From Bacteriovorax sp. BAL6_X (GTDB lineage Bacteria; Bdellovibrionota; Bacteriovoracia; Bacteriovoracales; Bacteriovoracaceae), in the NCBI RefSeq assembly GCF_000443995.1, contig NZ_AUMC01000010.1, forward strand, positions 124,001 to 188,000: a stretch of DNA of 64,000 bases, given 5' to 3'. The position numbers were made by a program, and so were the translations under genes. The notes under the pieces are model-generated. The model saw only the letters and a list, made by a program, of their open reading frames with translations, did not search any database and was not told the origin of the DNA. Of the stretch, positions 1 through 64,000 are shown piece by piece; position 1 is the stretch's first letter, and every line of letters starts with the position of its first letter.

Positions 1-2
1 TC

Positions 3-467
<465 letters not shown>

Positions 468-474
468 GGTTGTT

Positions 475-1296
475 ATGAAATTTGAAAAACTGAAATCACA
501 TAAATCGTTTGGTGGGGAGACAGCATTTTGTCTCCACACTTCAAGTATGACAAAAACAGATATGAAGTTTTCATACTTCAGGCCCGCTAGTGAGAAAATT
601 GAAAATATAATTATTTGGTTGTCTGGTCTAACGTGCACGGAAGAAAACTTTATTACAAAAGCTGGAGCACAGGCTTTTCTTGCTGATAGTAAGACAATGA
701 TTGTATGTCCAGATACTTCTCCACGTGGACTTGACCTACCTGGTGAGCACGATAGTTACGATTTTGGCTCAGGTGCGGGCTTCTACCTCAATGCAACGAC
801 TGAAGGTTATAGAGATCACTATAAGATGTATGATTATATCGTTAGCGAATTTATACCAATGCTAAAAGAGTCTTATGGTGATGTTAAGTTTTCCATAACT
901 GGCCACTCAATGGGTGGACATGGTGCACTGATTATAGGTCTAAAAAACCCTGATTTATTTCATGCTATCTCTGCCTTTTCTCCAATTGTAAACCCAACTC
1001 AAGTTCCTTGGGGAAAGAAAGCTTTTACTGGCTACCTTGGGGACAACGAAGAAGATTGGAAACAATACGATGCTTGTGAATTAGTTAAAGGTGGGATTAC
1101 TCACTCTAAGAAGATTTTAATAGAGCAAGGCCTTGATGATGAGTTCTTTGAAGAGCAGTTAAAAACAAAGAACTTCGAGAATATATGTGCTGATTTAAAT
1201 CAGGAATTGGTTGTTAATTATCGTGAAGGTTACGATCATAGCTATTACTTCATTGCTTCTTTTATTGAAGATCACTTAAAACACTTAATTTCTTAA
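475..1296 (+). CDS. frmB: S-formylglutathione hydrolase
   Basis: This 273-residue serine hydrolase of the esterase D family converts S-formylglutathione to formate and glutathione, completing the pathway begun by the preceding dehydrogenase. The nucleophile elbow GHSMGG sits at about residues 143-148 with Ser145. The probable triad partners are Asp221 (in GLDDEFF) and His255 (in GYDHSYYF). The WLSGLTCTEENF and CPDTSPRG segments are characteristic of the family. I start at ATG 475 and not at an upstream in-frame TTG, because 475 gives the canonical length and lies 7 bases past the previous stop. Cytoplasmic. No terminator is visible after it before the gene fragment at 1304. Confidence 0.95.
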   Translation: MKFEKLKSHKSFGGETAFCLHTSSMTKTDMKFSYFRPASEKIENIIIWLSGLTCTEENFITKAGAQAFLADSKTMIVCPDTSPRGLDLPGEHDSYDFGSGAGFYLNATTEGYRDHYKMYDYIVSEFIPMLKESYGDVKFSITGHSMGGHGALIIGLKNPDLFHAISAFSPIVNPTQVPWGKKAFTGYLGDNEEDWKQYDACELVKGGITHSKKILIEQGLDDEFFEEQLKTKNFENICADLNQELVVNYREGYDHSYYFIASFIEDHLKHLIS

Positions 1297-1303
1297 GATA
1301 TAA

Positions 1304-1603
1304 GATAAAGATAGGGCCATCTATAAACTTGGGCCAACAGGTTATCCTTTTGAAATACTTTGTGCAGAAATGTTCAAGTCAAATGGCTATAAAACGAAAG
1401 TTTCTGTCATTAAGAAAGGTAAGTTTGTTGGCCATGAGGTCGATGTTGTTGCAAAAAGGCCTGACGGCGATATCTATTGTGAATGTAAATTTCACAATCG
1501 AAAGTATTATAAAAATGATGTGAAGATACCTCTCTATGTTTATGCCCGTTATTTAGCTAAGTTAAGTGCTCAGAAATATGTGATTTCAGTTGTTTATCTT
1601 TAG
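1304..1603 (+). pseudogene. Remnant of an ATP-cone/restriction-endonuclease-like (Mrr fold) protein
   Basis: After a TAA at 1301 the frame stays open for 99 codons with no good start at the front; the first ATG is at 1370. The reading contains YKLGPTGYPFE, then HEVDVVAKR and IYCECKFHNRKYYKNDVK. The E-x-D ... E-C-K spacing is that of the PD-(D/E)xK fold of Mrr-like endonucleases, and the wording resembles bacterial proteins that join an N-terminal ATP-cone to such a domain. Here the ATP-cone is absent, and the C-terminus diverges after YARYLAKL and stops early. I read it as a decayed remnant. A short real gene starting at 1370 (77 residues) is less likely. Confidence 0.55.
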
Positions 1604-1690
1604 TAATAATTACAGCATAACTCTTATTTTCTAATTATCGTTCATAAAAGTGGCATACTTTTGCCGTGCGTAATCATGGGGAAGATAATT

Positions 1691-3796
1691 ATGAAAAGAC
1701 TAATGTCTACATTTCTGTCATCACTTTTATTAATAACATCTGTTAGTGCTGCGGCCGGTGATTTTGAGAATTATGTAAAAACCTTAAAATATAGCAAACT
1801 CGACCCTAAGCTTGGTGGAGATATTAAGGATATTGTGACTCGTAATAAACTTCCGCTTACGCGTCCAGAGTTCTGTCCTTTAAATAATACACGCTCTTAT
1901 GAAGAAGCCTTAAGTAGTTTAAAAGCAATTGTTACAGTTTTTAAAGATGACTGTTTTGATGGTAATGAGTCATTAATAGAACAAGTTCTTAACAGTTCAA
2001 ATGAACTTGAAGAGGAGTTAAATAAGCTAAAAGAAGAGCAGGGGAAAGAAACCGTTGATGTGATTCCTTCTGCTGATCAAGTTGATATAAATGGTATTCC
2101 TCTTATGCAGGTTATGAATGGTGTAAACACACTCTTTTCAAATAATAAGTGTTCAAGTCTTGATCGAACATCTTTCTTAGAACGCTCCGCTGACGTTATT
2201 CAGACTTTTTCTCAATTTGGTTTATATTCTCCATCTGGTGTAACTGTTGCTTATGGTGGTTTAGCTGTCGCCTCAATTCTAAGATTTGTGAATAGTATTT
2301 TTAATGACCGTTTTCAATTTGAAAACGAAGAAGATATCAATACCTTTGTTAAGCTTAATTGTGCCTACTATGATGTTAGAAACCAAGTAAAAGCACTTGA
2401 GGTTTTTGATATTGACACTGACAGACACTATACTGATAAGGAAATTTCTGAGGTGCTAGTGGCCCAAGTGAAGAAAGATCTTGAGTCTCTGAAGAAAGCT
2501 AAAGATAATGTTGAAGTAGAGTTTGAAAAGATTAAAGATGCTGAAGTTGCAAAGGTAGATGCTGATGTAGAGAAGTTAATTTCCGGTCTTTATGAAAAAA
2601 TGAAAACTCCTCTTTCCGATAAGCCTGGAAAGTCTGCTACATTCCAACAAGCTGAAATTCTTGGAGAGCTTGCTTATTTAAAGCCTCTACTAGAAGAGTA
2701 CTTAGATGAATATATCGAAGAATCTCAAGGTGCAGATCGTTTCTTAAATATGCTATTTAAACAGAAACTTAGTAAGCTGGATAATGCAATGGAGCTAATG
2801 GAAATGAGTGTAAAGGATTTCAATCAGAAATTTCTTACAGACATGGCCAGTTCATTTAACCGAGTTTTAAACAATATTAAAGATAAGAGAAAGAAGGCCC
2901 GTGATAATTTTGATGATACTTTTATAATTTCTCTTGGTGAAGAAAGTCTCTCTGTAAAAGAGTATAAAGAGCTGCTTAAGAGTGATGATCTAAAAAAGAG
3001 AGAAAAAGGAATCACTGATGCTTTTAATGCTATTTCAGAAGTAGATAATCGTTTAGCTGCTATTATCGCAAAAAAAGAATATTCTTCGGTAGATTCAAAA
3101 GATGGTGATCTTAGAGAAATTATTAAGTCTCTTGATGTTGTACGTAATCACGTATACGGAAAATATGGACGTGAATTCTTAGATAAGATGAGAAGTCTTT
3201 CAGAAGAGCAAAATAAAAACTTTAATCAAAAGTATAAAAAATTAGAGAAAAATTACGAAATCACTAAGTCGGGTGACTCAGCTGATCTTGGCGAAGATGC
3301 CCAGTTAAATGCTTGTGTTGATGTACAGACAACGAGAGAAATTTGGGTTTATGCTCAAAAGCTATCGGAGTTAGGTTATGACTTTATAGCAACAAATAAT
3401 GATATTTTTGGTGATGCTGATAATGCAGACAGAAAGAGAATCAAGTCACACAATGATTCGGCCATCCTTGCTCGTCGTATTATCACAGCAAGAAATTACC
3501 TAAAGAAGATTGCAATGCAAAGAGAGCTTGGGCGTGAAGATGTTGAAGTAGAAGGTAAGAAATACTCTCTTACTCAAGCAGAGAATGTTGTTCGTACTAT
3601 TGAGTTCTATGGGAAAACCCTAACTCTAGAAGAAGCGCAGGATTACCTAGATAATAAATTCGGACAAAAGGGACTTAGAGGAGATCGACTCGGTCAGATT
3701 ATGATGGAAATCATCAATAATCGTGACAAAACAGTTGGGCTTCAAAAGTTCTATAAAGTCCATAAGTGTTCAAATCTTTCAACAATTTCAAGATAG
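1691..3796 (+). CDS. Secreted coiled-coil protein of unknown function
   Basis: This 701-residue protein has a clear N-terminal signal peptide (MKRLMSTFLSSLLLITSVSA), so it is exported to the periplasm or beyond. The start at ATG 1691 is chosen because GGGGAAG lies just upstream and an in-frame TTG at 1661 would spoil the signal sequence. The rest is largely charged and helical, with long coiled-coil stretches at about residues 100-125, 245-300 and 360-560. A short hydrophobic segment with GVTVAYGGLAVASILRF lies near residue 200. A few cysteines are spread through the chain, including NACVDVQT and the C-terminal VHKCSN. It is followed by a strong terminator and appears monocistronic. I do not recognise a family. 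Confidence 0.75.
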   Translation: MKRLMSTFLSSLLLITSVSAAAGDFENYVKTLKYSKLDPKLGGDIKDIVTRNKLPLTRPEFCPLNNTRSYEEALSSLKAIVTVFKDDCFDGNESLIEQVLNSSNELEEELNKLKEEQGKETVDVIPSADQVDINGIPLMQVMNGVNTLFSNNKCSSLDRTSFLERSADVIQTFSQFGLYSPSGVTVAYGGLAVASILRFVNSIFNDRFQFENEEDINTFVKLNCAYYDVRNQVKALEVFDIDTDRHYTDKEISEVLVAQVKKDLESLKKAKDNVEVEFEKIKDAEVAKVDADVEKLISGLYEKMKTPLSDKPGKSATFQQAEILGELAYLKPLLEEYLDEYIEESQGADRFLNMLFKQKLSKLDNAMELMEMSVKDFNQKFLTDMASSFNRVLNNIKDKRKKARDNFDDTFIISLGEESLSVKEYKELLKSDDLKKREKGITDAFNAISEVDNRLAAIIAKKEYSSVDSKDGDLREIIKSLDVVRNHVYGKYGREFLDKMRSLSEEQNKNFNQKYKKLEKNYEITKSGDSADLGEDAQLNACVDVQTTREIWVYAQKLSELGYDFIATNNDIFGDADNADRKRIKSHNDSAILARRIITARNYLKKIAMQRELGREDVEVEGKKYSLTQAENVVRTIEFYGKTLTLEEAQDYLDNKFGQKGLRGDRLGQIMMEIINNRDKTVGLQKFYKVHKCSNLSTISR

Positions 3797-3800
3797 TAAG

Positions 3801-3827
3801 AGGCCAGAATTAACTGGCCTTTTTTTA
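3801..3827 (+). terminator. Intrinsic terminator of the coiled-coil protein gene
   Basis: A perfect 7-bp stem (AGGCCAG / CTGGCCT) with a 6-base loop is followed at once by a run of seven T. It begins five bases after the stop codon at 3796. Confidence 0.9.
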
Positions 3828-3849
3828 TGTGTATTTTATTTACACCTGA

Positions 3850-3877
3850 TTGTCTAATAACTTTTACGTGCTATAAG
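3850..3877 (+). promoter_or_regulatory. Candidate sigma-70 promoter of the 3916 gene
   Basis: TTGTCT and TATAAG are separated by 16 bases. They lie between a terminator and the next start codon, with about 38 bases of leader holding an AGGGAG ribosome site. Consensus match only. Confidence 0.4.
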
Positions 3878-3915
3878 TACGAAATATTATATTAACTTTA
3901 ATAGGGAGAAAATTG

Positions 3916-4317
3916 ATGAAATCAATGATTATTTTTCTAATTGCATTTGTGTCGTTTAATGTTTCAGCTAAAGCAGTATCTAAGAGTCTAACTAGTGAAG
4001 AAACTCAACTGGTAGTTGAGCTTGCTAATAATTATCAAGTTCCTCTTAAAGTAAGTGGGCCTTGTAATAAGGTTGAATTTGATATTATTGATAGTGTTAA
4101 GGGTTTTAACCCTGCTGTATGGTCTCTAAATACTGGCAATATGACTTATCTTTTAGAAGAGAGTGAGGCGACGCCTTTAGTATATCTATTTGATCGTGTA
4201 GAAGTTCCTTCTGTACTAATTAACTCATTTACACAAGTTTCGAGAGCAACGGTTACTGGATCTTCTTGTGGGTTTAATCCTTACAAGTGGACTATCTCAT
4301 TTGATGATTTAGAGTAG
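3916..4317 (+). CDS. Small secreted protein of unknown function
   Basis: The 133-residue product starts with a signal peptide (MKSMIIFLIAFVSFNVSAKA) and is probably periplasmic. ATG 3916 is preceded by AGGGAG at good spacing; the TTG three bases earlier is not needed. The mature part contains two cysteines (GPCNKVEF and GSSCGFNPYKW) that may form a disulphide, and alternating polar/hydrophobic stretches that suggest a small beta-rich fold. The VPLKVSGPC ... SSCGFNPYKW pattern is shared by no family I can name. It has its own likely promoter and sits upstream of the RNA-rich region. Confidence 0.7.
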   Translation: MKSMIIFLIAFVSFNVSAKAVSKSLTSEETQLVVELANNYQVPLKVSGPCNKVEFDIIDSVKGFNPAVWSLNTGNMTYLLEESEATPLVYLFDRVEVPSVLINSFTQVSRATVTGSSCGFNPYKWTISFDDLE

Positions 4318-4345
4318 AAGCTTGTAATTATGCAGGCGAGACTTG

Positions 4346-4416
4346 GTCAGCTTCGGCTTATAAACAGGAGCAATTGGATGCCCCGCCTTCGCTGACAAAC
4401 GTCGCATCCTGCTCCT
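4346..4416 (+). ncRNA. Candidate structured RNA with possible pseudoknot
   Basis: A G+C-rich island lies in the AT-rich gap after the 3916 gene. CAGGAGCA plus GGATGC at 4365-4381 pair with GCATCC plus TGCTCCT at 4404-4416, interrupted only by ATT. Inside the loop, GCTGAC (4391-4396) is complementary to GTCAGC at 4346-4351, which would form a pseudoknot. An AGC-TTCG-GCT tetraloop hairpin overlaps the same upstream segment as an alternative. A bidirectional terminator follows at 4460-4490. Strand and transcription are not shown by the sequence. It could be an sRNA or a 3' UTR element. Confidence 0.4.
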
Positions 4417-4459
4417 AAACTCGAATCGAATTAAAATTCTATATCCAGACAACAATAAT

Positions 4460-4490
4460 AAAAAAGCCCAGGATTAACCTGGGCTTTTTT
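4460..4490. terminator. Bidirectional intrinsic terminator
   Basis: A 13-bp perfect stem (AAAAAAGCCCAGG and its complement) with a 5-base loop reads as a GC stem plus T-run on both strands. It can end transcripts from the 3916 gene on the + strand and from the tRNA-Leu/repeat unit on the - strand. Confidence 0.85.
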
Positions 4491-4495
4491 ATTAT

Positions 4496-4640
4496 GGTGG
4501 CCCGGGCATCTACAGTGCGGCAAAAGCCGAAGGGTTTTGAAGCATTGGAGTTTACTATCTCGTGGAGATTTTACAAGCGTTAGCGCCAGTAAAATCGTAG
4601 ACCTTTATTGTTCGTAAAAATAAATAGTGTAATTTGAGGT
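4496..4640 (-). repeat. tRNA-Leu-linked 145-bp repeat, copy 1
   Basis: This is one of two adjacent copies that are identical by eye. On the - strand each unit ends with GCCCGGGCCACC, the same bases that end the tRNA-Leu gene, CCA included. Between these ends lies about 130 bases of structured sequence. A hairpin GATTTTAC ... GTAAAATC (4567-4596 on +) contains an inner GCG/CGC stem, and a CGGC-AAAA-GCCG hairpin lies near 4518-4529. The layout copies that of the E. coli tyrT repeats, which carry the tRNA 3' end and give rise to a small RNA. A processed RNA is therefore plausible here. Confidence 0.9.
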
Positions 4641-4785
4641 GGTGGCCCGGGCATCTACAGTGCGGCAAAAGCCGAAGGGTTTTGAAGCATTGGAGTTTAC
4701 TATCTCGTGGAGATTTTACAAGCGTTAGCGCCAGTAAAATCGTAGACCTTTATTGTTCGTAAAAATAAATAGTGTAATTTGAGGT
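4641..4785 (-). repeat. tRNA-Leu-linked 145-bp repeat, copy 2
   Basis: The second tandem copy joins directly to the 3' end of the tRNA-Leu gene; the period is exactly 145 bases (4496, 4641, 4786). Its hairpin lies at 4712-4741. On the - strand the order is tRNA, copy 2, copy 1, terminator. A single primary transcript would hold one tRNA and two copies of the spacer RNA. Confidence 0.9.
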
Positions 4786-4870
4786 GGTGGCCCGGGCGAG
4801 ACTTGAACTCGCACAGTATTGCTACCGGCGGATTTTGAATCCGCTGTGTCTACCATTCCACCACCGGGCC
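4785..4870 (-). tRNA. tRNA-Leu (CAA anticodon)
   Basis: The 86-base gene on the - strand has acceptor stem GGCCCGG/CCGGGCC, encoded CCA, a long variable arm as expected for tRNA-Leu, and T arm GCGAG-TTCAAGT-CTCGC. The anticodon stem GCGGA/TCCGC closes the loop TTCAAAA, giving anticodon CAA. The 3' end is repeated twice downstream in the 145-bp units. Confidence 0.95.
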
Positions 4871-5056
4871 ATTGAGAATAGAATAAGTCTATTCATTTCA
4901 GGGAAATCAGTCAATTGTTAAAAGTTATGCACATTTTTTGCAACGCCTTGCATGATTTAAATGAAGTTTATATTACTTTTGTTAACTGAACTTTAGTTTT
5001 CCTTCCCTTGTTTTATGTCGAAAGACTTCTTGAAAAAACTCTACAAAGGAAGAAAT

Positions 5057-6961
5057 ATGAAAGTCGGATTTCTTGTTTTTATTCTGTGTGCTATCTCATT
5101 TTTTGTGGGAAGAGGGACATCCTTTATGGGAAGTGCCCTAAGCGTAAATACCCTCATTTACGATAACCCTATGATGAAGGCAAAGGATAAGAAGTTATCA
5201 AAACTTGATAATGGTGCACTTGTTGATAGTGAGACGTTAAATTATTGGAATTTATCTCAGCAGAGTGAAAAACGTGGATCTTACGATAAATTAACAACCG
5301 TTAATTTAGGACGTGGACTCTATACCATTGGCAGTGACAGTATTGTTAACTCGCATTTTATTATCGGTAAAGATGGAGTAATTGTTTATGATACTGGTGA
5401 TAACGAGCACGATGCAAATATTTTCTATAGCGAGATGAGAAAGGTAACAAGACTTCCTGTTAGGGCCATTATCTATTCGCATGAGCATTATAGTCTAGGA
5501 GCAAAATCCTTCGTTGAGCAAGAAAGACGTCGTGGAAATAGAAATATCAAGATTATTGGACACCCAAATACAAATAAAGTTATGGCCGCTTCAGGTGGTG
5601 TTGAGGCACTTCATCCTGAGGTGGGAGGGGTTCTCATGGCCAGGTCTGTAGAACAATTTAACCTATACTTGCCCGATAAAGGTGACGATGCAAGGTTTAA
5701 GAATACGGTTATTCCTGATAACAATGGCTTCATTCCAGTAAATACACCAGTGAGGAATGGCCAACGTCTTACGATTGCAGGTGTAGGTATGACTTTTTAT
5801 ACAAAAGGTGTTGGGACAGATACTTCTAACCAAGTCCTAGTTCATATACCTTCTAAAAAGGCCGTCCTCAATAACGTCATGTGGGGTTGGTTTCCAAATA
5901 TCTATAGTCTTCGCGGTGGAAAGTATCGAAACCCTGAAGAATGGAAGAGATCTGTTGAATTTATTAAAAAGCTAAATCCTGAAATACTTATGAGTACACA
6001 TTCTACAAGTATAAAGGGTAGTGATAAAGTCGCTCAACGCTTACAAAACTATCAAGACGGGCTTTCTTTTGTTTTAGATCAGACTTTAAAGGGCATATCA
6101 CTGGGCATGGGTCCAGATGAGTTAAGATACTTTGTGACAATTCCAGATTACTTAAAAACAGAACCAACATTGATTGAAAACTATGGGCCACTCTCATCAA
6201 TGCCACCACGTATTTATCATGCAATATTTGGACAATTTAATCGTGATGCAACAACTCTTTATAAACTTCATCCTGATGACGAAGCGAAGAGAATTGTTCT
6301 TTCTATGGGGGGAGAGGCCAGAGTCAAGTCTCTTGCGGATTATGCTTATAGAGATGGTGACTATCAATGGTCTTGTCAGCTTGCGAATTACTTAGTTCGT
6401 GTAAATAAGAGTAGTGATAATAATCAAATTAAAGCAAATTGTTTAAAACAAATTGGATACCGAAGCCTTGCTACTACAGCACGAAGTTGGGCATTAAGCC
6501 AAGCTAGAGCTGCGGAAGGAAAAGTTGCAATTATTAAGAATGCTCCTGCAACATTCAATCAAGTAAGAAGTAATGCTAGTTCATTTGTAAATAATTATCG
6601 TATTAGAATTAATCCTAGTCGAGCACAAGGGACTGAAAAATTCATTGCTATTAATTTCGGCTATGGTGAAAAATATGGCCTGCATATTAGAAATGCAGTA
6701 GTCGACTTTGTAAGTGATAGAAGAAGGATTGATAAGAGAAAAGATCTTGAAGTTCATATGAATAAAGATACTTTTACAAAGCTGTACAACAATCTTGGCT
6801 CAGTCGAAGACTTTATTGCTTCAGCTGATATTGGAATTGAAAGGGGGACTAAAGAAGAAATTGTAGAAGCCTTTTCTAATTTCGATGTTATATATGATTG
6901 GGAAAACGATCCAGCTTTAAATACAGTAAAAGAAAGAACACTAGCAAGTGAAGAGGAATAA
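5057..6961 (+). CDS. Alkylsulfatase-like metallo-beta-lactamase-fold protein with degenerate metal site
   Basis: The 634-residue protein starts at ATG 5057 (AAAGGAAG just upstream) with a hydrophobic signal or anchor segment (VGFLVFILCAISFFVG). The region at about residues 90-340 has the order and wording of linear alkylsulfatases of the SdsA1/YjcS type: HFIIGKDGVIVYDTG, RAIIYSHEHYSLGA, FPNIYSLRG. The C-terminal third matches the SCP2-like domain layout of that family. Where active enzymes have HxHxDH, this one reads HEHYSL. The two glutamate ligands that normally follow also appear replaced (TSNQVLV and LNNVMWG). The protein may therefore be inactive or use other chemistry. It is followed by its own terminator. 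Fold assignment is good; function is open. Confidence 0.8.
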   Translation: MKVGFLVFILCAISFFVGRGTSFMGSALSVNTLIYDNPMMKAKDKKLSKLDNGALVDSETLNYWNLSQQSEKRGSYDKLTTVNLGRGLYTIGSDSIVNSHFIIGKDGVIVYDTGDNEHDANIFYSEMRKVTRLPVRAIIYSHEHYSLGAKSFVEQERRRGNRNIKIIGHPNTNKVMAASGGVEALHPEVGGVLMARSVEQFNLYLPDKGDDARFKNTVIPDNNGFIPVNTPVRNGQRLTIAGVGMTFYTKGVGTDTSNQVLVHIPSKKAVLNNVMWGWFPNIYSLRGGKYRNPEEWKRSVEFIKKLNPEILMSTHSTSIKGSDKVAQRLQNYQDGLSFVLDQTLKGISLGMGPDELRYFVTIPDYLKTEPTLIENYGPLSSMPPRIYHAIFGQFNRDATTLYKLHPDDEAKRIVLSMGGEARVKSLADYAYRDGDYQWSCQLANYLVRVNKSSDNNQIKANCLKQIGYRSLATTARSWALSQARAAEGKVAIIKNAPATFNQVRSNASSFVNNYRIRINPSRAQGTEKFIAINFGYGEKYGLHIRNAVVDFVSDRRRIDKRKDLEVHMNKDTFTKLYNNLGSVEDFIASADIGIERGTKEEIVEAFSNFDVIYDWENDPALNTVKERTLASEEE

Positions 6962-6967
6962 TTATAT

Positions 6968-7912
6968 TTAGCCCTTTCGTATTAATGAAAGGGTTTTTCT
7001 GCTGTCATATTGATATACATTTTCAGTAATAAATTGATTTATTTTTGAATTATCAATAATACATGAGTACATAACAAAATCGATGAAGTAGCTAGGGAAT
7101 GGCCAGATCTTTCGAATCGCTTTTGAAAGAACTTCTAAGGTAAATACTGGAAATGGAAAGTCTCTAGTGCCAGTTATTTTTTTTGCCTCTTGGAGTGAGA
7201 TTGCTTCACTAGGGGCAACGTTGTAAACACCTGTAGGTAGTTTATCGAGAGATTGAAATAAAATATTTGCCATGTCATATTCATGAATGAATTGCATCAT
7301 GGGGTTAAAATCAACAGGCACAGGAGTCATATTAGAGGTTAAGTATCTTGAAATTGTATTATCAATTTGTGGCCCAATAATATTACATGGCCTAAGAACA
7401 ACGGTTTCAATATTTTCTCTGTTTTTCCACATCCAGTTAGTACAAAGAGCATCGACTTCTGTCACATCTCGAAGCTCTGGGTGTTTGATACTAGCTTTTA
7501 AAGGGTAGTCTTCATTAATAAATACTGGATTATCTGCTTGCGCCCCGTAGACATGGAAAGTGCTGAGCATAATAAATTTTTTTATGGAATACTTCTCAGC
7601 AAGTTCTAAAACCTTATTTGTATTAATAAGACTAAAACTTAAGCGTTCTTCGGCACTCCCACCAGGAGGAGATATTCTACCGATCTGATAAATTGTTTCA
7701 AATCTATTTTCACGAAACAGTTTTTCAAAATTTCTGCGAGTGTAGCGCATTCGATGAAAGGTGAAATTTTCAAAATCAACTTCATTCTTCATTGATCTTG
7801 AATCTATTCCAACAATTCTCGCATCAGGAATTCTCTTTGCTAGTAGTCCGCATAAGATATTTGAAAGACCACCCGAGGCTCCGATGATTAGGATTGAACG
7901 TGTACTATTCAT
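6968..7912 (-). CDS. NAD-dependent epimerase/dehydratase family protein
   Basis: This 314-residue protein is of the extended short-chain dehydrogenase type. The nucleotide-binding motif GASGGLSN lies at about residues 11-18, followed by an acidic IVGID strand end that suggests NAD. A STFHVYGA segment stands in the place of the catalytic Ser/Tyr region, but the usual YxxxK is not obvious, so catalysis may differ from classical sugar epimerases. VVLRPCNIIGPQ is the conserved substrate-loop segment. It overlaps the upstream acyltransferase by 8 bases (7905-7912), so the two are translationally coupled. An isoprenoid, lipid or sugar substrate is possible; the sequence does not decide. Confidence 0.82.
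   Translation of the reverse strand: MNSTRSILIIGASGGLSNILCGLLAKRIPDARIVGIDSRSMKNEVDFENFTFHRMRYTRRNFEKLFRENRFETIYQIGRISPPGGSAEERLSFSLINTNKVLELAEKYSIKKFIMLSTFHVYGAQADNPVFINEDYPLKASIKHPELRDVTEVDALCTNWMWKNRENIETVVLRPCNIIGPQIDNTISRYLTSNMTPVPVDFNPMMQFIHEYDMANILFQSLDKLPTGVYNVAPSEAISLQEAKKITGTRDFPFPVFTLEVLSKAIRKIWPFPSYFIDFVMYSCIIDNSKINQFITENVYQYDSRKTLSLIRKG
6972..6998 (+). terminator. Intrinsic terminator after the alkylsulfatase-like gene
   Basis: CCCTTTC/GAAAGGG stem followed by five T. It overlaps the 3' end of the convergent epimerase gene, so the intergenic space is only six bases. Confidence 0.8.
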
Positions 7913-8825
7913 CGATCTCTTCCTTTAACATTTTTTTTGTAAATGCCCATGGCCTTCGATTTTTTCTTCCTTCGTTGAGCATTGATTGGATAATTCTTTC
8001 TATTTCACGAATATGCGGATTGATCAAACTATCTTCACTATCTGAATTGATGTCGGTTGGTAACTCAATTGGATTTCCTACGTGAATATCTATAGGAGAT
8101 GGTAGTGGAAAGTAATTCGCACTTAACGGAAGAGCTGGTAACTTTAAAAAATTCGCAATTGAACTTGCTTGATAGACATAAGGAAAGATCTCTTCAGCTC
8201 CAACAACAGCAACAGGAAGGATTTTTACACCACTCTTTAAGGCCATGCGAAAAAAACCAGGTGTAAACTCTTGAACTTTATAAAAGTTGCTTGTACTTTT
8301 TGAAACTCCTCTAACTCCTTCTGGAAAGATTAGAAGAGATTCTCCACGCTTCAAAAGATTTAGACAATTGTCGCGATCACCAAGAACAGCACCACACTCT
8401 GAAGACCACTTGTTGATAAATGGTAGTGCGGTAAAAAAGCGTTCAACCATTGGCCGAAGAACTCTAGGGGGAGCATTTTCAAACGCGAAGGCACATCCTA
8501 TCATAAGGCCATCAATGGCAATTTGACCGGAGTGGTTTGAAATGACCATATATTGTTCATCTTTGATATTTTCTTTTCCAAAAAGTCGTACCTTAAAGTA
8601 GTGACGATAAATAGTGTATAGTATCTCAAAACTTTTACGCGCTTTAGGTATACTAAGCCCCCATGGGTCTTCACTTTGTCCATATAATTCCAAAAGACTT
8701 TTATAAGTTTTTTCAAGATTGTCTTTCTCTTCATTAGTGAGCATGTCCTTGTAACTTGTAAGCTTGCTTTCAAGAACCTGTTCAAAAGAAGAAAATTTTT
8801 TTGCTAAAAAATCTAATGAAATCAT
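7905..8825 (-). CDS. PlsC-type 1-acyl-glycerol-3-phosphate acyltransferase family protein
   Basis: The 306-residue protein has the two classical motifs of glycerolipid acyltransferases: NHSGQIAID (NHx5D-type catalytic motif, about residue 95) and FPEGVRG (phosphate-binding motif, about residue 170). There is no strong membrane span, so it may be peripheral to the inner membrane. It likely transfers an acyl chain to a lysophospholipid or a related alcohol. The overlap with the downstream epimerase gene suggests a shared lipid-modification pathway. Its N-terminal 80 residues are charged and helical. Confidence 0.85.
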   Translation of the reverse strand: MISLDFLAKKFSSFEQVLESKLTSYKDMLTNEEKDNLEKTYKSLLELYGQSEDPWGLSIPKARKSFEILYTIYRHYFKVRLFGKENIKDEQYMVISNHSGQIAIDGLMIGCAFAFENAPPRVLRPMVERFFTALPFINKWSSECGAVLGDRDNCLNLLKRGESLLIFPEGVRGVSKSTSNFYKVQEFTPGFFRMALKSGVKILPVAVVGAEEIFPYVYQASSIANFLKLPALPLSANYFPLPSPIDIHVGNPIELPTDINSDSEDSLINPHIREIERIIQSMLNEGRKNRRPWAFTKKMLKEEIDE

Positions 8826-8885
8826 ACATATCTTTTTGTAAAATAGGGGACGATCTATTATTTATTCTATCTGAAAGAGTGAATT

Positions 8886-9185
8886 ATGCAAAAAGAGGAA
8901 TGGAAAACCAAGCTTAAGAAAATAGTTGATGAGTGCTCTCAAGAACTATCAAAAGCAACTGTTATCGGAAAGAAGATGCTTACGGCATCCCATACAAATA
9001 CTCTGCTTAATGAGAAGTATCAAGAGTTGGGGCAGTTGGCTGCCAAGCACTTAAAGTCAGGAATTCTCGAGTGGGAAAATCCAAGGGTCGATGAGCTCTT
9101 AAAAGAAATTAAGGAATATGAAGATCAACTTCACCTCATAGAAGAAGATGTCTCTAATATTAAGTCGAAATGCTCAAAAGACTAG
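8886..9185 (+). CDS. Small helical hypothetical protein
   Basis: The 99-residue product has no signal peptide and is strongly helical and charged, with coiled-coil heptads in the C-terminal half (VDELLKEIKEYEDQLHLIEEDV). It lies alone between divergent and convergent neighbours and stops one base before the convergent engB end. GAAAGAGTGAATT precedes ATG 8886. I recognise no family. Codon use resembles its neighbours, so I accept it as a real gene. Confidence 0.65.
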   Translation: MQKEEWKTKLKKIVDECSQELSKATVIGKKMLTASHTNTLLNEKYQELGQLAAKHLKSGILEWENPRVDELLKEIKEYEDQLHLIEEDVSNIKSKCSKD

Positions 9186-9186
9186 T

Positions 9187-9864
9187 TTAGCCTTGTTGAG
9201 TATTTGCTATCTCATTTTGTAATAACAAATAATTAATTATGGCATTTTCTAGTTGAGGAACACCTTGTCCTTTTAGGGCCGAAATAAAGTGAATCTGAGT
9301 TACCCACTTATGCTCTTTAAAGATTTCTGGCTTTAACTTATTTAAAGCAGCTCGCTCTTTTTGTGTCTTAAGTTTATCAAGCTTATTAAATAATAAAAAT
9401 GCTTCGTGGCCAAATGGACTTAGGTAGTCTCTAAAAACTAGGTCGGCCTTTTGGTTAGGATGACGAGCATCTTGAAGATTAAGCATTAGGTTTTGTTCTC
9501 CGCAGTTTCTAAAGAACTCATCCATTAGATTTGCCCAATGAGCATGAATCTCTTTAGATACTTTTGCATGACCATAACCTGGAAGGTCGAATAGGTAAAA
9601 CGGTGGGATATCATCAACAACCTTACCTTCTTTCTCTAATTGAAAAGAGAAGATATTAACTTGGCGTGTACGCCCTGGAGTCTTAGAAGTAACAGCTGTG
9701 CTTTTACCGAATAAAGAATTAATCGTTGATGATTTTCCAGCATTAGAGCGGCCAATGAAGCTAACGCCAATTGGTTTTTCTGCGTTTAACCATTCAATTA
9801 ATTGGTTAACGTCTGTCATTCCGTATTTGAATTGAGTTGTCCCTTTGGCAATTTTGTATTCCAT
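9187..9864 (-). CDS. engB: Ribosome-biogenesis GTP-binding protein YihA/YsxC/EngB
   Basis: The 225-residue product is a TRAFAC-class GTPase required in other bacteria for large-subunit ribosome assembly. The G1 motif GRSNAGKS is at residues 38-45. G2 lies in TSKTPGRTRQ, G3 is DLPGYG, and G4 is NKLDKL. Length is slightly above the usual 200 residues. It is divergent from the sigma-54 activator gene at 9918. Confidence 0.95.
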   Translation of the reverse strand: MEYKIAKGTTQFKYGMTDVNQLIEWLNAEKPIGVSFIGRSNAGKSSTINSLFGKSTAVTSKTPGRTRQVNIFSFQLEKEGKVVDDIPPFYLFDLPGYGHAKVSKEIHAHWANLMDEFFRNCGEQNLMLNLQDARHPNQKADLVFRDYLSPFGHEAFLLFNKLDKLKTQKERAALNKLKPEIFKEHKWVTQIHFISALKGQGVPQLENAIINYLLLQNEIANTQQG

Positions 9865-9917
9865 TTTACTTCTCTTCCGTTTATCAACGATTTTGCTTAA
9901 ATTCTAAGGAGTTATAT

Positions 9918-11159
9918 ATGCTAGAAGTACCAAAGTTAGACAAGCTTGTAAAAGACACATTTTGTGTCCATGGAAATTCTATAGAAATTACACCTTTATT
10001 CGGCCCAAAACGTCGGATTTTATTGAATCGAACGGCCTATCGTATTGATTTAACAGGAAAGGACCTCATTGTTGAGCCCTTAAGCATCACTCTACCAATA
10101 CTTTCTGAACAAGAAGAGGCCGAGTATAATCTATCAATTGTTAAGACTAATGTTGGTGATACATTCTGTCTGTCAGGAATAAATGGAGCGACATTTAGAA
10201 TTAATGGTACATTCTCATCCCATGCCTATTTAAGAAAAGGAGATGAAGTAGCTTTTGGCCGTAATCGTATCCGTTGCTTATGTGATGATGTTGAACAGGA
10301 GCTTGGCCTTGACTACCGAGTTCATCCAAAACTTAACGTATTAATTGAAGGGGAAACTGGGACTGGCAAAACGCACTTAGCAAAAACTCTACATGAACAG
10401 AGTGGTGTCAGTGGAAATTTTGTGCACTTAAACTTGAGTTCATATTCTCAAAATATTTTAGAATCTGAGTTATTTGGTCATAAGAAAGGGTCATTTACAG
10501 GTGCTTTGAGTGATAAAGATGGAGCATTAAAAATTGCAAATGGAGGGACCCTATTCTTAGATGAAATTGACTCTATTTCAAAGGAGACGCAAGCTAAGTT
10601 ACTCTTATTTCTAGATGATGGACTTTTTTATCCTGTAGGATCAAATCAAGCTGAATTTATAAAGACAAGAGTTATTGTTGCCTCAGGTAGATCTCTTGAA
10701 AAGCTTGTCCAAGAGGGAAAGATGAGGGCAGATTTTTTCTTTCGTGTCTCTTCTGAGGAAGTTATCAGACTTGATTCTTTACGTGAGTGCGAAAAACGCT
10801 TAGATCAACTGCTAAACTCGTATGAGTTCAAACATGGTATAACGATACATCCGAAACTAAAGAGGTTTTATCAAAATTATTCATGGCCTGGAAATATTAG
10901 ACAACTTAATGCTCATCTTAGAAAGAAGTATTTGAAAGGTAAGACTAATCTTCTGACTTATTGTGAAATTGATGAATCACTCATGAAACTAAATCATATA
11001 GAAATGGTATCTCAGGATGATCATCAATTTTATTCCTATCGAGAAATGAAGTACCATTACTTTTTGAAAATTTATAATCATTGTGATCAGAATATCAAAG
11101 TTTCAGCAAAAGTCTTAGGGGTTACAAATCAGACTCTTCGAACTGTTTTATCCATTTAG
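9918..11159 (+). CDS. Sigma-54-dependent activator with FHA-like N-terminal region
   Basis: The 413-residue protein starts at ATG 9918, preceded by AAGGAG. Residues 1-125 are beta-rich; the LRKGDEVAFGRNRIRC stretch resembles the end of an FHA domain, though the phosphothreonine-binding arginine and serine are not evident. The AAA+ domain follows: Walker A GETGTGKT (145-152), the sigma-54-contacting loop GSFTGA (191-196, normally GAFTGA), and Walker B TLFLDEID (211-218). The C-terminus (KVSAKVLGVTNQTLRTVL) is a Fis-type helix-turn-helix. It would drive open-complex formation at sigma-54 promoters. The target is unknown. Its 3' end overlaps the convergent FliL-like gene by 12 bases. Confidence 0.88.
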   Translation: MLEVPKLDKLVKDTFCVHGNSIEITPLFGPKRRILLNRTAYRIDLTGKDLIVEPLSITLPILSEQEEAEYNLSIVKTNVGDTFCLSGINGATFRINGTFSSHAYLRKGDEVAFGRNRIRCLCDDVEQELGLDYRVHPKLNVLIEGETGTGKTHLAKTLHEQSGVSGNFVHLNLSSYSQNILESELFGHKKGSFTGALSDKDGALKIANGGTLFLDEIDSISKETQAKLLLFLDDGLFYPVGSNQAEFIKTRVIVASGRSLEKLVQEGKMRADFFFRVSSEEVIRLDSLRECEKRLDQLLNSYEFKHGITIHPKLKRFYQNYSWPGNIRQLNAHLRKKYLKGKTNLLTYCEIDESLMKLNHIEMVSQDDHQFYSYREMKYHYFLKIYNHCDQNIKVSAKVLGVTNQTLRTVLSI

Positions 11160-12017
11160 AATTGAGTCGATATAAACTCTTTCAACGTTGCCGTCGATTT
11201 TTAAATCTTCTATCAATTTATTGACTTCGTAGCGTACTTTCTCTTTGATGATCTTCTTACCTTCAGGCTCAAGGGGAAAGTTCGGTACAACTGCTTGAAG
11301 AGACTCGTTAAGACGGTCACGTATTAAAATTTCATTTTCCGGCTTATAGAAATACTGTGCTGTGTAGCGGTTATTAGTCTCAAGAAGAACATCGATAAGG
11401 AGAGACTTCATTCCATTTCTATTTTTAATATAAATAGGAACATCCACGTTTCTCAAAAAAATTGTTCTCTTATTTGCAAGACGATAACGAGAACGGCCCC
11501 ATTTAGCTTTTTCAAGTTCATCTGCACTTGCTATTTTTCTTTCTTGCTTAGGTGAAGTTTTATCTGAGATTTCCTGAATATTCTGATAAACAGAAATCCC
11601 TGTAAGTGAAAATACCGTTAGGCTACAAGTTATACCAACGGCCTTTGCTGGTGAAACTGCTGCAAGCTTCATCGCTACATTCTTCGACCAAAATCCCTTG
11701 ACGGTATTGTATGCCATAAGAGGAGCTTCACCTGAGAGTTTAAAGTTTTTGATGGCCTCGCCAATAGTTGCCAAACTTTGTTTCTTTGCCAGCATAAATG
11801 TGACGAATGCCGCAAGTTTAAGCCTAAGCCATTTCCTCGTTGGCCCCGTCAGAAACTCTGGTAGAGCTAAAAGTTTTTTGATAAGGCCAGTAAATGTGGC
11901 AAAGAAGTTATGGTAGATTTGCTTGATCTTATCAGGTGTAATTCCAGTAAAAAAAATGGCCAGATTTGAAAGCAAACCATTTAAATATTTTTCAATTTTT
12001 AACCATTTATTCATCAT
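11148..12017 (-). CDS. Membrane protein with FliL-like C-terminal domain
   Basis: The product is 289 residues from ATG 12017 (a second ATG is adjacent at 12014; GGGGATA lies upstream; a TTG at 12059 is less likely). The N-terminal half is amphipathic and basic with weakly hydrophobic helices, then one clear membrane span (AVGITCSLTVFSLTGISVYQ). The C-terminal region, about residues 200-289, has the FliL pattern: a beta strand around LIDVLLETNN, then ENEILIRDRLNESLQ, then KIIKEKVRYEVNKLI and a final strand VERVYID. FliL proteins associate with ion-driven motors at the inner membrane. No flagellar genes are adjacent, so a role with another motor is possible. Confidence 0.62.
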   Translation of the reverse strand: MMNKWLKIEKYLNGLLSNLAIFFTGITPDKIKQIYHNFFATFTGLIKKLLALPEFLTGPTRKWLRLKLAAFVTFMLAKKQSLATIGEAIKNFKLSGEAPLMAYNTVKGFWSKNVAMKLAAVSPAKAVGITCSLTVFSLTGISVYQNIQEISDKTSPKQERKIASADELEKAKWGRSRYRLANKRTIFLRNVDVPIYIKNRNGMKSLLIDVLLETNNRYTAQYFYKPENEILIRDRLNESLQAVVPNFPLEPEGKKIIKEKVRYEVNKLIEDLKIDGNVERVYIDSILNG

Positions 12018-12217
12018 TACGAAATATCCCCAATCTATCTCTGTAGTACTTATCGGCAAGTGGTCAAAATACCTGAGTATGTGGTGTTAATTCTTGAGCA
12101 ATTTAATAGGCTAGGAAGTTTTTTCTGGATGTAGAGGAAGCTGAATGGATTCTTAAGAAATCTCAATAATTACACCGTAAAGAAGGGGTGATGGGGAGAA
12201 TTATTTAAGGAGAAGAC

Positions 12218-12874
12218 ATGCTTAGAGCATTATCATTACTTTCACTTTTGGCCATTATTTCATGTGGGCCGATCTCGATAGATCGCCAGTTTCTTGATGT
12301 AATGGGAGAAGAAGATGAGGGATTCTCACTATTTAGCCCTGGTGAAGCCTTTGATACGGTTGGTGGAGACCCAAGCTATGTAAAATATAGTAGGGATGAA
12401 ATGATGAGAAGAACACCATCTAGCGAGAAGGATTATCCTGCCTGGTCACAAGAAAGACGTCTTAAAATGGAGCTTCAAGGAAAATTGGATAGTATGCGTC
12501 CTGAGGATCGTGAAGCTTTTAAACGCAAGGAAAGAATGTTCGATAATGATTCGCAGAAGCTCTACTACTTAACTCTAACAAGAGCTGAGCAGCAACAATA
12601 TGGCAAAACTCTTGTACAGTACGAGAAACAAAGAAAATTTGATGCACGTAAGCCTGCTTCAATTTTTCATTATTCACCAAGAGCTCAGGCCCACCGCGAA
12701 ATAGCTCTTGGAATGGATAAGAAGAATGTAATTGATAGATGGGGGAATCCTCATCGTGTTGACACGGCAGGTAATCCTCAGCTTGAAAATGAGCGTTGGA
12801 CCTTCTTTGAAAATGGAGACCGTAAATATGTCTACTTTAGCCAAGGAAAGGTAGAAGGTTGGTCTCTAGAGTAG
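12218..12874 (+). CDS. Probable lipoprotein with SmpA/BamE-like C-terminal segment
   Basis: The 218-residue product has a short N-terminal hydrophobic segment ending in AIISC, a weak lipobox with Cys16, so it is probably membrane-anchored. A charged helical middle follows. The C-terminal 60 residues contain ALGMDKKNVIDRWGNPHRVD and end in a YFSQGKVEGW strand, the pattern of SmpA/OmlA-type small domains found in outer-membrane assembly lipoproteins. AAGGAGAAGAC precedes ATG 12218. It stands alone upstream of the yicC operon. Confidence 0.65.
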   Translation: MLRALSLLSLLAIISCGPISIDRQFLDVMGEEDEGFSLFSPGEAFDTVGGDPSYVKYSRDEMMRRTPSSEKDYPAWSQERRLKMELQGKLDSMRPEDREAFKRKERMFDNDSQKLYYLTLTRAEQQQYGKTLVQYEKQRKFDARKPASIFHYSPRAQAHREIALGMDKKNVIDRWGNPHRVDTAGNPQLENERWTFFENGDRKYVYFSQGKVEGWSLE

Positions 12875-12979
12875 TCTAGGAAATAGCTAGGGAAGTATAA
12901 TAAATATCGAATATTATTACTTCTAGCGGTTGATATCGCTGTGTATTTGAGTTAAAAAAGTCATTCATTGGGAGAGGAA

Positions 12980-13861
12980 ATGGCGAAAAATATATATTCA
13001 ATGACTGGCTTTGGTAAGGCCGAAGCAGGTAGTGAAAGCCTTCAAGTTACAGTTGAGATCAAGACTGTAAATCATCGTTTTAAAGATATTCGATTTAAAA
13101 TGTCTTCACTATTCAATAGTGTTGAACTTGAAATGAGAAATCTTATTTCACAGAATTTCAAACGAGGAAGTTTTGATATAAACGTTAGCTATAAACGTCT
13201 AGAAACGAAATCACGTTTTGATGATATTGATAGTGAAAAAGTGAACGCTTTTATCAGTTCGATGAAGAACCTGGCCGATAAAAATGAAGTTAAAATTGAT
13301 ATAAAGCCAACTGATTTTTTACGTAATGAATTTATGAAAGAAGTCGATGAGTCTTCAATTGATGAGATGAATAAATTTGCAATTGATGCCCTTAAGGGTG
13401 CTATTGAAAATTTAAAAGAATCACGTGAGACTGAAGGTCAGAAGATGGTTGATGTTATTAAAAAGCATCAAAAATCTTATGAAGAATATTTTAATATTGT
13501 AAATGATAAGTCAGATGAATTTCAAGCGGCCGTAAAGGAAAGACTTGAGAAGCGATTTGATGAGTATAAAACGGCGATGCCTGTAGATGAACCTCGCTTT
13601 ATGCAAGAGGTAATCTTCTACTTAGAAAAGATGGATATTCATGAGGAAATTAATCGTATAAATGCCCACCTTTCTAAACTTAATGATCTGCTGACAAAAG
13701 GTGGAGAAGTTGGCCGTCAAATTGATTTTCTTATTCAAGAACTTAACCGTGAAACGAACACGACGGGATCGAAGTCAACTCTTCAAGAGATTTCTGAAGC
13801 TGTTGTTCAAATGAAGGTTCAGTTAGAAAAGATTCGAGAGCAAGGTTTAAACCTCGAGTAG
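12980..13861 (+). CDS. yicC: YicC family endoribonuclease
   Basis: The 293-residue product starts at ATG 12980 (GAGAGGAA upstream) with the family hallmark MTGFG near the N-terminus. It ends with KSTLQEISEAVVQMKVQLEKIREQ, the conserved YicC C-terminal helix, as in homologues where it is often encoded next to gmk. The full length matches the family. YicC-type proteins are known as RNases that act in stress and RNA turnover. It leads an operon with gmk and rsh: only 4 bases separate it from gmk. Confidence 0.93.
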   Translation: MAKNIYSMTGFGKAEAGSESLQVTVEIKTVNHRFKDIRFKMSSLFNSVELEMRNLISQNFKRGSFDINVSYKRLETKSRFDDIDSEKVNAFISSMKNLADKNEVKIDIKPTDFLRNEFMKEVDESSIDEMNKFAIDALKGAIENLKESRETEGQKMVDVIKKHQKSYEEYFNIVNDKSDEFQAAVKERLEKRFDEYKTAMPVDEPRFMQEVIFYLEKMDIHEEINRINAHLSKLNDLLTKGGEVGRQIDFLIQELNRETNTTGSKSTLQEISEAVVQMKVQLEKIREQGLNLE

Positions 13862-13865
13862 TATT

Positions 13866-14432
13866 ATGAGTGAAGGTAAAATTATAGTTATTGTTGCACC
13901 ATCTGGATCAGGGAAATCGACTCTGATTAAGAGAATTAAAAATGAATTCCATGATCTTTTGGAATCTGTTTCTTTTACGACACGTAAAGCACGTGAAGGT
14001 GAAGATAATGGAAAGCACTATAACTTTATTACAGTAGATAAGTTTCTTGTTATGAAAGAGCAAGATGCATTCTTAGAGTGGGCACAGGTTCACGGGAATT
14101 ATTACGGTACATCAAAAGAGTTCGTGGAGAATGAAATAGCCAAAGGGCATAATTTACTTTTCGATCTCGATGTCCAAGGTACCGATTCGTTTAAGGAGTA
14201 CTTTGGTGACCGAGCACGCGTGATCTTTATTGCTCCACCTAGTGTTGAGGTATTAGAACAAAGGCTTCGTGGCCGTGGTACCGAGACAGATGAAAGTTTA
14301 AATATTCGTCTTGATAATGCAAAACGTGAGTTACTAAGAAAGAATGATTACGATTATCTTGTGGTCAATGATGACCTTGAGACGGCATATATTGAATTAA
14401 AAGATATTTTTGAAGGAATCTTAAGAAAGTAA
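13866..14432 (+). CDS. gmk: Guanylate kinase
   Basis: The 188-residue enzyme phosphorylates GMP to GDP with ATP in the cytoplasm. The P-loop VAPSGSGKS is near residue 10; FTTRKAREGEDNGKHY is the GMP-binding segment, and RGRGTETDE the lid region. The last base of its stop codon is shared with the start of rsh (TAATG), so translation is coupled. In E. coli rpoZ sits between gmk and spoT; here it is absent. Confidence 0.96.
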   Translation: MSEGKIIVIVAPSGSGKSTLIKRIKNEFHDLLESVSFTTRKAREGEDNGKHYNFITVDKFLVMKEQDAFLEWAQVHGNYYGTSKEFVENEIAKGHNLLFDLDVQGTDSFKEYFGDRARVIFIAPPSVEVLEQRLRGRGTETDESLNIRLDNAKRELLRKNDYDYLVVNDDLETAYIELKDIFEGILRK

Positions 14433-16618
14433 TGTACCAGCAACTCGATTTCGCCCATGAGCGAGAATTAAATATTGATGAACTTTGTCGACGTGTCGAA
14501 ACTTATTATCCAGACGCGGATTTCACTCTTTTAAGAAAAGCTTATCTCTTCGCAGAAAAGTCTCATGAGGGACAAATGCGAAGCTCTGGAGAGAAGTATA
14601 TCATTCACCCGCTGAATGTTGCTGCAACCCTCGTTAAGCTTCATATGGACCTTGATACGATTATTGCAGGCCTTCTTCACGATGTCGTGGAAGATTGTAG
14701 TGTTACTCCTGAAGAAATTGAAAAAGAGTTTACGACTGAGATTGCCCAAATTGTTGTTGGCCTCACTAAGATCTCTAAAATGAAGTTTAAGTCAAAGGAG
14801 CAATCACAAGCGGAAAACTTCCGAAAAATGGTTGTTGCAATGGCACAAGACCTGCGAGTTATTATTGTTAAGCTTGCAGATCGCATGCACAATATGAAAA
14901 CTCTTCAGTATGTACGTGAAGAAAAACAAAAGCGTATTGCCGAAGAAACACTTGATATCTATGTTCCATTAGCATCGAGACTAGGTATCAACTCAGTTAA
15001 AATTGAACTAGAAGATATTTGTCTTCGCTACTTACACCCTGATGTTTACTATCGCTTGGCCGAAAAAGTTGCGATGAAAAAGAGTGATCGTGAAATCTAT
15101 ATTGGAGACACGATTGGGGTTGTAACAGAAAAGCTTTTTGAATACTCTGTTAAGGCCGACATTACAGGGCGTTCAAAACACTTTTATTCAATTTATAAGA
15201 AGATGGTTTCTCGTGGTGTTGATTTCGAACAAATTCACGATATTCTAGCTTTTAGAATAATTGTTAATAATATTACTGAATGTTATAAGGCCCTTGGTGT
15301 AATCCACTCCGCATTCACACCAATTCCTGGCCGTTTTAAAGACTATATTGCGATTCCGAAGGTAAACAATTACCAGTCTCTTCACACGACTGTAGTTGGA
15401 CCTAAGGCAGAAAGAATTGAAATTCAGATTCGTACCCAAGAGATGCATGAAGTTGCTGAACGAGGGATCGCTGCTCACTGGAAGTACAAAGAAGGAATGT
15501 CTTCTGGAAAGACAAAACTAGATTGGGTCCAAGAGCTTCTTGAGTACAATAAGGATACTGATAATAGTTCTGAGTTCATGTCTCATGTTAAGAATGACTT
15601 AGATGTTGGTGGTGTTTTTGTCTTCACTCCTAATGGGGATGTTTTTGAATTACAAGATAACTCAACACCACTAGACTTTGCCTATCGTGTCCATACCGAT
15701 ATTGGACATCGTTGTGTTGGTGCGAAAGTAAACGGCAGAATGGTACCATTAAAGTACGTTCTACGCTCAGGGGATACGATTGAAATCTTAACTTCTAAAA
15801 CTCAAACTCCTAATAAAGACTGGCTAAATATTGTTAAGTCTTCTAAGGCAAAGGCCAAGATTAAGTCATGGCTTCTTAAGGCCGAAAGAGAGCGCAATAT
15901 TGAAGTAGGTAAGGAAACTCTTGATAAGGCATTCAAGGTTCTTGGTACGACTTTAAAAGCCGTTTTAAAGCGTAATGAGCTTGATTATGCGAAAGAAAAT
16001 TTAACAAATGTAAAAACATATAGTGAAATCTACAATAACGTAGGTGCTGGGAAACTTCACGTTGATAAAGTTATCGAATGTATTCCAGGCCTTAAAGATG
16101 AAAAAGTTGATGATGCAAAGAAGAAAGAAATTTCTTCTCTAACTTCAACAATTTCTCGTACTGCTAAAAAACGTGCCCATAAAGATAATGCTGTAATTGT
16201 TGATGGTATGGATGACCTAATGGTTCGTATGGCCCGTTGTTGTAACCCTATTCCAGGGGATCCTATTATAGGATATATCACTCGTGGCCGTGGAATTACG
16301 ATTCATCGTTCAGACTGTACTCGCTACGATGTAGGTGATGTTGGAAGACAAATTGCCGTTGAATGGAATGAGAATTTTACGTTCAAGCATCCAGTAAATA
16401 TTCGAGTTCTTACTCATGATCGTCCAGGTATTCTTTCAATGATCTCTAAAGAGATTGGAAATCTTGGTGTTAATATTCGCTCAGCTATGGCGAAGTCAAC
16501 GCAAGATAGAAAGGGGAGCTTAATCTTTGAAATTGAAGTTAAGGATTACTCGGAACTTCTTAAGACGATTTCTGGACTTGAAGCACTAGACTCCGTGATC
16601 TCTGTTACAAGAGGATAG
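14432..16618 (+). CDS. rsh: RelA/SpoT-type (p)ppGpp synthetase/hydrolase
   Basis: The 728-residue product is a bifunctional stringent-response enzyme. The hydrolase HD domain is intact, with HEGQMRSSGEKYIIHP and LLHDVVED near residue 80. The synthetase domain has GRSKHFYSIYKKM and DILAFRIIV at about 245-280 and NYQSLHTTVV at about 312. A TGS domain follows (FVFTPNGDVFELQ, near 395). Then come the zinc-binding/helical region with ARCCNPIPGD, and a C-terminal ACT domain (VNIRVLTHDRPGILSMI). Both catalytic halves look complete, so it should make and destroy (p)ppGpp. It is the only RSH gene in the window. Confidence 0.95.
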   Translation: MYQQLDFAHERELNIDELCRRVETYYPDADFTLLRKAYLFAEKSHEGQMRSSGEKYIIHPLNVAATLVKLHMDLDTIIAGLLHDVVEDCSVTPEEIEKEFTTEIAQIVVGLTKISKMKFKSKEQSQAENFRKMVVAMAQDLRVIIVKLADRMHNMKTLQYVREEKQKRIAEETLDIYVPLASRLGINSVKIELEDICLRYLHPDVYYRLAEKVAMKKSDREIYIGDTIGVVTEKLFEYSVKADITGRSKHFYSIYKKMVSRGVDFEQIHDILAFRIIVNNITECYKALGVIHSAFTPIPGRFKDYIAIPKVNNYQSLHTTVVGPKAERIEIQIRTQEMHEVAERGIAAHWKYKEGMSSGKTKLDWVQELLEYNKDTDNSSEFMSHVKNDLDVGGVFVFTPNGDVFELQDNSTPLDFAYRVHTDIGHRCVGAKVNGRMVPLKYVLRSGDTIEILTSKTQTPNKDWLNIVKSSKAKAKIKSWLLKAERERNIEVGKETLDKAFKVLGTTLKAVLKRNELDYAKENLTNVKTYSEIYNNVGAGKLHVDKVIECIPGLKDEKVDDAKKKEISSLTSTISRTAKKRAHKDNAVIVDGMDDLMVRMARCCNPIPGDPIIGYITRGRGITIHRSDCTRYDVGDVGRQIAVEWNENFTFKHPVNIRVLTHDRPGILSMISKEIGNLGVNIRSAMAKSTQDRKGSLIFEIEVKDYSELLKTISGLEALDSVISVTRG

Positions 16619-16656
16619 CGAAATTGACTGGCCAAAGCCAGTCTATGTTTCGCTAT
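16615..16656 (+). promoter_or_regulatory. Long hairpin overlapping the rsh stop codon
   Basis: ATAGCGAAA (16615-16623) pairs with TTTCGCTAT (16648-16656), and nested inside it GACTGGC pairs with GCCAGTC around a CAAA loop. The stem includes the TAG stop of rsh. No T-run follows, so it is more likely an mRNA 3'-end stability element than a terminator. Confidence 0.6.
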
Positions 16657-16695
16657 GCTAGCTCCCATCGCAATAAAATGAAATTTATATTCAGT

Positions 16696-16720
16696 AAGCC
16701 GGGTTCAGGCCCGGCTTTTA
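16696..16720 (+). terminator. Intrinsic terminator of the yicC-gmk-rsh operon
   Basis: An 8-bp stem AAGCCGGG/CCCGGCTT with a 6-base loop and a short T-run (TTTTA). Further inverted repeats, GTCCAC/GTGGAC and GAGGAGC/GCTCCTC (about 16740-16800), fill the rest of the gap before the convergent pepA. Confidence 0.75.
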
Positions 16721-16806
16721 TGTTCAGGATGAACGGTATGTCCACGCAGGCAGGAGCCGAGAGTGGACGTTGTCTGAGGAGCAATGGGAAAGCTCCTCTT
16801 AGCCAA

Positions 16807-18264
16807 TTAATTTTGAAAATATCCAATTAAAGTTTCAACACCTTGACCAGAACCACCTTCTTGAGCAAGTGATGGTCTAAATCCACTTGTCCAACCAAAG
16901 ATATCAAAGTGTGCCCATTTAGTGTCACCAATGAATTTCTCTAAGAAAAGTGCTGCACCAATAGAGCCACCTTTTACCTTAGACATATTATTCATATCAG
17001 CAAAGTTCGATTTGAAGCCTTTGTAGTAAGGTCTATATAAAGGCATACGCCAAGAAAGGTCACCATTCTTTTGAGAGGCCTTTAGAAGCTTGTCAGCAAG
17101 CTCGTCATCGTTTGCAAACATACTTGTAACAAAGTCACCCATCGAAACTTTTGCTGCTCCAGTTAGTGTTGCAAAATCAATTAGAACTTCAGGCTTTTCT
17201 TTTTGAGTGATTGCAATATCCATAGCATCTGCAAGAGCTAGTCTTCCTTCTGCATCAGTATTACCAATTTCAACCTTTAGGCCATTGCGTGAAGTGTAGA
17301 TGTCTCCTGGTCGAGAAGCTAACTCATTAATAGAGTTTTCTGCAAGAGCGAGGTAAAGATCGACCTTCTTTTTTACGCCTGATTTCTCAAGCCAAGTTGC
17401 AAAGCCCATAACAGTTGCTGAACCACCCATATCTTTTTTCATTACGCCCATACCTGCGCCACTCTTAACATTTAGTCCACCACAGTCAAATGTGATCCCT
17501 TTACCAACAATAGCAGTTGGTTTCCCTTTTGCTCCAGTTGGTCTGTATTTAAGATGAACAATTCTTGGAGGTGTAGCAGACGCTTGTCCAACACTTAGAA
17601 TTAGCCCACAGTTTTCCTTGGCAAGCTTCTTCTCATCGTAAACAGTAACTTTCATTGTTGTTGATTTTGCAAAGTACTTCTTAACAGCATTCGCATAAGT
17701 TACAGGATTTAATATATTTGCAGGAAGATTAACTAAGTGCCTTGCTGTATTAATTGATTGTGCTATAGATAGAGCTGAGTCTACTATCGACTTCGTTACT
17801 TTCTTTCCGTCATTAAAGAAAGAGATTGCACCAAAGCTTAATTCTTCTTTAAAACGGTAAAGGGCAAGTTCCAAACCTACGATTGCACCAGTAATCATTT
17901 CTTGGTCAAGTCCGTAGAAGTTAACTTCTACTTTCTTCGATCTTTCTTTTGTGATCTGACCAACAAGAGATCCTAGAGCCTCTCTTGCAAGTGAATAGCT
18001 ACTATCTGCAATCAGGTTATAATGTTGCTCTTCAGCTTTAACTTCTTCAATAACCTTGAAGATAATAGGGCCTTCACTACCAAGGATACTAACTTCTTTC
18101 TCTTCTCCAATTCTACCAATGATCCACTCTGGGATATGCTCAGAATGAGTGATATTACTTTCTTCTAATGCGCTAGCTGTTAGTAAGTAAATTTTCGTTA
18201 CTGTTGAACGAAGTGTTTTTGGGCCACTTTTCTTAGTTGCCATGATTGATGGAACGATATTCAT
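16807..18264 (-). CDS. pepA: Leucyl aminopeptidase, M17 family
   Basis: The 485-residue product releases N-terminal residues from peptides in the cytoplasm with two metal ions. The signature NTDAEGRL is present. GKGITFDCGGLNVK and MKKDMGGSA supply the other metal ligands (Lys, Asp). The N-terminal domain is less conserved, as is usual for M17. Start ATG 18264 follows GGAGGAATA. It is the last of four genes on the - strand (maeB, ridA, ydcF-like, pepA) with gaps of 13-19 bases, so probably co-transcribed. Confidence 0.94.
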   Translation of the reverse strand: MNIVPSIMATKKSGPKTLRSTVTKIYLLTASALEESNITHSEHIPEWIIGRIGEEKEVSILGSEGPIIFKVIEEVKAEEQHYNLIADSSYSLAREALGSLVGQITKERSKKVEVNFYGLDQEMITGAIVGLELALYRFKEELSFGAISFFNDGKKVTKSIVDSALSIAQSINTARHLVNLPANILNPVTYANAVKKYFAKSTTMKVTVYDEKKLAKENCGLILSVGQASATPPRIVHLKYRPTGAKGKPTAIVGKGITFDCGGLNVKSGAGMGVMKKDMGGSATVMGFATWLEKSGVKKKVDLYLALAENSINELASRPGDIYTSRNGLKVEIGNTDAEGRLALADAMDIAITQKEKPEVLIDFATLTGAAKVSMGDFVTSMFANDDELADKLLKASQKNGDLSWRMPLYRPYYKGFKSNFADMNNMSKVKGGSIGAALFLEKFIGDTKWAHFDIFGWTSGFRPSLAQEGGSGQGVETLIGYFQN

Positions 18265-18283
18265 TATTCCTCCTATTTAAATT

Positions 18284-18922
18284 TTAATCTTCACTGGCCA
18301 AGGCCAAGTAAGTAAGTGTTCTGAAGTATTTAAATACTTCTTTGTAGATAATTTTAAGACTTCTGAAAGAGTTTAGTGGTGACTTTACTCCCCAGAAAAA
18401 GAACTTGTAGTGATCGCTTTTACGACGACGATATTCGATAATCGATTTGATTCGAAGAATATGGTAGTCGTGCGATACAATTAATACTGAGTCAATATTA
18501 CTCTTTTTACGAAGAGCTTGAAGTGTTTCTAATACATTCTCATATGTATTTTTTGCATTGTAATCAATGTCGAGAAAGTCATGATTAATTTCATCAGTGA
18601 TTTGATGACTTTGTATAAGAGTACTTACATTGTTTTTTGTATGAACTCCTGAAATGAGAATATTCTCTTGATTGTATTCTTTTGCTAAGCGAATTGCTTC
18701 TTGAATGCGACCTCTATCTCCAGTAAAGACAACGATAATATCAGGTCGTTTCTTATAGAAAGTTTCTTTTGTTTTAACGTTTTCATTTTGAGAGTAGAGG
18801 ATGAGAGTATAAGAAAGAAGTGAATAACCTAGAATAAAAATAACAAACTTAGAGAAAAGCTCTAGGGCCTTTCTCCAAGATCTTGTTTGTTTTGTTTCAA
18901 ATACATACTTCTTATCAAACAT
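18284..18922 (-). CDS. YdcF/ElyC family (DUF218) membrane-anchored protein
   Basis: The 212-residue product has one N-terminal membrane span (VIFILGYSLLSYTLILY) and a DUF218 domain. IIVVFTGDRGRIQEAIRLAKEY begins the fold, then ILISGVHTKNN, NAKNTYENV and VLIVSHDYHILR. Family members such as ElyC and SanA act in envelope biogenesis, and the biochemical role is not settled. The domain probably faces the periplasm. No ribosome site is evident, and translation may depend on the upstream ridA. Confidence 0.85.
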   Translation of the reverse strand: MFDKKYVFETKQTRSWRKALELFSKFVIFILGYSLLSYTLILYSQNENVKTKETFYKKRPDIIVVFTGDRGRIQEAIRLAKEYNQENILISGVHTKNNVSTLIQSHQITDEINHDFLDIDYNAKNTYENVLETLQALRKKSNIDSVLIVSHDYHILRIKSIIEYRRRKSDHYKFFFWGVKSPLNSFRSLKIIYKEVFKYFRTLTYLALASED

Positions 18923-18935
18923 AAAACAGTATTAT

Positions 18936-19322
18936 CTATCCTTTCGCTGCGATAACTTCAATTTCTACCACAGCTCCCTTAGGAAGTGCTGGAACTTGAA
19001 CACAGCTTCTTGCTGGGTATGGAGCTGTAAAGTAAGCTTCATAAGCAGCATTAACCTCACCAAAATTGGCTAGGTCAGTAACAAAAATTGAAGTTTTGAT
19101 GATGTGCTCACGAGTTAGGTTTTGAGACTCTAGAAGACCATCAATATTCTTCATAATTTGATTAAGTTGAGGAACAAATCCTTCTTTTAATTCACTAGTC
19201 GCTGGATCAATTCCAATCTGACCTGAAAAGAAGTAAGTTCCATTATATTCAACACCTTGCGAGTATGTACCAACCGCGCTTGGTGCCTTATCTGTTGCAA
19301 TAATATTCTTTTTAAAGCTCAT
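18936..19322 (-). CDS. ridA: RidA family enamine/imine deaminase
   Basis: The 128-residue product matches the canonical length. The family hallmarks FFSGQIGID and the C-terminal ARSCVQVPALPKGAVVEIE contain the active-site Arg and the signature. It hydrolyses reactive enamine/imine intermediates made by PLP enzymes in the cytoplasm. It starts at ATG 19322 after AAGGATAATT, 16 bases beyond the maeB stop. Confidence 0.96.
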   Translation of the reverse strand: MSFKKNIIATDKAPSAVGTYSQGVEYNGTYFFSGQIGIDPATSELKEGFVPQLNQIMKNIDGLLESQNLTREHIIKTSIFVTDLANFGEVNAAYEAYFTAPYPARSCVQVPALPKGAVVEIEVIAAKG

Positions 19323-19338
19323 ATAATTATCCTTCCTA

Positions 19339-21672
19339 TTAGTCGTGCTTTGGCTCTTCTAATGATCTAAGGGCCGTTAAGCGACAAGAGTCAACGATCT
19401 CTTTAATTGAAGCTGTTCTTTGAATGATATTAACTGTCTGATTCATTGGAGCAAGAATTGGCCCAATTGCAGAAGCTTCACTCAGTTGAGCAAGAAGCTT
19501 GTAAGAGATATTTGCAGAGTTAAGCTCAGGGAAGATAAGGATATCAGCCGAACCACCAAGTTCACTGAAGTCAAATAGGTGGTCCATAATTCCTGCATTT
19601 ACTGCAACGTCAGCTTGCATTTCACCTTCGATCTTAAGCTCTGGGTATTTTTCCTTCGCTAGTTTTGTTGCCGTCTTCATCTTCTTTGCATCAGGAAGTT
19701 TTGAATCTCCAAAGTTTGAATAACTTAAGAAAGCAATTCTTGGCTCTCTTCTCATAAGCGACTTGTAAAGATGCTGAGTTGATTTTGCAATTTCTACAAG
19801 ATCTTCTGCTGAAGGATCAGGTTGTACAGTTGTATCTGCAAGGAATAGAACACGGTCCTTAAATACTAGGATAAAAACACCCGCTGCTTTTTTACCTGGT
19901 TGAGCTCCAATTACACTTAGTGCTGGCTTTAGGCAGTCACTATAATTTAGAGTTGGCCCTGCTATAAAAGCATCTGCTAGCCCTTTCTTCACCATCATTG
20001 AACCGTAAAAATTCTCTTGAATCATTAAGTCTTCGGCCGCATTAAGGGAAACACCTTCTCTTTGCTTCATTTCACAGTATTCAGTATAGAATTCTTTGAA
20101 GTTTGGAGCTTTGCGTGGACGAATTATCTCAATGCTATCATCTAGAACATCTTCTAAGTTAAGAGACTTAATTTTTGCTTTGATATCATCAGGGTGCCCA
20201 AGAAGGATCGGTTGAATTGTATCACCTTCTGCAAGAGTTTTTGCTACGTGAAGAATTCTTGTGTTAACACCTTCTGCAAAAACCATTCTAACTTTCTTTC
20301 CATCACGTGCTTTGATTTGTGAAGCAAGACGATCACGAACAGTTTTCATGAAAGCACCTGATGCCGATAAACGACTTGCTAGGTACTCAGAGTATTCTTG
20401 AAGATCATCGATATTCATTCTAGCAACACCCGTATCCATGGCCGCTTTAGCAACAGCTGGAGCAAGTCTTACAAGAACACGTGTATCAAATGGTTTTGGA
20501 ATAATATAATTCTTTCCGTATTTGAAGTCTTCACCTTGGTAAGCAAGTTTTACTTCGTCAGGAACTTCTTCTTTTGCAAGTTCAGCAAGAGCATAAACTG
20601 CAGCAAGCTTCATCTCTTCATTAATCTTACGTGCGCGAACATCAAGTGCTCCTCTAAAGATTGAAGGGAAACCTAGAACGTTATTAACTTGGTTAGGGAA
20701 GTCAGAGCGTCCTGTTGCCATAATTGCATCATCACGAACTTCTTCAACTTCACTTGGAAGAATTTCTGGATCAGGGTTTGCCATAGCAAAGATGATTGGG
20801 CTTTTTGCCATCGTCTTAACCATTTCTTTTGTTAAAACACCCTTAGCTGAACAACCGATAAATACATCAGCATCAACCATTGCATCCCCAAGAGTTCTTG
20901 CATCTGTTTCGTTTGCAAACTCTTCTTTGTATTTATTCATTCCATCTTCACGGCCTTTATAAATAACACCACGTGAATCTGTCATAATTAAGTTTTCTGG
21001 CTTTACTCCAAGGTGGAAGAAAAGCTTTGCACATGCCATTGAAGCGGCACCTGCACCAGAGAATACAACTTTTACTTTATCAATTTTTTTCTTAGATAAT
21101 TCTAGTGCGTTGATGAAACCTGCTGCTGCAATAATTGCAGTACCGTGCTGGTCATCATGGAATACTGGAATATCCATTTTTTCAATTAATTGTTTTTCGA
21201 TTTCAAAACATTCTGGTGCTTTAATATCTTCAAGGTTGATACCACCAAAAGTTGGTTCAAGTGCCTTAACAACATTAACCATTCCATCAACAGTTGACTC
21301 TTCAACTTCAATATCAAATACATCGATATCGGCGAAGCGCTTGAAAAGAATACCTTTTCCTTCCATTACTGGCTTACCAGCAGCAGCTCCGATATTTCCA
21401 AGACCAAGAACAGCAGAACCGTTTGAAACAACGGCCACAAGATTTCCTTTAGCTGTGTACTTGTAAACATCATCCGGGTTCTTTGCAATTTCTAGACATG
21501 GGTGAGCAACACCTGGAGAGTATGCTTTTGTTAAATCAGATGCTGTTAAACATGGTTTTGTTGCAACAACTTCGATTTTTCCAGGGCGTCCCATTGAGTG
21601 GTAATTTAGTGCTTTTTCAATTTTTTGAGCATCCGCGCTCGGTTTGTCCGTGACTTTTTTATTATCAGTCAT
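19339..21672 (-). CDS. maeB: NADP-dependent malic enzyme, MaeB type (fused to phosphotransacetylase-like domain)
   Basis: The 777-residue product joins two domains. The malic enzyme part (about 1-425) has YSPGVAHPC, GSAVLGLGNIG, ECFEIEKQL, the HDDQHGTAII metal/substrate motif, and GAGAASMACAK for dinucleotide binding. The phosphotransacetylase-like part (about 430-777) has MVFAEGVNTRILHVA and GPILAPMNQTVNIIQR; in MaeB proteins this domain is regulatory, for example binding acetyl-CoA. The reaction is oxidative decarboxylation of malate to pyruvate. The length is typical. AAAGGATTACAT precedes the start. Confidence 0.96.
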   Translation of the reverse strand: MTDNKKVTDKPSADAQKIEKALNYHSMGRPGKIEVVATKPCLTASDLTKAYSPGVAHPCLEIAKNPDDVYKYTAKGNLVAVVSNGSAVLGLGNIGAAAGKPVMEGKGILFKRFADIDVFDIEVEESTVDGMVNVVKALEPTFGGINLEDIKAPECFEIEKQLIEKMDIPVFHDDQHGTAIIAAAGFINALELSKKKIDKVKVVFSGAGAASMACAKLFFHLGVKPENLIMTDSRGVIYKGREDGMNKYKEEFANETDARTLGDAMVDADVFIGCSAKGVLTKEMVKTMAKSPIIFAMANPDPEILPSEVEEVRDDAIMATGRSDFPNQVNNVLGFPSIFRGALDVRARKINEEMKLAAVYALAELAKEEVPDEVKLAYQGEDFKYGKNYIIPKPFDTRVLVRLAPAVAKAAMDTGVARMNIDDLQEYSEYLASRLSASGAFMKTVRDRLASQIKARDGKKVRMVFAEGVNTRILHVAKTLAEGDTIQPILLGHPDDIKAKIKSLNLEDVLDDSIEIIRPRKAPNFKEFYTEYCEMKQREGVSLNAAEDLMIQENFYGSMMVKKGLADAFIAGPTLNYSDCLKPALSVIGAQPGKKAAGVFILVFKDRVLFLADTTVQPDPSAEDLVEIAKSTQHLYKSLMRREPRIAFLSYSNFGDSKLPDAKKMKTATKLAKEKYPELKIEGEMQADVAVNAGIMDHLFDFSELGGSADILIFPELNSANISYKLLAQLSEASAIGPILAPMNQTVNIIQRTASIKEIVDSCRLTALRSLEEPKHD

Positions 21673-21732
21673 ATGTAATCCTTTGAACTTAAAATCCTAC
21701 GAAATTAAGTACAAAGGATACACTTGAGGCCC

Positions 21733-23142
21733 TTATCCGACTAGCTTTTTATCCCTAATTAGGTGATAAATGAGCAGAGTTAGACTTGTTGCAATAATAC
21801 CAATATAGAGTTCGTCAATATTGGCGTAAATGCCAGTTCTTGAAATATGGCGCCATGTGGCAACTGTGACAACACCTACTAAACAGGCCGTCACAAACTG
21901 GTTGTCACTGATTCGTTTCGGAAAGAGGTAGCCATAAACGACTGGTAGCAGTAGACATGATGCAGAAAATGAACCAAGAGTCTTCCAAACAGATTTTATA
22001 TTGCCCTGGAAGTATTCAGACATAATCACAGTTAAAACGGCAACAAAAATAACACCAAAGTGGTGAATCCAAATACGACCTTTGTATTTCTTAGGTGCAA
22101 GGTCATAGGCCAAGTTTGTTCCTGCAATAAATAGGTAGGAATCAAGTGTTGATAATATTGTTGCAAGAATCCCTGCTAATAAAAACCCCTTAAGTCCATG
22201 AGGCAGAATTTGAATTGCATATGTTAGGTAAGCATGTGCGCTCTGAGCGTCTGGGATTGCGGCTTTTGCATACATCGCTCCAAACGTCGTACAGATATCA
22301 AAACAAAACCAAATGAAAGTTGAGATTAAAATACCTTTCTTTGAAACTTCTCCACTTGTGGCCGAAAAACAGCGTTGGTAAAAATTTGGATCGACTAGAG
22401 TTGATAGGGCGATAAAACCCCAGACAAAAGTAGTTGCTAATGAGTTTTTACCAGTTAATGACCAGTAGGACTCAGGTAGGTTTGCTTTTAAATATGAGAT
22501 GCCACCAAATTCAAAGAAAGAGAATCCTAGAACTAAAGCAACTGCTATACACATCACAAAGAATTGAATGAGGTCGGAAAATACAACTGATCTCAATCCG
22601 CCCCACATTGAGTAGAGAACAACGAACCCAACTCCAAGACTTGTGTTAAGTAATAGTGATCCACCAAAAATTAGTTGCAGAAAAATACCTAAACTAATTC
22701 CGTAAGCAATTGGGAGAACATTGAAGAAGTTAAAAACTGCAGTGAGTTTTGCTGAGCGAGGCCCAAACATTTTTTCAACTAGATCTGGGAGAGTAACTGC
22801 GTGATAAGGCTCAATTTTATCAATGAGAAAGAAAGCAAAAATAATATAGGCGATGTACCAGAAAACACCTTGAGTGATAAAGTTGTAAATTCCCTGATTA
22901 AAGGCAATCTCAGTTACTCCAAAAATTCCGCCATACCAAGTTGCGACAAGTGTCGCCACAAAAAGAGGCAGTGTAAGTCTTCTTCCCATGATCAGTAGAT
23001 CGAGAAATGACTCTTTTTCTGAGGACTTATTCATACGGTATTGGCCATAAATAACACTGGTAATAGTTAAGCCTAAGATGGCAAAAAATATAAATAAGTC
23101 TAAAGATGATAGACTTTGAAATAAATCAATGCTGTTGTTCAT
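21733..23142 (-). CDS. Sodium:solute symporter family protein
   Basis: The 469-residue product starts at ATG 23142, preceded by CGGAGACTAT; an upstream in-frame start at 23190 lacks a ribosome site. It shows 12-13 hydrophobic spans in the layout of the SSS (LeuT-fold) family, including WYGGIFGVTEIAF, GISLGIFLQLIFGG and the helix 7-8 region GFLLAGILATILSTLDSYL. The LSTLDS pattern corresponds to the sodium-site segment. The solute cannot be told from the sequence. It lies divergent from oxyR with 66 bases between the starts, so it could be under its control. Confidence 0.88.
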   Translation of the reverse strand: MNNSIDLFQSLSSLDLFIFFAILGLTITSVIYGQYRMNKSSEKESFLDLLIMGRRLTLPLFVATLVATWYGGIFGVTEIAFNQGIYNFITQGVFWYIAYIIFAFFLIDKIEPYHAVTLPDLVEKMFGPRSAKLTAVFNFFNVLPIAYGISLGIFLQLIFGGSLLLNTSLGVGFVVLYSMWGGLRSVVFSDLIQFFVMCIAVALVLGFSFFEFGGISYLKANLPESYWSLTGKNSLATTFVWGFIALSTLVDPNFYQRCFSATSGEVSKKGILISTFIWFCFDICTTFGAMYAKAAIPDAQSAHAYLTYAIQILPHGLKGFLLAGILATILSTLDSYLFIAGTNLAYDLAPKKYKGRIWIHHFGVIFVAVLTVIMSEYFQGNIKSVWKTLGSFSASCLLLPVVYGYLFPKRISDNQFVTACLVGVVTVATWRHISRTGIYANIDELYIGIIATSLTLLIYHLIRDKKLVG

Positions 23143-23208
23143 ATAGTCTCCGATTATGAAGTATGATATAGTATAGAAATTATAAATCAACCTTCAGGAA
23201 CTCTTGTT

Positions 23209-24138
23209 ATGACTATAACTCAGCTGGAATATGTATTAGCAGTCGATAAACACCGTCACTTTAGAAAAGCATCTGAAGAGTGTCATGTCTCTCAACCAAC
23301 ATTGAGTATGCAAATACAAAAGCTAGAAGATAGTTTAGGTTTTGTTATATTTGATCGCTCTAAGAATCCAATCGTTCCAACTATTGAGGGTGAAACATTT
23401 ATTGCTCAAGCTAGGGTTGTTAATAAAGAGTTTAAAAAATTAAAAGATATTGCAAGTGATCCAATTGTCGGTATAGAAGGCGAGTTCAAGCTAGGAGTCA
23501 TTCCAACTTTGGCACCTTACCTTGTACCTCTTTTCCTAAGTCGCTTCGTAAAAGAGTTTCCAAAAGTTGATCTGATAATCGAAGAGAGAACGACTGATGA
23601 AATTATTGAGAAACTTGACCGCGATGAATTAGATGCAGGGCTTCTTGTTACTCCACTTCATAATAATCAGCTCGTTGAAAGAGTACTATTTTATGAACCA
23701 CTCTACGGCTTTATTGCTAAAGATCACGAACTCTATCACAAGAGTCAATTAGATTACTCAGACTTAGACAAAGATGGACTTTGGCTCCTTCAGGAAGGTC
23801 ATTGTCTACGTGGCCAGGTCTTAAACCTTTGCCAGAAAGTTAAAGGCTTTCAACACTTTGAGAGTGGGTCTCTAGAGACAATTAAGAATCTTGTGGCCAA
23901 GGATAGTGGTTATACGATTATTCCTCATCTCGATATGTTGGATTTAACAGGTGCTCGAAAGAAAATGCTTCGCTCATTTTCGCCTCCGGTTCCAACTCGT
24001 GAAGTCTCTATAGTTTACGGACGAATCTTTTACAAAGAGAAGGTTATTGATGCACTGGAAGGAATGATCCTTAAAGTTATTCCAAAAGAGCTTAAGAGCT
24101 ATAAAAATGCCGATGTTTCAATAATTCCTATTGATTAG
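23209..24138 (+). CDS. oxyR: LysR-type regulator OxyR
   Basis: The 309-residue product has an N-terminal winged HTH (residues 1-60: ALTHR-like AVDKHRHFRKASEECHVSQPTLSMQI) and a periplasmic-binding-type sensor domain. By count, cysteines fall at residues 199 and 208 (GHCLRGQVLNLC), exactly the positions of the redox pair in E. coli OxyR, within the conserved GHCLR context. Peroxide sensing by disulphide formation is therefore expected. No catalase or peroxiredoxin gene is next to it; the divergent neighbour is the symporter gene. Confidence 0.92.
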   Translation: MTITQLEYVLAVDKHRHFRKASEECHVSQPTLSMQIQKLEDSLGFVIFDRSKNPIVPTIEGETFIAQARVVNKEFKKLKDIASDPIVGIEGEFKLGVIPTLAPYLVPLFLSRFVKEFPKVDLIIEERTTDEIIEKLDRDELDAGLLVTPLHNNQLVERVLFYEPLYGFIAKDHELYHKSQLDYSDLDKDGLWLLQEGHCLRGQVLNLCQKVKGFQHFESGSLETIKNLVAKDSGYTIIPHLDMLDLTGARKKMLRSFSPPVPTREVSIVYGRIFYKEKVIDALEGMILKVIPKELKSYKNADVSIIPID

Positions 24139-24329
24139 GTGACATTTTAGCACCGCTATTTATTGTAATTTTTTGATCATTTCTGACATTTGCTTAATTT
24201 TGGCCATTATTGGCCTATAAAAAAGACACCTCGGTTCTTATATCATGTTTAATTTTCTATAAATTACTCAGTCAACAAGTTCATAAAAGGGCTTGAAAGA
24301 TTCCATAAGGAAGATTGGAGGAGAGGGTA

Positions 24330-25475
24330 ATGTCAGTAAGAAGTTGCATGTTTTTATTAGTTGTTGTTTCCACATTTTTAACAGTTTCATGTGGGAAAAG
24401 TGTTCCAGCTTCCGCAGATGCAGATGTAGCAACCGGATCTATTATTGTTGGTGATGTAGACTGGCAAGAAGTGATAGCCTTTGATGATTCTTCAGATGTT
24501 AGAAAGAATTCGAAAGCTGTAGCTGACATTCAATTCTCAAACAGTGGCCGTTGCACTGGCTTTTTAATTTCCGATAACGTTCTAATGACAAACCATCACT
24601 GTATCACAAGCGCAGCTGATATCATTGGAATGAAAGTTTTTATGAAACATGAAAAAGGTATTTCAAAGGAAAACCAAGGTGAGATCACATGTGATGAGTT
24701 CATCGGTAATGATGAGGATTTAGACTTTGCTCTTGTAAAGTGTGAAGGGTCCCCTGGACAGACTTACGGTAAAGTTGTTTTAGATACAACTGAGCCGGTT
24801 GAGGGAGATAGTGTTTATGTTATCCACCAAAATTGTGATTACTATACTGATTACAATTGTGACTGGACGAAGAAAGTATCTGAAGGAAAAGTGGTAGGGC
24901 TTAGAGGAGATGTTTTATATGATGCTGATACTTTAGGAGGATCATCTGGTTCACCAGTATTTAATGCTGACTCTGATAAGGTATATGCTATTCACCACGC
25001 TGGTTATGGCGGATGGGCAGGACGCGGAGTTTATAATGGTGCAGTATCAATGAGTCGAATAGTTCCATTTATCCTAGAAAACTTCCCAAGTGTTTTAGCG
25101 CAAGATCAAGATGATAACGATTCAACAGACAAACCAAGCTCTGATAATAATACTGCACAAACGGCAACGGAGTTAGGTTCAGGATTCTCTGAAAATGTTG
25201 AAATCGACAGTGAAGAAGATGTTGATTTCTATAAAGCTGAAATGAAAGCAGGTGAAGTTTTAGACTTTAGAATCTTCTTTTCTCATAGTGAAGGTGATTT
25301 AGACTTTGAAGTTTTAAAGAAAATGGGTTCATCTTTTAAAGTTGTCTCTCGTAAAGAATCTTCAAGTGACAATGAGGCCGTGAGATTAAGAGTGAATTCT
25401 TCTAATACTTACTATATCAAGGTTTATGGTTACGCGGGATCAAAAGCAAAATATAAAGTTCAATTTAAAAAATAA
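24330..25475 (+). CDS. Secreted trypsin-like serine protease lipoprotein with C-terminal PPC domain
   Basis: The 381-residue product starts at ATG 24330 (GGAGGAGAGGG upstream). Its signal peptide ends in a lipobox LTVSC. The protease domain carries MTNHHC (His90), DLDFALVKC (Asp132) and GGSSGSP (Ser206), the triad of trypsin-like S1 enzymes of the V8/glutamyl-endopeptidase type. Pairs of cysteines around CDYYTDYNC may form a disulphide. After an acidic, low-complexity linker (DQDDNDSTDKPSSDNN) comes a bacterial pre-peptidase C-terminal domain (about 275-381) with VDFYKAEMKAGEVLDFRI. In a predatory bacterium such an exported protease would fit prey digestion; that is inference. Confidence 0.9.
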   Translation: MSVRSCMFLLVVVSTFLTVSCGKSVPASADADVATGSIIVGDVDWQEVIAFDDSSDVRKNSKAVADIQFSNSGRCTGFLISDNVLMTNHHCITSAADIIGMKVFMKHEKGISKENQGEITCDEFIGNDEDLDFALVKCEGSPGQTYGKVVLDTTEPVEGDSVYVIHQNCDYYTDYNCDWTKKVSEGKVVGLRGDVLYDADTLGGSSGSPVFNADSDKVYAIHHAGYGGWAGRGVYNGAVSMSRIVPFILENFPSVLAQDQDDNDSTDKPSSDNNTAQTATELGSGFSENVEIDSEEDVDFYKAEMKAGEVLDFRIFFSHSEGDLDFEVLKKMGSSFKVVSRKESSSDNEAVRLRVNSSNTYYIKVYGYAGSKAKYKVQFKK

Positions 25476-25480
25476 AATAG

Positions 25481-25505
25481 GGCCTCCAGTTGGAGGCCTT
25501 TCTTA
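25481..25505 (+). terminator. Intrinsic terminator after the serine protease gene
   Basis: A GGCCTCC/GGAGGCC stem around AGTT, followed by TTTCTT. It sits five bases past the stop and reaches the 3' end of the convergent yheT gene. Confidence 0.85.
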
Positions 25506-26477
25506 TATCTTCATTTTTAAAAAATCTAAAATTCGTTGTTCATACCAATAATATTTTTCTGAGGGTGATTTAATAAATCCAACATGACCACCATTTTTTG
25601 GGACCTCAAGGTATAAATTACTCTTCCTTTGGGCCAACTCATAAGGATAACTTTCTTCTGATAAGAAGGGATCATCGTAAGCATTTAGTATGTAGAGTGG
25701 GACACGAATCTTTTCCAAGTGGGCAATAGGTGATGCCTCTTCTCGGTAGTGGTAACCATCGCGGTAGCCGTAAATCGGTGCCGTAACATACTCGTCAAAC
25801 TCATCGATATGTTTGATATTTCTTACTTTATTGAGGTCTACTGGCAGCTCCATTAGTTTGGCCTTCTCAATAACTTTCTTTCTCATTGAGTAAACAAAGA
25901 CATGACGATAGATATGACGTGAGATCTCAGTTTTTAACTTTACTGAGCAGCCATTCAAGTCCATTGGTGATGAGAGGATAAAACCACGGTAGATTTTATG
26001 ATTTACAGCTTCAGGGTGTCGTCCTAGGTAGTTTGCTGTGATGGCGCCACCAAGGCTTATACCCATCAGGGACACGTGAACATAGTCTTCTGTGACACTA
26101 TCAATGAGAAATTTCAGGTCGTGATAGTCTTGAGCGTTATAAAACTTTTGAGTACGGTTAAGAGCTCCTCCACATGAGCGCATATCCCATGAGATGACAT
26201 CATAGCCGTGAGAGTTAAACTTCTTCATCATATCGACAATGTAGCGGTCTCTACCGTTTCCCTCTAGGCCATGGGAAATGATGATTAAGTGTTTTTTCTC
26301 AAGAGGAGAGTTTGTCGATGATTTGTAATATCGAAGAAAATCCCCGTCTGGTGTTGTCAGGGTTCTTTTTTCAAATTCATGCTTTGGAGTTCTTCTAATA
26401 AAAAAGGGAATGATTGTTTGTAGGTGACCATTCTTTAGAGACTGATGACAAGTATAGCTTGATTCAATAACAGGCAT
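25503..26477 (-). CDS. yheT: YheT family alpha/beta hydrolase
   Basis: The 324-residue cytoplasmic product contains the family's N-terminal mark NGHLQTIIPFF and the nucleophile elbow GISLGG (about residue 146). The acid and base are probably Asp in NAYDDPFL and His in NGGHVGF near the C-terminus. The substrate is unknown; relatives hydrolyse small esters. Start ATG 26477 follows GGAGGAAAC. It is preceded on its strand by the terminator of the ABC ATPase gene, so it has its own promoter. Confidence 0.92.
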   Translation of the reverse strand: MPVIESSYTCHQSLKNGHLQTIIPFFIRRTPKHEFEKRTLTTPDGDFLRYYKSSTNSPLEKKHLIIISHGLEGNGRDRYIVDMMKKFNSHGYDVISWDMRSCGGALNRTQKFYNAQDYHDLKFLIDSVTEDYVHVSLMGISLGGAITANYLGRHPEAVNHKIYRGFILSSPMDLNGCSVKLKTEISRHIYRHVFVYSMRKKVIEKAKLMELPVDLNKVRNIKHIDEFDEYVTAPIYGYRDGYHYREEASPIAHLEKIRVPLYILNAYDDPFLSEESYPYELAQRKSNLYLEVPKNGGHVGFIKSPSEKYYWYEQRILDFLKMKI

Positions 26478-26524
26478 TTCGTTTCCTCCGTCTCTCTATT
26501 ATAGCGTAAAAAATGGAAATAAAA

Positions 26525-26547
26525 AAAGGAGGTCATTGACCTCCTTT
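26525..26547 (-). terminator. Intrinsic terminator of the ABC ATPase gene
   Basis: An 11-bp perfect inverted repeat, AAAGGAGGTCA/TGACCTCCTTT, around one base. On the - strand it runs into seven T. It lies 38 bases beyond the stop at 26585. Confidence 0.88.
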
Positions 26548-26584
26548 CCTGTAAATTTATCTAAAATTTAGTTTAGAAAATTAA

Positions 26585-28291
26585 TTAAAGTAATTCTTTT
26601 GGAACACCTCTAGGAATAGCGCTTAGAAGTTTCTTCGTGTACTCATCTTGTGGGTTACGGTAAACCTCGTGTGCTGGACCGTATTCAACAATTTTACCTT
26701 TGTTCATTACACCAATTTCATCTGAGATATACTTAACAACAGATAGATCGTGAGAAATGAAGATATAAGTAAGACCTAGTTCATCTTGAAGATCTTGAAG
26801 AAGGTTAAGTACTTGTGCTTGAACTGATACATCTAGTGCTGAAACCGACTCATCACAAATGATGAACTCTGGCTTAAGAGAAAGTGCACGAGCAATACAG
26901 ATTCTTTGACGTTGTCCGCCAGAGAACTCGTGTGGGTAGCGGTTAAGGTGATCACCTTTTAGGCCTACTTTTTCTAGAAGGTCAGCAGCTACTGCGTATC
27001 TTTCTTTCTTTGTTCCACCGATTCCGTGAATAACCATTGGTTCAGTAACAATATCACCAATAGTCATACGTGGGTTAAGAGAAGAGTATGGGTCTTGGAA
27101 AATGATTTGCATTCTCTCACGCATCTCTCTCATTTGAGTTTTATTTAAGTTTGTTACGTTAACACCGTCGTAAATTACTTCACCTGCTGTTGGCTCTAGA
27201 AGTCTAAGGATTGTACGACCAAGAGTAGTTTTACCACAACCTGACTCACCAACTAGACCAAGTGTACGACCTTTTCTTACTTGAAGAGTTACATCGTCAA
27301 CGGCCTTAAACCAATCTACAGTACGGCCAAAGATTCCACCTTTAATTGGGAAGTGCTTGTTGAAGTTTTTAACTTCAAGAAGAACTGGGTTATCAGTTTC
27401 ATTAATTTCTCTTGGCTTTTTCATTTCAAGTGCTGATACATCAATATCTTCTTTTGCATTTAAGAAGTCATCAACAGTAAGAAGTCTTACTGGGTTCTCA
27501 TCTAGACTTGGACGACAAGCTAGAAGACCTTTTGTGTAAGGGTGTTTTGGATTTTCGAAAAGTGCCTTCGTTGTATTTTGTTCAACGAGATCACCTCTGA
27601 ACATAACAGCAACTTCATCAGCAATGTCTGCAATAACTGCAAGGTCATGCGTAATGAAAAGCATACTCATATTATGTCTTCTTTGAAGATCAAACATTAG
27701 CTCAAGAACTTGCTTTTGAATTGTAACGTCAAGAGCTGTTGTTGGCTCGTCACAAATTAGAAGTTCCGGCTCACATGCCATTGCCATTGCGATCATAACA
27801 CGTTGCTTTTGACCACCTGACATTTGGTGTGGATATTTATCAACCGATTCTTCTGGAGAAGGAATACCAACTTCTTCATATAATTCAATTGTTCTCTTAC
27901 GAGCTTGTTCTTTATTCATTCCTTGGTGAAGCATAAGCACTTCATCAATTTGATTACCAGTTGTAAAAACAGGGTTTAAAGATGTCATTGGCTCTTGGAA
28001 GATCATTGCAATCTTATTACCACGAAGCTCTCTCATTCTTTCATTAGAAGCCTTTGTTAGGTCTTCACCATTGAATAGAATTTCACCTTCGCTAATTCTT
28101 CCAGGAGGGTTAGGAATAAGTCCCATAATTGCTAAAGATGTTACTGACTTACCTGAACCAGATTCACCAACAAGCCCAACAGTTTTTCCTTTAGGAATAC
28201 TTAGGTTTAAGCTTTTTACGGCCTTAACTTTTTCATCTTCTGTTTGAAATTCAACTGTAAGGTTTTTAATTTCCAGCATATTCTCTGCCAT
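26585..28291 (-). CDS. yejF: Fused peptide ABC transporter ATP-binding protein (YejF/DppDF type)
   Basis: The 568-residue product has two complete ABC ATPase domains in one chain. The first has Walker A GESGSGKS near residue 40, signature [12 protein letters not shown] and Walker B LLICDEPT. The second has GESGCGKT near 345, [12 protein letters not shown] and [12 protein letters not shown]. Each domain is followed by the oligopeptide-transporter C-terminal segment ([22 protein letters not shown]). It would power uptake of peptides through an inner-membrane permease, as YejF does for YejABE. No permease or binding-protein gene is adjacent, so the partners lie elsewhere. Confidence 0.92.
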
Positions 28292-28445
28292 AGCATCTCA
28301 CTTTTTAAACAATATTGATCAATTCTTAATTATAATAAAATTTTTTGGGTTCTTTATAGTAACTTAAATTTGTACCACTAACGACACATTATTTCACGAC
28401 TTAATTCATCAAAAATTCTCGGTAATTCTATATGATTTCAATATT

Positions 28446-29099
28446 TTATAGTTCTACATACTTGCTAATTTGATCAGAAAGGCATTGTTGCGTCGTGACA
28501 ATTTGCTCGCAATAGGTTGTTAAATAGTCATTGTTTAGACTGTCTACCTGAAATGGGTGGCCATAGGCAATGTAAATGCGACCAAATGGTTTAGGGATCT
28601 TTGTTTTGTCCCAGCTTTTGGAAATGCAGAAACGACGAGTTGATACCGACTGGATACAAAGAACTGGCGCTTCGCATTCGTGGCTCACGACAAGTATCCC
28701 TTTTTTAGGTACATAGCTTGGTCCTCGAGGGCCGTCGACAGTGATTGCAGAATTAAGTCTCTTCTCATTGATCTGCTCAATCATGGATTGTAGTGCTTTG
28801 GCTCCGCCACGTGAAGAGCTTCCACGAGTTGGAGTAAAACCAAGTTTGGAAATTGTGTCTGCGGCCAGACTTCCATCTTTTGATTGTGATGCCATGGTAA
28901 CTAGTCCTGTGTCTAGCTCTGTTAAAACTGAAGTAGGATAGTGCTCGTGCCATACTGCTAAAGTGTAATTACCGTGTTTCCCCATTTTTTTTGCAAGTTC
29001 TAAATTCTCTGGATTTAGAACAACAATTTTTGATGTGAGTTTAACAAATCTTAGGTACCAAGAAACTAATGTGGGAACAATTTTTAATAATATAGACAT
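28446..29099 (-). CDS. DUF374 lysophospholipid acyltransferase family protein
   Basis: The 217-residue product contains LAVWHEHYPT, MASQSKDGSLAADTISKLGF and the family mark RGSSSRGGAKALQ, then TVDGPRGPSYVPKKG. This is the DUF374 family, related to lipid A and glycerolipid acyltransferases. The H-x4 segment WHEH takes the place of the catalytic HX4D region. It probably modifies an envelope lipid on the inner membrane. Length is normal. It stands alone between the ABC ATPase and the divergent TetR gene. Confidence 0.87.
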   Translation of the reverse strand: MSILLKIVPTLVSWYLRFVKLTSKIVVLNPENLELAKKMGKHGNYTLAVWHEHYPTSVLTELDTGLVTMASQSKDGSLAADTISKLGFTPTRGSSSRGGAKALQSMIEQINEKRLNSAITVDGPRGPSYVPKKGILVVSHECEAPVLCIQSVSTRRFCISKSWDKTKIPKPFGRIYIAYGHPFQVDSLNNDYLTTYCEQIVTTQQCLSDQISKYVEL

Positions 29100-29366
29100 T
29101 TCGTCATTATCTCAAAGTTAAGATTCTTCGTAAATTAAGCAATTTTAAAAAAATAAGTGTTTATAAAATAGACAATAATCTCTCAAAAAGTCCATATAAT
29201 AGGCAATGATGAAGATCAGCTGACTAAAATTTTACCTACGAATTACCATCTTTTAACTTAATTAAGATGAGCGTCATCCATGAATCGACTATGATCAAAA
29301 TAGAAAGAGTTCTCGACCAATTAGCTCGGGAGCTACTTGTTCTACGCTGACCATGAAGGAGGTGTT

Positions 29367-29975
29367 ATGGCAGGTTTACGAGAAATCAAGAAACAGAGAA
29401 CGAGAGAAATGATTCTAAAAAACTCAATGGAATTATTTACTCAAAAAGGGGTTGATGAAGTAGGAATGCGAGAATTGGCCCAAGTGTGTGGATTGGGGAT
29501 TGGAACTTACTATAATTACTTTAAGTCGAAAGAGGATGTCATCTTCAGTCTATTTAGAGAAAACTTAAATTCTGCAATTACGAACAAGCCTTTCCGCGTT
29601 GAAGAAAATGAATCAAACGCAGATAACCTTGCAAATAATTACAAAGCGATTTTTCAGGAATTAATGATTCATAAGAATATCGCTGATGAATTTTTATCTC
29701 TTGCGTACAATACTAAAAATATGGCCGATAATGACTCTGTTGCCGCGAGATTGACTCCGCAGATCGTTGATCTCTATTGGGGCTGGGTGCAACCACTGTT
29801 TAGAAGTGCTGGAATTATTATTCGCACCGAAGAGGAAGTAGGTTTTAGAAGAATGCTGTGGCACCACTTCTTATCAAGCTTTCATGCATATACTTCTTCC
29901 TTTGGGGCAGAGGAGAGTATTGATTATATACGCTTCACTTCACGCCACTTACTAGGTGGACTTAATTCGAATTAA
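29367..29975 (+). CDS. TetR family transcriptional regulator
   Basis: The 202-residue product starts at ATG 29367 after AAGGAGGTGTT. The N-terminal HTH reads RTREMILKNSMELFTQKGVDEVGMRELAQVC in outline, with the recognition segment GLGIGTYYNYFKSKEDV. The C-terminal ligand domain is divergent, so the inducer is unknown. A 267-base upstream region with several short inverted repeats (for example AGCT-CGGG-AGCT near 29322) may hold its operator. No divergent efflux operon is present apart from the acyltransferase gene at 29099. Confidence 0.9.
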   Translation: MAGLREIKKQRTREMILKNSMELFTQKGVDEVGMRELAQVCGLGIGTYYNYFKSKEDVIFSLFRENLNSAITNKPFRVEENESNADNLANNYKAIFQELMIHKNIADEFLSLAYNTKNMADNDSVAARLTPQIVDLYWGWVQPLFRSAGIIIRTEEEVGFRRMLWHHFLSSFHAYTSSFGAEESIDYIRFTSRHLLGGLNSN

Positions 29976-29979
29976 TCTT

Positions 29980-30003
29980 AAGGGAGCTGCGGCTCCCTTT
30001 TTA
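29980..30003 (+). terminator. Intrinsic terminator after the TetR gene
   Basis: A GGGAGC/GCTCCC stem with a TGCG loop and the T-rich tail TTTTTA, starting about five bases past the stop codon. Confidence 0.88.
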
Positions 30004-30049
30004 CCTTTATTAAGTCCGCTCTCATCAATAGTTGTCCGAAGTAGATAAT

Positions 30050-30334
30050 ATGTCCTTCAAGAAAATATTCTCAATCATATTCTTTATCGTTCTCCTATTG
30101 TCATGTTTTAACGAGGGAGTCGATTCTCCGCTAAGGGCCCCTGCAAGTATTTATCAATACAAAGTGATCTCATATACATCAAGTGCAATTGAATGCCGTG
30201 GCCATGTCGATGATAGAGATGTGGAGGGAACTCTTTTAGAGACTGTACCACTGGGCCCACGAGGACAAGCACCAATTAATATATGTGGTGAAGAACTAAG
30301 TTCTTTAAAGAGTGATCGAATACGTCTTTATTGA
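30050..30334 (+). CDS. Small lipoprotein of unknown function
   Basis: The 94-residue product starts at ATG 30050 with MSFKKIFSIIFFIVLLLSC, a signal peptide ending in a lipobox with the lipidated cysteine at 19. The mature part is about 75 residues with two further cysteines (AIECRG and INICGEE) that could pair. No strong ribosome site is visible. I recognise no family. Its position between two terminated units suggests a single-gene transcript. Confidence 0.62.
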   Translation: MSFKKIFSIIFFIVLLLSCFNEGVDSPLRAPASIYQYKVISYTSSAIECRGHVDDRDVEGTLLETVPLGPRGQAPINICGEELSSLKSDRIRLY

Positions 30335-30467
30335 CTCTAAGTGAACCAATTCTAAACTGGCATCCCAGTTGCAACATAATATTCCAAATAAAAGAAATTG
30401 AACCAAGTTACAGCTTTCTATCGACAAAATTGCTGAACAAACTTTGTACAACTGTTTAAGGAATATT

Positions 30468-32516
30468 ATGCGAAACCTAATTTTCAAGAGTTTACTGACT
30501 ACTTTATTAACGGGTGCGACATTTGCTTATGGTGGGCAGATTCTTAAGCTTAATAGAGATAGTGTTCCAAAAGAATTCGTAAAAACTCTTGAAGTATTTA
30601 TCACGCAGGTTGATGAGAAAATTCCTGCCTCTATAAGAGATGCCATTGGGAAAGAAGTCGAAGTGACTTTTTCGGACTTTAAAGAGAATAAAAATATTAG
30701 AAATTTTCCAAAAGATCGTTGTAATGAAGCCGTGTCAGTAAAGTACGGAAGCGTGAGCTATTTTAATCGCGATGAGATTAAAATCACATCTCTTTTTATC
30801 AAAGAAATTATTAATGGTGATGAAAGTATTGAACAGTTTAATTGTGGCCATAAGAACTACGTAAGAAAAGCACAGGCAACAATCCTTCATGAGCTAGCAC
30901 ATCTATATGATCTAAAAAAAGTTAGAACTAAAGAGCACAAGCAAAAAGCAAGAGTTTGTCGCAAGGAAAAAGAGGAGCGCAATCATTCAAGTGATGAATG
31001 TCGTGCCATTCTTTCTCAGGATACAAATAAAAACTCAATTAGTGGTTTATTCTCATTCTATAAACTTGCAAATTGGAAGAAAGGCTTCTTTTCTAAGAAG
31101 ACAAAGAATCTTTCATCAAAGCGATCGGTTGATGCATATGAATTTGAAAACTTAAAAGAGCATAATGCTGTTAATTTTGAGTTTTTCCTAATGGACGAAG
31201 AGTATAAGTGTAGAAGGCCATCTTACTACAAGTTTTATAGCGAACTACTTAACCATATTCCATTCCCTAATTTCAATTGTAAGATCTTTTCTGAGATCGT
31301 ACTGGATGACCTAAAGGTGACTAGAGATATCGATCCAAGTCGTGTTTATCGAATTGATTATTTATTAGCTTCAAAAGGTGATTCAATGATTTCTGGATTT
31401 GGTCACTCAATGTTTCGTATCGTTCTTTGTGCACCTTTTAGAAAGAAGGTGGACGAGAAATGTTTAAAAGATAAGCTTTATCATGTTGTTCTTTCTTACC
31501 GTGCAAACGTAACAGATATCAAAAGTGACATGTTAAAGGGTGTTCTAGGTGGGTATGACTCTGTTTTATTCATGCTTTCTTTTCCTGAAGTTATTAATGA
31601 ATATAACGGTGGAGAGCTAAGAGATCTTATCAGCCAACCAATTTATCTTTCAGAAGAACAAAAGACGGACTTCATCAATAAAGTGTTAGAGATTTATTGG
31701 GAGTACGAGGGGGATTATAAATTTATCACTAATAACTGTGCATCAGAATCAAATGAGCTGTTTCAATCAGCTCTGCCAAATAATGAATTTGCTTATGAGA
31801 GAGTAATCTTACCTTATTCTTTACTTGATAAGTTTACAGAAAGTGAATTCTCAAAAGAAGAAGATCTTGAAAACCTTGAGAATGCACAAAAGAAAGGAAT
31901 GTTCTTTCCAAGTGATATCGAGCTTCTTAAAGAAGTGAAGAAGTCTCTATTTGGAGTTGAAGCTTCGGATTATAACATTAGAAGACGTCGTGTTCCAGGA
32001 CGTGATCACAAGTATAAGACAGTAAAAAGAGAGAAATTTATTAAAGATATCTTAGAAGATTTTGATGTCGATCGTTTATTTGAAAAATTCGAAGAATTAA
32101 ATGCTTTAAGTGAAACAGTTGATGTTGAAGGAAAGCTAAATGATCTTTCAATTCTTACAGGTGCAATCTTTAAGATTAAACAATCATCAATTGATGAAGA
32201 GGTTGGAAACTTTCTAGACAAGAATATGGAAGATGAGACACCACTTGGAAAAAGAATTCAAGAGTGGAATGAAATGAGAAAGTCTAGCCGCGTGCAGGCC
32301 AATGATTCTAGCTATGGAATCCCTCTCGTTTTAAGGGACTCTGACTTTGATAGGCATAATGTGAAGAGCGCAGAGCTGGAAAAAATCGAAAATCAACTTT
32401 TAGAAGACGTGAAAAGTAATTATGAAAAAGAAGTTCAGGACTTAGCAAGACTATTAGATTTAATTAGAAATATTCGTGATCAAGCGAGAATCATTTCAAT
32501 GAAAGCATATAACTAA
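30468..32516 (+). CDS. Periplasmic DUF4105-like protein with HExxH motif
   Basis: The 682-residue product starts at ATG 30468 (TTAAGGAATATT upstream) with a signal peptide (FKSLLTTLLTGATFA). At about residue 142 it has ATILHELAHLYDL, an HExxH zinc-peptidase-type motif, followed by a cysteine-containing basic insert. The middle (about 300-450) follows the DUF4105/Lnb N-terminal domain: YLLASKGDSMISGFGHSMFRI and, later, ITNNCASESNEL, the conserved His and Cys of that NlpC/P60-like fold. The C-terminal 200 residues are helical and charged. It leads an operon with the paralogues at 32557 and 33533. The combination of two potential hydrolase sites in one exported protein is unusual. Confidence 0.72.
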   Translation: MRNLIFKSLLTTLLTGATFAYGGQILKLNRDSVPKEFVKTLEVFITQVDEKIPASIRDAIGKEVEVTFSDFKENKNIRNFPKDRCNEAVSVKYGSVSYFNRDEIKITSLFIKEIINGDESIEQFNCGHKNYVRKAQATILHELAHLYDLKKVRTKEHKQKARVCRKEKEERNHSSDECRAILSQDTNKNSISGLFSFYKLANWKKGFFSKKTKNLSSKRSVDAYEFENLKEHNAVNFEFFLMDEEYKCRRPSYYKFYSELLNHIPFPNFNCKIFSEIVLDDLKVTRDIDPSRVYRIDYLLASKGDSMISGFGHSMFRIVLCAPFRKKVDEKCLKDKLYHVVLSYRANVTDIKSDMLKGVLGGYDSVLFMLSFPEVINEYNGGELRDLISQPIYLSEEQKTDFINKVLEIYWEYEGDYKFITNNCASESNELFQSALPNNEFAYERVILPYSLLDKFTESEFSKEEDLENLENAQKKGMFFPSDIELLKEVKKSLFGVEASDYNIRRRRVPGRDHKYKTVKREKFIKDILEDFDVDRLFEKFEELNALSETVDVEGKLNDLSILTGAIFKIKQSSIDEEVGNFLDKNMEDETPLGKRIQEWNEMRKSSRVQANDSSYGIPLVLRDSDFDRHNVKSAELEKIENQLLEDVKSNYEKEVQDLARLLDLIRNIRDQARIISMKAYN

Positions 32517-32556
32517 TAATTTACTGGAATTTAAAACGCAAAAGAGGAGAGAAACA

Positions 32557-33510
32557 ATGAAAAAACTTACTACGGCTACACTTATGACACTTATCGCACT
32601 TCAAGCAAATGCTATTGAAGTAAGAGATGCAACTCTAGGTGCTTCTTCTAAAGTTTCTGAAGCAATCTACGATGCTGGAAAAAGTGCTACTGATAAAACA
32701 GTTGAAGTTGCTGACTTCACAGGTGAGCACCTAAAGGCATTTATCTCAAAGAACTTAGAGTCATCGTATAAGGCTTCTGAAAAACTAGCAAAAGAAATCG
32801 TTAAACTATCTGAAGTTTCTAAACCAGCTTTCCGTTTTACTGCTGATGGCCTTGCAATGGTATTTGAAATCTCTGGAAAGGGAACAAAGCAAACTTTAAA
32901 AGTATCAAAAAAAATCTATATCTTTCTTGAACCGACTCTTGAAGCAACGGGTGAATTCCTAACAGAACTTCTTGAGCTTGCATTTGAAGGAACATCAGAA
33001 GCTTCTGAGCTTCTTACTGATATCAATGAATTCCTTTCAAGAGTTCTAGAGAAGCCTATTGATGTAACTAAAATGACTGTTGAAGAAATCTTTAAGCTAA
33101 TTGGAAAAGCAAGTGAGAAGTCGTCAGAAGCTACAGAATTTCTTCTTGGTGCAGAAAACTTTGAAAAAGGTATTGAATACTCAGGAAAAGGGATTTCGCT
33201 TACTTCAGAAGGGATTGGTGCAGCATTTTACCTAGTTTCACAAGCAACAACAGGTATTTCTGAATTATTTGATTTCAACAGAAAAGAAAGAGAGCAAATT
33301 GAGCAAATGGTTGAAAGAGGAGATGTTGAAGGTCTCGCAGGACTACGTGATCTAATTAGACACAATATCAATGAAGAGATTGGAAATGGTGAAGACCTAA
33401 ACAGACTTCTTGATGACAATGCTATTGATACTTATATCAAGCTTAGACTATCAGTCCCTAATTTAGATGTTAAATTAGAAGAGCTTTACGGTAACCAAAT
33501 TGTAAAATAA
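32557..33510 (+). CDS. Secreted helical protein, paralogue 1
   Basis: The 317-residue product has signal peptide MKKLTTATLMTLIALQANA and no cysteine. The mature chain is a series of amphipathic helices rich in Ser, Glu and Lys: ASEKLAKEIVKLSEVSKPAF, FEGTSEASELLTDINEFLSR, and ISLTSEGIGAAFYLVSQATT. It ends in a long helix with EREQIEQMVERGDVEGLAGL and RHNINEEI. It is clearly homologous along its whole length to the next gene. GAGGAGAGAAACA precedes the start, 40 bases after the DUF4105-like gene. No named family recognised; probably periplasmic. Confidence 0.75.
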   Translation: MKKLTTATLMTLIALQANAIEVRDATLGASSKVSEAIYDAGKSATDKTVEVADFTGEHLKAFISKNLESSYKASEKLAKEIVKLSEVSKPAFRFTADGLAMVFEISGKGTKQTLKVSKKIYIFLEPTLEATGEFLTELLELAFEGTSEASELLTDINEFLSRVLEKPIDVTKMTVEEIFKLIGKASEKSSEATEFLLGAENFEKGIEYSGKGISLTSEGIGAAFYLVSQATTGISELFDFNRKEREQIEQMVERGDVEGLAGLRDLIRHNINEEIGNGEDLNRLLDDNAIDTYIKLRLSVPNLDVKLEELYGNQIVK

Positions 33511-33532
33511 TTAAAATATAAAGGGATTAATA

Positions 33533-34645
33533 ATGAAAAAGACAACTTCGACAATTCTACTCACTCTATTATCTATTCACGCAGTAGGAGCCGATATTAG
33601 GGACGCCGCATTTGATGCTTCTTCCAAAGCTTCAGAGGTAATTTATGATGCAGGTAAGAGTACAACTAGACAAACAATTAAAGTTGCGGACTTTACTCGT
33701 GAGAAATTAGAGGCCCTAATCTCTAAAGGTCTACAATCTTCATATCGTGCATCGGAAAAAGTTGCTAAAGAAATTGTTAATCTCTCAGAGTTTTCAAAAC
33801 CAGCATTTCGTCTAACTGCGGACGGAATTGCTATGGTTTTTGAAGTCTCAGGTAAGGCGACGAAATCTTCTCTTGAGGTTTCAAGAAAGATCTATGTTTA
33901 TTTAGAGCCTAGTTCAGATAAGACAGAAGAGTTCTTAACTAAGATTATTGATCTCGCATTCGAGGGAACATCTGAAGCATCGGAGCTTTTGACAGATATC
34001 AATGAATTCTTATCTCGAGTTCTTGAAAAGCCTCTTGATATTTCAACAATGACCACTGAGGAGATCGCTGATCTTCTTTCAAAAGCGACACGAATGACTC
34101 ATATTGAAAAATTAATTGAGTTAGCATTGGATGGAACAACTAAGGGGAGTGAGCTACTTACTGATCTTAACAAATTTCTATCAAAAGTTCTTGAGAAGCC
34201 AATTGATATTACAGGAATGACTCTAGAGGAGATTCTAGACTTGATTGAGAAAGCAAGTATCGAATCATCAAAATTAACTGAGATCTTAATTGGTACTGAT
34301 AATCTTGAGAAGGGTACTGAGTACACTGGAAAAGGGATTTCTTTAACATCCGAAGGTGTTGGAGCTGCTTTCTACCTCGTTTCTCAGGCAACTTCTGGTA
34401 TCTCACACCTTTTTGATTTCAATAGAAGAGAAAGAGCACAAGTTGAGGCCATGGTTGAAAGAGGTGATATTGAAGGACTTGAGGGGTTACGTGATCTGAT
34501 TCGCCACAATATCAACGAACAGCTTGAAAATGGTGAAGACTTAAATCTGCTTCTAAATGATAACTTAATAGATACGTATATTAAGATGAGGCTAACTGTA
34601 CCAGAGCTCGATCAAAAATTAGAATCGCTATACGGATTAAAATAA
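33533..34645 (+). CDS. Secreted helical protein, paralogue 2, with an internal duplication
   Basis: The 370-residue product has the same architecture as its upstream neighbour. It carries an extra block: the segment FEGTSEASELLTDINEFLSR ... LEKPLDISTMTTEEI recurs about 60 residues later as LDGTTKGSELLTDLNKFLSK ... LEKPIDITGMTLEEI. That extra unit accounts for its greater length. A signal peptide (TILLTLLSIHAVGA) is present. It lies 22 bases after paralogue 1 and ends at a strong terminator. The pair looks like a tandem gene duplication followed by expansion of one repeat. Confidence 0.75.
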   Translation: MKKTTSTILLTLLSIHAVGADIRDAAFDASSKASEVIYDAGKSTTRQTIKVADFTREKLEALISKGLQSSYRASEKVAKEIVNLSEFSKPAFRLTADGIAMVFEVSGKATKSSLEVSRKIYVYLEPSSDKTEEFLTKIIDLAFEGTSEASELLTDINEFLSRVLEKPLDISTMTTEEIADLLSKATRMTHIEKLIELALDGTTKGSELLTDLNKFLSKVLEKPIDITGMTLEEILDLIEKASIESSKLTEILIGTDNLEKGTEYTGKGISLTSEGVGAAFYLVSQATSGISHLFDFNRRERAQVEAMVERGDIEGLEGLRDLIRHNINEQLENGEDLNLLLNDNLIDTYIKMRLTVPELDQKLESLYGLK

Positions 34646-34646
34646 T

Positions 34647-34676
34647 AAAAAAGCCTAGGATAACCTAGGCTTTTTT
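34647..34676. terminator. Bidirectional intrinsic terminator
   Basis: AAAAAAGCCTAGG pairs with CCTAGGCTTTTTT around ATAA. It ends the 30468-34645 operon on the + strand and can serve the convergent gene that stops at 34676. Confidence 0.9.
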
Positions 34677-35554
34677 TATAACTTAAATTCTCTGTGAAAG
34701 TATTTAAAACTGATTCCATCATATTGATTAAAACAACCATAGACCTTCCCATCAATAATTGCAGGTGTTGAAGCTAGGTCGTCACCAGCAAAGTCGAAGA
34801 GCCTTCTTTTCGGCCAAAGCGTTTTGGCCTTTCCAAAGTCACTGATTTTATAAAAATATAAATTTTGAATATTTTTTGAAACTAAATATCCGTCATGAAT
34901 GACTGCCTTTGGCATATGTAGTGCTTCTCTACTTTGACGAATCGAAATTACCTTTTGTTGATTCATGTTATTATCTAAAATTACAAGTCCTTCAAAGGCC
35001 CTCTTCTTTGTTGAGAAATTATAAGTCACATTATCGAGCATAACAAAGAGCTTCTCCCCATCGTTGTCGATCCCAGTTGCAGTCGATACTTGGCTTGGAT
35101 CATGTGGAAGATCAAAATTATGAATTGATTCAATATTATAAGCAGCAAGATCAATCTTAATGAGTCCAAGGGAGCCATGAGCGATAAAGAGTTTATCATC
35201 CATGATAGTCAAATCTTGAGCCGTTTGATGCTTCTTTACTATATTTTGGTTTGATGTTGGAAAGCTTGTGATGAATTCGTAATCATTTAGACTATGAACA
35301 AAAACATAATCTGGCGTTAGGATGTAGAGCTTTCCATTATACTCTTTAACAGAACGAATCTCGTACTTTGAAAAGATTAACCTAATTTGATCCTCTTCGA
35401 ATTTATAAAGAAATGGCCCTTTGAAAATATAGTAATTATCTCCGGATTTGTAATGGCCAGTATCGCCTTTCTTTGTAGCACAGAATGAATCAAGGTTGGC
35501 CTCCGATGCAAATGCAATTAAAGATATAATCACGACTAATAGAACTTGTTTCAT
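34676..35554 (-). CDS. Secreted beta-propeller-like protein
   Basis: The 292-residue product starts at the ATG near 35554, which follows GGGAGGAAGAG and opens a signal peptide (MKQVLLVVIISLIAFASEA); a longer TTG-start reading to 35614 is less likely. The mature chain has repeated short beta blades separated by about 40-45 residues (KLYILTPDYVFVHSL, KLFIAHGSLGLIKIDL, KLFVMLDNVTYNF, GYLVSKNIQNLYFYKI). This is typical of a propeller such as PQQ/Kelch-like repeats. Exact family and role are unknown. Two cysteines (SFCATK and VYGCFN) may link the ends. Periplasmic or secreted. Confidence 0.68.
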   Translation of the reverse strand: MKQVLLVVIISLIAFASEANLDSFCATKKGDTGHYKSGDNYYIFKGPFLYKFEEDQIRLIFSKYEIRSVKEYNGKLYILTPDYVFVHSLNDYEFITSFPTSNQNIVKKHQTAQDLTIMDDKLFIAHGSLGLIKIDLAAYNIESIHNFDLPHDPSQVSTATGIDNDGEKLFVMLDNVTYNFSTKKRAFEGLVILDNNMNQQKVISIRQSREALHMPKAVIHDGYLVSKNIQNLYFYKISDFGKAKTLWPKRRLFDFAGDDLASTPAIIDGKVYGCFNQYDGISFKYFHREFKL

Positions 35555-35655
35555 CTCTTCCTCCCTGAATTTAATTAATATAAATATTATCGAGTCGTAA
35601 TTCTTCTTCGTCAAAAAAACCTGACAAATCTTGATGAAGCGTGTTAGAAAGTCTC

Positions 35656-36525
35656 ATGCTAGACAGAATCTTTATCGAAATTTCAAATATTTGTAACTTA
35701 CAGTGTACGTTCTGTCCTGTTGTTGAGCGCGATAAGAAGGTTATGGGTCCAGAGGATTTTGAAAGAATTCTCGTTCAGGCCAAGCCCCTGGCGAAACAAG
35801 TATGTCTTCACTTAATGGGTGAGCCTTTGGCCCATCCTAATTTTACAAAGATCATGGAGATTTGTGAAGACAATGGTGTTCCTGTGCAGATTACGACTAA
35901 TGGAGTTGTCATTGCTGGACGTAAGGATGTTCTTTTAAAGAGTAAAGTTTTGAGACAAATCAACTTCTCTATTCAAAGTTATAAGGATAATTTTCCTAAT
36001 CGAGATTTTAATACATATTTAAGACCAATTTTAGAATTCTCTAGAGAACTTCATGAAGTCTCTCCTGAAACTTATGTAAATTATCGTTTATGGAATCTTG
36101 GGCGAAGTGAACAAATCATAAAAGAAAATGAAGAGGTCTTTGAGACTCTAGAGCGCTTCTACGATATTGAAATAAATCGGCGTACGCAGGTTGAATCGAT
36201 AAAGAGTAAGAGGATTTGGAATAAGGTATATCTTCATTTTGACACTCATTTCGATTGGCCATCTTGGGATTTACCTCATCAAGGGGAAACAGGGAAGTGT
36301 CACGCTTTAAAGACTCATATTGGGATTCATGCAGATGGTACAGTTGTTCCTTGCTGTCTTGATAAAGAGAGCCAGATACCACTTGGTAATGTTTTAGATG
36401 AAAATTTAAAAAACATTCTTAGTTCACCTAGAGCTGTAGCAATGAGACAGGGCTTCGATAATAATATTCGTGTTGAGAAATTTTGTCAGCACTGTACGTA
36501 TATCAATCGTTTTCAAAAAAATTAA
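35656..36525 (+). CDS. Radical SAM protein with SPASM-type C-terminal cluster domain
   Basis: The product is 289 residues from ATG 35656; GTG at 35641 would add five. The N-terminal CNLQCTFCPV is the CxxxCxxC loop that binds the SAM [4Fe-4S] cluster, and GEPLAHP is the SAM-contact motif. The C-terminal region has GTVVPCCLDKES and FCQHCTYIN, cysteines that would ligate an auxiliary cluster as in SPASM/twitch domains. The chain is short for a full SPASM protein. No peptide substrate gene is adjacent, so the target of the modification is unknown. Its 3' end overlaps the MarR gene by four bases, tail to tail. Confidence 0.86.
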   Translation: MLDRIFIEISNICNLQCTFCPVVERDKKVMGPEDFERILVQAKPLAKQVCLHLMGEPLAHPNFTKIMEICEDNGVPVQITTNGVVIAGRKDVLLKSKVLRQINFSIQSYKDNFPNRDFNTYLRPILEFSRELHEVSPETYVNYRLWNLGRSEQIIKENEEVFETLERFYDIEINRRTQVESIKSKRIWNKVYLHFDTHFDWPSWDLPHQGETGKCHALKTHIGIHADGTVVPCCLDKESQIPLGNVLDENLKNILSSPRAVAMRQGFDNNIRVEKFCQHCTYINRFQKN

Positions 36526-36962
36526 TCAATAATACTCTTTAGCTTTTGAAGATTTGCAACCATCATCTTACGATTTTTGATTGGAAAGTCTCTTAGCTTA
36601 AGTGAAATCTTTTCTTGAACTTCGCTCCAGACATCATTGTATAACTTCTGACCTTTTGTACTAAGAGTTAAGATCGTCAACCTCGCATCCTCACTCGACT
36701 TATTTCTGGTCACAAGGTCTTCATCAACCAAAATATTAATTGTTTTAGTCATGGCCGGCTGGCTAATTCCGTGGTGGTCGGCCAACTCCCCAACTGTATT
36801 TAATCCTCTTCCAATATTAGAGAGTGCCCTAAATTGAGGGTAGGAGATATGGGGGGATGCCGCTTGTCTGAGCTCACTACGAATTGAGCGGATAATGATT
36901 GGCATTACATCTAAAAGTATTCTTGAAAATTCTAGGTCTTTCACGTCTTTAGTATAAACCAA
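36522..36962 (-). CDS. MarR family transcriptional regulator
   Basis: The product is up to 146 residues, with a winged HTH of MarR type: ISYPQFRALSNIGR, TVGELADHHGISQPAMTKTI as the HTH, then the wing LVTRNKSSEDARLTILTL. The start is uncertain. The reading from TTG 36962 has no ribosome site, and an internal GTG seven codons in (36944) is an alternative. The ligand is unknown. A 12-bp palindrome lies 290 bases upstream at 37297, nearer to the small acidic protein gene. Confidence 0.85.
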   Translation of the reverse strand: MVYTKDVKDLEFSRILLDVMPIIIRSIRSELRQAASPHISYPQFRALSNIGRGLNTVGELADHHGISQPAMTKTINILVDEDLVTRNKSSEDARLTILTLSTKGQKLYNDVWSEVQEKISLKLRDFPIKNRKMMVANLQKLKSIID

Positions 36963-36985
36963 GGAGACACCGATCGTAAATTAAT

Positions 36986-37018
36986 GCAGCAGCTGGAGAG
37001 CTGCTGCGGAAGGTTTTT
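36986..37018 (+). terminator. Hairpin with T-run between the MarR and acidic-protein genes
   Basis: GCAGCAGCT pairs perfectly with AGCTGCTGC around GGAG. On the + strand it is followed by GGAAGG and six T. No + strand gene precedes it closely, so its use as a terminator is unclear. On the - strand it lies just after the 37022 stop but lacks a T-run. Confidence 0.5.
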
Positions 37019-37021
37019 TAA

Positions 37022-37246
37022 TTATTGCACAACTTCCAGATCAGAATCGTCTGAAAGTTCAGCATCTAGAGATGTATCTGAAGCTTCTGTTGTTTCAACA
37101 CAATCACCTGTTACTGTACAGTCGGCTGCTGGAGAAGACTCTTCAACTACTGCTGATTCATCTGTAGCAACTGAATCTGACCAGTCCTCATTAGCATAAG
37201 AAACGAAAGCTGATGATAGTAGAACTAGAAGTAATAACTTTTTCAT
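37022..37246 (-). CDS. Small secreted acidic protein
   Basis: The 74-residue product has a clean signal peptide (MKKLLLLVLLSSAFVSYA). The mature part of about 55 residues is very acidic and rich in Ser, Thr, Asp, Glu and Val, with two cysteines (ADCTVTGDC). It has almost no basic residues and is probably disordered, apart from the possible disulphide. ATG 37246 follows AGGATTAATT. No family is recognised. An AT-rich palindrome lies about 50 bases upstream. Confidence 0.62.
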   Translation of the reverse strand: MKKLLLLVLLSSAFVSYANEDWSDSVATDESAVVEESSPAADCTVTGDCVETTEASDTSLDAELSDDSDLEVVQ

Positions 37247-37296
37247 AATTAATCCTCATTGGTTTATGTTAAATATATAATGTAATTATATATCCC

Positions 37297-37308
37297 AGTT
37301 ATATAACT
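37297..37308. promoter_or_regulatory. Candidate operator palindrome
   Basis: AGTTATATAACT is a perfect 12-bp palindrome, followed by a related half-site GGTTATATATTA. It lies in the leader of the 37246 gene. The length and symmetry suit a MarR-type dimer site, and the MarR gene is one gene away. AT-rich palindromes also arise by chance. Confidence 0.35.
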
Positions 37309-37425
37309 TGGTTATATATTATTCCTTTCCTAAATTCCGTACAATAAAAAAATACACTTTTTGTGTAAAACTTTTGTCGTTATAATAAAATCTGTCAGTT
37401 AAGATCGGGTATAGAAGGGTAAATT

Positions 37426-37971
37426 ATGTGGCAACCACCAAGAATTGAAACAAAAAGACTTGTACTAAGAGAAGTAAGGCTCAGTGACAAGGATGCGGTA
37501 TTTGAATATGGAAAGAAGCCACATATCTCGAAGTATACCCTTTGGGAGCCTCATGAGACGGTAGAAGATAGTGTCGACTTTATTGAGAAGTATGCTTTTT
37601 CAAACTACGAACAACAGGTTCCTGAGCCATTTGCAATTACCCTTAAAGGTGATGATAGGCTAATTGGTTGTGTTGGTTGTTTTTGGGTTTCAACAAAAAA
37701 CAAGTGCATGGAACTTGCCTATGTACTTAATGATGACTTTTGGGGAAAGGGGATTGTTGTTGAGGCTGCCCAGGAAGTTGTTAGCTACTGCTTTGAGAAC
37801 TTTGATATTGAGCGAATTCAGTGTCGATGTAAGGCCGAGAATATACAAAGTGAAAGGGTCATGCAAAAGCTAGGTTTTAAGTATGAGGGACTACTTCGCA
37901 ATGAAATCTATCATCGTGGGAAGCATTGGGATATGAAGTACTATTCAATTTTAAGATCAGAAGTAAAATGA
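37426..37971 (+). CDS. GNAT acetyltransferase, RimJ/RimL type
   Basis: The 181-residue product begins IETKRLVLREVRLSDKDAVF, standard for RimJ/RimL-like N-acetyltransferases, followed by AYVLNDDFWGKGIVVEAAQ (acetyl-CoA pocket) and the C-terminal RVMQKLGFKYEG. It would acetylate the N-terminus of a protein or a small amine with acetyl-CoA. In the pyrophosphate-binding loop the usual Q/RxxGxG/A reads WGKGIV, a mild variant. The 3' end overlaps the convergent lpxR-like gene by 15 bases. Confidence 0.92.
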   Translation: MWQPPRIETKRLVLREVRLSDKDAVFEYGKKPHISKYTLWEPHETVEDSVDFIEKYAFSNYEQQVPEPFAITLKGDDRLIGCVGCFWVSTKNKCMELAYVLNDDFWGKGIVVEAAQEVVSYCFENFDIERIQCRCKAENIQSERVMQKLGFKYEGLLRNEIYHRGKHWDMKYYSILRSEVK

Positions 37972-38796
37972 TGTCTCAAGGGTTGCATATGTGTGGTTAG
38001 AGGCCCCTTTAAACTGAGCTCCATTCCAGTTGGCCTTTAGTGTTATTCTCATAGCACTAAAGAAGAAGTTAAATCCTGCGTCTGCTTTATAGTAAATATC
38101 TTCCATGTCTTCATCTGAAATAACATAGACCGAATTGACTTTCTTTGAGCCCTGAAGGACAGCATCAAAATAATTTGCAACAGCTGAGCCATTGGCGAAG
38201 AATTCTAAGAACCCAAGCCTCATCCCAAGTTTTAGGCCAATTTCAATGTCACGTTTAAGGCCGCCATAGTGTCCTTGTAGCCATGGAGATAGCTCAAAAA
38301 TTGGGCCACGATTTATCTTAATAATTTTAAACTCACCATTAAAAAAATATTGATTACTTGTTTGATTTTGCCAACCATTCACTTGTGAAGAGGGAGTCAT
38401 CTTATGAAAGAGATTTTGTAAGATACCGGCCTTCGCATTTGGCCCTTGTTGTCCAGTCCAAAGATCAGCGCGGAAATAATAGTTACTGTTAACGTGGGAA
38501 AAACCTAATATTCCGTAGAGGAGTCCTGTATATGGATGATCGCCTTCAACAACTGTCGTACTTAACGTCGCTTCTGGGGTGTAGATTTTGTGGGAGACAC
38601 CGAGGCGAAACTTCGTAAGGGAGCCCTGGGAATAAAATCTCCTTTGATACATAAGCTCAAGGCCATTGGAATAGTATCGATCCGTCTGAAAAGCAGCATC
38701 GTTTTCAATTTTTATTGAAAACTCATTCTTGGGCTTACTTTGGGCAAAAGTCGAGATGGCCAAATTGAATAGGGTTAATATGAAGAACAACTTCAT
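37957..38796 (-). CDS. lpxR: LpxR family lipid A 3'-O-deacylase (DUF2219)
   Basis: The 279-residue outer-membrane barrel has signal peptide MKLFFILTLFNLAISTFA. The mature N-terminus reads FSIKIENDAAFQTDRYYSNG, the family hallmark with the adjacent Asn-Asp of the active site. HPYTGLLYG corresponds to the DRPYAG segment, and ILQNLFHKM supplies the candidate catalytic His. The C-terminus is a terminal beta strand ending in Phe (THATLETSFYF-like). The enzyme removes the 3'-acyloxyacyl chain from lipid A at the outer leaflet. In a predator it might act on its own or a prey envelope; the sequence does not decide. Confidence 0.88.
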   Translation of the reverse strand: MKLFFILTLFNLAISTFAQSKPKNEFSIKIENDAAFQTDRYYSNGLELMYQRRFYSQGSLTKFRLGVSHKIYTPEATLSTTVVEGDHPYTGLLYGILGFSHVNSNYYFRADLWTGQQGPNAKAGILQNLFHKMTPSSQVNGWQNQTSNQYFFNGEFKIIKINRGPIFELSPWLQGHYGGLKRDIEIGLKLGMRLGFLEFFANGSAVANYFDAVLQGSKKVNSVYVISDEDMEDIYYKADAGFNFFFSAMRITLKANWNGAQFKGASNHTYATLETSFYF

Positions 38797-38967
38797 CAGA
38801 TAATTATATCACTTTCAATATCCAAGTAATTAGAGATGGCCAACTTTGCTTGTTTACAAAAATATATGGCCGTAATTTTAATAAGTTATATAGGCTATAT
38901 TAAGAATATCTTGTATTGTTTACAATAAATCTCATTGTTGATTTCTTCATGTTATAAGTATTTCATT

Positions 38968-39789
38968 ATGAATAGAATTTGCCTAAAGAATAAAGTCATT
39001 GCCATTACTGGCTCTACAGGAGGTCTAGGCCAAGCTCTTTGTTTAGAGTTAGCGAAAAAGGGCGCTCTATTGGCCTTGATGGATATTGATTCTGAAAAGA
39101 TAAATTTACAAGCAAGTGAGCTGGGTGGCCTAGCACTTGAAGTTGATGTGACAAACCTTAATTCAATTGAGCTTGCAATGGCAAAGGTCAATAAGCACTT
39201 TGGAAAAATCGATATCATTATTGCAAATGCTGGTATTACAAAAATTGCCCCAATGGTTTCCTCAAGTGAAAAAGATTTTTCACGAGTGATCGACATTAAC
39301 CTAAATGGGGCCTGGAGAACTTTTAAAGCTGCTCTTCCCTATATTTCTGATAGTTCTGGCTATATGGCCGCAATATGTTCGATGGCCTCATTTGTCCATT
39401 GTCCACTACAGGCTTCATACTCCGCTAGTAAAGCAGGTCTTCATGCTGTTTGTAACAGCGTCCGAATGGAAGTGAAACATTTAGGAGTTGGTATTGGTAG
39501 TTATCATCCAACTTTTTTTCCATCTCCATTAATGGATGGGGTCACAAGCGATCCAGTTGGAAATAAACTATGGGGCGGTAATAAAGAAGGTCCTTGGAAG
39601 ATGATTACTATTGAGGAGGTTATCTCTGATATTATTACTGGTATAGAGGAGAGAGCAGAGCTTGTCGTTATTCCGAAGCGTAAGACTCTCGTTGCGAAGG
39701 CGAGTGGGTTTTTTAGGCGCTATATTGAACGTCGCGGATTTAAGGGCAGTGAAATAGAAGAAGCAATTTCTCTTTCTCAAAGAAGCTAG
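38968..39789 (+). CDS. Short-chain dehydrogenase/reductase
   Basis: The product is 273 residues from ATG 38968. The classical SDR motifs are all present: TGSTGGLGQ cofactor motif near residue 14, NAGI, Ser in CSMASF and the YSASK active-site pair. DIDSE after the second strand favours NAD. The C-terminal extension, basic and with YIERRGFKG, is typical of SDRs with a membrane-associating tail. Substrate unknown. No ribosome site is obvious; the leader contains an AT-rich promoter-like stretch. Confidence 0.9.
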   Translation: MNRICLKNKVIAITGSTGGLGQALCLELAKKGALLALMDIDSEKINLQASELGGLALEVDVTNLNSIELAMAKVNKHFGKIDIIIANAGITKIAPMVSSSEKDFSRVIDINLNGAWRTFKAALPYISDSSGYMAAICSMASFVHCPLQASYSASKAGLHAVCNSVRMEVKHLGVGIGSYHPTFFPSPLMDGVTSDPVGNKLWGGNKEGPWKMITIEEVISDIITGIEERAELVVIPKRKTLVAKASGFFRRYIERRGFKGSEIEEAISLSQRS

Positions 39790-39800
39790 CTTCACTTTGA

Positions 39801-41261
39801 TTATAGGCTCTTATGTGTTCTCTTAATATGATCATTATTATTTAATAAGTGGATAACTTCTGTGAAGTTGTGGGCACTTTCTATGACTTCCTCTGTGTCG
39901 TTTTCAAGCTCTTCATTATATAAATAGTGATCGATGCTATCTTGAAGTTTTTGAAATAGAGGAAGGAGTTTTGCTTCAATTTCTTGAGAGAACATCATTG
40001 AAGTTTCTTGCTTAACAAGTTTTTTAATACTTTTATAAATTGACTCTTGTTTATGAAAGAAGCCAATTACAACTTTTGAGAAGTAAACAATAAAAGATAT
40101 AAATAATATAGAATCGACAATGTCGTTAATGGCCAGTGAAAGTAGGCATGCTGTTAGTGTGAGACTGTAGATATATTTAACTCTAGTGTTGGCGGCCAAG
40201 ACAATCGTAAACAAGTAACTGCTTAAAAGTAGTGGAAGCGCAATTGGAGAGTTTGAGTTCAAGTAAAATTTAAGAGTAAATAATAGTTGAGCATTGAAGA
40301 GATAAATATAGCTGATCTTTTGAATCGAAAAGTGATTTGTCGTTTTGTATAGATGAAAAGCAAAGAGTAGAAAGTTTAAAACTATCGCTAAACCAGAATA
40401 AGAAATATTTGAAATCGGTTTAAATAAATCAACAGCAAAGAAAGTATAAAAGAGGCTCATCGATAGAATAACGATTATTGAAGACTTTTTGAAATTATTA
40501 AAAATTGGTACATTAAAGATATCAACTTGGTGGTCAAGTAAATGATCAACATCGTCAAATTCTTTCTTTAGAAAGTCTTCAATACGACTACTATTAACCC
40601 TTAAGCTATTTTTAATCTTATCTCTGTCATTAAGGCCAGAGGAAATCATAGCAAGCATATTGTTGATAGGATTTAATAAATTGTGAGTAAAGTAACTTTT
40701 TAAGTTTAAAATATTTTTGTGAAGTTCTTTCTTATGCCAAATTTGATTAGCATTCTCCTTAAAGGTAATCGACTGAATCGAGCTAACAGTTGTAATGAAA
40801 ATATGAAGAAACGTCACGATAACGAGATTCTGGTCCTCTAGAAAATAGTTATTAGTGCTTATAATTATAAAGTGGATGAGACAGTACTTGATATTTGTGT
40901 GCTGGAGGTGAAAGGCCAACACAATGATTCCCGCAATATAACATAGAGAGCTCGTTGCTGAATAGTCAGCTAAGCGAGGGTAGATCGACCAGAGTAGACT
41001 TTCGACAACTACTGAGAAGAAAATGACAAAGGTAAGGTTATTTTTAAAAAGTTTCTTGTAAAAGACAATTGCCATAATGAGGTCGAAGGCGATCATATAA
41101 TTGAACGTAGTTAATAGGTGTGGTTCTATATTATAAAAATAGAATACAACATACAGAACAGACATTAGAAGGCCTGCGAGAAAGTGCATCTCGAAGAATT
41201 CTCGATACTTCTGATCTAAATGGTAATAATCATTAACCAAAATCTTGCCCTGTCCAAACAT
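39801..41261 (-). CDS. Polytopic membrane protein with histidine-kinase-like H-box, no ATPase domain
   Basis: The 486-residue product has two similar membrane blocks of about five to six spans each (residues 25-165 and 255-410). Between them lies a cytoplasmic helical segment: KKELHKNILNLKSYFTHNLL, with His193 in FTHNLLNPINNML. That pattern resembles the H-box of HisKA domains (HxxxxP), and the following 50 residues could form the second dimerisation helix. No N, G1 or G2 boxes follow; the chain goes straight into the second membrane block and then a C-terminal acidic helix. It could be a signalling scaffold or a receptor for a separate kinase. No adjacent kinase or regulator is present. Confidence 0.7.
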   Translation of the reverse strand: MFGQGKILVNDYYHLDQKYREFFEMHFLAGLLMSVLYVVFYFYNIEPHLLTTFNYMIAFDLIMAIVFYKKLFKNNLTFVIFFSVVVESLLWSIYPRLADYSATSSLCYIAGIIVLAFHLQHTNIKYCLIHFIIISTNNYFLEDQNLVIVTFLHIFITTVSSIQSITFKENANQIWHKKELHKNILNLKSYFTHNLLNPINNMLAMISSGLNDRDKIKNSLRVNSSRIEDFLKKEFDDVDHLLDHQVDIFNVPIFNNFKKSSIIVILSMSLFYTFFAVDLFKPISNISYSGLAIVLNFLLFAFHLYKTTNHFSIQKISYIYLFNAQLLFTLKFYLNSNSPIALPLLLSSYLFTIVLAANTRVKYIYSLTLTACLLSLAINDIVDSILFISFIVYFSKVVIGFFHKQESIYKSIKKLVKQETSMMFSQEIEAKLLPLFQKLQDSIDHYLYNEELENDTEEVIESAHNFTEVIHLLNNNDHIKRTHKSL

Positions 41262-41417
41262 AATTAACTAACTAGTAGTTACAACCTCTTAAAACTATAA
41301 TTATTATACAATACATTATATTTTAAAAAAGTACATATTTAGTCCAGTATTGGCTAACGTAATTTTAATGAGTTATAAAATTCAAGTGAACTTAGTGACC
41401 TTGATGGAAAGAACAAA

Positions 41418-41435
41418 GCCGCTTAAAGAAGCGGC
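41418..41435 (-). terminator. Intrinsic terminator after the 41442 gene
   Basis: GCCGCTT pairs with AAGCGGC around a 4-base loop, and on the - strand the tail reads TTTGTTC. It starts seven bases beyond the stop codon. Confidence 0.75.
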
Positions 41436-41441
41436 CTTGGT

Positions 41442-42326
41442 TTATTTCATAACTTTTAAGAACTCAATCATAAACTCTTTGTAAACGGAGTTGCTGGCCT
41501 TAAGGGCCGCTTGGTAGGCTTTCTTTGCATCGATTTTTTGGAGCATATGCAGATGAGATTCAAGCTCTTCTTTTGAGAGACTATCGTATGACATATCGAG
41601 TGCCATCTTTATATTCTTTCCCTGCGCGGCCAAGATCGCATCTGTTTGTTTTTGAGCATTGCTAACGACTTCATTTATATTTAAAGTCGGACTCTTTTCT
41701 TGCTCTGTATGAATCATCATGGCCTGAATTAAGCTCTTAGATGAGGCAGTAGACTGCTCAAGAAGTGAGGCTTCATCAATAATGCCATTCACTAACTCTT
41801 TTTTGTCTTCTGGAAGCTCGTAATTTTTGCCATTGGTAATGTGGTCGACTATTTTTTCCTGAGTTTGTTGTGCATTTTCTTGAAGCTTTTTAGAAGTCTC
41901 ACTATCTTGAATTTCTGCGATGGCCTCAAGTTCATCAAGACTTAAGTTCTCGTATGATTTTTCAAGCTTTTCTTGGAATGGAAAATTTCTTACAAGCTCT
42001 AGTAGCTTTTCTTTTTTTTCTGGGGACTGCTCATTAAATTTTTTATTTTTAAATGCGTTTTCAAATGTTTGATTGAGTTTAGCATTTGAAAGGTCTTTCA
42101 AAAGTTTTTTGATAAGTACTTTCTTTTCACTTAATACCTCAGGTGTATCAACTGTTTTCTTTAATGTATTATTTTCTACTAGGGGAGTCGAAGATGATTC
42201 TATCGATGCCTTTTGTACTTCTTTTGTTGTTGTCGTTAAAATGTCATCTTGTGCTTGCTTAGGATTTACGACTAAGTAATAAATCGCAATTAAGATAATT
42301 GGTAAAATTAAAATAAGCTTTTTCAT
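41442..42326 (-). CDS. Membrane-anchored helical protein of unknown function
   Basis: The 294-residue product has one N-terminal span (KKLILILPIILIAIYYLVV) and then a Thr/Ser-rich linker. About 220 residues of charged helices follow, with no cysteine. Motifs such as SLDELEAIAEIQDS and DSLSKEELESHLHMLQKI recur in pattern (D-S-L-S-x-E-E-L), suggesting a repeated helical hairpin that faces the periplasm. It starts at ATG 42326, after GAGGAATT, and overlaps the end of a 38-codon open frame by an ATGA junction. I do not recognise a family. Confidence 0.72.
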   Translation of the reverse strand: MKKLILILPIILIAIYYLVVNPKQAQDDILTTTTKEVQKASIESSSTPLVENNTLKKTVDTPEVLSEKKVLIKKLLKDLSNAKLNQTFENAFKNKKFNEQSPEKKEKLLELVRNFPFQEKLEKSYENLSLDELEAIAEIQDSETSKKLQENAQQTQEKIVDHITNGKNYELPEDKKELVNGIIDEASLLEQSTASSKSLIQAMMIHTEQEKSPTLNINEVVSNAQKQTDAILAAQGKNIKMALDMSYDSLSKEELESHLHMLQKIDAKKAYQAALKASNSVYKEFMIEFLKVMK

Positions 42327-42439
42327 AATTCCTCGATATTTAGAGCTTTGATATATGTCTTTGTAAATTTTGCTAGATTAGTTGAGAGTGTTTTTATTGA
42401 GTCTTTTTGTAAACGAAGTGTGTAAAAATGAAGGTACAT
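42323..42439 (-). CDS. Possible 38-residue peptide upstream of the 41442 gene
   Basis: ATG 42439 opens a frame of 38 codons (MYLHFYTLRLQKDSIKTL at the start) that stops in an ATGA overlap with the 42326 start. The peptide is basic and helical. The overlap favours translational coupling, but the start lacks a good ribosome site and overlaps nothing that supports it. The frame stays open further 5', into the end of the pseudogene at 42448. Confidence 0.3.
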   Translation of the reverse strand: MYLHFYTLRLQKDSIKTLSTNLAKFTKTYIKALNIEEL

Positions 42440-42447
42440 ACCACGTA

Positions 42448-42711
42448 TCAAAGGTAGTAATTCAAGTCTAGCTTGATTGATTGGATACTTCTCGTGGAGT
42501 TTTCAGATGCATTTAGACTAAAGATAAAACCTAATCTCTTGTTAATACGATATGAGGTATCAAGGGCTGCTTCTTCAAGGTATTCATATTGTTTTGGTAC
42601 ATAAAATTTTAAGGAGTACCTAAGGTGAAACTTCAAACTTTCATATGAACGAAGAATTACACCTGTTGAAAGTCCTGCTATATAGAAGTCTGTTGATGTA
42701 TATAATGAGTT
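42448..42711 (-). pseudogene. C-terminal remnant of an outer-membrane beta-barrel protein
   Basis: From a stop near 42712 the - strand stays open for 87 codons without an ATG. It has the alternating pattern of barrel strands (STDFYIAGLSTGVIL, LKFHLRYSLKFYV, LDTSYRINKRLGFIFSLN) and ends in a strand LDLNYYL, like a terminal barrel strand. No signal peptide or start is present. It resembles the C-terminal barrel of the DUF4105 protein at 43517, so it may be what remains of a related gene. Confidence 0.5.
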
Positions 42712-42814
42712 TTAAAGTACAGATGAATGTGCTTTAAGAAGTCAAAGAGCGAAGCTAGAAATTGGGAAATATTAATTTAGTGAAAGTTTGAATCCCTAGA
42801 TAATTAGGGCCTTT

Positions 42815-42857
42815 TATAAAACAGATATTCGCAAGGGGATTCGTACCCCTGTTACCG
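42815..42857 (-). tRNA. Decayed partial copy of tRNA-Glu 3' half (not functional)
   Basis: By hand count, 38 of 43 bases match the 3' part of the intact tRNA-Glu and its flank at 52060-52102, including the T arm region CAAGGGGATTCG. Similarity fades into the anticodon stem (GTGAAAAG). The 5' half is gone. I read it as an old attachment-site scar at the outer edge of the hot spot. Confidence 0.75.
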
Positions 42858-42874
42858 TGTGAAAAGAAGGTGGC

Positions 42875-43109
42875 CTATTGTGCCACCTCGTTTACTTTAA
42901 GATTTTTAATTAGGTTATAAGCAGAATTTGATTTAAGTACTTTTTCTTGTAAATCGTTTGCCGTGATATCCAAGTTATTCATTAGATATTTATTATAATA
43001 ACAATCCTCATTACAATTTTTTAACTCATTGAAGTAACTATAGATATATCTTCTAATTTCTTTGTTTACTTCATTTCTTTCTAGTAGTTTATGCTCAAAT
43101 TTTATTCAT
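42875..43109 (-). pseudogene. Frameshifted small gene downstream of the PEGA lipoprotein
   Basis: An ATG at 43109 overlaps the PEGA gene's TGA (ATGA), but its frame ends after four codons in ATGAATAAAATTTGA. The adjacent frame then runs for about 75 codons: FEHKLLERNEVNKEIRRYIY, later NELKNCNEDCYYNKYLMN, ending in NEVAQ at 42875. One base lost in the AAAATTT run would restore a product of about 77 residues. Either the gene is broken, or it uses slippage on that run. It stops against the tRNA-Glu scar. No family recognised. Confidence 0.5.
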
Positions 43110-43480
43110 CTCATAGCTGTTGTTTTAGATTTTTTTCTAAGTTCAAAGTGGTAGCTATTTGGAGAATATTCATAAATAGCACCAGTGACTGCATCTGTTG
43201 TTGAAAGATCCCAGAATACGTTGATAATAGCTACGCCATCAAAACTCTTTTCAAGTGGTCTAGAAACAGTTTTGTAGCCTTTCTTTTTGATCATTATTGT
43301 ATCAAATTGATTTTTTTTAAGCTTAACAGTAAGAGGTGTAACTCCTCTTTCTACTCCGTCAATTAGTACAACAGCACCTTCTGGGCTACTTGTGAATGTA
43401 ATCGATTGATCTGTACCTTTTAATACAGTTGCACATGATGTTAAGACAAATAATGTTACTAAAATAAATAGATTTCTCAT
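43106..43480 (-). CDS. PEGA-domain lipoprotein
   Basis: The 124-residue product starts at ATG 43480 after AGGAGGGAGAAG. The signal peptide ends in lipobox LTSC (Cys16). The mature part has a PEGA domain (residues about 28-75): ITFTSSPEGAVVLIDGVERG then TPLTVKLKK, a surface carbohydrate-binding-like beta fold. The C-terminal region, FDGVAIINVFWDLSTTDAVTG, is seen in lipoproteins that carry the same domain. Probably on the outer membrane. It lies divergent from the DUF4105 protein at 43517 with only 36 bases between the starts. Confidence 0.88.
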   Translation of the reverse strand: MRNLFILVTLFVLTSCATVLKGTDQSITFTSSPEGAVVLIDGVERGVTPLTVKLKKNQFDTIMIKKKGYKTVSRPLEKSFDGVAIINVFWDLSTTDAVTGAIYEYSPNSYHFELRKKSKTTAMR

Positions 43481-43516
43481 AAACTTCTCCCTCCTGTAGT
43501 GATATTATTTTGACGT

Positions 43517-45049
43517 ATGATAAATTATTTACTCATATTTCTTTCGTTCAGTTTTAATGTTTTTGCATTAGATAATAAGGCATTAAATGATCGTTTCTTA
43601 GTAAATTCTTTACTCTTTGATGATAATAGAAAACTGGCTAATAGCAACTACTTTTATTTGGGGGAAGAAGATACAATTCCATCAGAAATTAATGAGAATG
43701 TAAAAGTGTCTCTTGAACATAAGAAGAAGTACAAATGTAATTATCCATTTAGATATTTACGAATTAATAAGAAAGAAAAAATTGAGAATATCTTAAGGTC
43801 GTGTCCCAAACTGGCGTCCTTTTATGACTCATTTCAAAAGCAGTTTGTTTCTTTGACATTTGCTACTGAATCTATAAATGGACCAGCTTCTTCTTTTGGC
43901 CATATATTAATTGTATTTCACGATAGTATTACACCAGATGGTGATGCTGATGTGATTGAGTTTTCTGCCCGGCCACCGGAAAATATCGGTGCTATTGAAT
44001 ATTTGAAAAATGGTATCTCTGGGCAATTTGATGGATATTATTCACGTAAAAAATACTCAATAAGTTTATTGGAGTATTCGATTCAAGAACAACGTAATTT
44101 TATTAATATTAACCTTAATTATTCTCGTGAAAAAATTGATAACTTAATTCTAAGTTTGTATGAAGTACAAAAGATAAAACTACCTTATTATTTTTTCACA
44201 AAAAACTGTGCCTATTTTCTATCAAGACTCCTTGGAAATGTTGATGAAAGATTTCATAAACCAAAATATCTCAATGCACCTTTTTCATTGTTTAAAAGGA
44301 TTCAGAACAAATCTGCTGTTGTAGCACGTACAACCGTTGATAAAATTCTTCTCGCTAGCAATGATGATACGGCACAGTATTACTCTGATGAATATCAATT
44401 TATGTATAAAAAAAAATGGAACTCTCAATATGCTTATAAAAGTCAAACAGATGTTGAGCTTATTGATAATCATTACTTCGATAATATAAATCTTAAAAAT
44501 TTAGGAAGCTCTCTTGAATTTACTTATAGTACAGATAAACGATCTCGATTTCATTTTAAACTAGTTTCTAAAAATATAGAGGATCAGCAATTTAATATTA
44601 ACTCATATACTTCGTTTGAACTATTAGGTCTTGGGTTAACAATTGACTCTGAAAAGGCGAATGCAAATATAAGAATTATCGATGTATCTGATTATCCAAT
44701 TTTTACAACTTCTTTACCTAAGATAAGTTGGAACTTAAATTCATATTACGAAGAAGAAATTGAAGGTGAATTATTTTTCGGTCTACGCTTTGGTGAAGAG
44801 TACTCTATTATACCACTTGTCGGGTTTAACACTTTAAACGATACATTTTTAAAATTATCTTTTTTTACAGATTTAACTAATGAGCTAAGAGCAATCTACT
44901 CAGCAGAATATGGCAACATAGACGATATTTTTCATAAGTTTAAAATACTATATTCTATTCGTAACTATAACTTAGAGATGAGTATAAAGAACGATTCTAA
45001 CAATACAGAGATCTTAACAGGTTTTAAATATTACTTAGATATTCTTTAA
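43517..45049 (+). CDS. Exported DUF4105 (Lnb N-terminal domain) protein with C-terminal barrel
   Basis: The 510-residue product has signal peptide MINYLLIFLSFSFNVFA. Residues about 100-260 are a DUF4105 domain: ASSFGHILIVFHD with the conserved His, and YYFFTKNCAYFLSRLLG with the conserved Cys, an NlpC/P60-like catalytic pair. The C-terminal half from about residue 310 is made of alternating strands ending in ILTGFKYYLDIL, consistent with an outer-membrane beta-barrel. The start is ATG 43517. Base composition is AT-richer than the core genes, in keeping with the accessory region. It is the second DUF4105 protein in the window (see 30468). Confidence 0.75.
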   Translation: MINYLLIFLSFSFNVFALDNKALNDRFLVNSLLFDDNRKLANSNYFYLGEEDTIPSEINENVKVSLEHKKKYKCNYPFRYLRINKKEKIENILRSCPKLASFYDSFQKQFVSLTFATESINGPASSFGHILIVFHDSITPDGDADVIEFSARPPENIGAIEYLKNGISGQFDGYYSRKKYSISLLEYSIQEQRNFININLNYSREKIDNLILSLYEVQKIKLPYYFFTKNCAYFLSRLLGNVDERFHKPKYLNAPFSLFKRIQNKSAVVARTTVDKILLASNDDTAQYYSDEYQFMYKKKWNSQYAYKSQTDVELIDNHYFDNINLKNLGSSLEFTYSTDKRSRFHFKLVSKNIEDQQFNINSYTSFELLGLGLTIDSEKANANIRIIDVSDYPIFTTSLPKISWNLNSYYEEEIEGELFFGLRFGEEYSIIPLVGFNTLNDTFLKLSFFTDLTNELRAIYSAEYGNIDDIFHKFKILYSIRNYNLEMSIKNDSNNTEILTGFKYYLDIL

Positions 45050-45083
45050 CTGTGTACATAAACTGTTTCTTATATATTTAATT

Positions 45084-45863
45084 ATGAAAGAAATAGTTCT
45101 CTTCTTATTACTTACAACACTTTTAAGTTCCTGTAGTCGATTTTTAATTTTTCATCCAGACCAAGAAGACTATCTTGACTTAGCTCCAATTGAAAATGAA
45201 GTTCAAAAGACTTTCATAAAATCAAAATCTGGTAATAGTCTAAGTGTCTGGAAAATAATTCCAAAAGGTGAAGCCATAGGAACAATCTTGCATTTTCATG
45301 GTAATGCTCAAAATAACTCTGCTCATATTCATAGTATTAACTGGCTAGTTGATAGGGGCTATAAAGTTTATATGTTAGACTATAGTGGCTATGGCTCATC
45401 TGAAGGAAGTGCGACACTTAATAACTTCAAGTTAGATACGCTATCTTTTGTCGATTACTTTAGTCGTGAAGTTGATAATTGTATTATGTATGGCCAATCC
45501 TTAGGCGGCTATGGAGTCGCATATGTATTGAGTGAGAGGAGCAATGTAAAGTGTAGTACGATTATTCTCGAATCTAGTTTTGATTCATTTCATAAGCTTG
45601 TAGATGATAAAGCTTCAAACTCTGTCGTTAAGTTTATTGGAAAAGTTATTCTAGAGAGTGGAACTCTTGAAGCTAACTATAATAGAAAGAAAGTTATTGT
45701 TTTAGTGAATAAAAAGGATCATGTTATTCCATTTAAAACAACAATGGAAATGTATGGAAGAATAAGCTCTAAACAAAAAGATGTAATCATATCTGATACT
45801 TATGCTCATTCTCGCATTAGTTACCAAAATAAAGAAGTTCTCATTAAAAAACTTAAGAAGTGA
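45084..45863 (+). CDS. Alpha/beta hydrolase lipoprotein
   Basis: The 259-residue product has signal peptide and lipobox LSSC (Cys17). The hydrolase fold follows, with LHFHGNAQNN (oxyanion HG), MLDYSGYGSSEG, nucleophile elbow GQSLGG (about residue 138), Asp in NKKDHVIPF and His in YAHSRIS. This is the BEM46/ABHD13-like group of serine hydrolases. It is predicted to sit on the outer or inner membrane facing the periplasm. It lies 34 bases after the DUF4105 gene and just outside the left end of the integrated island. Confidence 0.87.
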   Translation: MKEIVLFLLLTTLLSSCSRFLIFHPDQEDYLDLAPIENEVQKTFIKSKSGNSLSVWKIIPKGEAIGTILHFHGNAQNNSAHIHSINWLVDRGYKVYMLDYSGYGSSEGSATLNNFKLDTLSFVDYFSREVDNCIMYGQSLGGYGVAYVLSERSNVKCSTIILESSFDSFHKLVDDKASNSVVKFIGKVILESGTLEANYNRKKVIVLVNKKDHVIPFKTTMEMYGRISSKQKDVIISDTYAHSRISYQNKEVLIKKLKK

Positions 45864-45883
45864 TCAAAGATATTAGGGCCTAA

Positions 45884-45909
45884 TATAAAACTGGTACTCC
45901 CAAGGGGAT
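45884..45909. repeat. Distal attachment site (att), copy of tRNA-Glu 3' end
   Basis: 26 bases identical to 52060-52085. They contain the tRNA-Glu 3' terminal bases with encoded CCA (TGGTACTCCCAAGGGGAT on the + strand). Similarity stops sharply on both sides. Confidence 0.88.
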
Positions 45910-45989
45910 ATCCAGATACAAAAAATAATTCAATATTAACAAAGGCTTAGGAGTAAAATCAGTCGTTTATCTTTCTTTCCTCTCATCGT

Positions 45990-46019
45990 ATTTCATTTGA
46001 TTTCATGGCATTTCATGTG
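45990..46019. repeat. Three phased 10-bp direct repeats at the island's left end
   Basis: ATTTCATTTG, ATTTCATGGC and ATTTCATGTG follow each other with an exact period of one helical turn. TGACCAGACCAAG follows at 46021, and its core recurs at 51995-52005 beside the integrase end. The setting suggests excisionase or integrase arm sites. Confidence 0.55.
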
Positions 46020-46037
46020 TTGACCAGACCAAGTTAG

Positions 46038-46277
46038 TTAGATCAGTTGTAGAATAGATGCCCATAAGATGAAAATTAGAGAAGCACTAAGTATTATTGC
46101 CCTAATTTGCTTTTTATAAAAGTTTCTTTTCTCCTCAACTCTTTCGAGTGATAGCTTTTCTTTTGCTGATCGAAGCTTATGAGAGAAGTAAAAAAGTATA
46201 AATATAAAGGGGAGTGAGAAAGCCATTTGCATCTCCCATCCTTCTACTGAATATGATTGGAAGGTTTCAAGCCACAT
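46038..46277 (-). CDS. Small membrane protein, two spans
   Basis: The 79-residue product has two hydrophobic segments (AFSLPFIFILFYFSH and IILSASLIFILWASILQL) joined by a charged cytoplasmic or periplasmic helix with EKLSLERVEEKRNFYKK. It is the last gene of the island's - strand operon and begins 10 bases after the 44-residue membrane protein's stop. No family recognised. Pairs of small membrane proteins in such islands are often effectors or their partners. Confidence 0.6.
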   Translation of the reverse strand: MWLETFQSYSVEGWEMQMAFSLPFIFILFYFSHKLRSAKEKLSLERVEEKRNFYKKQIRAIILSASLIFILWASILQLI

Positions 46278-46287
46278 AATTAGCCCT

Positions 46288-46422
46288 TTATTCGAGAATT
46301 TGTCCTAGAAGATATGTTCCTATAATAGGAAGTATAATCAGTACTATTGTCATATAAGCGAGCCAATTATCTTTGAATGACCAGTTGGCGTCATCCCATA
46401 TCCATTTCTTAAAATTTTTCAT
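46288..46422 (-). CDS. 44-residue membrane protein
   Basis: A short gene between two others: ATG 46422 overlaps the stop of the upstream gene (ATGA), and the frame stops at 46288. The product begins MKNFKKWIWDDANWSFKDNW, with several tryptophans, and ends with one membrane span (MTIVLIILPIIGTYLLG). The tight overlap on one side and the 10-base gap on the other support a real, translationally coupled gene. Function unknown. Confidence 0.6.
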   Translation of the reverse strand: MKNFKKWIWDDANWSFKDNWLAYMTIVLIILPIIGTYLLGQILE

Positions 46423-46781
46423 TGGTCTTCCAATATTTCAAAGATAACTTCTCTTGCTCCAGCTGTTTCTATTGCCTCACTAAATATAGCTTCTTCAAAG
46501 CCAAGTAAGCTCTCTCTTAATGAATGTGGATACTTTAGTAATACTTTGGGCTTAAGAATCTTTGATAAAAATGTGTCGCTATAGCTCTTTCTGTAATCGC
46601 TAAATGACTCTTCAAAAAAGTTTAGCAATATATCAAAAGTCTTTATGTCATCATATCGCTTGAAGATTTCATATTGCTGGTTGTTAACGTAGGTATATCG
46701 AGGATAAGCCTTAGATTGATATCCATTGTCGATGCTCAAACTTTCATTTGTTAGTATAACAGTCCATTCATTTAACTTCAT
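46419..46781 (-). CDS. Hypothetical protein of the island operon
   Basis: The 120-residue soluble product has no signal peptide. Aromatic residues are frequent (YPRYTYVNNQQYEIFKRYDD) and the C-terminus is helical and acidic (EAIFSEAIETAGAREVIFEI). It starts 39 bases after the DUF4238-like gene and overlaps the next gene by ATGA, so it is in the same operon. No family recognised. Confidence 0.6.
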   Translation of the reverse strand: MKLNEWTVILTNESLSIDNGYQSKAYPRYTYVNNQQYEIFKRYDDIKTFDILLNFFEESFSDYRKSYSDTFLSKILKPKVLLKYPHSLRESLLGFEEAIFSEAIETAGAREVIFEILEDQ

Positions 46782-46820
46782 AAACCAATTATATCATGCT
46801 TTGGGAGTTTCTCTGATGAA

Positions 46821-47600
46821 TTACTCGTTTCTGAGGATATGTTTTAATTCATATTCAAAATTTAAAATTTCCTTAAATATTCCATCTAACCCACTTTTTG
46901 TTTTATTTAGGTAATCTATAATCTCTTCATCTCTTGCATCTAAGCTGTAGGGGATTATTACTTTATTGTGATCTGATGAGGGGCCAACTGAAAGTTGTGG
47001 GATCAATTCTCTTATTGATAGCAATTGTTCTTTAGTCACTGATTTAGGTGCTACTATTAATGCGTTGGAGGGTGTTATTGGAACAATATTTATTCGTTCA
47101 AATATTGAATTTGAACGCTTGAGTGATGGTATTAGGAATCCAAAGAATCCTATTTCAGGAACGCAGAGAAATTTTGAATTATCAATAGGTAATTCTAAAA
47201 TATTATTCTGTTCAAATCTTTTATATGTAATCAAGTCGATTTCTTCTTCTGACATTCCTATCAGTTGATCCATATAGCTTCTATCAGATTTAAGTAAACT
47301 GATTCGTGCCGTTTGGAAGATAATATACATATGGAGAGCTCGCCATATTTTCCAGTTCGAAGTCTCACCACTTCCAATCAGAGTCGATTTATACATTCCT
47401 AGAGGTGATTCTATATAGTCTCTAAAAAAATGTTCTTCTTCTTTTGTTAAGAGGCTGTCTCTTGAGAAGTAGGTTTTTGATGAATGCTCAACAATCTTGT
47501 TTTCATTGAAGTCATATACTCTAAGTTTTCTTGTGTTTTCGCATTCCCATGGCTTTGTTAATGATCTTGAAAGGTAATGACAATTTTTTGGCTCACTCAT
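46821..47600 (-). CDS. DUF4238-like protein
   Basis: The 259-residue product begins CHYLSRSLTKPWECENTRKL and continues RVYDFNENKI. This is the N-terminal pattern of DUF4238 proteins, which usually start with a His-Tyr-x-Ser/Pro stretch followed by a short beta hairpin. The central part is helical (EEEHFFRDYIESPLG), and VPEIGFFGFLIPSLKR and VPITPSNALIVAP correspond to the later part of that family. DUF4238 members occur often in mobile islands; their function is not known. First gene of the - strand island operon, divergent from the chaperone-type operon. Confidence 0.55.
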   Translation of the reverse strand: MSEPKNCHYLSRSLTKPWECENTRKLRVYDFNENKIVEHSSKTYFSRDSLLTKEEEHFFRDYIESPLGMYKSTLIGSGETSNWKIWRALHMYIIFQTARISLLKSDRSYMDQLIGMSEEEIDLITYKRFEQNNILELPIDNSKFLCVPEIGFFGFLIPSLKRSNSIFERINIVPITPSNALIVAPKSVTKEQLLSIRELIPQLSVGPSSDHNKVIIPYSLDARDEEIIDYLNKTKSGLDGIFKEILNFEYELKHILRNE

Positions 47601-47797
47601 TAAGTACTCTATCTAAATAGTTAGTCATGTTTTTTATTATAGTGAATTTATTTACATAAATGTTGAAATTTGAGAAAATATCTTATGTCTGGTGTAATAT
47701 CAGGTGGTTATGGGTCTGAATTCTGCTTGTCTTATTACCTATAAATATTATAATGTCCGAAAGTGCAATATTGAACCTTTTGGGTCGGAGTGTTAAA

Positions 47798-48292
47798 ATG
47801 AATCCAGAGAAGAATGTCGATTATTTGGCTACAGCTAAAAGTTGGCAAGCTTCCAAGGGGGCAATTTTAATTAGTGACCCAACTTTAATTAATGAAATTA
47901 TAAAGCTATTTAATGAGATATGCGGTTTTGATTTTGAACCTTCTGAGATAGCTTTTTTGCATAGAGGTAAGTCGGGCGTATCAAGTGCCACCTATGAGAA
48001 TGTTGCACGATTTAATATTGGCGGTGGTGAAGAATTATTTGGTATTGCTGCAGAACAATTGAGTTTACATAGAACTATATACTCAACTCATAATGATTGT
48101 CTTCAGCGTGAGGCTTTCGAGATGCCGCTCTGTATGAAGTTATGCGATAAAGATGAGCTTTGTTATTTTAAACTAGTTCTTATTTTTGAATGTAGTAGTA
48201 ATGATTGGGTCAATGACCGTAGTTTGATAGGTTCAGTTGGTATTAGTTTTCACGAAGATACAAAAGGAAACGAGGTTTATTATGAAAAGTAA
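47798..48292 (+). CDS. Unknown protein in toxin position of a TAC-like operon
   Basis: The product is 164 residues from ATG 47798 (GGAG seven bases upstream; an ATG at 47753 has no ribosome site). It is a soluble, mixed alpha/beta protein. FLHRGKSGVSSATYENVARF and NIGGGEELFGIAAEQLSLHR are the most striking stretches. It shows none of the catalytic residues of MqsR or RelE that I could align. Its last 11 bases overlap the start of the MqsA-type antitoxin gene, the arrangement of mqsRA-like pairs in which the toxin comes first. I infer that it is the toxin; the activity is unknown. Confidence 0.6.
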   Translation: MNPEKNVDYLATAKSWQASKGAILISDPTLINEIIKLFNEICGFDFEPSEIAFLHRGKSGVSSATYENVARFNIGGGEELFGIAAEQLSLHRTIYSTHNDCLQREAFEMPLCMKLCDKDELCYFKLVLIFECSSNDWVNDRSLIGSVGISFHEDTKGNEVYYEK

Positions 48293-48884
48293 ATGTTTAG
48301 AATGTCTTTCTATTGATTACGATGTAATTAACTTTGAGTTTGTTTCTGATAAAAAGAAACCAAATGGTGAAGCTATTATTATTAAAGACGCTGAGATGTG
48401 TCGATGTCAGAAATGTGGATCAGAGTGGATGAGTGGGGCGCAGATAAAGGCGCTTAATGAAAAAATTGAAGAATTAAGTTACGAGAGCTTAACACCTGCT
48501 AGAATTGCTGAAATCAGAGAATCTATGCCTTTTAAAACCAAGGCAGATGCTGCAAAATTCTTTTGTTTTAACCATAAGGCTTTTATTAAATGGGAGAAAG
48601 GGTACTCAAGTCCTAATAAGTCTGCCGATTTATTAATGAGACTTGTTGCACGAAGTGAAGAAAACTTTAACTTTGTAAAAGAGTTACATGATAAAGCATT
48701 TAGATTTGATCTCGCTGACTATCATTTCCTTGTGAAGGCTGAAGCCGTGCAGGTTGATGAAATGAATGAGCATACATACGAGAACAATAATGCTACCCGC
48801 TCAAAAGAAGATAAGTCTTATTTATGGATGATTAATCCTACAGATAATACTGCAGATGATTATGCAATGCCAATGGCCGCTTAA
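48282..48884 (+). CDS. MqsA/YgiT-type zinc-finger and HTH antitoxin with long C-terminal tail
   Basis: The product is 200 residues from ATG 48282. The N-terminus has C-x2-C at residues 5 and 8 and a second C-x2-C in CRCQKC near 44-47, a zinc ribbon as in MqsA. SYESLTPARIAEIRESM introduces an HTH of XRE/MqsA type: KTKADAAKFF ... AFIKWEKG matches the MqsA recognition segment with its conserved W/Y-E-K-G. After the HTH the chain goes on for about 70 residues, more than in MqsA, and ends with KSYLWMINPTDN and an unstructured tail. Such tails act as chaperone-addiction regions in toxin-antitoxin-chaperone systems. It probably also represses its own operon. Confidence 0.78.
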   Translation: MKSKCLECLSIDYDVINFEFVSDKKKPNGEAIIIKDAEMCRCQKCGSEWMSGAQIKALNEKIEELSYESLTPARIAEIRESMPFKTKADAAKFFCFNHKAFIKWEKGYSSPNKSADLLMRLVARSEENFNFVKELHDKAFRFDLADYHFLVKAEAVQVDEMNEHTYENNNATRSKEDKSYLWMINPTDNTADDYAMPMAA

Positions 48885-48892
48885 GGTGAGAT

Positions 48893-49372
48893 ATGAGTAA
48901 TAAAATTACAAGTTATAATATGCGCACAGTTAGATTCCCTGACATGATCTGTTCTATTAAAGATCAAGGAAATGACCTTTCTAATTGGGCCCCTGCTTAT
49001 CGTGCTGGTGCAACAATTGATGAAGAAGGAAGAGTTGTAATCTTATTTGGAGTTCAACTTACAAATGTAGTTGGAGAGGATAAGAAGATTGGGAACTCAT
49101 TAGTTCAGGCAGAGTGTAGAGCAGACTTCACTTTAAATGGAGAAGTTCCTCTGGGGCTAACAAAACTTAATGAGATTCCTCTTGTTGCGAATATGATTGC
49201 GTCAATGTTTCCATTTGTAAGAGAGAAGCTTCATGGGATGCTTTATTCAAATATGGTTACTTTTATAATTCCGTCATATAACTTGGTAAATTATGTTCGA
49301 GATGTTGGTCAGAATATTGAAATTACTGATCTGAGAACAAAGCCACTCTTGGATAAGAATGAAGGAAATTAG
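48893..49372 (+). CDS. SecB-like chaperone of the TAC-like operon
   Basis: The 159-residue product starts eight bases after the antitoxin stop. It has the SecB fold order: N-terminal strands (VVILFGVQLTNVVG, LVQAECRADFTLNG) and a helix-plus-strand end, MIASMFPFVREKLHGMLYSN then MVTFIIPSYNLVNYV, which parallels FPYARE ... PVNF in E. coli SecB. Length is normal for SecB. Placement behind an MqsA-like antitoxin points to the SecB-like chaperones of tripartite TA systems. General secretion is less likely. Weak sequence similarity keeps this below certainty. Confidence 0.68.
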   Translation: MSNKITSYNMRTVRFPDMICSIKDQGNDLSNWAPAYRAGATIDEEGRVVILFGVQLTNVVGEDKKIGNSLVQAECRADFTLNGEVPLGLTKLNEIPLVANMIASMFPFVREKLHGMLYSNMVTFIIPSYNLVNYVRDVGQNIEITDLRTKPLLDKNEGN

Positions 49373-50111
49373 TGTAGTTAAAAATTCTTATAAGGTAGTT
49401 ACAAAGGTTTTTAATAAAATTCAAGAAATACGCTTCAATAAATTTATTGATGGCTGTAGAAAATCTTTAGAGTCGGAGGGAATTTTAGACCCTTCTCAGG
49501 AAGTAGAGTTTTTAAGTTGGTTTGAAACTGAATTTTCAAAAAATAAGCTTTTTGATTATGTAAAAAAATCAATTGAAAGTACTTCAGATATTACAAGATT
49601 AGCTCTTTCGAGGCTATTTACACTTAATAATTCTAAACTATTTAATTCTTCTCCATATAGCGAATCTGTCTTATTGCGTGGCTTGGGTGATGTAGATGAT
49701 TTAGAAGTCGAGATGTTTCTAATGATTTTTCTAGTATCCTTAAAAGACACTTCCGAGCATAGTTTAAATATGGATGACTTGAATAATCTTAAAATGAATG
49801 GAGATGATTCAGTTAGAATGTATATTTCCAAAGAAGTATTCAACTTAGAGTCAAACCCTTATTTTAAGAAGTTTGGTAAAGACCCTTTTTCTATGTCTGT
49901 ATTTGTCATTGACTCATTCATTTCTAAAGGATTTTTAAAAAGTTCAAATGTACTTGGAAACTATAGCTCTGGAGTTGGTTTTCAGTTAACAACAATTTCT
50001 CTATTACTTATTGAAAATTTAGCCTGGGCGAATTATGTATTAAACCCAACTTCCGATTTAGCAAGAGAATACATTAGAAATACTGATTTATTTAAGTCTA
50101 AGATGATGTAG
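49359..50111 (+). CDS. Fourth gene of the TAC-like operon, unknown function
   Basis: The 250-residue protein starts at ATG 49359, 14 bases inside the chaperone gene, so it is translationally coupled. It is helical, soluble and without cysteine. FNKFIDGCRKSLES excepted, the chain is polar, with a hydrophobic helix VGFQLTTISLLLIENLAW near the end. MFLMIFLVSL suggests a buried core helix. No catalytic motif is evident. It could be an accessory of the TAC module or a separate effector. It is followed by 370 bases without a gene. Confidence 0.6.
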   Translation: MKEISVVKNSYKVVTKVFNKIQEIRFNKFIDGCRKSLESEGILDPSQEVEFLSWFETEFSKNKLFDYVKKSIESTSDITRLALSRLFTLNNSKLFNSSPYSESVLLRGLGDVDDLEVEMFLMIFLVSLKDTSEHSLNMDDLNNLKMNGDDSVRMYISKEVFNLESNPYFKKFGKDPFSMSVFVIDSFISKGFLKSSNVLGNYSSGVGFQLTTISLLLIENLAWANYVLNPTSDLAREYIRNTDLFKSKMM

Positions 50112-50485
50112 TATATTTTACTATTCTATTGTTCACCGTGAACATTTCACGCCACCTAAATTCCCGCACTTATAAAATAAATAACCACCGTGGTTACAGC
50201 CTATTGATTTATCGAATTTAAGCATTGTATGTAGAAATTTGGCTTTGCGAATGAGCAGCGATTGCATGTCGATTGATATGTGATGTTGTGTTGAATGAAG
50301 AGGATATGATTTTTTTATTCTTCGTTAAGCTATGGGAATAATTCATATAATCCGCGCCGAGAATTTGACTCCCTCTCTCTCTCGTTGCTTTTAGAGATGG
50401 AGTCAATTTCCGGCGCTAACATGGGGGGGGAAGGATGTAGTTCGTAGGTAAGGTTTTTGGAGTTAAGTTGTTAGAAGGAGGGGAG
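50112..50485. other. Intergenic region upstream of the HTH-integrase pair
   Basis: No gene is supported here. It holds a strong inverted repeat at 50354-50416 (separate entry) and a poly-G tract at about 50423-50430. An A/G-rich ribosome-site region follows. Promoters for the HTH and integrase genes should lie here. Confidence 0.5.
50354..50416. repeat. Long imperfect inverted repeat upstream of the HTH-integrase genes
   Basis: GCGCCG, AA and TTGACTCC with TCTC pair in order with GAGA, GGAGTCAA, TT and CGGCGC. A loop of about 16 bases remains, and the mismatches are few. The stem is stable in this AT-rich setting. It could be a regulator site, an RNA hairpin or a recombination site. Confidence 0.65.
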
Positions 50486-50782
50486 TTGAAGAAAAATAGT
50501 TTTGATATACATTGCAAATACTGCTTATCAAGGTATCATGGCCAAGAGATGATATTAGGTGAGGGCATAAGTTTAGATGGCTTATTTGGCCAATCTGGTG
50601 GCGTCTCAGAGCTCTTTAAAAAACGAATATGGCGAGTGGATGATGTGGCAAGATTCCTAGAGTGCACAAAGGGGCATATCTATAATCTTGTATCAGATGA
50701 GAAAATACCAAAGAGAAAGAAAGGTGGACTACTGTTTTTTATTCCTGAGGAAATCCTTGATTGGGTTTACGAAGGAGATTAA
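50486..50782 (+). CDS. HTH protein, probable excisionase or integrase regulator
   Basis: The product is 98 residues from TTG 50486, which directly follows AGGAGGGGAG; a TTG at 50468 would add six residues. N-terminal CKYC and nearby residues may bind metal. The C-terminal half is a MerR-like excisionase-type winged HTH: RIWRVDDVARFLECTKGHIY then KIPKRKKGGLLFFIPEEI. Such proteins bind arm sites and favour excision, or act in regulation. It ends three bases before the integrase gene, so they form one operon. Confidence 0.68.
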   Translation: MKKNSFDIHCKYCLSRYHGQEMILGEGISLDGLFGQSGGVSELFKKRIWRVDDVARFLECTKGHIYNLVSDEKIPKRKKGGLLFFIPEEILDWVYEGD

Positions 50783-50785
50783 AAA

Positions 50786-51988
50786 ATGAGTAAGTATCAA
50801 AAACTTTCAAACTACACAGGAATTAAAAAAGACACGAAGAACGGAAGATATTTAGCTATCAAATATCTAAATGGAAAACAGTATTCGAAGAAATTCGATT
50901 CCTTAAAGCAGGCACTTTTTTGGCGTAATAGTTTTCACCCTGCACTTCCTGCTAAATTATTGGAAGCTAAGTGTGAAGAATTAGGGCCAAGGAAGAAATT
51001 GTTTATTCCAAAGCTGCATGTAAAACCAAACGGCGAAGACTTAGGTTATCGCTTTAGGGATGTGTGGGAGCTGTATAAGGAATTACATTTGCCGTCTTTA
51101 GAAAAGTCATCAATGGAGCATAGGCTTTCTAAGTTAAGTTTTTACAATCCTTTAATGGATTATCTAATGGTTGAAATAAATGCGTCTTTAATAGATCGCT
51201 TTATGTTTGATCATAAAGAAAAGGCCATTAAAGAGAAGAGTAAACGCTATAACTTCAACGATGATCTTAAATGTCTTAAGGCACTACTAAATTGGTACCG
51301 AATTAATTACGATGCAATGTTTATCGTTCCAATTCTTCCAAGGCATAAGCAAGCAGGGCTTATAAAGAAAACTCCAATGAGAAATAAGAAGCTTAAACCA
51401 GAGGAGCTAATTGCTTTCTTTAGTGAGCTTTCTGAATTTTGGAGAGACTTTGCCGAAACCCAATTCTATATGGGGGCAAGAGTAAGTGAAGTTGCAGGCC
51501 TTCAAGCCGAGTGCGTGGATTTAAAAGAAATGGAGATTCGTGTTCAATATGTGTGTATCTGGTCGAACAAAACGAAGAAGTTCGACTATCTAAAAGAGAC
51601 AACTAAGAACGGTGAAATTAGCTACGCCTCAATTAATAAGAGAATTGAGGAAATTATGAGAAGAAGATTGCCACTTAGTCAAAATGGCTTTGTCTTTCAT
51701 AAAGATGGTGAGCCTCTAACTTACAGACAGATTCAGTTTCAATACAATAAGGCCCTAAGAAAAGCAGGACTAGCAGATCGCTTTAGTTCGACTCATATTA
51801 TGAGACATAGTATGGGAACGATCACAAGGCGAGTGACCGGAAGTGTGGATATGGCCCAAGCTGTAACGAGGCACAAGGATATTCAAGTAGCTCAGCAATA
51901 TGCGAGTTTACCGACTGAGGCCAATAAGAAGGCCGTAAATGATGTCTTTGAATATTTAAATGAAATTGAGCTTAAATGTGGTGGTTAG
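50786..51988 (+). CDS. int: Tyrosine recombinase (phage-type integrase)
   Basis: The 400-residue product has the catalytic residues of tyrosine recombinases: Arg232 in GARVSEVAGL, His337 and Arg340 in HIMRHSM, a second His in TRHKDI, and the nucleophile Tyr372 in QQYASL. An N-terminal AP2-like/arm-binding segment (TKNGRYLAIKYLNGKQYSKKF) and a core-binding domain (about 95-200) precede the catalytic domain. It sits next to the tRNA-Glu, whose 3' end is one of its att sites. Appears intact and so able to act. Confidence 0.93.
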   Translation: MSKYQKLSNYTGIKKDTKNGRYLAIKYLNGKQYSKKFDSLKQALFWRNSFHPALPAKLLEAKCEELGPRKKLFIPKLHVKPNGEDLGYRFRDVWELYKELHLPSLEKSSMEHRLSKLSFYNPLMDYLMVEINASLIDRFMFDHKEKAIKEKSKRYNFNDDLKCLKALLNWYRINYDAMFIVPILPRHKQAGLIKKTPMRNKKLKPEELIAFFSELSEFWRDFAETQFYMGARVSEVAGLQAECVDLKEMEIRVQYVCIWSNKTKKFDYLKETTKNGEISYASINKRIEEIMRRRLPLSQNGFVFHKDGEPLTYRQIQFQYNKALRKAGLADRFSSTHIMRHSMGTITRRVTGSVDMAQAVTRHKDIQVAQQYASLPTEANKKAVNDVFEYLNEIELKCGG

Positions 51989-52035
51989 GTGGTCGACCAG
52001 ACCAAAACAGACCAAGTAGGGTCTAGAAAATAAAA

Positions 52036-52060
52036 AAGCCAGACTAGGTCTGGCTTCTTT
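52036..52060. terminator. Intrinsic terminator between integrase and tRNA-Glu
   Basis: AAGCCAGAC pairs with GTCTGGCTT around TAG; CTTT follows on the + strand and AT-rich tails flank both sides. It can end the integrase transcript and, on the other strand, the tRNA transcript. Confidence 0.75.
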
Positions 52061-52085
52061 ATAAAACTGGTACTCCCAAGGGGAT
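52060..52085. repeat. Proximal attachment site (att) in the tRNA-Glu 3' end
   Basis: 26 bases identical to 45884-45909, covering the end of the tRNA-Glu gene, its CCA and eight flanking bases. Confidence 0.88.
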
Positions 52086-52145
52086 TCGAACCCCTGTTAC
52101 CGCCGTGAAAAGGCGGTGTCCTAGACCGGGCTAGACGATGGGAGC
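52068..52145 (-). tRNA. tRNA-Glu (TTC anticodon)
   Basis: On the - strand: acceptor GCTCCCA with 3' TGGGAGT, then A and encoded CCA. The anticodon stem CCGCC/GGCGG closes the loop TTTTCAC, giving TTC. The T arm is AGGGG-TTCGAAT-CCCCT. The first acceptor pair would be G-U. The gene is intact even though the island sits in its 3' end. Confidence 0.95.
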
Positions 52146-52186
52146 GCTAACTTATTTCCCGGATTTGGAAACCAAAAAACATAAAA

Positions 52187-52263
52187 TGGTGATCTCTCTG
52201 CGACTCGAACGCAGGACCCTCTCCTTAAAAGGGAGATGCTCTAACCAACTGAGCTAAGAGACC
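52187..52263 (-). tRNA. tRNA-Lys (TTT anticodon)
   Basis: A 77-base gene with D-arm TAGCTCAGTTGGTTAGAGCA, anticodon stem TCTCC/GGAGA around CTTTTAA (anticodon TTT), T arm CTGCG-TTCGAGT-CGCAG and encoded CCA. It lies 41 bases upstream of tRNA-Glu on the same strand, so they are likely co-transcribed. Confidence 0.96.
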
Positions 52264-52464
52264 ATCTGTGTTTTGGTGAGATTGAATATAAGTAATCTTG
52301 GTTCAGAAGTCAACAGGGAATTTAAAAAAAATAAAAAAAAAGTGTAATTTTTTTAAGAAGTTAATTTTGTTTACCCTTAGTATTTTTTATCGCCCACCTT
52401 GTCATTAAAGGCCTTGTGAGCTAATTTAGCCCATTATTACTAGTGTTTTAAGAGGTAGGCTTCA

Positions 52465-53787
52465 GTGACAACAGAAGTAAATTCTATAAATAATGATTTA
52501 GAAAATTTGGACGGAAAAAAAGTAGCATTTCATACTTTGGGTTGTCGTTTAAATTTTTCTGAGACAGGAACAATTTCTCAAGGCTTTGTTGAGCGTGGGT
52601 ATAAAGTTGTTGAATTTGGAGAGCAAGCTGATGTTACTTTTATTAACACATGTACTGTAACAGATAGTGCAGATTCGACTTGTCGTAATCTTATTCGTAA
52701 AGCGCATCGATCTTCTCCTGATGGAAAGATTGTTGTGGCCGGTTGTTACGCTCAAATGGATGCACCAAAAATTGCAAAGATGACAGGCGTTGATCTTGTT
52801 TTAGGAACAAGTGAAAAATATAAAGTCTTTGATTACTTAAGCGAAGACGAAACAGATACAATTCATATTGATAAGTCGAAAGATTTCTTTGGAGCCGCTA
52901 CTTCTAAAGAAGAAGGGCACACGAGAGCTTTCTTAAAGATTCAAGATGGATGCAATTATGTATGTTCATTCTGTATTATTCCTTTTGCCCGTGGACGCTC
53001 TAAAGCAGTTTCAATTGCACAGGCAATAGAAGAAGCAAAATCAGTCGTTGCTCAAGGCTTTAAAGAAATTGTTCTTACTGGTGTAAATATCGGTGAATAT
53101 GAAACAACTTCCGGTGAAAAACTTTTAGACCTTTTACAAGAGTTAAATGCTCTTGAAGGTTTAGAGAGAATTCGACTGGGGAGTGTTGAGCCAAATACAA
53201 TTACTGATGAGCTTCTTGATTATATGCAAGCTAATCCTAAGTTTCTTGATCACTTCCATGTACCAATGCAAAGTGGAAATGATGAGATCCTAACAAATAT
53301 GAAGCGTAAGTATTCTGTTGAAGATTATAAAACAATCATTAATAAGATTATCACGCGTTTTCCAAACGCAGGTATTGGTGCAGATGTTATCTGTGGTTTC
53401 CCTGGAGAAACAGACGAACAATTTCAAGATACTTTTAACCTGCTAAAAGAATTACCAATTACTCACTTCCATGTTTTTCCATATTCTAAAAGAAAGAATA
53501 CTGTTGCTGCACGTATGGAAGATCACATTCAGCACCCAGTTAAAAAGAGTCGAGTGAAGACTCTGATGATGCTTGGAGATGCTAAGCTTAATATGTTTTC
53601 AGAAGACTTTATCGGAGAGATATCGCAAGTCCTTTTTGAAAGAAAAGATAAGCAAGGCCTATGGGAAGGTTATACTTCAAATTTTATTCGCGTTAAAGTT
53701 GCACATGATGGTGATTTAAAGAATCAAATTCATCAAGTTCGCTTAATTGAATTTAAAGACAATAAAGTTTTTGCTGAATTATGCTAG
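52465..53787 (+). CDS. mtaB: tRNA t6A37 methylthiotransferase MtaB
   Basis: The 440-residue enzyme adds a methylthio group to t6A at position 37 of tRNAs, using two [4Fe-4S] clusters. The N-terminal domain has three cluster cysteines in LGCRLNFSE, NTCTVT and AGCYAQ. The radical SAM motif is CNYVCSFCIIPFARGRS near 180. The C-terminal TRAM domain (about 375-440) begins near FIGEISQVLFE. GCRLN and not GCQMN marks the MtaB group. The start is GTG 52465, with AGAGG upstream. Confidence 0.95.
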   Translation: MTTEVNSINNDLENLDGKKVAFHTLGCRLNFSETGTISQGFVERGYKVVEFGEQADVTFINTCTVTDSADSTCRNLIRKAHRSSPDGKIVVAGCYAQMDAPKIAKMTGVDLVLGTSEKYKVFDYLSEDETDTIHIDKSKDFFGAATSKEEGHTRAFLKIQDGCNYVCSFCIIPFARGRSKAVSIAQAIEEAKSVVAQGFKEIVLTGVNIGEYETTSGEKLLDLLQELNALEGLERIRLGSVEPNTITDELLDYMQANPKFLDHFHVPMQSGNDEILTNMKRKYSVEDYKTIINKIITRFPNAGIGADVICGFPGETDEQFQDTFNLLKELPITHFHVFPYSKRKNTVAARMEDHIQHPVKKSRVKTLMMLGDAKLNMFSEDFIGEISQVLFERKDKQGLWEGYTSNFIRVKVAHDGDLKNQIHQVRLIEFKDNKVFAELC

Positions 53788-54015
53788 TTGCCGCAGCGCG
53801 CACGGTCTTTTTGACAATTAATTAACATTTAAAAACGTTTTCCTAACACAACTTGAACACTTGGGTAGGTGAGGTTTTGTATTCTAGTCTTGTCAGTAGG
53901 AAACAAGGTTGGCAAGCCTTAGAATTTTTTGTTCTGCTTTTAAAAACTCCACTTGCCGATTTTAATTTCTCAAGTCCCTCTCTGAATCTGAAGAAGTGTC
54001 TTACTGATAAAAAAT

Positions 54016-54060
54016 CTTTGTGCTACTGCGTACATCTCTCTCTCCCGCGGTAGCACAAGG
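54016..54060 (+). ncRNA. Candidate small RNA element: 15-bp stem with CU-rich loop
   Basis: CTTTGTGCTACTGCG pairs with CGCGGTAGCACAAGG, with two G-U pairs on this strand and no bulge. The loop is 15 bases of mostly C and T (CTCTCTCTCC). A CU-rich loop could bind ribosome-binding-site-like sequences. No adjacent T-run, so it is not a classical terminator. Confidence 0.4.
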
Positions 54061-54210
54061 GCTTTGTAAATTTTAAATCCATCGCGCTTATAAAGATGCG
54101 ATAGAGCATATACCACACACAATCTATGAGTAGCTTTGAATTAGGCACTCGTCTCAATGATGGTTTTCTGCGACGGCCATCTCAAAAAAAACCGACACAA
54201 GATGGATATA

Positions 54211-54232
54211 GGCCCTGAGGTAACTCAGGGCC
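54211..54232 (-). terminator. Hairpin after purA
   Basis: GGCCCTGAG pairs with CTCAGGGCC around GTAA, 15 bases beyond the purA stop. On the - strand the tail (TATATCC) is poor in T, so termination may be inefficient. Confidence 0.6.
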
Positions 54233-54246
54233 GAAGTTCTTTATAC

Positions 54247-55515
54247 TTAAAAATATTCTTTTAGGAATTTGATTTCTGATCTTTCCGGTCCGAAGGCGAT
54301 GATACCAACTGGAATTTGGATCGCTTCTTCGATAAGAGCGATATAGTCTTTAACTTCTTGTGAAAGCTCACCTTTAAAGTCATCGTTAAAGCCTGCTACT
54401 TCTTTTAGAATTGGTTTAACCTTCGCTAGATCAATTCCTGGGTAAGCACAATCGATCGTACGACCTTCGTACTCATATCCTGTACAAACTTTAAGAGGTC
54501 CCATCTCAGATAACACATCTAGTTTAGTTAAAGCGATCGAAGTTAGGTTTGAGCATTTAACAGAGTATTTTAGAAGAGGAAGGTCTAGCCATCCACATCT
54601 TCTCTTGCGTCCTGTAGTTGCACCGAACTCGCCACCCTTAGTTTGAATATCTTCACCCATTTGATCAAAGAGTTCAGTTGGGAATGGCCCTTCTCCAACT
54701 CTTGTCGTGTAGGCTTTTGTAATCCCTAGGACTTCTTCAACTGTTCCACCAGGAAGACCTGCTCCTGAATAGATACCTGCGTATGCTGTTGATGAAGATG
54801 TTACGAATGGGTATGAACCAAAGTCGATATCAAGAAGCACTCCTTGAGCACCTTCAAAAAGGATTTTCTTTCCAGTTCGTTTAGCTTCATCTAGGAAGCT
54901 AAATGTATCGCAAACAAATGGTTCAATTTCTTTTGCAAGTGTCATCAGTCTTTCAACCTCTTCTTCAACACTTGGATATTCGCACTCATAGAGATTTTTA
55001 AAAAGAGTTTCTTTCTCTAAAAGATTTGCTTTTAATTTTTCAGTTAGGATCTCCTTGTTAAATAGATCCTTTACTTTAATTCCCTTGCGAGAAATCTTAT
55101 CTTCATAAGCTGGGCCAATTCCTTTTCCTGTTGTCCCAATCTTAACAGGTCCCTTCGCTTCACGTTGACCATCTAGTAGACGGTTGTAGTAAGTGATAAC
55201 AGAAGTGTTTGAAGATATTCTTAGCTTTTCAGGAGTAACTGATAACCCAGAGTTTTTTACATTTTCTAATTCTTTAGAGAATGCTTCTGGATCAAGAACA
55301 ACACCGTGACCAATAACCGATACACAGTGATCATGTAAAATACCTGAAGGAATTAAATGAAGGACAACTTTCTTTGTTCCAACGATAATCGTGTGACCAG
55401 CGTTGTTTCCTCCTTGGTAGCGAACAACAACATCGCATTTTAAACCAAGTAGGTCAGTGATTTTTCCTTTACCTTCATCTCCCCATTGAGAGCCAATAAT
55501 CGCAAGTGATTTCAT
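54247..55515 (-). CDS. purA: Adenylosuccinate synthetase
   Basis: The 422-residue enzyme makes adenylosuccinate from IMP, aspartate and GTP in purine synthesis. GSQWGDEGKGK is the N-terminal GTP/IMP-binding loop, QGGNNAGHTI follows, and GTTGKGIGPAYEDK and GATTGRKRRCGWLD are family signatures. Length is standard. Its start lies two bases past the stop of the SerA-like gene, so the two form an operon. Confidence 0.97.
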   Translation of the reverse strand: MKSLAIIGSQWGDEGKGKITDLLGLKCDVVVRYQGGNNAGHTIIVGTKKVVLHLIPSGILHDHCVSVIGHGVVLDPEAFSKELENVKNSGLSVTPEKLRISSNTSVITYYNRLLDGQREAKGPVKIGTTGKGIGPAYEDKISRKGIKVKDLFNKEILTEKLKANLLEKETLFKNLYECEYPSVEEEVERLMTLAKEIEPFVCDTFSFLDEAKRTGKKILFEGAQGVLLDIDFGSYPFVTSSSTAYAGIYSGAGLPGGTVEEVLGITKAYTTRVGEGPFPTELFDQMGEDIQTKGGEFGATTGRKRRCGWLDLPLLKYSVKCSNLTSIALTKLDVLSEMGPLKVCTGYEYEGRTIDCAYPGIDLAKVKPILKEVAGFNDDFKGELSQEVKDYIALIEEAIQIPVGIIAFGPERSEIKFLKEYF

Positions 55516-55517
55516 AA

Positions 55518-56465
55518 TTAAGCTTTAACCTCATGTAGTAAATTATCGTTTAAAAAGAATTCTTTCAGTTGATTTACGGCCATCTCTCCAACTCTTAATT
55601 GAGCTTCATCTGTAGAAGCTCCTAGGTGTGGTGTTAGTACAAGATTAGAAATCTTGCGAAGAGGAGAGTCTTCTTCTAATGGCTCAGTTGCGAAAACATC
55701 AAAGCCAGCAGCTTTAAATTTTTTATCCTTTAGAGCAACAGCTAGATCTTCCTCGTTAACAATTCCACCGCGAGAAGCGTTTACAAGAATTGCATGAGGT
55801 TGCATTTTATTAAATAGGTCCTTGTTCACCATTCCTTTCGTTGCATCCATTAGTGGAGTGTGAAGTGTAATGATGTCACAAGTTTCAAAAATTTCTTCGA
55901 CAGTATTTGCTTTAGAAACATAATCAAGTTCACTTGATTCACAAAATGGATCAAAGAATTTAACTTGTGGATCAAATCCTTGAAGACGTTTAGCAACGAT
56001 CTTTCCAATTTGTCCAAAGCCGACGATACCAATTTTTTTATTAGCTAATTCGTTTCCAGTGTACTTTGATTTATCCCATCCACCATTTTTCATTGTGGCG
56101 TCTGCTGCAGCTGTATGTCTTAGAACTGTCATCATAAGTGCGATAGCGTGTTCTGCTGCAGAGTTATTATTGGCACCTGGAGTATTTGAAACTTTAACTC
56201 CTCGCTCGCCACATTTAACTTTATCAATATTATCTGTTCCGGCACCTGCGCGGATTACATATTTAAGATTTGGAGCAAGTTCAAGATATTCTTCTCCAAT
56301 TGTTGTTGATGATCTAATAACAAGAGCATTTGCTTTTGGTAGTAATTCTTTAATCTCGTCTTGAGTTAACTTTGCTTTTGGGTGAACTTCTAATTCGTTG
56401 ATAGCTTGCAGAGATGCAAAAACTTCTGCATCCATTCCATCACAAACGACGATAAATGGTTTCAC
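55518..56465 (-). CDS. serA: D-3-phosphoglycerate dehydrogenase-like 2-hydroxyacid dehydrogenase
   Basis: The 315-residue product starts at GTG 56465, just after GGAGGCCTGA. The NAD fold has GIVGFGQIGKIVAKRL; the catalytic residues are Arg in VNASRGGIVNE, Glu near DVFATEP, and His in LTPHLGAST. GAGTDNIDK and NTPGANNNSAAEH agree with SerA of the short type that lacks the regulatory ACT domain. It would oxidise 3-phosphoglycerate as the first step of serine synthesis. Related hydroxyacid dehydrogenases cannot be excluded. Confidence 0.9.
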   Translation of the reverse strand: MKPFIVVCDGMDAEVFASLQAINELEVHPKAKLTQDEIKELLPKANALVIRSSTTIGEEYLELAPNLKYVIRAGAGTDNIDKVKCGERGVKVSNTPGANNNSAAEHAIALMMTVLRHTAAADATMKNGGWDKSKYTGNELANKKIGIVGFGQIGKIVAKRLQGFDPQVKFFDPFCESSELDYVSKANTVEEIFETCDIITLHTPLMDATKGMVNKDLFNKMQPHAILVNASRGGIVNEEDLAVALKDKKFKAAGFDVFATEPLEEDSPLRKISNLVLTPHLGASTDEAQLRVGEMAVNQLKEFFLNDNLLHEVKA

Positions 56466-56592
56466 TCAGGCCTCCATGGATTTTTTAAGTTTTTCTTGTA
56501 TTGCGATTATAGAACGCAACTTGCTACATGTAACCCTAATATTAGAAACTTTTTGTAAGTTGCTATTTAGTTTTTCGTTAACCATAATTACC

Positions 56593-57318
56593 ATGATGCA
56601 AAAAATTAATAGTTTGAAAAATATGAGAATTTTAAAGAAATTATTAGGTATACTTATATTCACACAACTGTTTTTATCAGCTTCTCTTGCTTCCTATATT
56701 CCTGAGGGATACTTTGTTAGTCACGAGGATATGATTAGGAATTATCAAATTACTCGAGAGTACTCGAAAAGGGATTTCCTATCATATATTTTAGAGCAGA
56801 ATCCGGCCGTTACAGTGGCCGAGGCCACACTGATTACTGAGCGAGTTATTGAAGTTGCTGAGCTATTCGAAGTGGATGCGAAGCTATTTCTTGCGCTAAT
56901 TCGAATGGAGTCAAATTTCATACGTGAAGCTGTCTCTCCAACTGGTGCTGTGGGACTAACTCAATTCACGTCAATTGGTGCCCAGGAAGTATCTGATCAA
57001 CTGGGTCAACGAGGCCCAAGTTACGCAAGTTTACATAATACTCTCTATCTAAATAATATTTTACTAGATGGCATGCCTGATTGGAGTCATTTGTGGCTTC
57101 GAGAGAGGAGCTGGACACAGCAGAAATTACTATTCTTAGATGATCTCGACCTATCTCTTGTTTATGGGGCAATTCTACTAAAGGTCTATTTAGCAAAGAA
57201 CTTCCAAGATGACCTAATAACCAATTATTACGAGGCATTAGTTGACTACAACGGAGAGCCTGGAGAGAGAAAATATTGGTATGCACGCACAATCTTAAAG
57301 TTTTACGATGAAATCTAA
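56593..57318 (+). CDS. Lytic transglycosylase (SLT domain)
   Basis: The product is about 241 residues from ATG 56593 (56623 is an alternative start; neither has a clear ribosome site). A signal peptide, LLGILIFTQLFLSASLASY, directs export. The SLT domain has LIRMESNF with the catalytic Glu (about residue 110), then AVSPTGAVGLTQFT, the hallmark of family 1 transglycosylases, and YNGEPGERKYWYARTIL near the end. It cleaves peptidoglycan glycan strands with formation of 1,6-anhydro ends. It starts 127 bases from the divergent serA start. Confidence 0.88.
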   Translation: MMQKINSLKNMRILKKLLGILIFTQLFLSASLASYIPEGYFVSHEDMIRNYQITREYSKRDFLSYILEQNPAVTVAEATLITERVIEVAELFEVDAKLFLALIRMESNFIREAVSPTGAVGLTQFTSIGAQEVSDQLGQRGPSYASLHNTLYLNNILLDGMPDWSHLWLRERSWTQQKLLFLDDLDLSLVYGAILLKVYLAKNFQDDLITNYYEALVDYNGEPGERKYWYARTILKFYDEI

Positions 57319-57342
57319 ACTGATTCGTGCTAGAAATTCCTT

Positions 57343-57840
57343 ATGAAAAATATTCAAGTAATTAAAGCCGATATAACAACTCTTGATGTTGATGCCATTG
57401 TGAATGCAGCTAATAGTGAACTTAAAGCTGGAGGAGGCGTTGATGGTGCCATTCATGCTGCCTGTGGCGAAGAACTTGCCAAGGAGCTTGCTGAAGCAGG
57501 TGGTTGTCCTGTTGGGGAAGCAAGATTGACTCGTGCCTATAATATTCCTGCGGAATTTATCATTCATGCTGTTGGACCAAAGTGGGAAGGTGGAGCAAAT
57601 GGTGAAGCAGACTTACTTGAAAAATGCTATATCTACGCATTATCTTTGGCCCTTGAGAATGAATGTAAGTCAATTGCATTCCCATGTATCTCAACAGGTA
57701 TCTTTGGCTATCCAAAAATTGAGGCGGCCATTACTGCAACTTCGGCAGTAAAGAGTTTTGATGCTATTGAAGAATTTGATGATGTGATCTTCTGTTGCTT
57801 TGATGATGAAAGTTATGAGATCTACAAAACAATTCTGTAG
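57343..57840 (+). CDS. ymdB: Macrodomain ADP-ribose hydrolase (YmdB type)
   Basis: The 165-residue single-domain product has IQVIKADITTLDVDAIVNAAN, GGGVDGAIH, CPVGEARLTRAYNIPAEFIIHAVGP and the phosphate loop STGIFGYP. All mark a MacroD/YmdB macrodomain. It removes ADP-ribose or deacetylates O-acetyl-ADP-ribose in the cytoplasm. It follows the lytic transglycosylase gene by 24 bases, so it may share its transcript. Confidence 0.95.
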   Translation: MKNIQVIKADITTLDVDAIVNAANSELKAGGGVDGAIHAACGEELAKELAEAGGCPVGEARLTRAYNIPAEFIIHAVGPKWEGGANGEADLLEKCYIYALSLALENECKSIAFPCISTGIFGYPKIEAAITATSAVKSFDAIEEFDDVIFCCFDDESYEIYKTIL

Positions 57841-57944
57841 CCTCTATAAAAGAGTGATCTCTTAATAATACTTGAGTTAATTTACCCTTCTTCATTTTAG
57901 AATTTCTGTGAACAACTGATAAGGTAGATATCAGAGGCACAATT

Positions 57945-59045
57945 ATGAAAAAACGAAGAGTGTTCACTATTTTATTCCCCTTGTTGGCCATCACTTTCCT
58001 TGTGGCCTGTCTTGGAAGGGGGCACAATCTTAGAAAAGTAAAAAGTGAGATGATTGTCGATCAATCACTAAATGTCAGCTCAAGAGTACCCGCTAGTACT
58101 TTTGTCGAAGGCGAAGAGATAGTTGTTATTGGAAACTTCTTTGATATCTCAAAACCAAACTCCCTCGATGATAGTGTCGGTTTTATACAAGAGGGGAATT
58201 GGTTTCAGGATACTCTAAAAGGTTATCAGGGAAGTATTAGCCGATATACTAATGACTCTAGTGCAAGGGCAATATATACAACGGACCTATTAGGGGATTC
58301 TACATATTGTATCTGGTACTACCGAGTACCATCAATGAATGCAACGGACAGTGTAATCGTTGATATTTTTGATGGTGTTGAAGAAATTGGTCTGGCCAAT
58401 TTTAGCCTAAGGCTACCAATTGGTGAGAAAGGCCTTTATCCCTTAGGTGAATTCTCTTTTACCTCTGGTCAGGAGGGCCGTGTGATTATTTCAAAGGGTG
58501 CTGAAGACCCACTTCTATTAAGAGCTGATGAGGTTATCTTCAAAAAGCTTGGTGATTACGAAGATTGCCAAGGAACGATTTATAAAGAGCTTGATGAGAG
58601 TGCAACGGTTGTGGCCAAGGCCGTTGATCAGAAAACTTTTAAAGGAACGGATGGATATCGAGAATATGGTGAATGGATAGATAGTAAACTTAAAGGAGCA
58701 CAAGGCAATAGTGTGCGCATGAGTGAAGATGACTATGCCTATTCAACTTATAACTTCATGCCAAAGAGAACTGATTATTGCTTACAAATATATCGTCCAA
58801 CTATAGTTGGTGCTTTGTCGAATGTTAAAGTGAGTATCTTTCAAGAAGATGTGGAAATCTTTACGACTTTTGTTAGTTATAATATGCCCGAGAATAAGAG
58901 TGGTTGGCTAGGCTTAGGAAAGCATGAGTTTAAAGAGAATGAAATGGTGACAGTAATTTTTGAAAGAGACCCTCGCGACATCGGCTTACTTCTAAGTGAT
59001 GCCGTGAGGTTATCGATAGTATCTAAAGATAAAAGTTGTAATTAA
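57945..59045 (+). CDS. Lipoprotein with two golvesin/xanthan-lyase CBD-like domains
   Basis: The 366-residue product has a signal peptide with lipobox LVAC (Cys22). Two tandem domains of about 150 residues follow, each with the same order. Domain 1: VGFIQEGNWFQDTLKGYQGS, SARAIYTTDL, CIWYYRVPS, YPLGEFSFTSG and LLLRADEVIFKK. Domain 2: YREYGEWIDSKLKGAQGNS, YAYSTYNFMP, CLQIYRPT, LGLGKHEF and LLLSDAVRL. This is the pattern of the golvesin C-terminal / CBD-like beta sandwich. It is likely surface-exposed and may bind polysaccharide. Convergent overlap of four bases with feoB. Confidence 0.75.
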   Translation: MKKRRVFTILFPLLAITFLVACLGRGHNLRKVKSEMIVDQSLNVSSRVPASTFVEGEEIVVIGNFFDISKPNSLDDSVGFIQEGNWFQDTLKGYQGSISRYTNDSSARAIYTTDLLGDSTYCIWYYRVPSMNATDSVIVDIFDGVEEIGLANFSLRLPIGEKGLYPLGEFSFTSGQEGRVIISKGAEDPLLLRADEVIFKKLGDYEDCQGTIYKELDESATVVAKAVDQKTFKGTDGYREYGEWIDSKLKGAQGNSVRMSEDDYAYSTYNFMPKRTDYCLQIYRPTIVGALSNVKVSIFQEDVEIFTTFVSYNMPENKSGWLGLGKHEFKENEMVTVIFERDPRDIGLLLSDAVRLSIVSKDKSCN

Positions 59046-61015
59046 ATGAGTAGGTGGTAAGTAACAAATGCTCCACCATAGGCGAGAATTGTCATATATC
59101 CAAACATTAGGAAGACATGTCCCCATCCATCTGTTTCTCTGCGAACAATTCCAAGTGTTGAGATACATTGCATAGCAAAGGCAAAAAAGATTAGTAGTGA
59201 CCAAGCAACGGCCGTGTTAAATACTGGCTCATTTGTTTCTGGATCAATTTCAGCTCTTAATCTTTCTCTTAGAGTTGTTGATTCCTCATCCACATCACCA
59301 AGAGCATAGATAGTTCCTAGAGTTGAAACGAAGAGTTCACGGGCACCCATCGCAACCGTAATACCAACTCCCATTTTCCAATTGTATCCAAGAGGCTTGA
59401 TAACTGGCTCAATTAATTTTCCAAATTGACCAATCGTTGAATGCTCAAGAGAGATCGCAGCAGCTTCTGCTTCTGTTTTTCCAACAAGCATCTCTTGTGC
59501 TGGTTTTGGAAAAGTTGAAAGAAACCAGATCACCATTGAAAGACCTAGGATGATTGTCCCGGCCTTCTTAAGAAATACTTTCCCTTTGAAGATCATTGAC
59601 TTAAATGCAGGCTTGAAAGTTGGCATTTGATAAAGTGGTAACTCAATAATAAATGAAGTTGTACTTCCTTTATAAAGAGTAAGTCTGAAAATCTTTGCAA
59701 TAATAAGTGCCACAATACTTCCTAAGAAATAAAGGAAGAAAAAGGCAAGTGCTTGAGAATTAAAGATTCCAAAAACAGTTTTCTCAGGAACAAATGTTCC
59801 AATTAGAAGAATATAAACAGGTAATCTTGCTGAACAAGTAATTAGTGGAATTGTCATTAGTGTTGCAAGTCTTTCTTTCTTATCTGAAATTGTTCTCGTT
59901 GCCATAATGGCCGGAACAGAACAAGCAAACCCTGAAAGGTATGGAAGGAAGGCCTTTCCATTAAGTCCAAAGTAAGACATCGCGCGGTCTGTGATAATTG
60001 AGGCACGTGAGATATATCCACTTTGCTCTAATAAGCTAAGTAAAAAGAATAGAATCATAATTTGTGGAAGGAAGATAACAACACCACCAACACCTGCAAT
60101 GATCCCATCAACGATAAAGCTATTTAGCATTCCCTCTGGAAGAAGAGTTGCAATATATTCTCCAAACGCACCAACTCCGCCGTCAATTAGATCCATAGCA
60201 GGACCTGCCCATGTATAAATAGAATGGAAGATTAGATAGAAAATCGCTAAAAAGATAATTCCACCTAGGAGCGGATGCAGAACAAATTGATCGATCTTAT
60301 TTGAAAGCTGAATCAAGCTTTTATTCTTTCCTATAGCATAAGATGCTTTTAAATCTCTTGCTTCCCTTTGGTATTTTTCAATTTGAGAAAGGGCCGAGAC
60401 TTCATTTTGAAGTTCTACAAATTGATCTTCCTCAAAGCTTACATTGAAAGGATTGTATTCTGTTGATTCATTTGAAAGTTTGATTTTTCCTGAAGGTAAA
60501 AGAATTTCATCTGAAGCATTGTCCCTTAAGAAGTTCTCAAGAGTTGCTCCACTATCCCTCATTGTCGAGAATTTTATATAAGGAACACCAATATGTTCGC
60601 CAATTTTATCAAAATCATAATTTTTTGTAACATCAAGGTCGTACTTGTTGAAGATGATTTTTATCTTTCCACCAAAAAGCTCTTTAACAGCTAAGGCAAG
60701 TGATAGAGATGAGTCTAAGCGTGCACAGTCAACAACACAAACGATATCGTGAAATTCCGTTACTTGGTTATTTCTTCCAATTAAAGTTGAAACAGTTACA
60801 GCTTCGTCAATAGAAGAAGGAACTAGTGAGTAGATACCTGGAAGGTCAACTACTGCTAATTTTTTTTCATGTCGTGCATTAGAAATTAGACCCGCAGTAG
60901 CAGTATCTACTGTTATACCATTGTAGTTTGCAACCTTTCGATTTGCTCCTGAAAGAAGATTAAAGATCGCTGACTTTCCCGAGTTTGCAGGGCCAATAAG
61001 TAAAATTTTTCTCAT
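59042..61015 (-). CDS. feoB: Ferrous iron transporter FeoB
   Basis: The 657-residue protein has an N-terminal G-protein domain: G1 GPANSGKS, NGITVDTA, DLPGIYSL and FNKYDLD, then a GDI-like helical region. The C-terminal membrane part has two Gate motifs: YISRASIITDRAMSYFG-like GKAFLPYLSGFACSVPAIMATR, and PLITCSARLPVYILL. It drives Fe2+ uptake across the inner membrane. The first base of its start is shared with the stop of feoA. It is slightly shorter than E. coli FeoB, mainly in the C-terminus. Confidence 0.96.
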   Translation of the reverse strand: MRKILLIGPANSGKSAIFNLLSGANRKVANYNGITVDTATAGLISNARHEKKLAVVDLPGIYSLVPSSIDEAVTVSTLIGRNNQVTEFHDIVCVVDCARLDSSLSLALAVKELFGGKIKIIFNKYDLDVTKNYDFDKIGEHIGVPYIKFSTMRDSGATLENFLRDNASDEILLPSGKIKLSNESTEYNPFNVSFEEDQFVELQNEVSALSQIEKYQREARDLKASYAIGKNKSLIQLSNKIDQFVLHPLLGGIIFLAIFYLIFHSIYTWAGPAMDLIDGGVGAFGEYIATLLPEGMLNSFIVDGIIAGVGGVVIFLPQIMILFFLLSLLEQSGYISRASIITDRAMSYFGLNGKAFLPYLSGFACSVPAIMATRTISDKKERLATLMTIPLITCSARLPVYILLIGTFVPEKTVFGIFNSQALAFFFLYFLGSIVALIIAKIFRLTLYKGSTTSFIIELPLYQMPTFKPAFKSMIFKGKVFLKKAGTIILGLSMVIWFLSTFPKPAQEMLVGKTEAEAAAISLEHSTIGQFGKLIEPVIKPLGYNWKMGVGITVAMGARELFVSTLGTIYALGDVDEESTTLRERLRAEIDPETNEPVFNTAVAWSLLIFFAFAMQCISTLGIVRRETDGWGHVFLMFGYMTILAYGGAFVTYHLLI

Positions 61016-61245
61016 TAATTTAATTCCTCAACATTGATGAGACATGCTTCGCTGAGACGAAGTGCAACAGTTTCACCATCTGTTAACTTAAGAGTTAGTG
61101 GAGAGCCTAGAAATGAAGGAGCGATTACTTGAATAGCATCACCTGGAAGAATTCCAAGTCCTGTCATGATTGTTTTATGTTTAAGCCCCTTATCAAATGA
61201 GAGAATCTTAACATTTACGCCTTTTTTAACCTTCGATAAAACCAT
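61015..61245 (-). CDS. feoA: FeoA domain protein
   Basis: The product is 76 residues from ATG 61245, which follows GGAGCAAACT; a TTG at 61293 would add 16 residues without a ribosome site. The SH3-like FeoA fold has TIMTGLGILPGDAIQVIAPSF and ends in GETVALRLSEACLINVEEL. FeoA assists FeoB. Together they form a two-gene operon. FeoC is absent. Confidence 0.93.
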   Translation of the reverse strand: MVLSKVKKGVNVKILSFDKGLKHKTIMTGLGILPGDAIQVIAPSFLGSPLTLKLTDGETVALRLSEACLINVEELN

Positions 61246-61341
61246 AGTTTGCTCCATACGTCTGAATAGGCTTACTATAGTTTTATTAGTCAAACTTGTC
61301 TAGGAACTCTTTAATGATATGAACCATGTTTATAAGATGGG

Positions 61342-61887
61342 TTACTCGCGATAGAAGGCATCTGTAAAGTGCGCGATAAGTGAATCAAGTACGTGCTCAC
61401 CAAGTGAGAGCTGGCGATACTTAACTCCCGTTAAATCAAAAATACGACGGGAGATGCGATTTGACTCAGTTCCCGCGTGCTTATCTTGTAAGTATACGAT
61501 TTCTTTGATCTTTGAAGAAGCAAGAAGCTTGGCGCATTCGTGACAAGGGAAGAGGGTGACGTAACAAGTTGCACCAGAGAGCTTGTGATTGGAGTGAAGA
61601 ATTGCATTGGCCTCGGCGTGAACAACGTAGCCATATTTTTGTTGCTCAAGAGGGAGAGTCCTCTCCTTACCCCAAGGAAGTTTAGTTTCATCAATTCCCG
61701 CAACAAAGCCATTGTAACCAAAAGTTATTTGGTGGTTGTTCTCATCAACAAATACACATCCCACTTTCGTTGCCGGGTCCTTACTTTTGAAACTTGCCAT
61801 AATGGCCTGAAGCATAAAGTATTCATCCCAGTTTACGGCACTCTTTGTTTGAATGTGATTAATCGACTTCTCAAGCTCTGTTCTCAT
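61342..61887 (-). CDS. dCMP deaminase family protein
   Basis: The product is 181 residues from ATG 61887; a TTG at 61923 would add 12. The cytidine/deoxycytidylate deaminase zinc motifs are both present: HAEANAI (His ligand and catalytic Glu, about residue 92) and PCHECAKLL (two Cys ligands, about 117). KVGCVFVDENNHQITFGYNGF and KLPWGKERTLP correspond to the dCMP deaminase/ComEB group. The activity would be dCMP to dUMP in thymidylate supply. The start overlaps the 5' region of murJ in a head-to-head arrangement. Confidence 0.88.
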   Translation of the reverse strand: MRTELEKSINHIQTKSAVNWDEYFMLQAIMASFKSKDPATKVGCVFVDENNHQITFGYNGFVAGIDETKLPWGKERTLPLEQQKYGYVVHAEANAILHSNHKLSGATCYVTLFPCHECAKLLASSKIKEIVYLQDKHAGTESNRISRRIFDLTGVKYRQLSLGEHVLDSLIAHFTDAFYRE

Positions 61888-61969
61888 GGCAGCAAGATTA
61901 GTTAATAATCCTTCACTTGGCAACTACTGGAAGCTTGTTAAGTCAGATAGGGTGGTGCAAAATATTGGA

Positions 61970-63547
61970 ATGACAAGAGAACACAGGAAGAATTTTTTAC
62001 TATCCTCTATTAAGATGGCCATCGCGACTCTATCAAGTCGTGTTCTGGGTTTTGCTAGAGAAATTTTAATGGCCAAGCTCTTTGGTGCCTCAGGGCTTAC
62101 TGATGCCTACCAAATTGCCTTTCGTATACCAAATATGTTGCGTGATCTATTTGCAGAGGGGTCATTCTCATCTGCATTTGTTCCAATATTTACTTCGGCC
62201 AAGAAGGATGGTGATGAGCATGCTCGTAAACTTCTTTGGTCCATGGCCATCGTCTTATTTGCTATCACTTCAATTTTTTGTTTGTTGATTTTTATTTTTG
62301 CACCACAAATTATTCAGATTTTAACAAATGAACTTTTTACTTCTGATGTAAATCGGTTGGAAATGTCTGTGCTATTGACAAGAATGATGTCGCCTTTTCT
62401 TGCATTTGTTTCAGTCGCCGCCTTGTTTATGGGAGTTCTTAACACTTATAAGATGTTCTTTGCGCCAGCAATGGCCCCGGCCGTATTTAATATTATCATG
62501 ATTGCCTCAATGATAACGCTACCTAAGTTCTTAGAGGCACGAAACCTTCACCCAATTGTTTCTCTTGGTGTAGGTGTTCTTGTTGGTGGCTTCTTACAAA
62601 TGCTTATTCAAGTGCCAATGCTCCTTTCAAAGGGCCTTGTAAAGCTTGATGGGATTGAGCTTTTTTCAAGTGATGTAAAAGAAATTTTAAAACGCATGAG
62701 TATTGGAACAATAGGTGTAGCGGCCACTCAAATTAATCTCTTAGTTTCAACCTTCTTGGCAACGGGAACTGTTGTGGGTGCTGTCTCTTGGCTCCAATAT
62801 GCATTTAGACTCTTTCAATTTCCTGTCGGCATTCTTGGTGTTTCAATTGGTAACTCAAATCTAGTTTATTTCTCTGAACTTTGGAGGGGAGGTAAAGAAG
62901 AAGAAGCGAAGGGTGCACTTCAAACAAGTTATATAACGAGTCTTTTTGTTCTCATGCCTGCAATGGCACTAATGTTTGCTCTAGCTCAAGACTGCGTCGC
63001 TATTTCTTTTCAACGAGGAGCATTTGGCCTTGATGATACGAAGATGGTAACGGAAGCTCTTTATGCTTACTTATTTGGTCTGCCATTCTATGGGCTCTAT
63101 AAAGTCTTTTCTCCAAGCTTTTACACATTAGATAAGCCGAAAATTCCTGTGATCATTTCTTCGATCGCTGTTGGGATTAACATTATCTTCTGTTTCTCAC
63201 TTGTTGATACTTATGGATTTAAAATTCTTGCGATGGGAACTTCGATTTCGATGATCTTTATCATCCTTGTTCAGTCGATTCTATTGTTCAAACTGTTGGA
63301 CTTGAAGCTGCAATTCTTCTTCCCACTTAGATTTTTTAAAATCGGTTTGAGCTCATTACTGGCTTTTTATGCTACACAGTATGTGCGTGGATACTTCCCA
63401 AATAATATTTTTTCGACTCTCGATAATCTCGCGGCCTTCGTTATTGCAGCATGTGCAGGTGCTATTGCCTACATTATTGCGCTTAGTGTCTTAGGGGATT
63501 ATGTTTTAATTCAGCGCTTCTTAAATAAGATAATACGTCGAAATTAG
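61970..63547 (+). CDS. murJ: Lipid II flippase MurJ
   Basis: The product is 525 residues from ATG 61970. An ATG at 61886 gives 28 more residues but overlaps the divergent deaminase start, and MurJ proteins normally begin close to the SRVLGF segment. About 14 membrane spans. TLSSRVLGFAREILMAKLFGAS, FRIPNMLRDLFAEGSFSSAF and TRMMSPFLAFVSVAALFMG are strong MurJ/MviN marks. It flips lipid II to the periplasmic side for peptidoglycan synthesis. Confidence 0.95.
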   Translation: MTREHRKNFLLSSIKMAIATLSSRVLGFAREILMAKLFGASGLTDAYQIAFRIPNMLRDLFAEGSFSSAFVPIFTSAKKDGDEHARKLLWSMAIVLFAITSIFCLLIFIFAPQIIQILTNELFTSDVNRLEMSVLLTRMMSPFLAFVSVAALFMGVLNTYKMFFAPAMAPAVFNIIMIASMITLPKFLEARNLHPIVSLGVGVLVGGFLQMLIQVPMLLSKGLVKLDGIELFSSDVKEILKRMSIGTIGVAATQINLLVSTFLATGTVVGAVSWLQYAFRLFQFPVGILGVSIGNSNLVYFSELWRGGKEEEAKGALQTSYITSLFVLMPAMALMFALAQDCVAISFQRGAFGLDDTKMVTEALYAYLFGLPFYGLYKVFSPSFYTLDKPKIPVIISSIAVGINIIFCFSLVDTYGFKILAMGTSISMIFIILVQSILLFKLLDLKLQFFFPLRFFKIGLSSLLAFYATQYVRGYFPNNIFSTLDNLAAFVIAACAGAIAYIIALSVLGDYVLIQRFLNKIIRRN

Positions 63548-63627
63548 AATGGAAGTAATCATAAATTTTCTTGCTTCATGAGTGGCAAGTCGTTAAACTT
63601 AAAGAGATTACACATTTGGAGCAGTAA

Positions 63628-64000
63628 ATGAGAACAAATTTTGAAACACTCGAAAATTTAGCGAGTCATACAATTAATACACTTAAGGAAAAGGGTGTTA
63701 TTGAATTCGATATTGCAAACCGTGAAAAACTTATCGAATCAATGGCGACTGAATTTGGTGTATCACTTGCAACTGATGAAGATATTCGCGATCAAGCAAT
63801 CGAAGAGGTTGAAGAGAAAATGGGTGTAGATAATATGCCTGAGGACGTAACTGAGTCTGAAATGTTCAACCATGCTCGTAAAGAAATTATTAAGTCATTC
63901 AGTGGTGAAAATATTGGTGGTCTATACTTAGTAGAATCACTACACAATATTGCAAATCGTATGACTGCATTCTTAATTGATTGTGAATTCATTGATGATG
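63628..64000 (+). CDS. DUF507 family protein, truncated by the window edge
   Basis: Starts at ATG 63628 and stays open to the end of the window; 124 residues are visible. The chain is helical and acidic, with ATDEDIRDQAIEEVEEKMGV and SEMFNHARKEIIKSF, the layout I recall for DUF507 proteins. Function unknown. GGAGCAGTAA is its ribosome site. It follows murJ after 80 bases. Confidence 0.7.
   Translation, partial: MRTNFETLENLASHTINTLKEKGVIEFDIANREKLIESMATEFGVSLATDEDIRDQAIEEVEEKMGVDNMPEDVTESEMFNHARKEIIKSFSGENIGGLYLVESLHNIANRMTAFLIDCEFIDD

Follow-up and report, generated by a model that had tools for sequence, protein, structure and literature searches.

What are the repeats that follow the tRNA-Leu(CAA) gene of Bacteriovorax sp. 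BAL6_X: a by-product of that gene, the source of a small RNA, or an insert? The window (i.e. the whole stretch of 64,000 nucleotides that was analysed, positions 124,001 to 188,000 of contig NZ_AUMC01000010.1) contains on its minus strand, directly 3' of the tRNA gene at 4785-4870, a perfect tandem repeat with a period of 145 (4495-4639 and 4640-4784; 100% identity, TRF score 606), and an exact repeat of this length is far beyond chance expectation. The last 13 nt of the tRNA, GCCCGGGCCACCA, close each unit; the 13-mer TGGTGGCCCGGGC is found at 4495, 4640 and 4785, the copy at 4785 being the true 3' end of the tRNA. The original prediction of two identical 145-bp repeats, each ending in the last bases of the tRNA including CCA, was thus accurate (13-nt copies at 4495 and 4640), as was its period, but the array starts at 4495 and not at 4496, and the third period that it listed contains the tRNA end only and is no unit. 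The 145-nt unit occurs in 2 copies in the 3.2-Mb genome, both of them in this array.

Outward from the tRNA every unit consists of a spacer S (36 nt), a core (96 nt) in which an outer stem encloses two hairpins, and, as the copy of the tRNA 3' end, R' (13 nt). The features are the following:

4785..4870, minus strand: tRNA-Leu(CAA), encoded CCA at 4785-4787 (ARAGORN; Rfam RF00005, 58.6 bits)
4640..4784, minus strand: unit 1 (tRNA-proximal), 145 nt (tandem repeat detection)
4749..4784, minus strand: spacer S of unit 1, 36 nt, AT-rich and poorly conserved (62% identity to relative G001, against 77% for the core)
4653..4748, minus strand: core of unit 1, 96 nt, with outer stem, hairpin A, linker and hairpin B (covariance model R2, 95.5 bits, the model having been built with this sequence; covariation)
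4712..4741, minus strand: hairpin A of unit 1, GATTTTAC-TGGC-GC-UAAC-GC-TT-GTAAAATC
4658..4692, minus strand: hairpin B of unit 1, CAATGC-TT-CAAAACCC..GGCTTTTG-CC-GCACTG (covariation)
4640..4652, minus strand: R' of unit 1, GCCCGGGCCACCA (13-nt match to the tRNA 3' end)
4495..4639, minus strand: unit 2, identical to unit 1
4508..4603, minus strand: core of unit 2 (R2, 95.5 bits)
4567..4596, minus strand: hairpin A of unit 2, as in unit 1
4513..4547, minus strand: hairpin B of unit 2, as in unit 1
4495..4507, minus strand: R' of unit 2 (13-mer copy)
4455..4495, minus strand: intrinsic terminator after the array, 18-pair stem with U-rich tail

A second kind of tRNA-linked folded element lies directly behind the terminator of the array (4309-4425, minus strand), joined to a partial T-arm copy, CAAGTCTCGCC; similar elements are found at Leu(CAA) of G004 and at Asp of G055 (L172, L018).

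One strong hairpin per unit had been predicted and two were found (4712-4741 and 4658-4692 in the tRNA-proximal unit). The apex of hairpin A is conserved as GC-UNAC-GC, within GGCGCTNACGCTT, and hairpin B has the form GC-NN-CAAAA...TTTTG-NN-GC. The evidence for this structure is covariation and not folding energy: the folding of a single unit is not unusual (z = -1.4), and the value of z = -6.7 for tRNA, array and terminator together is not counted as evidence for unit structure, because that segment includes the tRNA and the terminator themselves. In an alignment of 13 sequences, 6 of the 9 pairs of apex and hairpin B show double-sided changes, 13 changes in all, and the covariation score was reached by none of 500 shuffles. 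The arms of hairpin A vary freely between elements, yet their complementarity is 0.91 to the own partner versus 0.37 to swapped ones, and three hairpin A pairs have changed on both sides between the window and G001. Compensatory changes in relatives, for which the original prediction had proposed to look, are therefore present. Among the small ORFs of the unit (24-43 aa) there is no sign of a gene.

Which parts of a unit are kept can be read from arrays whose units have diverged. The units of the G031 array are 59% identical in S, 95% in the core and 100% in R' (P = 8e-8); the corresponding values are 85%, 99% and 100% in G003, and 86%, 99% and 100% for the E. coli tyrT/rtT units. Thus core and copied tRNA end persist, and it is the spacer that changes. 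In some units (L201 of E. coli, L202, L018, L163, L156) the spacer carries an inverted copy of the T-arm of the host tRNA, which lets the outer stem close on the copied tRNA end (in E. coli rtT, for example, GGGGAAGGAT). Such an inverted copy is clearly recognised at E. coli Tyr, G301 Gln and G055 Asp and in part at G118 Pro and G015 Arg; the spacer in the window has none.

The terminator that was predicted behind the second unit is indeed there (4455-4495, 18 pairs); it is the sole strong one on the tRNA strand, a scan of which yielded none between the tRNA and the units. Moreover, the distance from the tRNA end to the core apex is near-fixed in canonical tRNA units (44-58 nt). Given this spacing and the lack of a terminator ahead of the core, canonical units are probably transcribed together with the tRNA. 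This agrees with the proposal that the tRNA transcript reads through units whose core and R' are kept for an RNA function, so that tRNA-processing enzymes would release two RNAs of about 132-145 nt that take their CCA 3' end from R'. The conservation of core and R' but not of S fits this proposal, as do the E. coli ncRNA rttR (171 nt), which is annotated to end exactly at the CCA of the equivalent R', and the RtT RNA, which is reported to be set free from the transcripts of tRNA operons (PMC4986893). However, at four diverged loci (L163, L202, L018, L157) a terminator separates the gene from the core and R' is kept nonetheless, other copies lie behind protein genes or in the opposite orientation, and the wobble pairs show no preference for the tRNA-sense strand (18 G-U vs 31 A-C, P = 0.09). 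Judged from the sequence, release of small RNAs from the units is plausible, and it is compatible with insertion as their origin; as an account of the units we consider this proposal possible but rather doubtful.

The distribution of the core within the genome and among relatives bears directly on the origin of the array. The apex motif GGCGCTNACGCTT occurs 6 times in the 3.2-Mb genome, in all cases behind tRNAs (Leu twice, Met twice, Ser and Gly), against 0 occurrences of the reversed pattern, and of the 31 tRNA loci found, 5 carry a unit or what remains of one, always with the end of the tRNA concerned. An initial search of 97 relatives recovered a 78% match behind tRNA-Leu(CAA) of G001 and a double unit behind tRNA-Pro of G031, the R' of which matches tRNA-Pro. 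The improved covariance model R2 was applied to 129 genomes of the family, which in this genome set coincides with the class, and identified confident members (E <= 5.2e-6) in 14 of them, from 7 genera; at E up to 0.01 the list extends to 24 genomes and 13 genera and includes some chance matches. These models are home-made and their E-values rough; weak matches of about 20-25 bits include chance ones (e.g. L147, L148). The rule that R' copies the end of the unit's own tRNA holds at Leu(CAA), Leu(TAA), Leu(TAG), Pro(TGG), Pro(GGG), Met, Ser(GCT), Gly, Val, Arg and Asp. Members also turned up at tRNA-Gln and tRNA-Asn, in two other families of bacteria from this phylum. The open-licence literature yielded no account of such elements, and we treat the core as a member of an undescribed element family. 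This family is broader than a by-product of tRNA-Leu, being dispersed and present at the ends of protein genes as well.

The number of units varies between 0 and 3 among the relatives, in line with the copy-number variation that had been put forward for checking. The insertion at Leu(CAA) is common to G000 and G001, that at Ser(GCT) to G000 and G005; at Leu(CAA), the unit of G003 is decayed and G004 has another element in its place, and among the relatives no clean empty site was found that corresponds to tRNA-Leu(CAA) of the window. In G015 (L045, L168) three near-identical tRNA-Pro units are accompanied by a further copy 4.5 kb away, which has no tRNA nearby and nevertheless carries a copy of the tRNA-Pro end.

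Tandem units that are identical here, and array-final units that are often truncated, might suggest a purely local event, i.e. a tandem duplication of the tRNA 3' end and its trailer by slippage at the hairpins, with no mobile element involved; local tandem duplication plus deletion would indeed also explain the truncated final units. This explanation is already disfavoured by the shared core: homologous cores follow protein genes and unrelated tRNAs, always combined with the end of the respective gene, single-unit loci exist, and there are empty sites at fabI in relatives (see below). As an account of the array we deem it improbable.

In G121 the last 14 codons of a gene that, from its sequence, we take to be fabI are present twice, the second copy behind the element, and 6 of the 7 base differences between the copies are at third positions, the second C-terminus having diverged synonymously. 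The fabI genes of the congeners G012 and G057 have no insert, i.e. they represent the empty site. The R' of G121 shares GTT and GAT codons with the native ends of both congeners, and an AAG codon with that of G057 also, whereas the in-gene end of G121 lacks those native-end codons. Furthermore, the 46-nt end of an rlmKL-like gene is duplicated up to the stop codon in G012, and in G118 an element of opposite orientation lies between two copies of the 5' part of a tRNA-Gly. Further members directly follow stop codons, among them those of groEL-like genes in G007 and G097; no duplication was detected at these sites.

On balance, we think it probable that the array represents one of the sites occupied by a dispersed family of small elements, which insert at the ends of genes and duplicate these ends, and that the element has here been doubled in tandem. 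A core of about 95-105 nt with an AT-rich spacer would insert directly behind a gene end, mostly that of a tRNA, and leave a partial copy of that end (R') on the far side, such that the host gene remains intact; at tRNA-Leu(CAA) the unit would then have been duplicated, giving tRNA-S-core-R'-S-core-R'-terminator. The core may fold as a single strand, DNA or RNA, and a recombinase whose gene lies elsewhere may recognise it, R' being the putative attachment segment. Where no terminator intervenes at a tRNA locus, co-transcription of the units would be expected, and trimming at the CCA of R' could also yield an RNA end. We count in favour of insertion that the six apex motifs are all behind tRNAs, that R' derives from the own gene at tRNA and protein genes alike, such that target gene ends are directly repeated around the insert, that the hairpins covary, that core and R' are conserved and S is not, that the fabI sites of G012 and G057 are empty, and that R' is kept behind terminators at four loci. 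The unit itself has no gene and hence no integrase of its own, no recombinase was found on it or nearby, and the tyrosine integrase of the window has no relative near the examined element loci, apart from itself. Some insertions are common to several species, so that the element need not be mobile at present. We prefer insertion as the origin and means of spread of the units, while RNA release may occur alongside it and both may hold.

Mobilisation of REP/BIME-type palindromes by the RAYT (Y1) transposases of these genomes was considered as a route, given two hairpins with internal loops, a mostly intergenic location and Y1 genes in 86 of the 129 genomes. Nevertheless, the element flanks none of the 11 Y1 genes (PF01797) that were inspected in 7 genomes, G031 has two units and no listed Y1 gene, and REPs do not, to our knowledge, copy the end of the host gene; we rejected this route as highly improbable. 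The Y1/RAYT-like transposase genes (L084-L094) have inverted flanks of their own, e.g. GTGCCATGCTCCTTTGGTTTCGCA, that are unrelated to the element. A phage or plasmid origin was rejected too, as no similar DNA was found there; the 26 viral pattern matches resemble coding sequence and have no tRNAs nearby.

REP/BIME, ERIC and Rickettsia palindromic elements are short non-coding repeats of palindromic structure, dispersed in the neighbourhood of genes. The element in the window is likewise short, dispersed, palindromic and gene-adjacent, but it copies the end of its host gene, which we know of none of these doing, and no RAYT link was found. With tyrosine-recombinase islands it has in common that the 3' end of a tRNA or other gene is duplicated and the host gene stays intact. 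Such islands, however, carry cargo, whereas the element measures about 100-145 nt and has two conserved hairpins instead, and no integrase. The window also contains an ordinary genomic island, at tRNA-Glu (45884-52145), with an integrase-like ORF beside the tRNA (50786-51988), a 26-bp att copy at 45884-45909 and an older 45-bp copy (89%) at 42813-42857.

Among the closest parallels is the one drawn originally, i.e. to E. coli tyrT. The units of E. coli K-12 measure 178 nt, each ends in 19 nt of tRNA-Tyr, tyrV is followed by three of them, and there is a related unit in the tyrT-tyrV interval. The Rfam model of RtT (RF00391) found all four E. coli units (133-138 bits) and had no match in the window or its relatives, the region 4400-4900 being searched to E up to 10; conversely, R2 had no match on E. 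coli. The elements of the window are thus not RtT by sequence or structure model, and the core sequence differs; they are alike in layout, namely tandem units behind a tRNA that end in its 3' end with CCA, with a folded core, conserved core and R' and a variable spacer. RtT is described as an RNA, the units of the window are a putative source of one, and their family occurs at many tRNAs and protein genes. We tentatively suggest, as a less than probable generalisation, that gene-free mini-elements with single-stranded hairpins that insert at gene ends and supply a replacement gene end form one class that has so far gone unrecognised, of which rtT would be an independent family. The E. coli tyrT/rtT repeats so far stood as a curiosity; the same architecture, with an unrelated core, now recurs at many tRNA and protein genes in another bacterial group, together with empty sites and displacement of gene ends. 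The family provides a covariance model with which further members can be searched, and naturally occurring tRNA trailers that differ in their number of units, so that it has become testable whether tRNA-tail repeats, those of E. coli tyrT included, are mobile elements, RNA genes or both.

Follow-up and report, generated by a model that had tools for sequence, protein, structure and literature searches.

Type III alkylsulfatases of SulfAtlas family S3, among them SdsA1 of Pseudomonas aeruginosa (Protein Data Bank entry 2cfu), SdsAP (4nur) and YjcS (4pdx), combine a metallo-beta-lactamase (MBL) fold with a dimerisation domain and an SCP2-like domain. SdsA1 and SdsAP bind two zinc ions, one coordinated by D173, H174, H344, E299 and a water molecule. 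H169, H171, E280 and E299 coordinate the other ion, which is the more easily lost; E299 alone bridges the two ions, and E280 is a terminal ligand (excerpts of PMC5426288). SdsAP residue numbers have been converted to SdsA1 numbering with a fixed offset of 23. The zinc sites of SdsA1, SdsAP and Pisa1 are conserved, and Pisa1 (2yhe), an active sec-alkylsulfatase, has an aspartate at the equivalent of E280 (PMC5426288). The sulfate-binding loop of SdsA1 extends from Ala298 to Arg317 (PMC5066984). A search of the open-licence PMC literature returned no description of a clade of alkylsulfatases that is poor in metal ligands.

Fold and metal ligands of the window protein

The window, a stretch of 64,000 nucleotides, contains on its plus strand an intact frame of 634 codons that runs from an ATG at position 5057 to a stop codon at 6961 and encodes a member of the alkylsulfatase family with an N-terminal hydrophobic export or anchor segment. 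The ATG at 5057 is preceded by AAAGGAAG; an alternative in-frame ATG is located at 5015, and residue numbers of the window protein refer to the 634-residue form. The MBL-fold domain comprises residues 76–344 (5282–6088, plus strand), as delineated from a PF00753 match to residues 95–145, an AlphaFold2 model and matches to solved structures. It is followed on the same strand by the alkylsulfatase dimerisation domain PF14863 (6116–6511) and the C-terminal SCP2-like domain PF14864 (6578–6886). All three Pfam matches exceed their cut-offs, with 27.0, 77.5 and 31.3 bits, respectively, and the PF00753 score, against a curated cut-off of 22.7 bits, places the protein in the metallo-beta-lactamase superfamily.

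The best matches among solved structures, by sequence as well as by fold, are the alkylsulfatases named above. The nearest solved relatives are YjcS (1.9e-35 for 4pdx), a Klebsiella YjcS-like protein, SdsAP, SdsA1 (1e-28 for 2cfu) and Pisa1. The AlphaFold2 model, built from 13 sequences, has a mean pLDDT of 67.5 and a pTM of 0.62, with much of the MBL core at a pLDDT near or above 90. When the model was compared with known structures by Foldseek, ranks 1–13 were all alkylsulfatases (YjcS, 2.2e-32), and VIA-align superimposed it on 4pdx with a Z score of 23.5 and an rmsd of 6.8 over 357 residues; its domains are not reliably placed relative to one another (whole-chain rmsd 18.9, TM 0.41). The window protein is thus of the alkylsulfatase fold, as an earlier note on this DNA had proposed, and has the three-domain architecture of the family; its identity to SdsA1, SdsAP and YjcS is about 20% over the fold. 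The same note had called the SCP2-like end well kept. This description is weak, as PF14864 scores 31.3 bits where the cut-off is 27, and the domain is the least conserved one in comparison with the closest orthologue, with which it shares 37 of 116 residues and the MBL domain 159 of 269.

The metal-binding motif HxHxDH reads HEHYSL in the window protein, which in alignment with SdsA1 corresponds to a two-residue deletion and a tyrosine. The remnant H142-E-H144-Y145 (5480–5491, plus strand) contains the equivalents of H169 and H171, lacks D173, and has Tyr in the place of H174, in agreement with the earlier reading of this motif. Gapless counting back from the shared Pro290 of SdsA1 assigns E280 to Asp255 of the sequence GTDTSNQ (5819–5821, plus strand), an aspartate as in Pisa1. 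Residues 272–291 (5870–5929, plus strand) correspond to the sulfate-binding loop; within them E299 is replaced by N273, and N307, R312 and R317 are kept as N281, R286 and R291. The equivalent of H344 is also kept, as H315 (5999–6001, plus strand). A further histidine of the window protein, H169 in the motif GHP (5561–5563, plus strand), occurs in 13 of the 13 readable proteins with the same altered motif, as well as in 31 of the 63 other family proteins compared. G240 of SdsA1 is replaced by Lys, in a stretch where the alignment is less sure.

The earlier note had suggested that two bridging glutamates were replaced by Asn and Gln. This holds for E299. E280 corresponds to Asp255 and thus to neither residue, and the Gln of TSNQVLV falls at place 284, a non-ligand position; moreover, E299 is the only bridging glutamate in the account of the zinc sites cited above. 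The statement that the protein had lost its metal ligands applies to D173, H174 and E299, but not to H169, H171, the acid at 280 and H344. As judged from the alignment, the zinc site formed by Asp-His-His (Zn1 of SdsA1) is lost and the His-His-acid residues are retained. With the exception of the shared glutamate, the site that appears to be retained is of a form known from an active enzyme, Pisa1; in Pisa1, unlike in the window protein, the remaining ligands of the two sites are all present (PMC5426288).

Members of family S3 have three domains, as does the window protein. The published description of the family requires the motif HxHxDH, in place of which the protein has HEHYSL, and an identity to SdsA1 of 30% or more across some 600 residues, compared with 20% in the Foldseek and 22–23% in the VIA-align fold alignments (requirements as excerpted from PMC5066984). 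In comparison by eye with the consensus of the sulfate loop at 298–317, NNVMWGWFPNIYSLRGGKYR fits all specified places except the first, where it has N and A, G, S, I or T is required; the replacement of E299 by N is itself inside the consensus, which allows E, D, N or A (PMC5066984). By these criteria, to the extent that they are set out in the excerpts of PMC5066984, the window protein is not a member of family S3, though it shares its fold and domains.

Distribution and conservation of HxHY proteins

The alteration of the metal site is not restricted to the window. Matches of any kind to the protein were found in five of 129 genomes of the window's order and in 11 of 368 of its phylum, and the altered motif occurs in one of these 368 genomes; the remaining family matches, where read, are canonical. 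The same genome encodes a canonical paralogue with all ligands (G000:C3:691924-693351). A change private to one strain was considered; it holds within the phylum and is rejected overall by 13 further proteins with the same substitutions outside the window. One of them is encoded on the Vibrio fortis plasmid pLMG21557 (WP_261905484.1) and annotated as an "alkyl sulfatase dimerization domain-containing protein". The closest, L110, is a 50% identical orthologue on the IMG/VR record 2579778703_000007 with identical letters at every ligand place. Others belong to genomes G594 and G713, both sampled from the same phylum as the genome of locus L015, and nine more to eight further genomes of the class of G713, with two in G907. 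The L015 genome has Desulfuromonadales in its record title and is listed under Thermodesulfobacteriota. Provided that this label is correct, the proteins span at least three phyla: that of the window, Pseudomonadota and that of L015.

The ligand comparison comprises 77 proteins, 14 with the altered motif and 63 others. Of the loci left out, L021 has a broken frame, L023 has the MBL domain only, and L014, with an internal stop, gave no match among long frames. One genome search matched 73 of 297 genomes, from which the best loci only, at most 30, were fetched; a search with a five-row profile gave nine of 379 genomes at an E value of 1e-110 or better. From the virus collection, 42 readable proteins were reduced to 11 at 92% identity, and scans of that collection with A1 and A3 as queries returned no relative. 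A seemingly clear score gap, 520–548 against at most 302 bits, proved to be an effect of a two-sequence profile, as the five-row profile added HxHY members at 401–765 bits.

The 14 proteins, defined by HxHY, an acid near 280 and N near 299, are monophyletic: they form one branch with an SH-aLRT value of 100, or 99 when the ligand columns are removed, in quick trees calculated without bootstrap. The motif HxHY is present in 13 of 13 rows where it is readable; L138 does not cover the region, and the first fragment of L134 (985–1534), which reads HSHY, is outside the tree and the 12-row counts given below. All three Pfam domains were detected in the five clade members scanned. D173 and H174 are absent from every readable clade row and present in 63 of 63 other proteins. 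All seven ligands are kept in 62 of these 63, a count that refers to the proteins fetched and not to the whole family, because each genome search contributed its best loci only; the exception is L015, which lacks H169 only. The nearest branch of the tree (L029, L004, L017 and others), in which no characterised member has been seen, is marked by GETDDQ and GDN motifs and also has a histidine at the place of H169 of the window protein; unlike the HxHY clade, it keeps HxHxDH, E280, D299 and H344 in 29 of 29 proteins. The Zn1 site was lost in a single, ancient event in the ancestry of the clade.

Two of the sequences have peculiarities of their own. The protein of L015 (5770–7581), from a Desulfuromonadales metagenome-assembled genome, reads SLHHPDH for HxHxDH, with Leu at H169, a histidine one position on and the other ligands kept. 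The HxHY gene of G1088 (L143:6949-8783) is frameshifted in its record and has intact, about 60% identical relatives in G713 and G1042.

Conservation within the clade is uneven. The equivalents of H169 and H171 (H142 and H144) are found in 12 of 12 aligned rows, and Y145 in 12 of 12 against none of the 63 other proteins. The place of E280 is Asp in ten of 14 rows; the other four have an SDD variant with the acid one place on. The N273 column contains Asn in all 14 rows; by gapless count it is exactly at 299 in 11, and in the remaining three Asn is one off and Ala is at 299. L026 had seemed to retain E299 within the letters VEN, but the gapless count puts its Glu at 298 and Asn at 299. H344 is kept in 13 of 14 rows and displaced in L026, R312 and R317 are kept in 14 of 14, and N307 in 11 of 14, with Pro in the others. 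The place of D115 is more variable (D in eight, N in three and E in one of 12), and G240 is replaced by Lys, Pro, Ala or Ser across five members compared.

Drift would be expected in a disused pocket. Between the window protein and L110, the pocket loops, which were picked from ligand positions, are identical at 38 of 47 residues, and the remainder of the MBL domain at 121 of 222 (p = 5e-4); pairs of canonical proteins have a comparable excess. Over five members, 14 of 47 pocket residues are invariant against 41 of 222 elsewhere, an excess that is not significant (p = 0.064). The selection for a non-classical function suggested in the earlier note gains support from this conservation in the closest orthologues and from the occurrence of the same change in one clade of 14 proteins across deep divergence.

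Possible activity of the altered pocket

Canonical two-zinc hydrolysis of alkyl sulfates by the window protein is unlikely because D173, H174 and E299 are lost. SDS is disfavoured as a substrate because G240, in a less surely aligned stretch, is replaced, and mutations of its counterpart in SdsAP abolished activity on SDS (PMC5426288). Since one metal site and the rest of the pocket appear to be kept, the protein is probably a working but different enzyme and not a dead one. It is proposed, with a probability of about one half, that it is exported and hydrolyses anionic lipid-like substrates with a single metal ion. A dimeric HxHY member of the SdsA1/YjcS family would be exported via its N-terminal hydrophobic segment, the Zn1 site having been removed once by the two-residue deletion and the changes of His174 to Tyr and Glu299 to Asn. 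A single metal ion would be held by H142, H144 and D255 in a pocket lined by Y145, N273 and H315. R286 and R291 of the former sulfate loop may bind an anionic head group, and a hydrophobic tail may be bound by the SCP2-like domain; the compound hydrolysed would be an ester or anionic and lipid-like, but not SDS. By structure titles, SFH-I (3sd9) and mono-zinc VIM-5 (5n55) are precedents for one metal in an MBL fold. Unlike the window protein, they are not alkylsulfatases. B2 enzymes such as SFH-I keep the Asp-Cys-His site, the opposite of the one kept in the HxHY clade.

Several points speak against a single-metal hydrolase. The canonical reaction is described with two zinc ions, and the site kept here is the one that is more easily lost in SdsA1 and SdsAP (excerpts of PMC5426288). 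As aligned, E299, which is common to both sites, is gone, and the prolines at N307 and the displaced H344 of L026 break the pattern of conservation. In addition, neighbouring genes differ between loci.

The main rival is a binding protein without metal or hydrolysis, a possible but doubtful reading. Its pocket and SCP2-like domain would bind an anionic amphiphile, such as an alkyl sulfate, a fatty acid or a sterol sulfate, for sensing, sequestration or transport, and the leftover histidines would be structural or part of the binding. The loss of three residues described as ligands in the canonical enzymes (PMC5426288) and the invariant arginines of the sulfate loop agree with this, and the class-C type-2 flavodiiron proteins are a metal-free precedent in the MBL fold (PMC7785958). 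However, the retention of H142 and H144, of an acid at place 280 or the adjoining one in all 14 rows and of H344 across deep divergence is hard to explain without metal or catalysis, and the conservation of the pocket resembles that in canonical pairs.

It is improbable that the clade has rebuilt a dinuclear site from new ligands (Y145, N273, H169 or D115 of the window protein) and remained an alkylsulfatase. The constancy of Y145, N273 and H169 would fit such a site. By contrast, D115 varies, H169 is found in about half of the canonical proteins too, and Tyr and Asn are uncommon as zinc ligands. The replacement of G240 in five members, at a place where mutation of SdsAP abolished activity, also counts against it (PMC5426288). 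That the protein is an ordinary alkylsulfatase with ligands shifted in the alignment is very improbable: the motif area does require a two-residue gap, but the gap is identical in all clade rows, the places of E299 and E280 come from gapless counting, and the segment SLGAKSFVEQE following HEHY contains no Asp-His. Equally little speaks for a decaying gene heading for loss in this strain, for although it is absent from five congeners, its frame is intact, its base composition is like that of its neighbours, and its substitutions are shared, down to the same letters at all ligand places of a 50% identical orthologue.

For the clade as a whole, it is tentatively suggested that the HxHY proteins form a new group of periplasmic alkylsulfatase-fold hydrolases that use a single metal at a two-His/one-Asp site, with an invariant Tyr and an invariant Asn beside it, and act on anionic lipid-like substrates of a new class. 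The single-metal hydrolase would, if true, be a natural conversion of a two-metal MBL enzyme into a one-metal enzyme, and its single origin could be traced. Such proteins carry database labels derived from the alkylsulfatase domain alone. If the tight zinc site is missing from the clade, this label is misleading, and the clade is a natural test of the extent to which the unusual inverting sulfatase mechanism depends on the dinuclear site. Comparison of HxHY proteins with their two-metal sister group could assign roles to residues.

Surroundings of HxHY genes

The window gene lies between a tRNA-Leu(CAA) gene (4785–4870, minus strand) and a gene for an NAD-dependent epimerase (6968–7912, minus strand); a terminator-like hairpin downstream of it (6970–6995, plus strand) is a consensus match only. 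The gene is absent from five congeners. In G049 and G050 the tRNA-Leu gene directly follows the epimerase gene, with no intervening gene. Other genes lie after the epimerase gene in G051 and G052, and no tRNA gene was found in the stretch taken; G048 was not taken because its contig ends too early. Since the bordering genes adjoin directly in two congeners, the window species probably acquired the gene horizontally beside tRNA-Leu; insertion is the simplest reading of the locus, and loss in the congeners is the alternative. An atypical composition that would mark a transfer was not seen: the GC content of the gene, 0.373, is like that of its surroundings, 0.364. The transfer, if any, is therefore old or from a similar source.

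Elsewhere in the window, positions 27–1296 appear to hold a formaldehyde detoxification pair, made up of the terminal part of a class III alcohol dehydrogenase gene and an S-formylglutathione hydrolase-like gene. Positions 1661–3796 and 3913–4317 encode adjacent proteins of 711 and 134 residues with signal-like N-termini and without Pfam match.

The 14 clade genes occupy 13 loci; the surroundings of L135 were left out of the comparison of neighbours. Genes of the DUF1254/DUF1214 type adjoin in three loci (L114, L143 and L145), with a PAP2-type gene a few genes off; it was assigned by Pfam in L143 and L145, and the one in L114 is 56–69% identical to these two. An alpha/beta-hydrolase gene adjoins in four loci (L110, L016, L142 and L144). 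These hydrolases belong to more than one subfamily, and a single conserved partner for L110 and V. fortis was rejected, as the hydrolases of L110 and L016 have no similarity. Other neighbours encode a short-chain dehydrogenase (SDR), a zinc alcohol dehydrogenase (ADH), an AMP-binding ligase, a molybdopterin oxidoreductase and a DUF1302 protein. No partner gene is constant among the clade loci, and the window locus has no such metabolic neighbour, with two DUF1254 genes elsewhere in its genome. The contexts of the clade point to the metabolism of organic, probably hydrophobic, compounds.

Some loci have features of their own. G907 carries two HxHY genes that have diverged from each other and are separated by a few genes, among them genes for an SDR, a zinc ADH and a radical-SAM protein (L142:5327-12385). 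In the virus-collection record of the closest orthologue, phage tail- or baseplate-like genes were recognised by eye (L112 and L113; G772:C1:50000-86000), and nearer to the HxHY gene the same record holds a series of small genes, comprising GNAT acetyltransferase genes, a GFA-like gene and a toxin-antitoxin-like pair, which by eye recalls integron cassettes.
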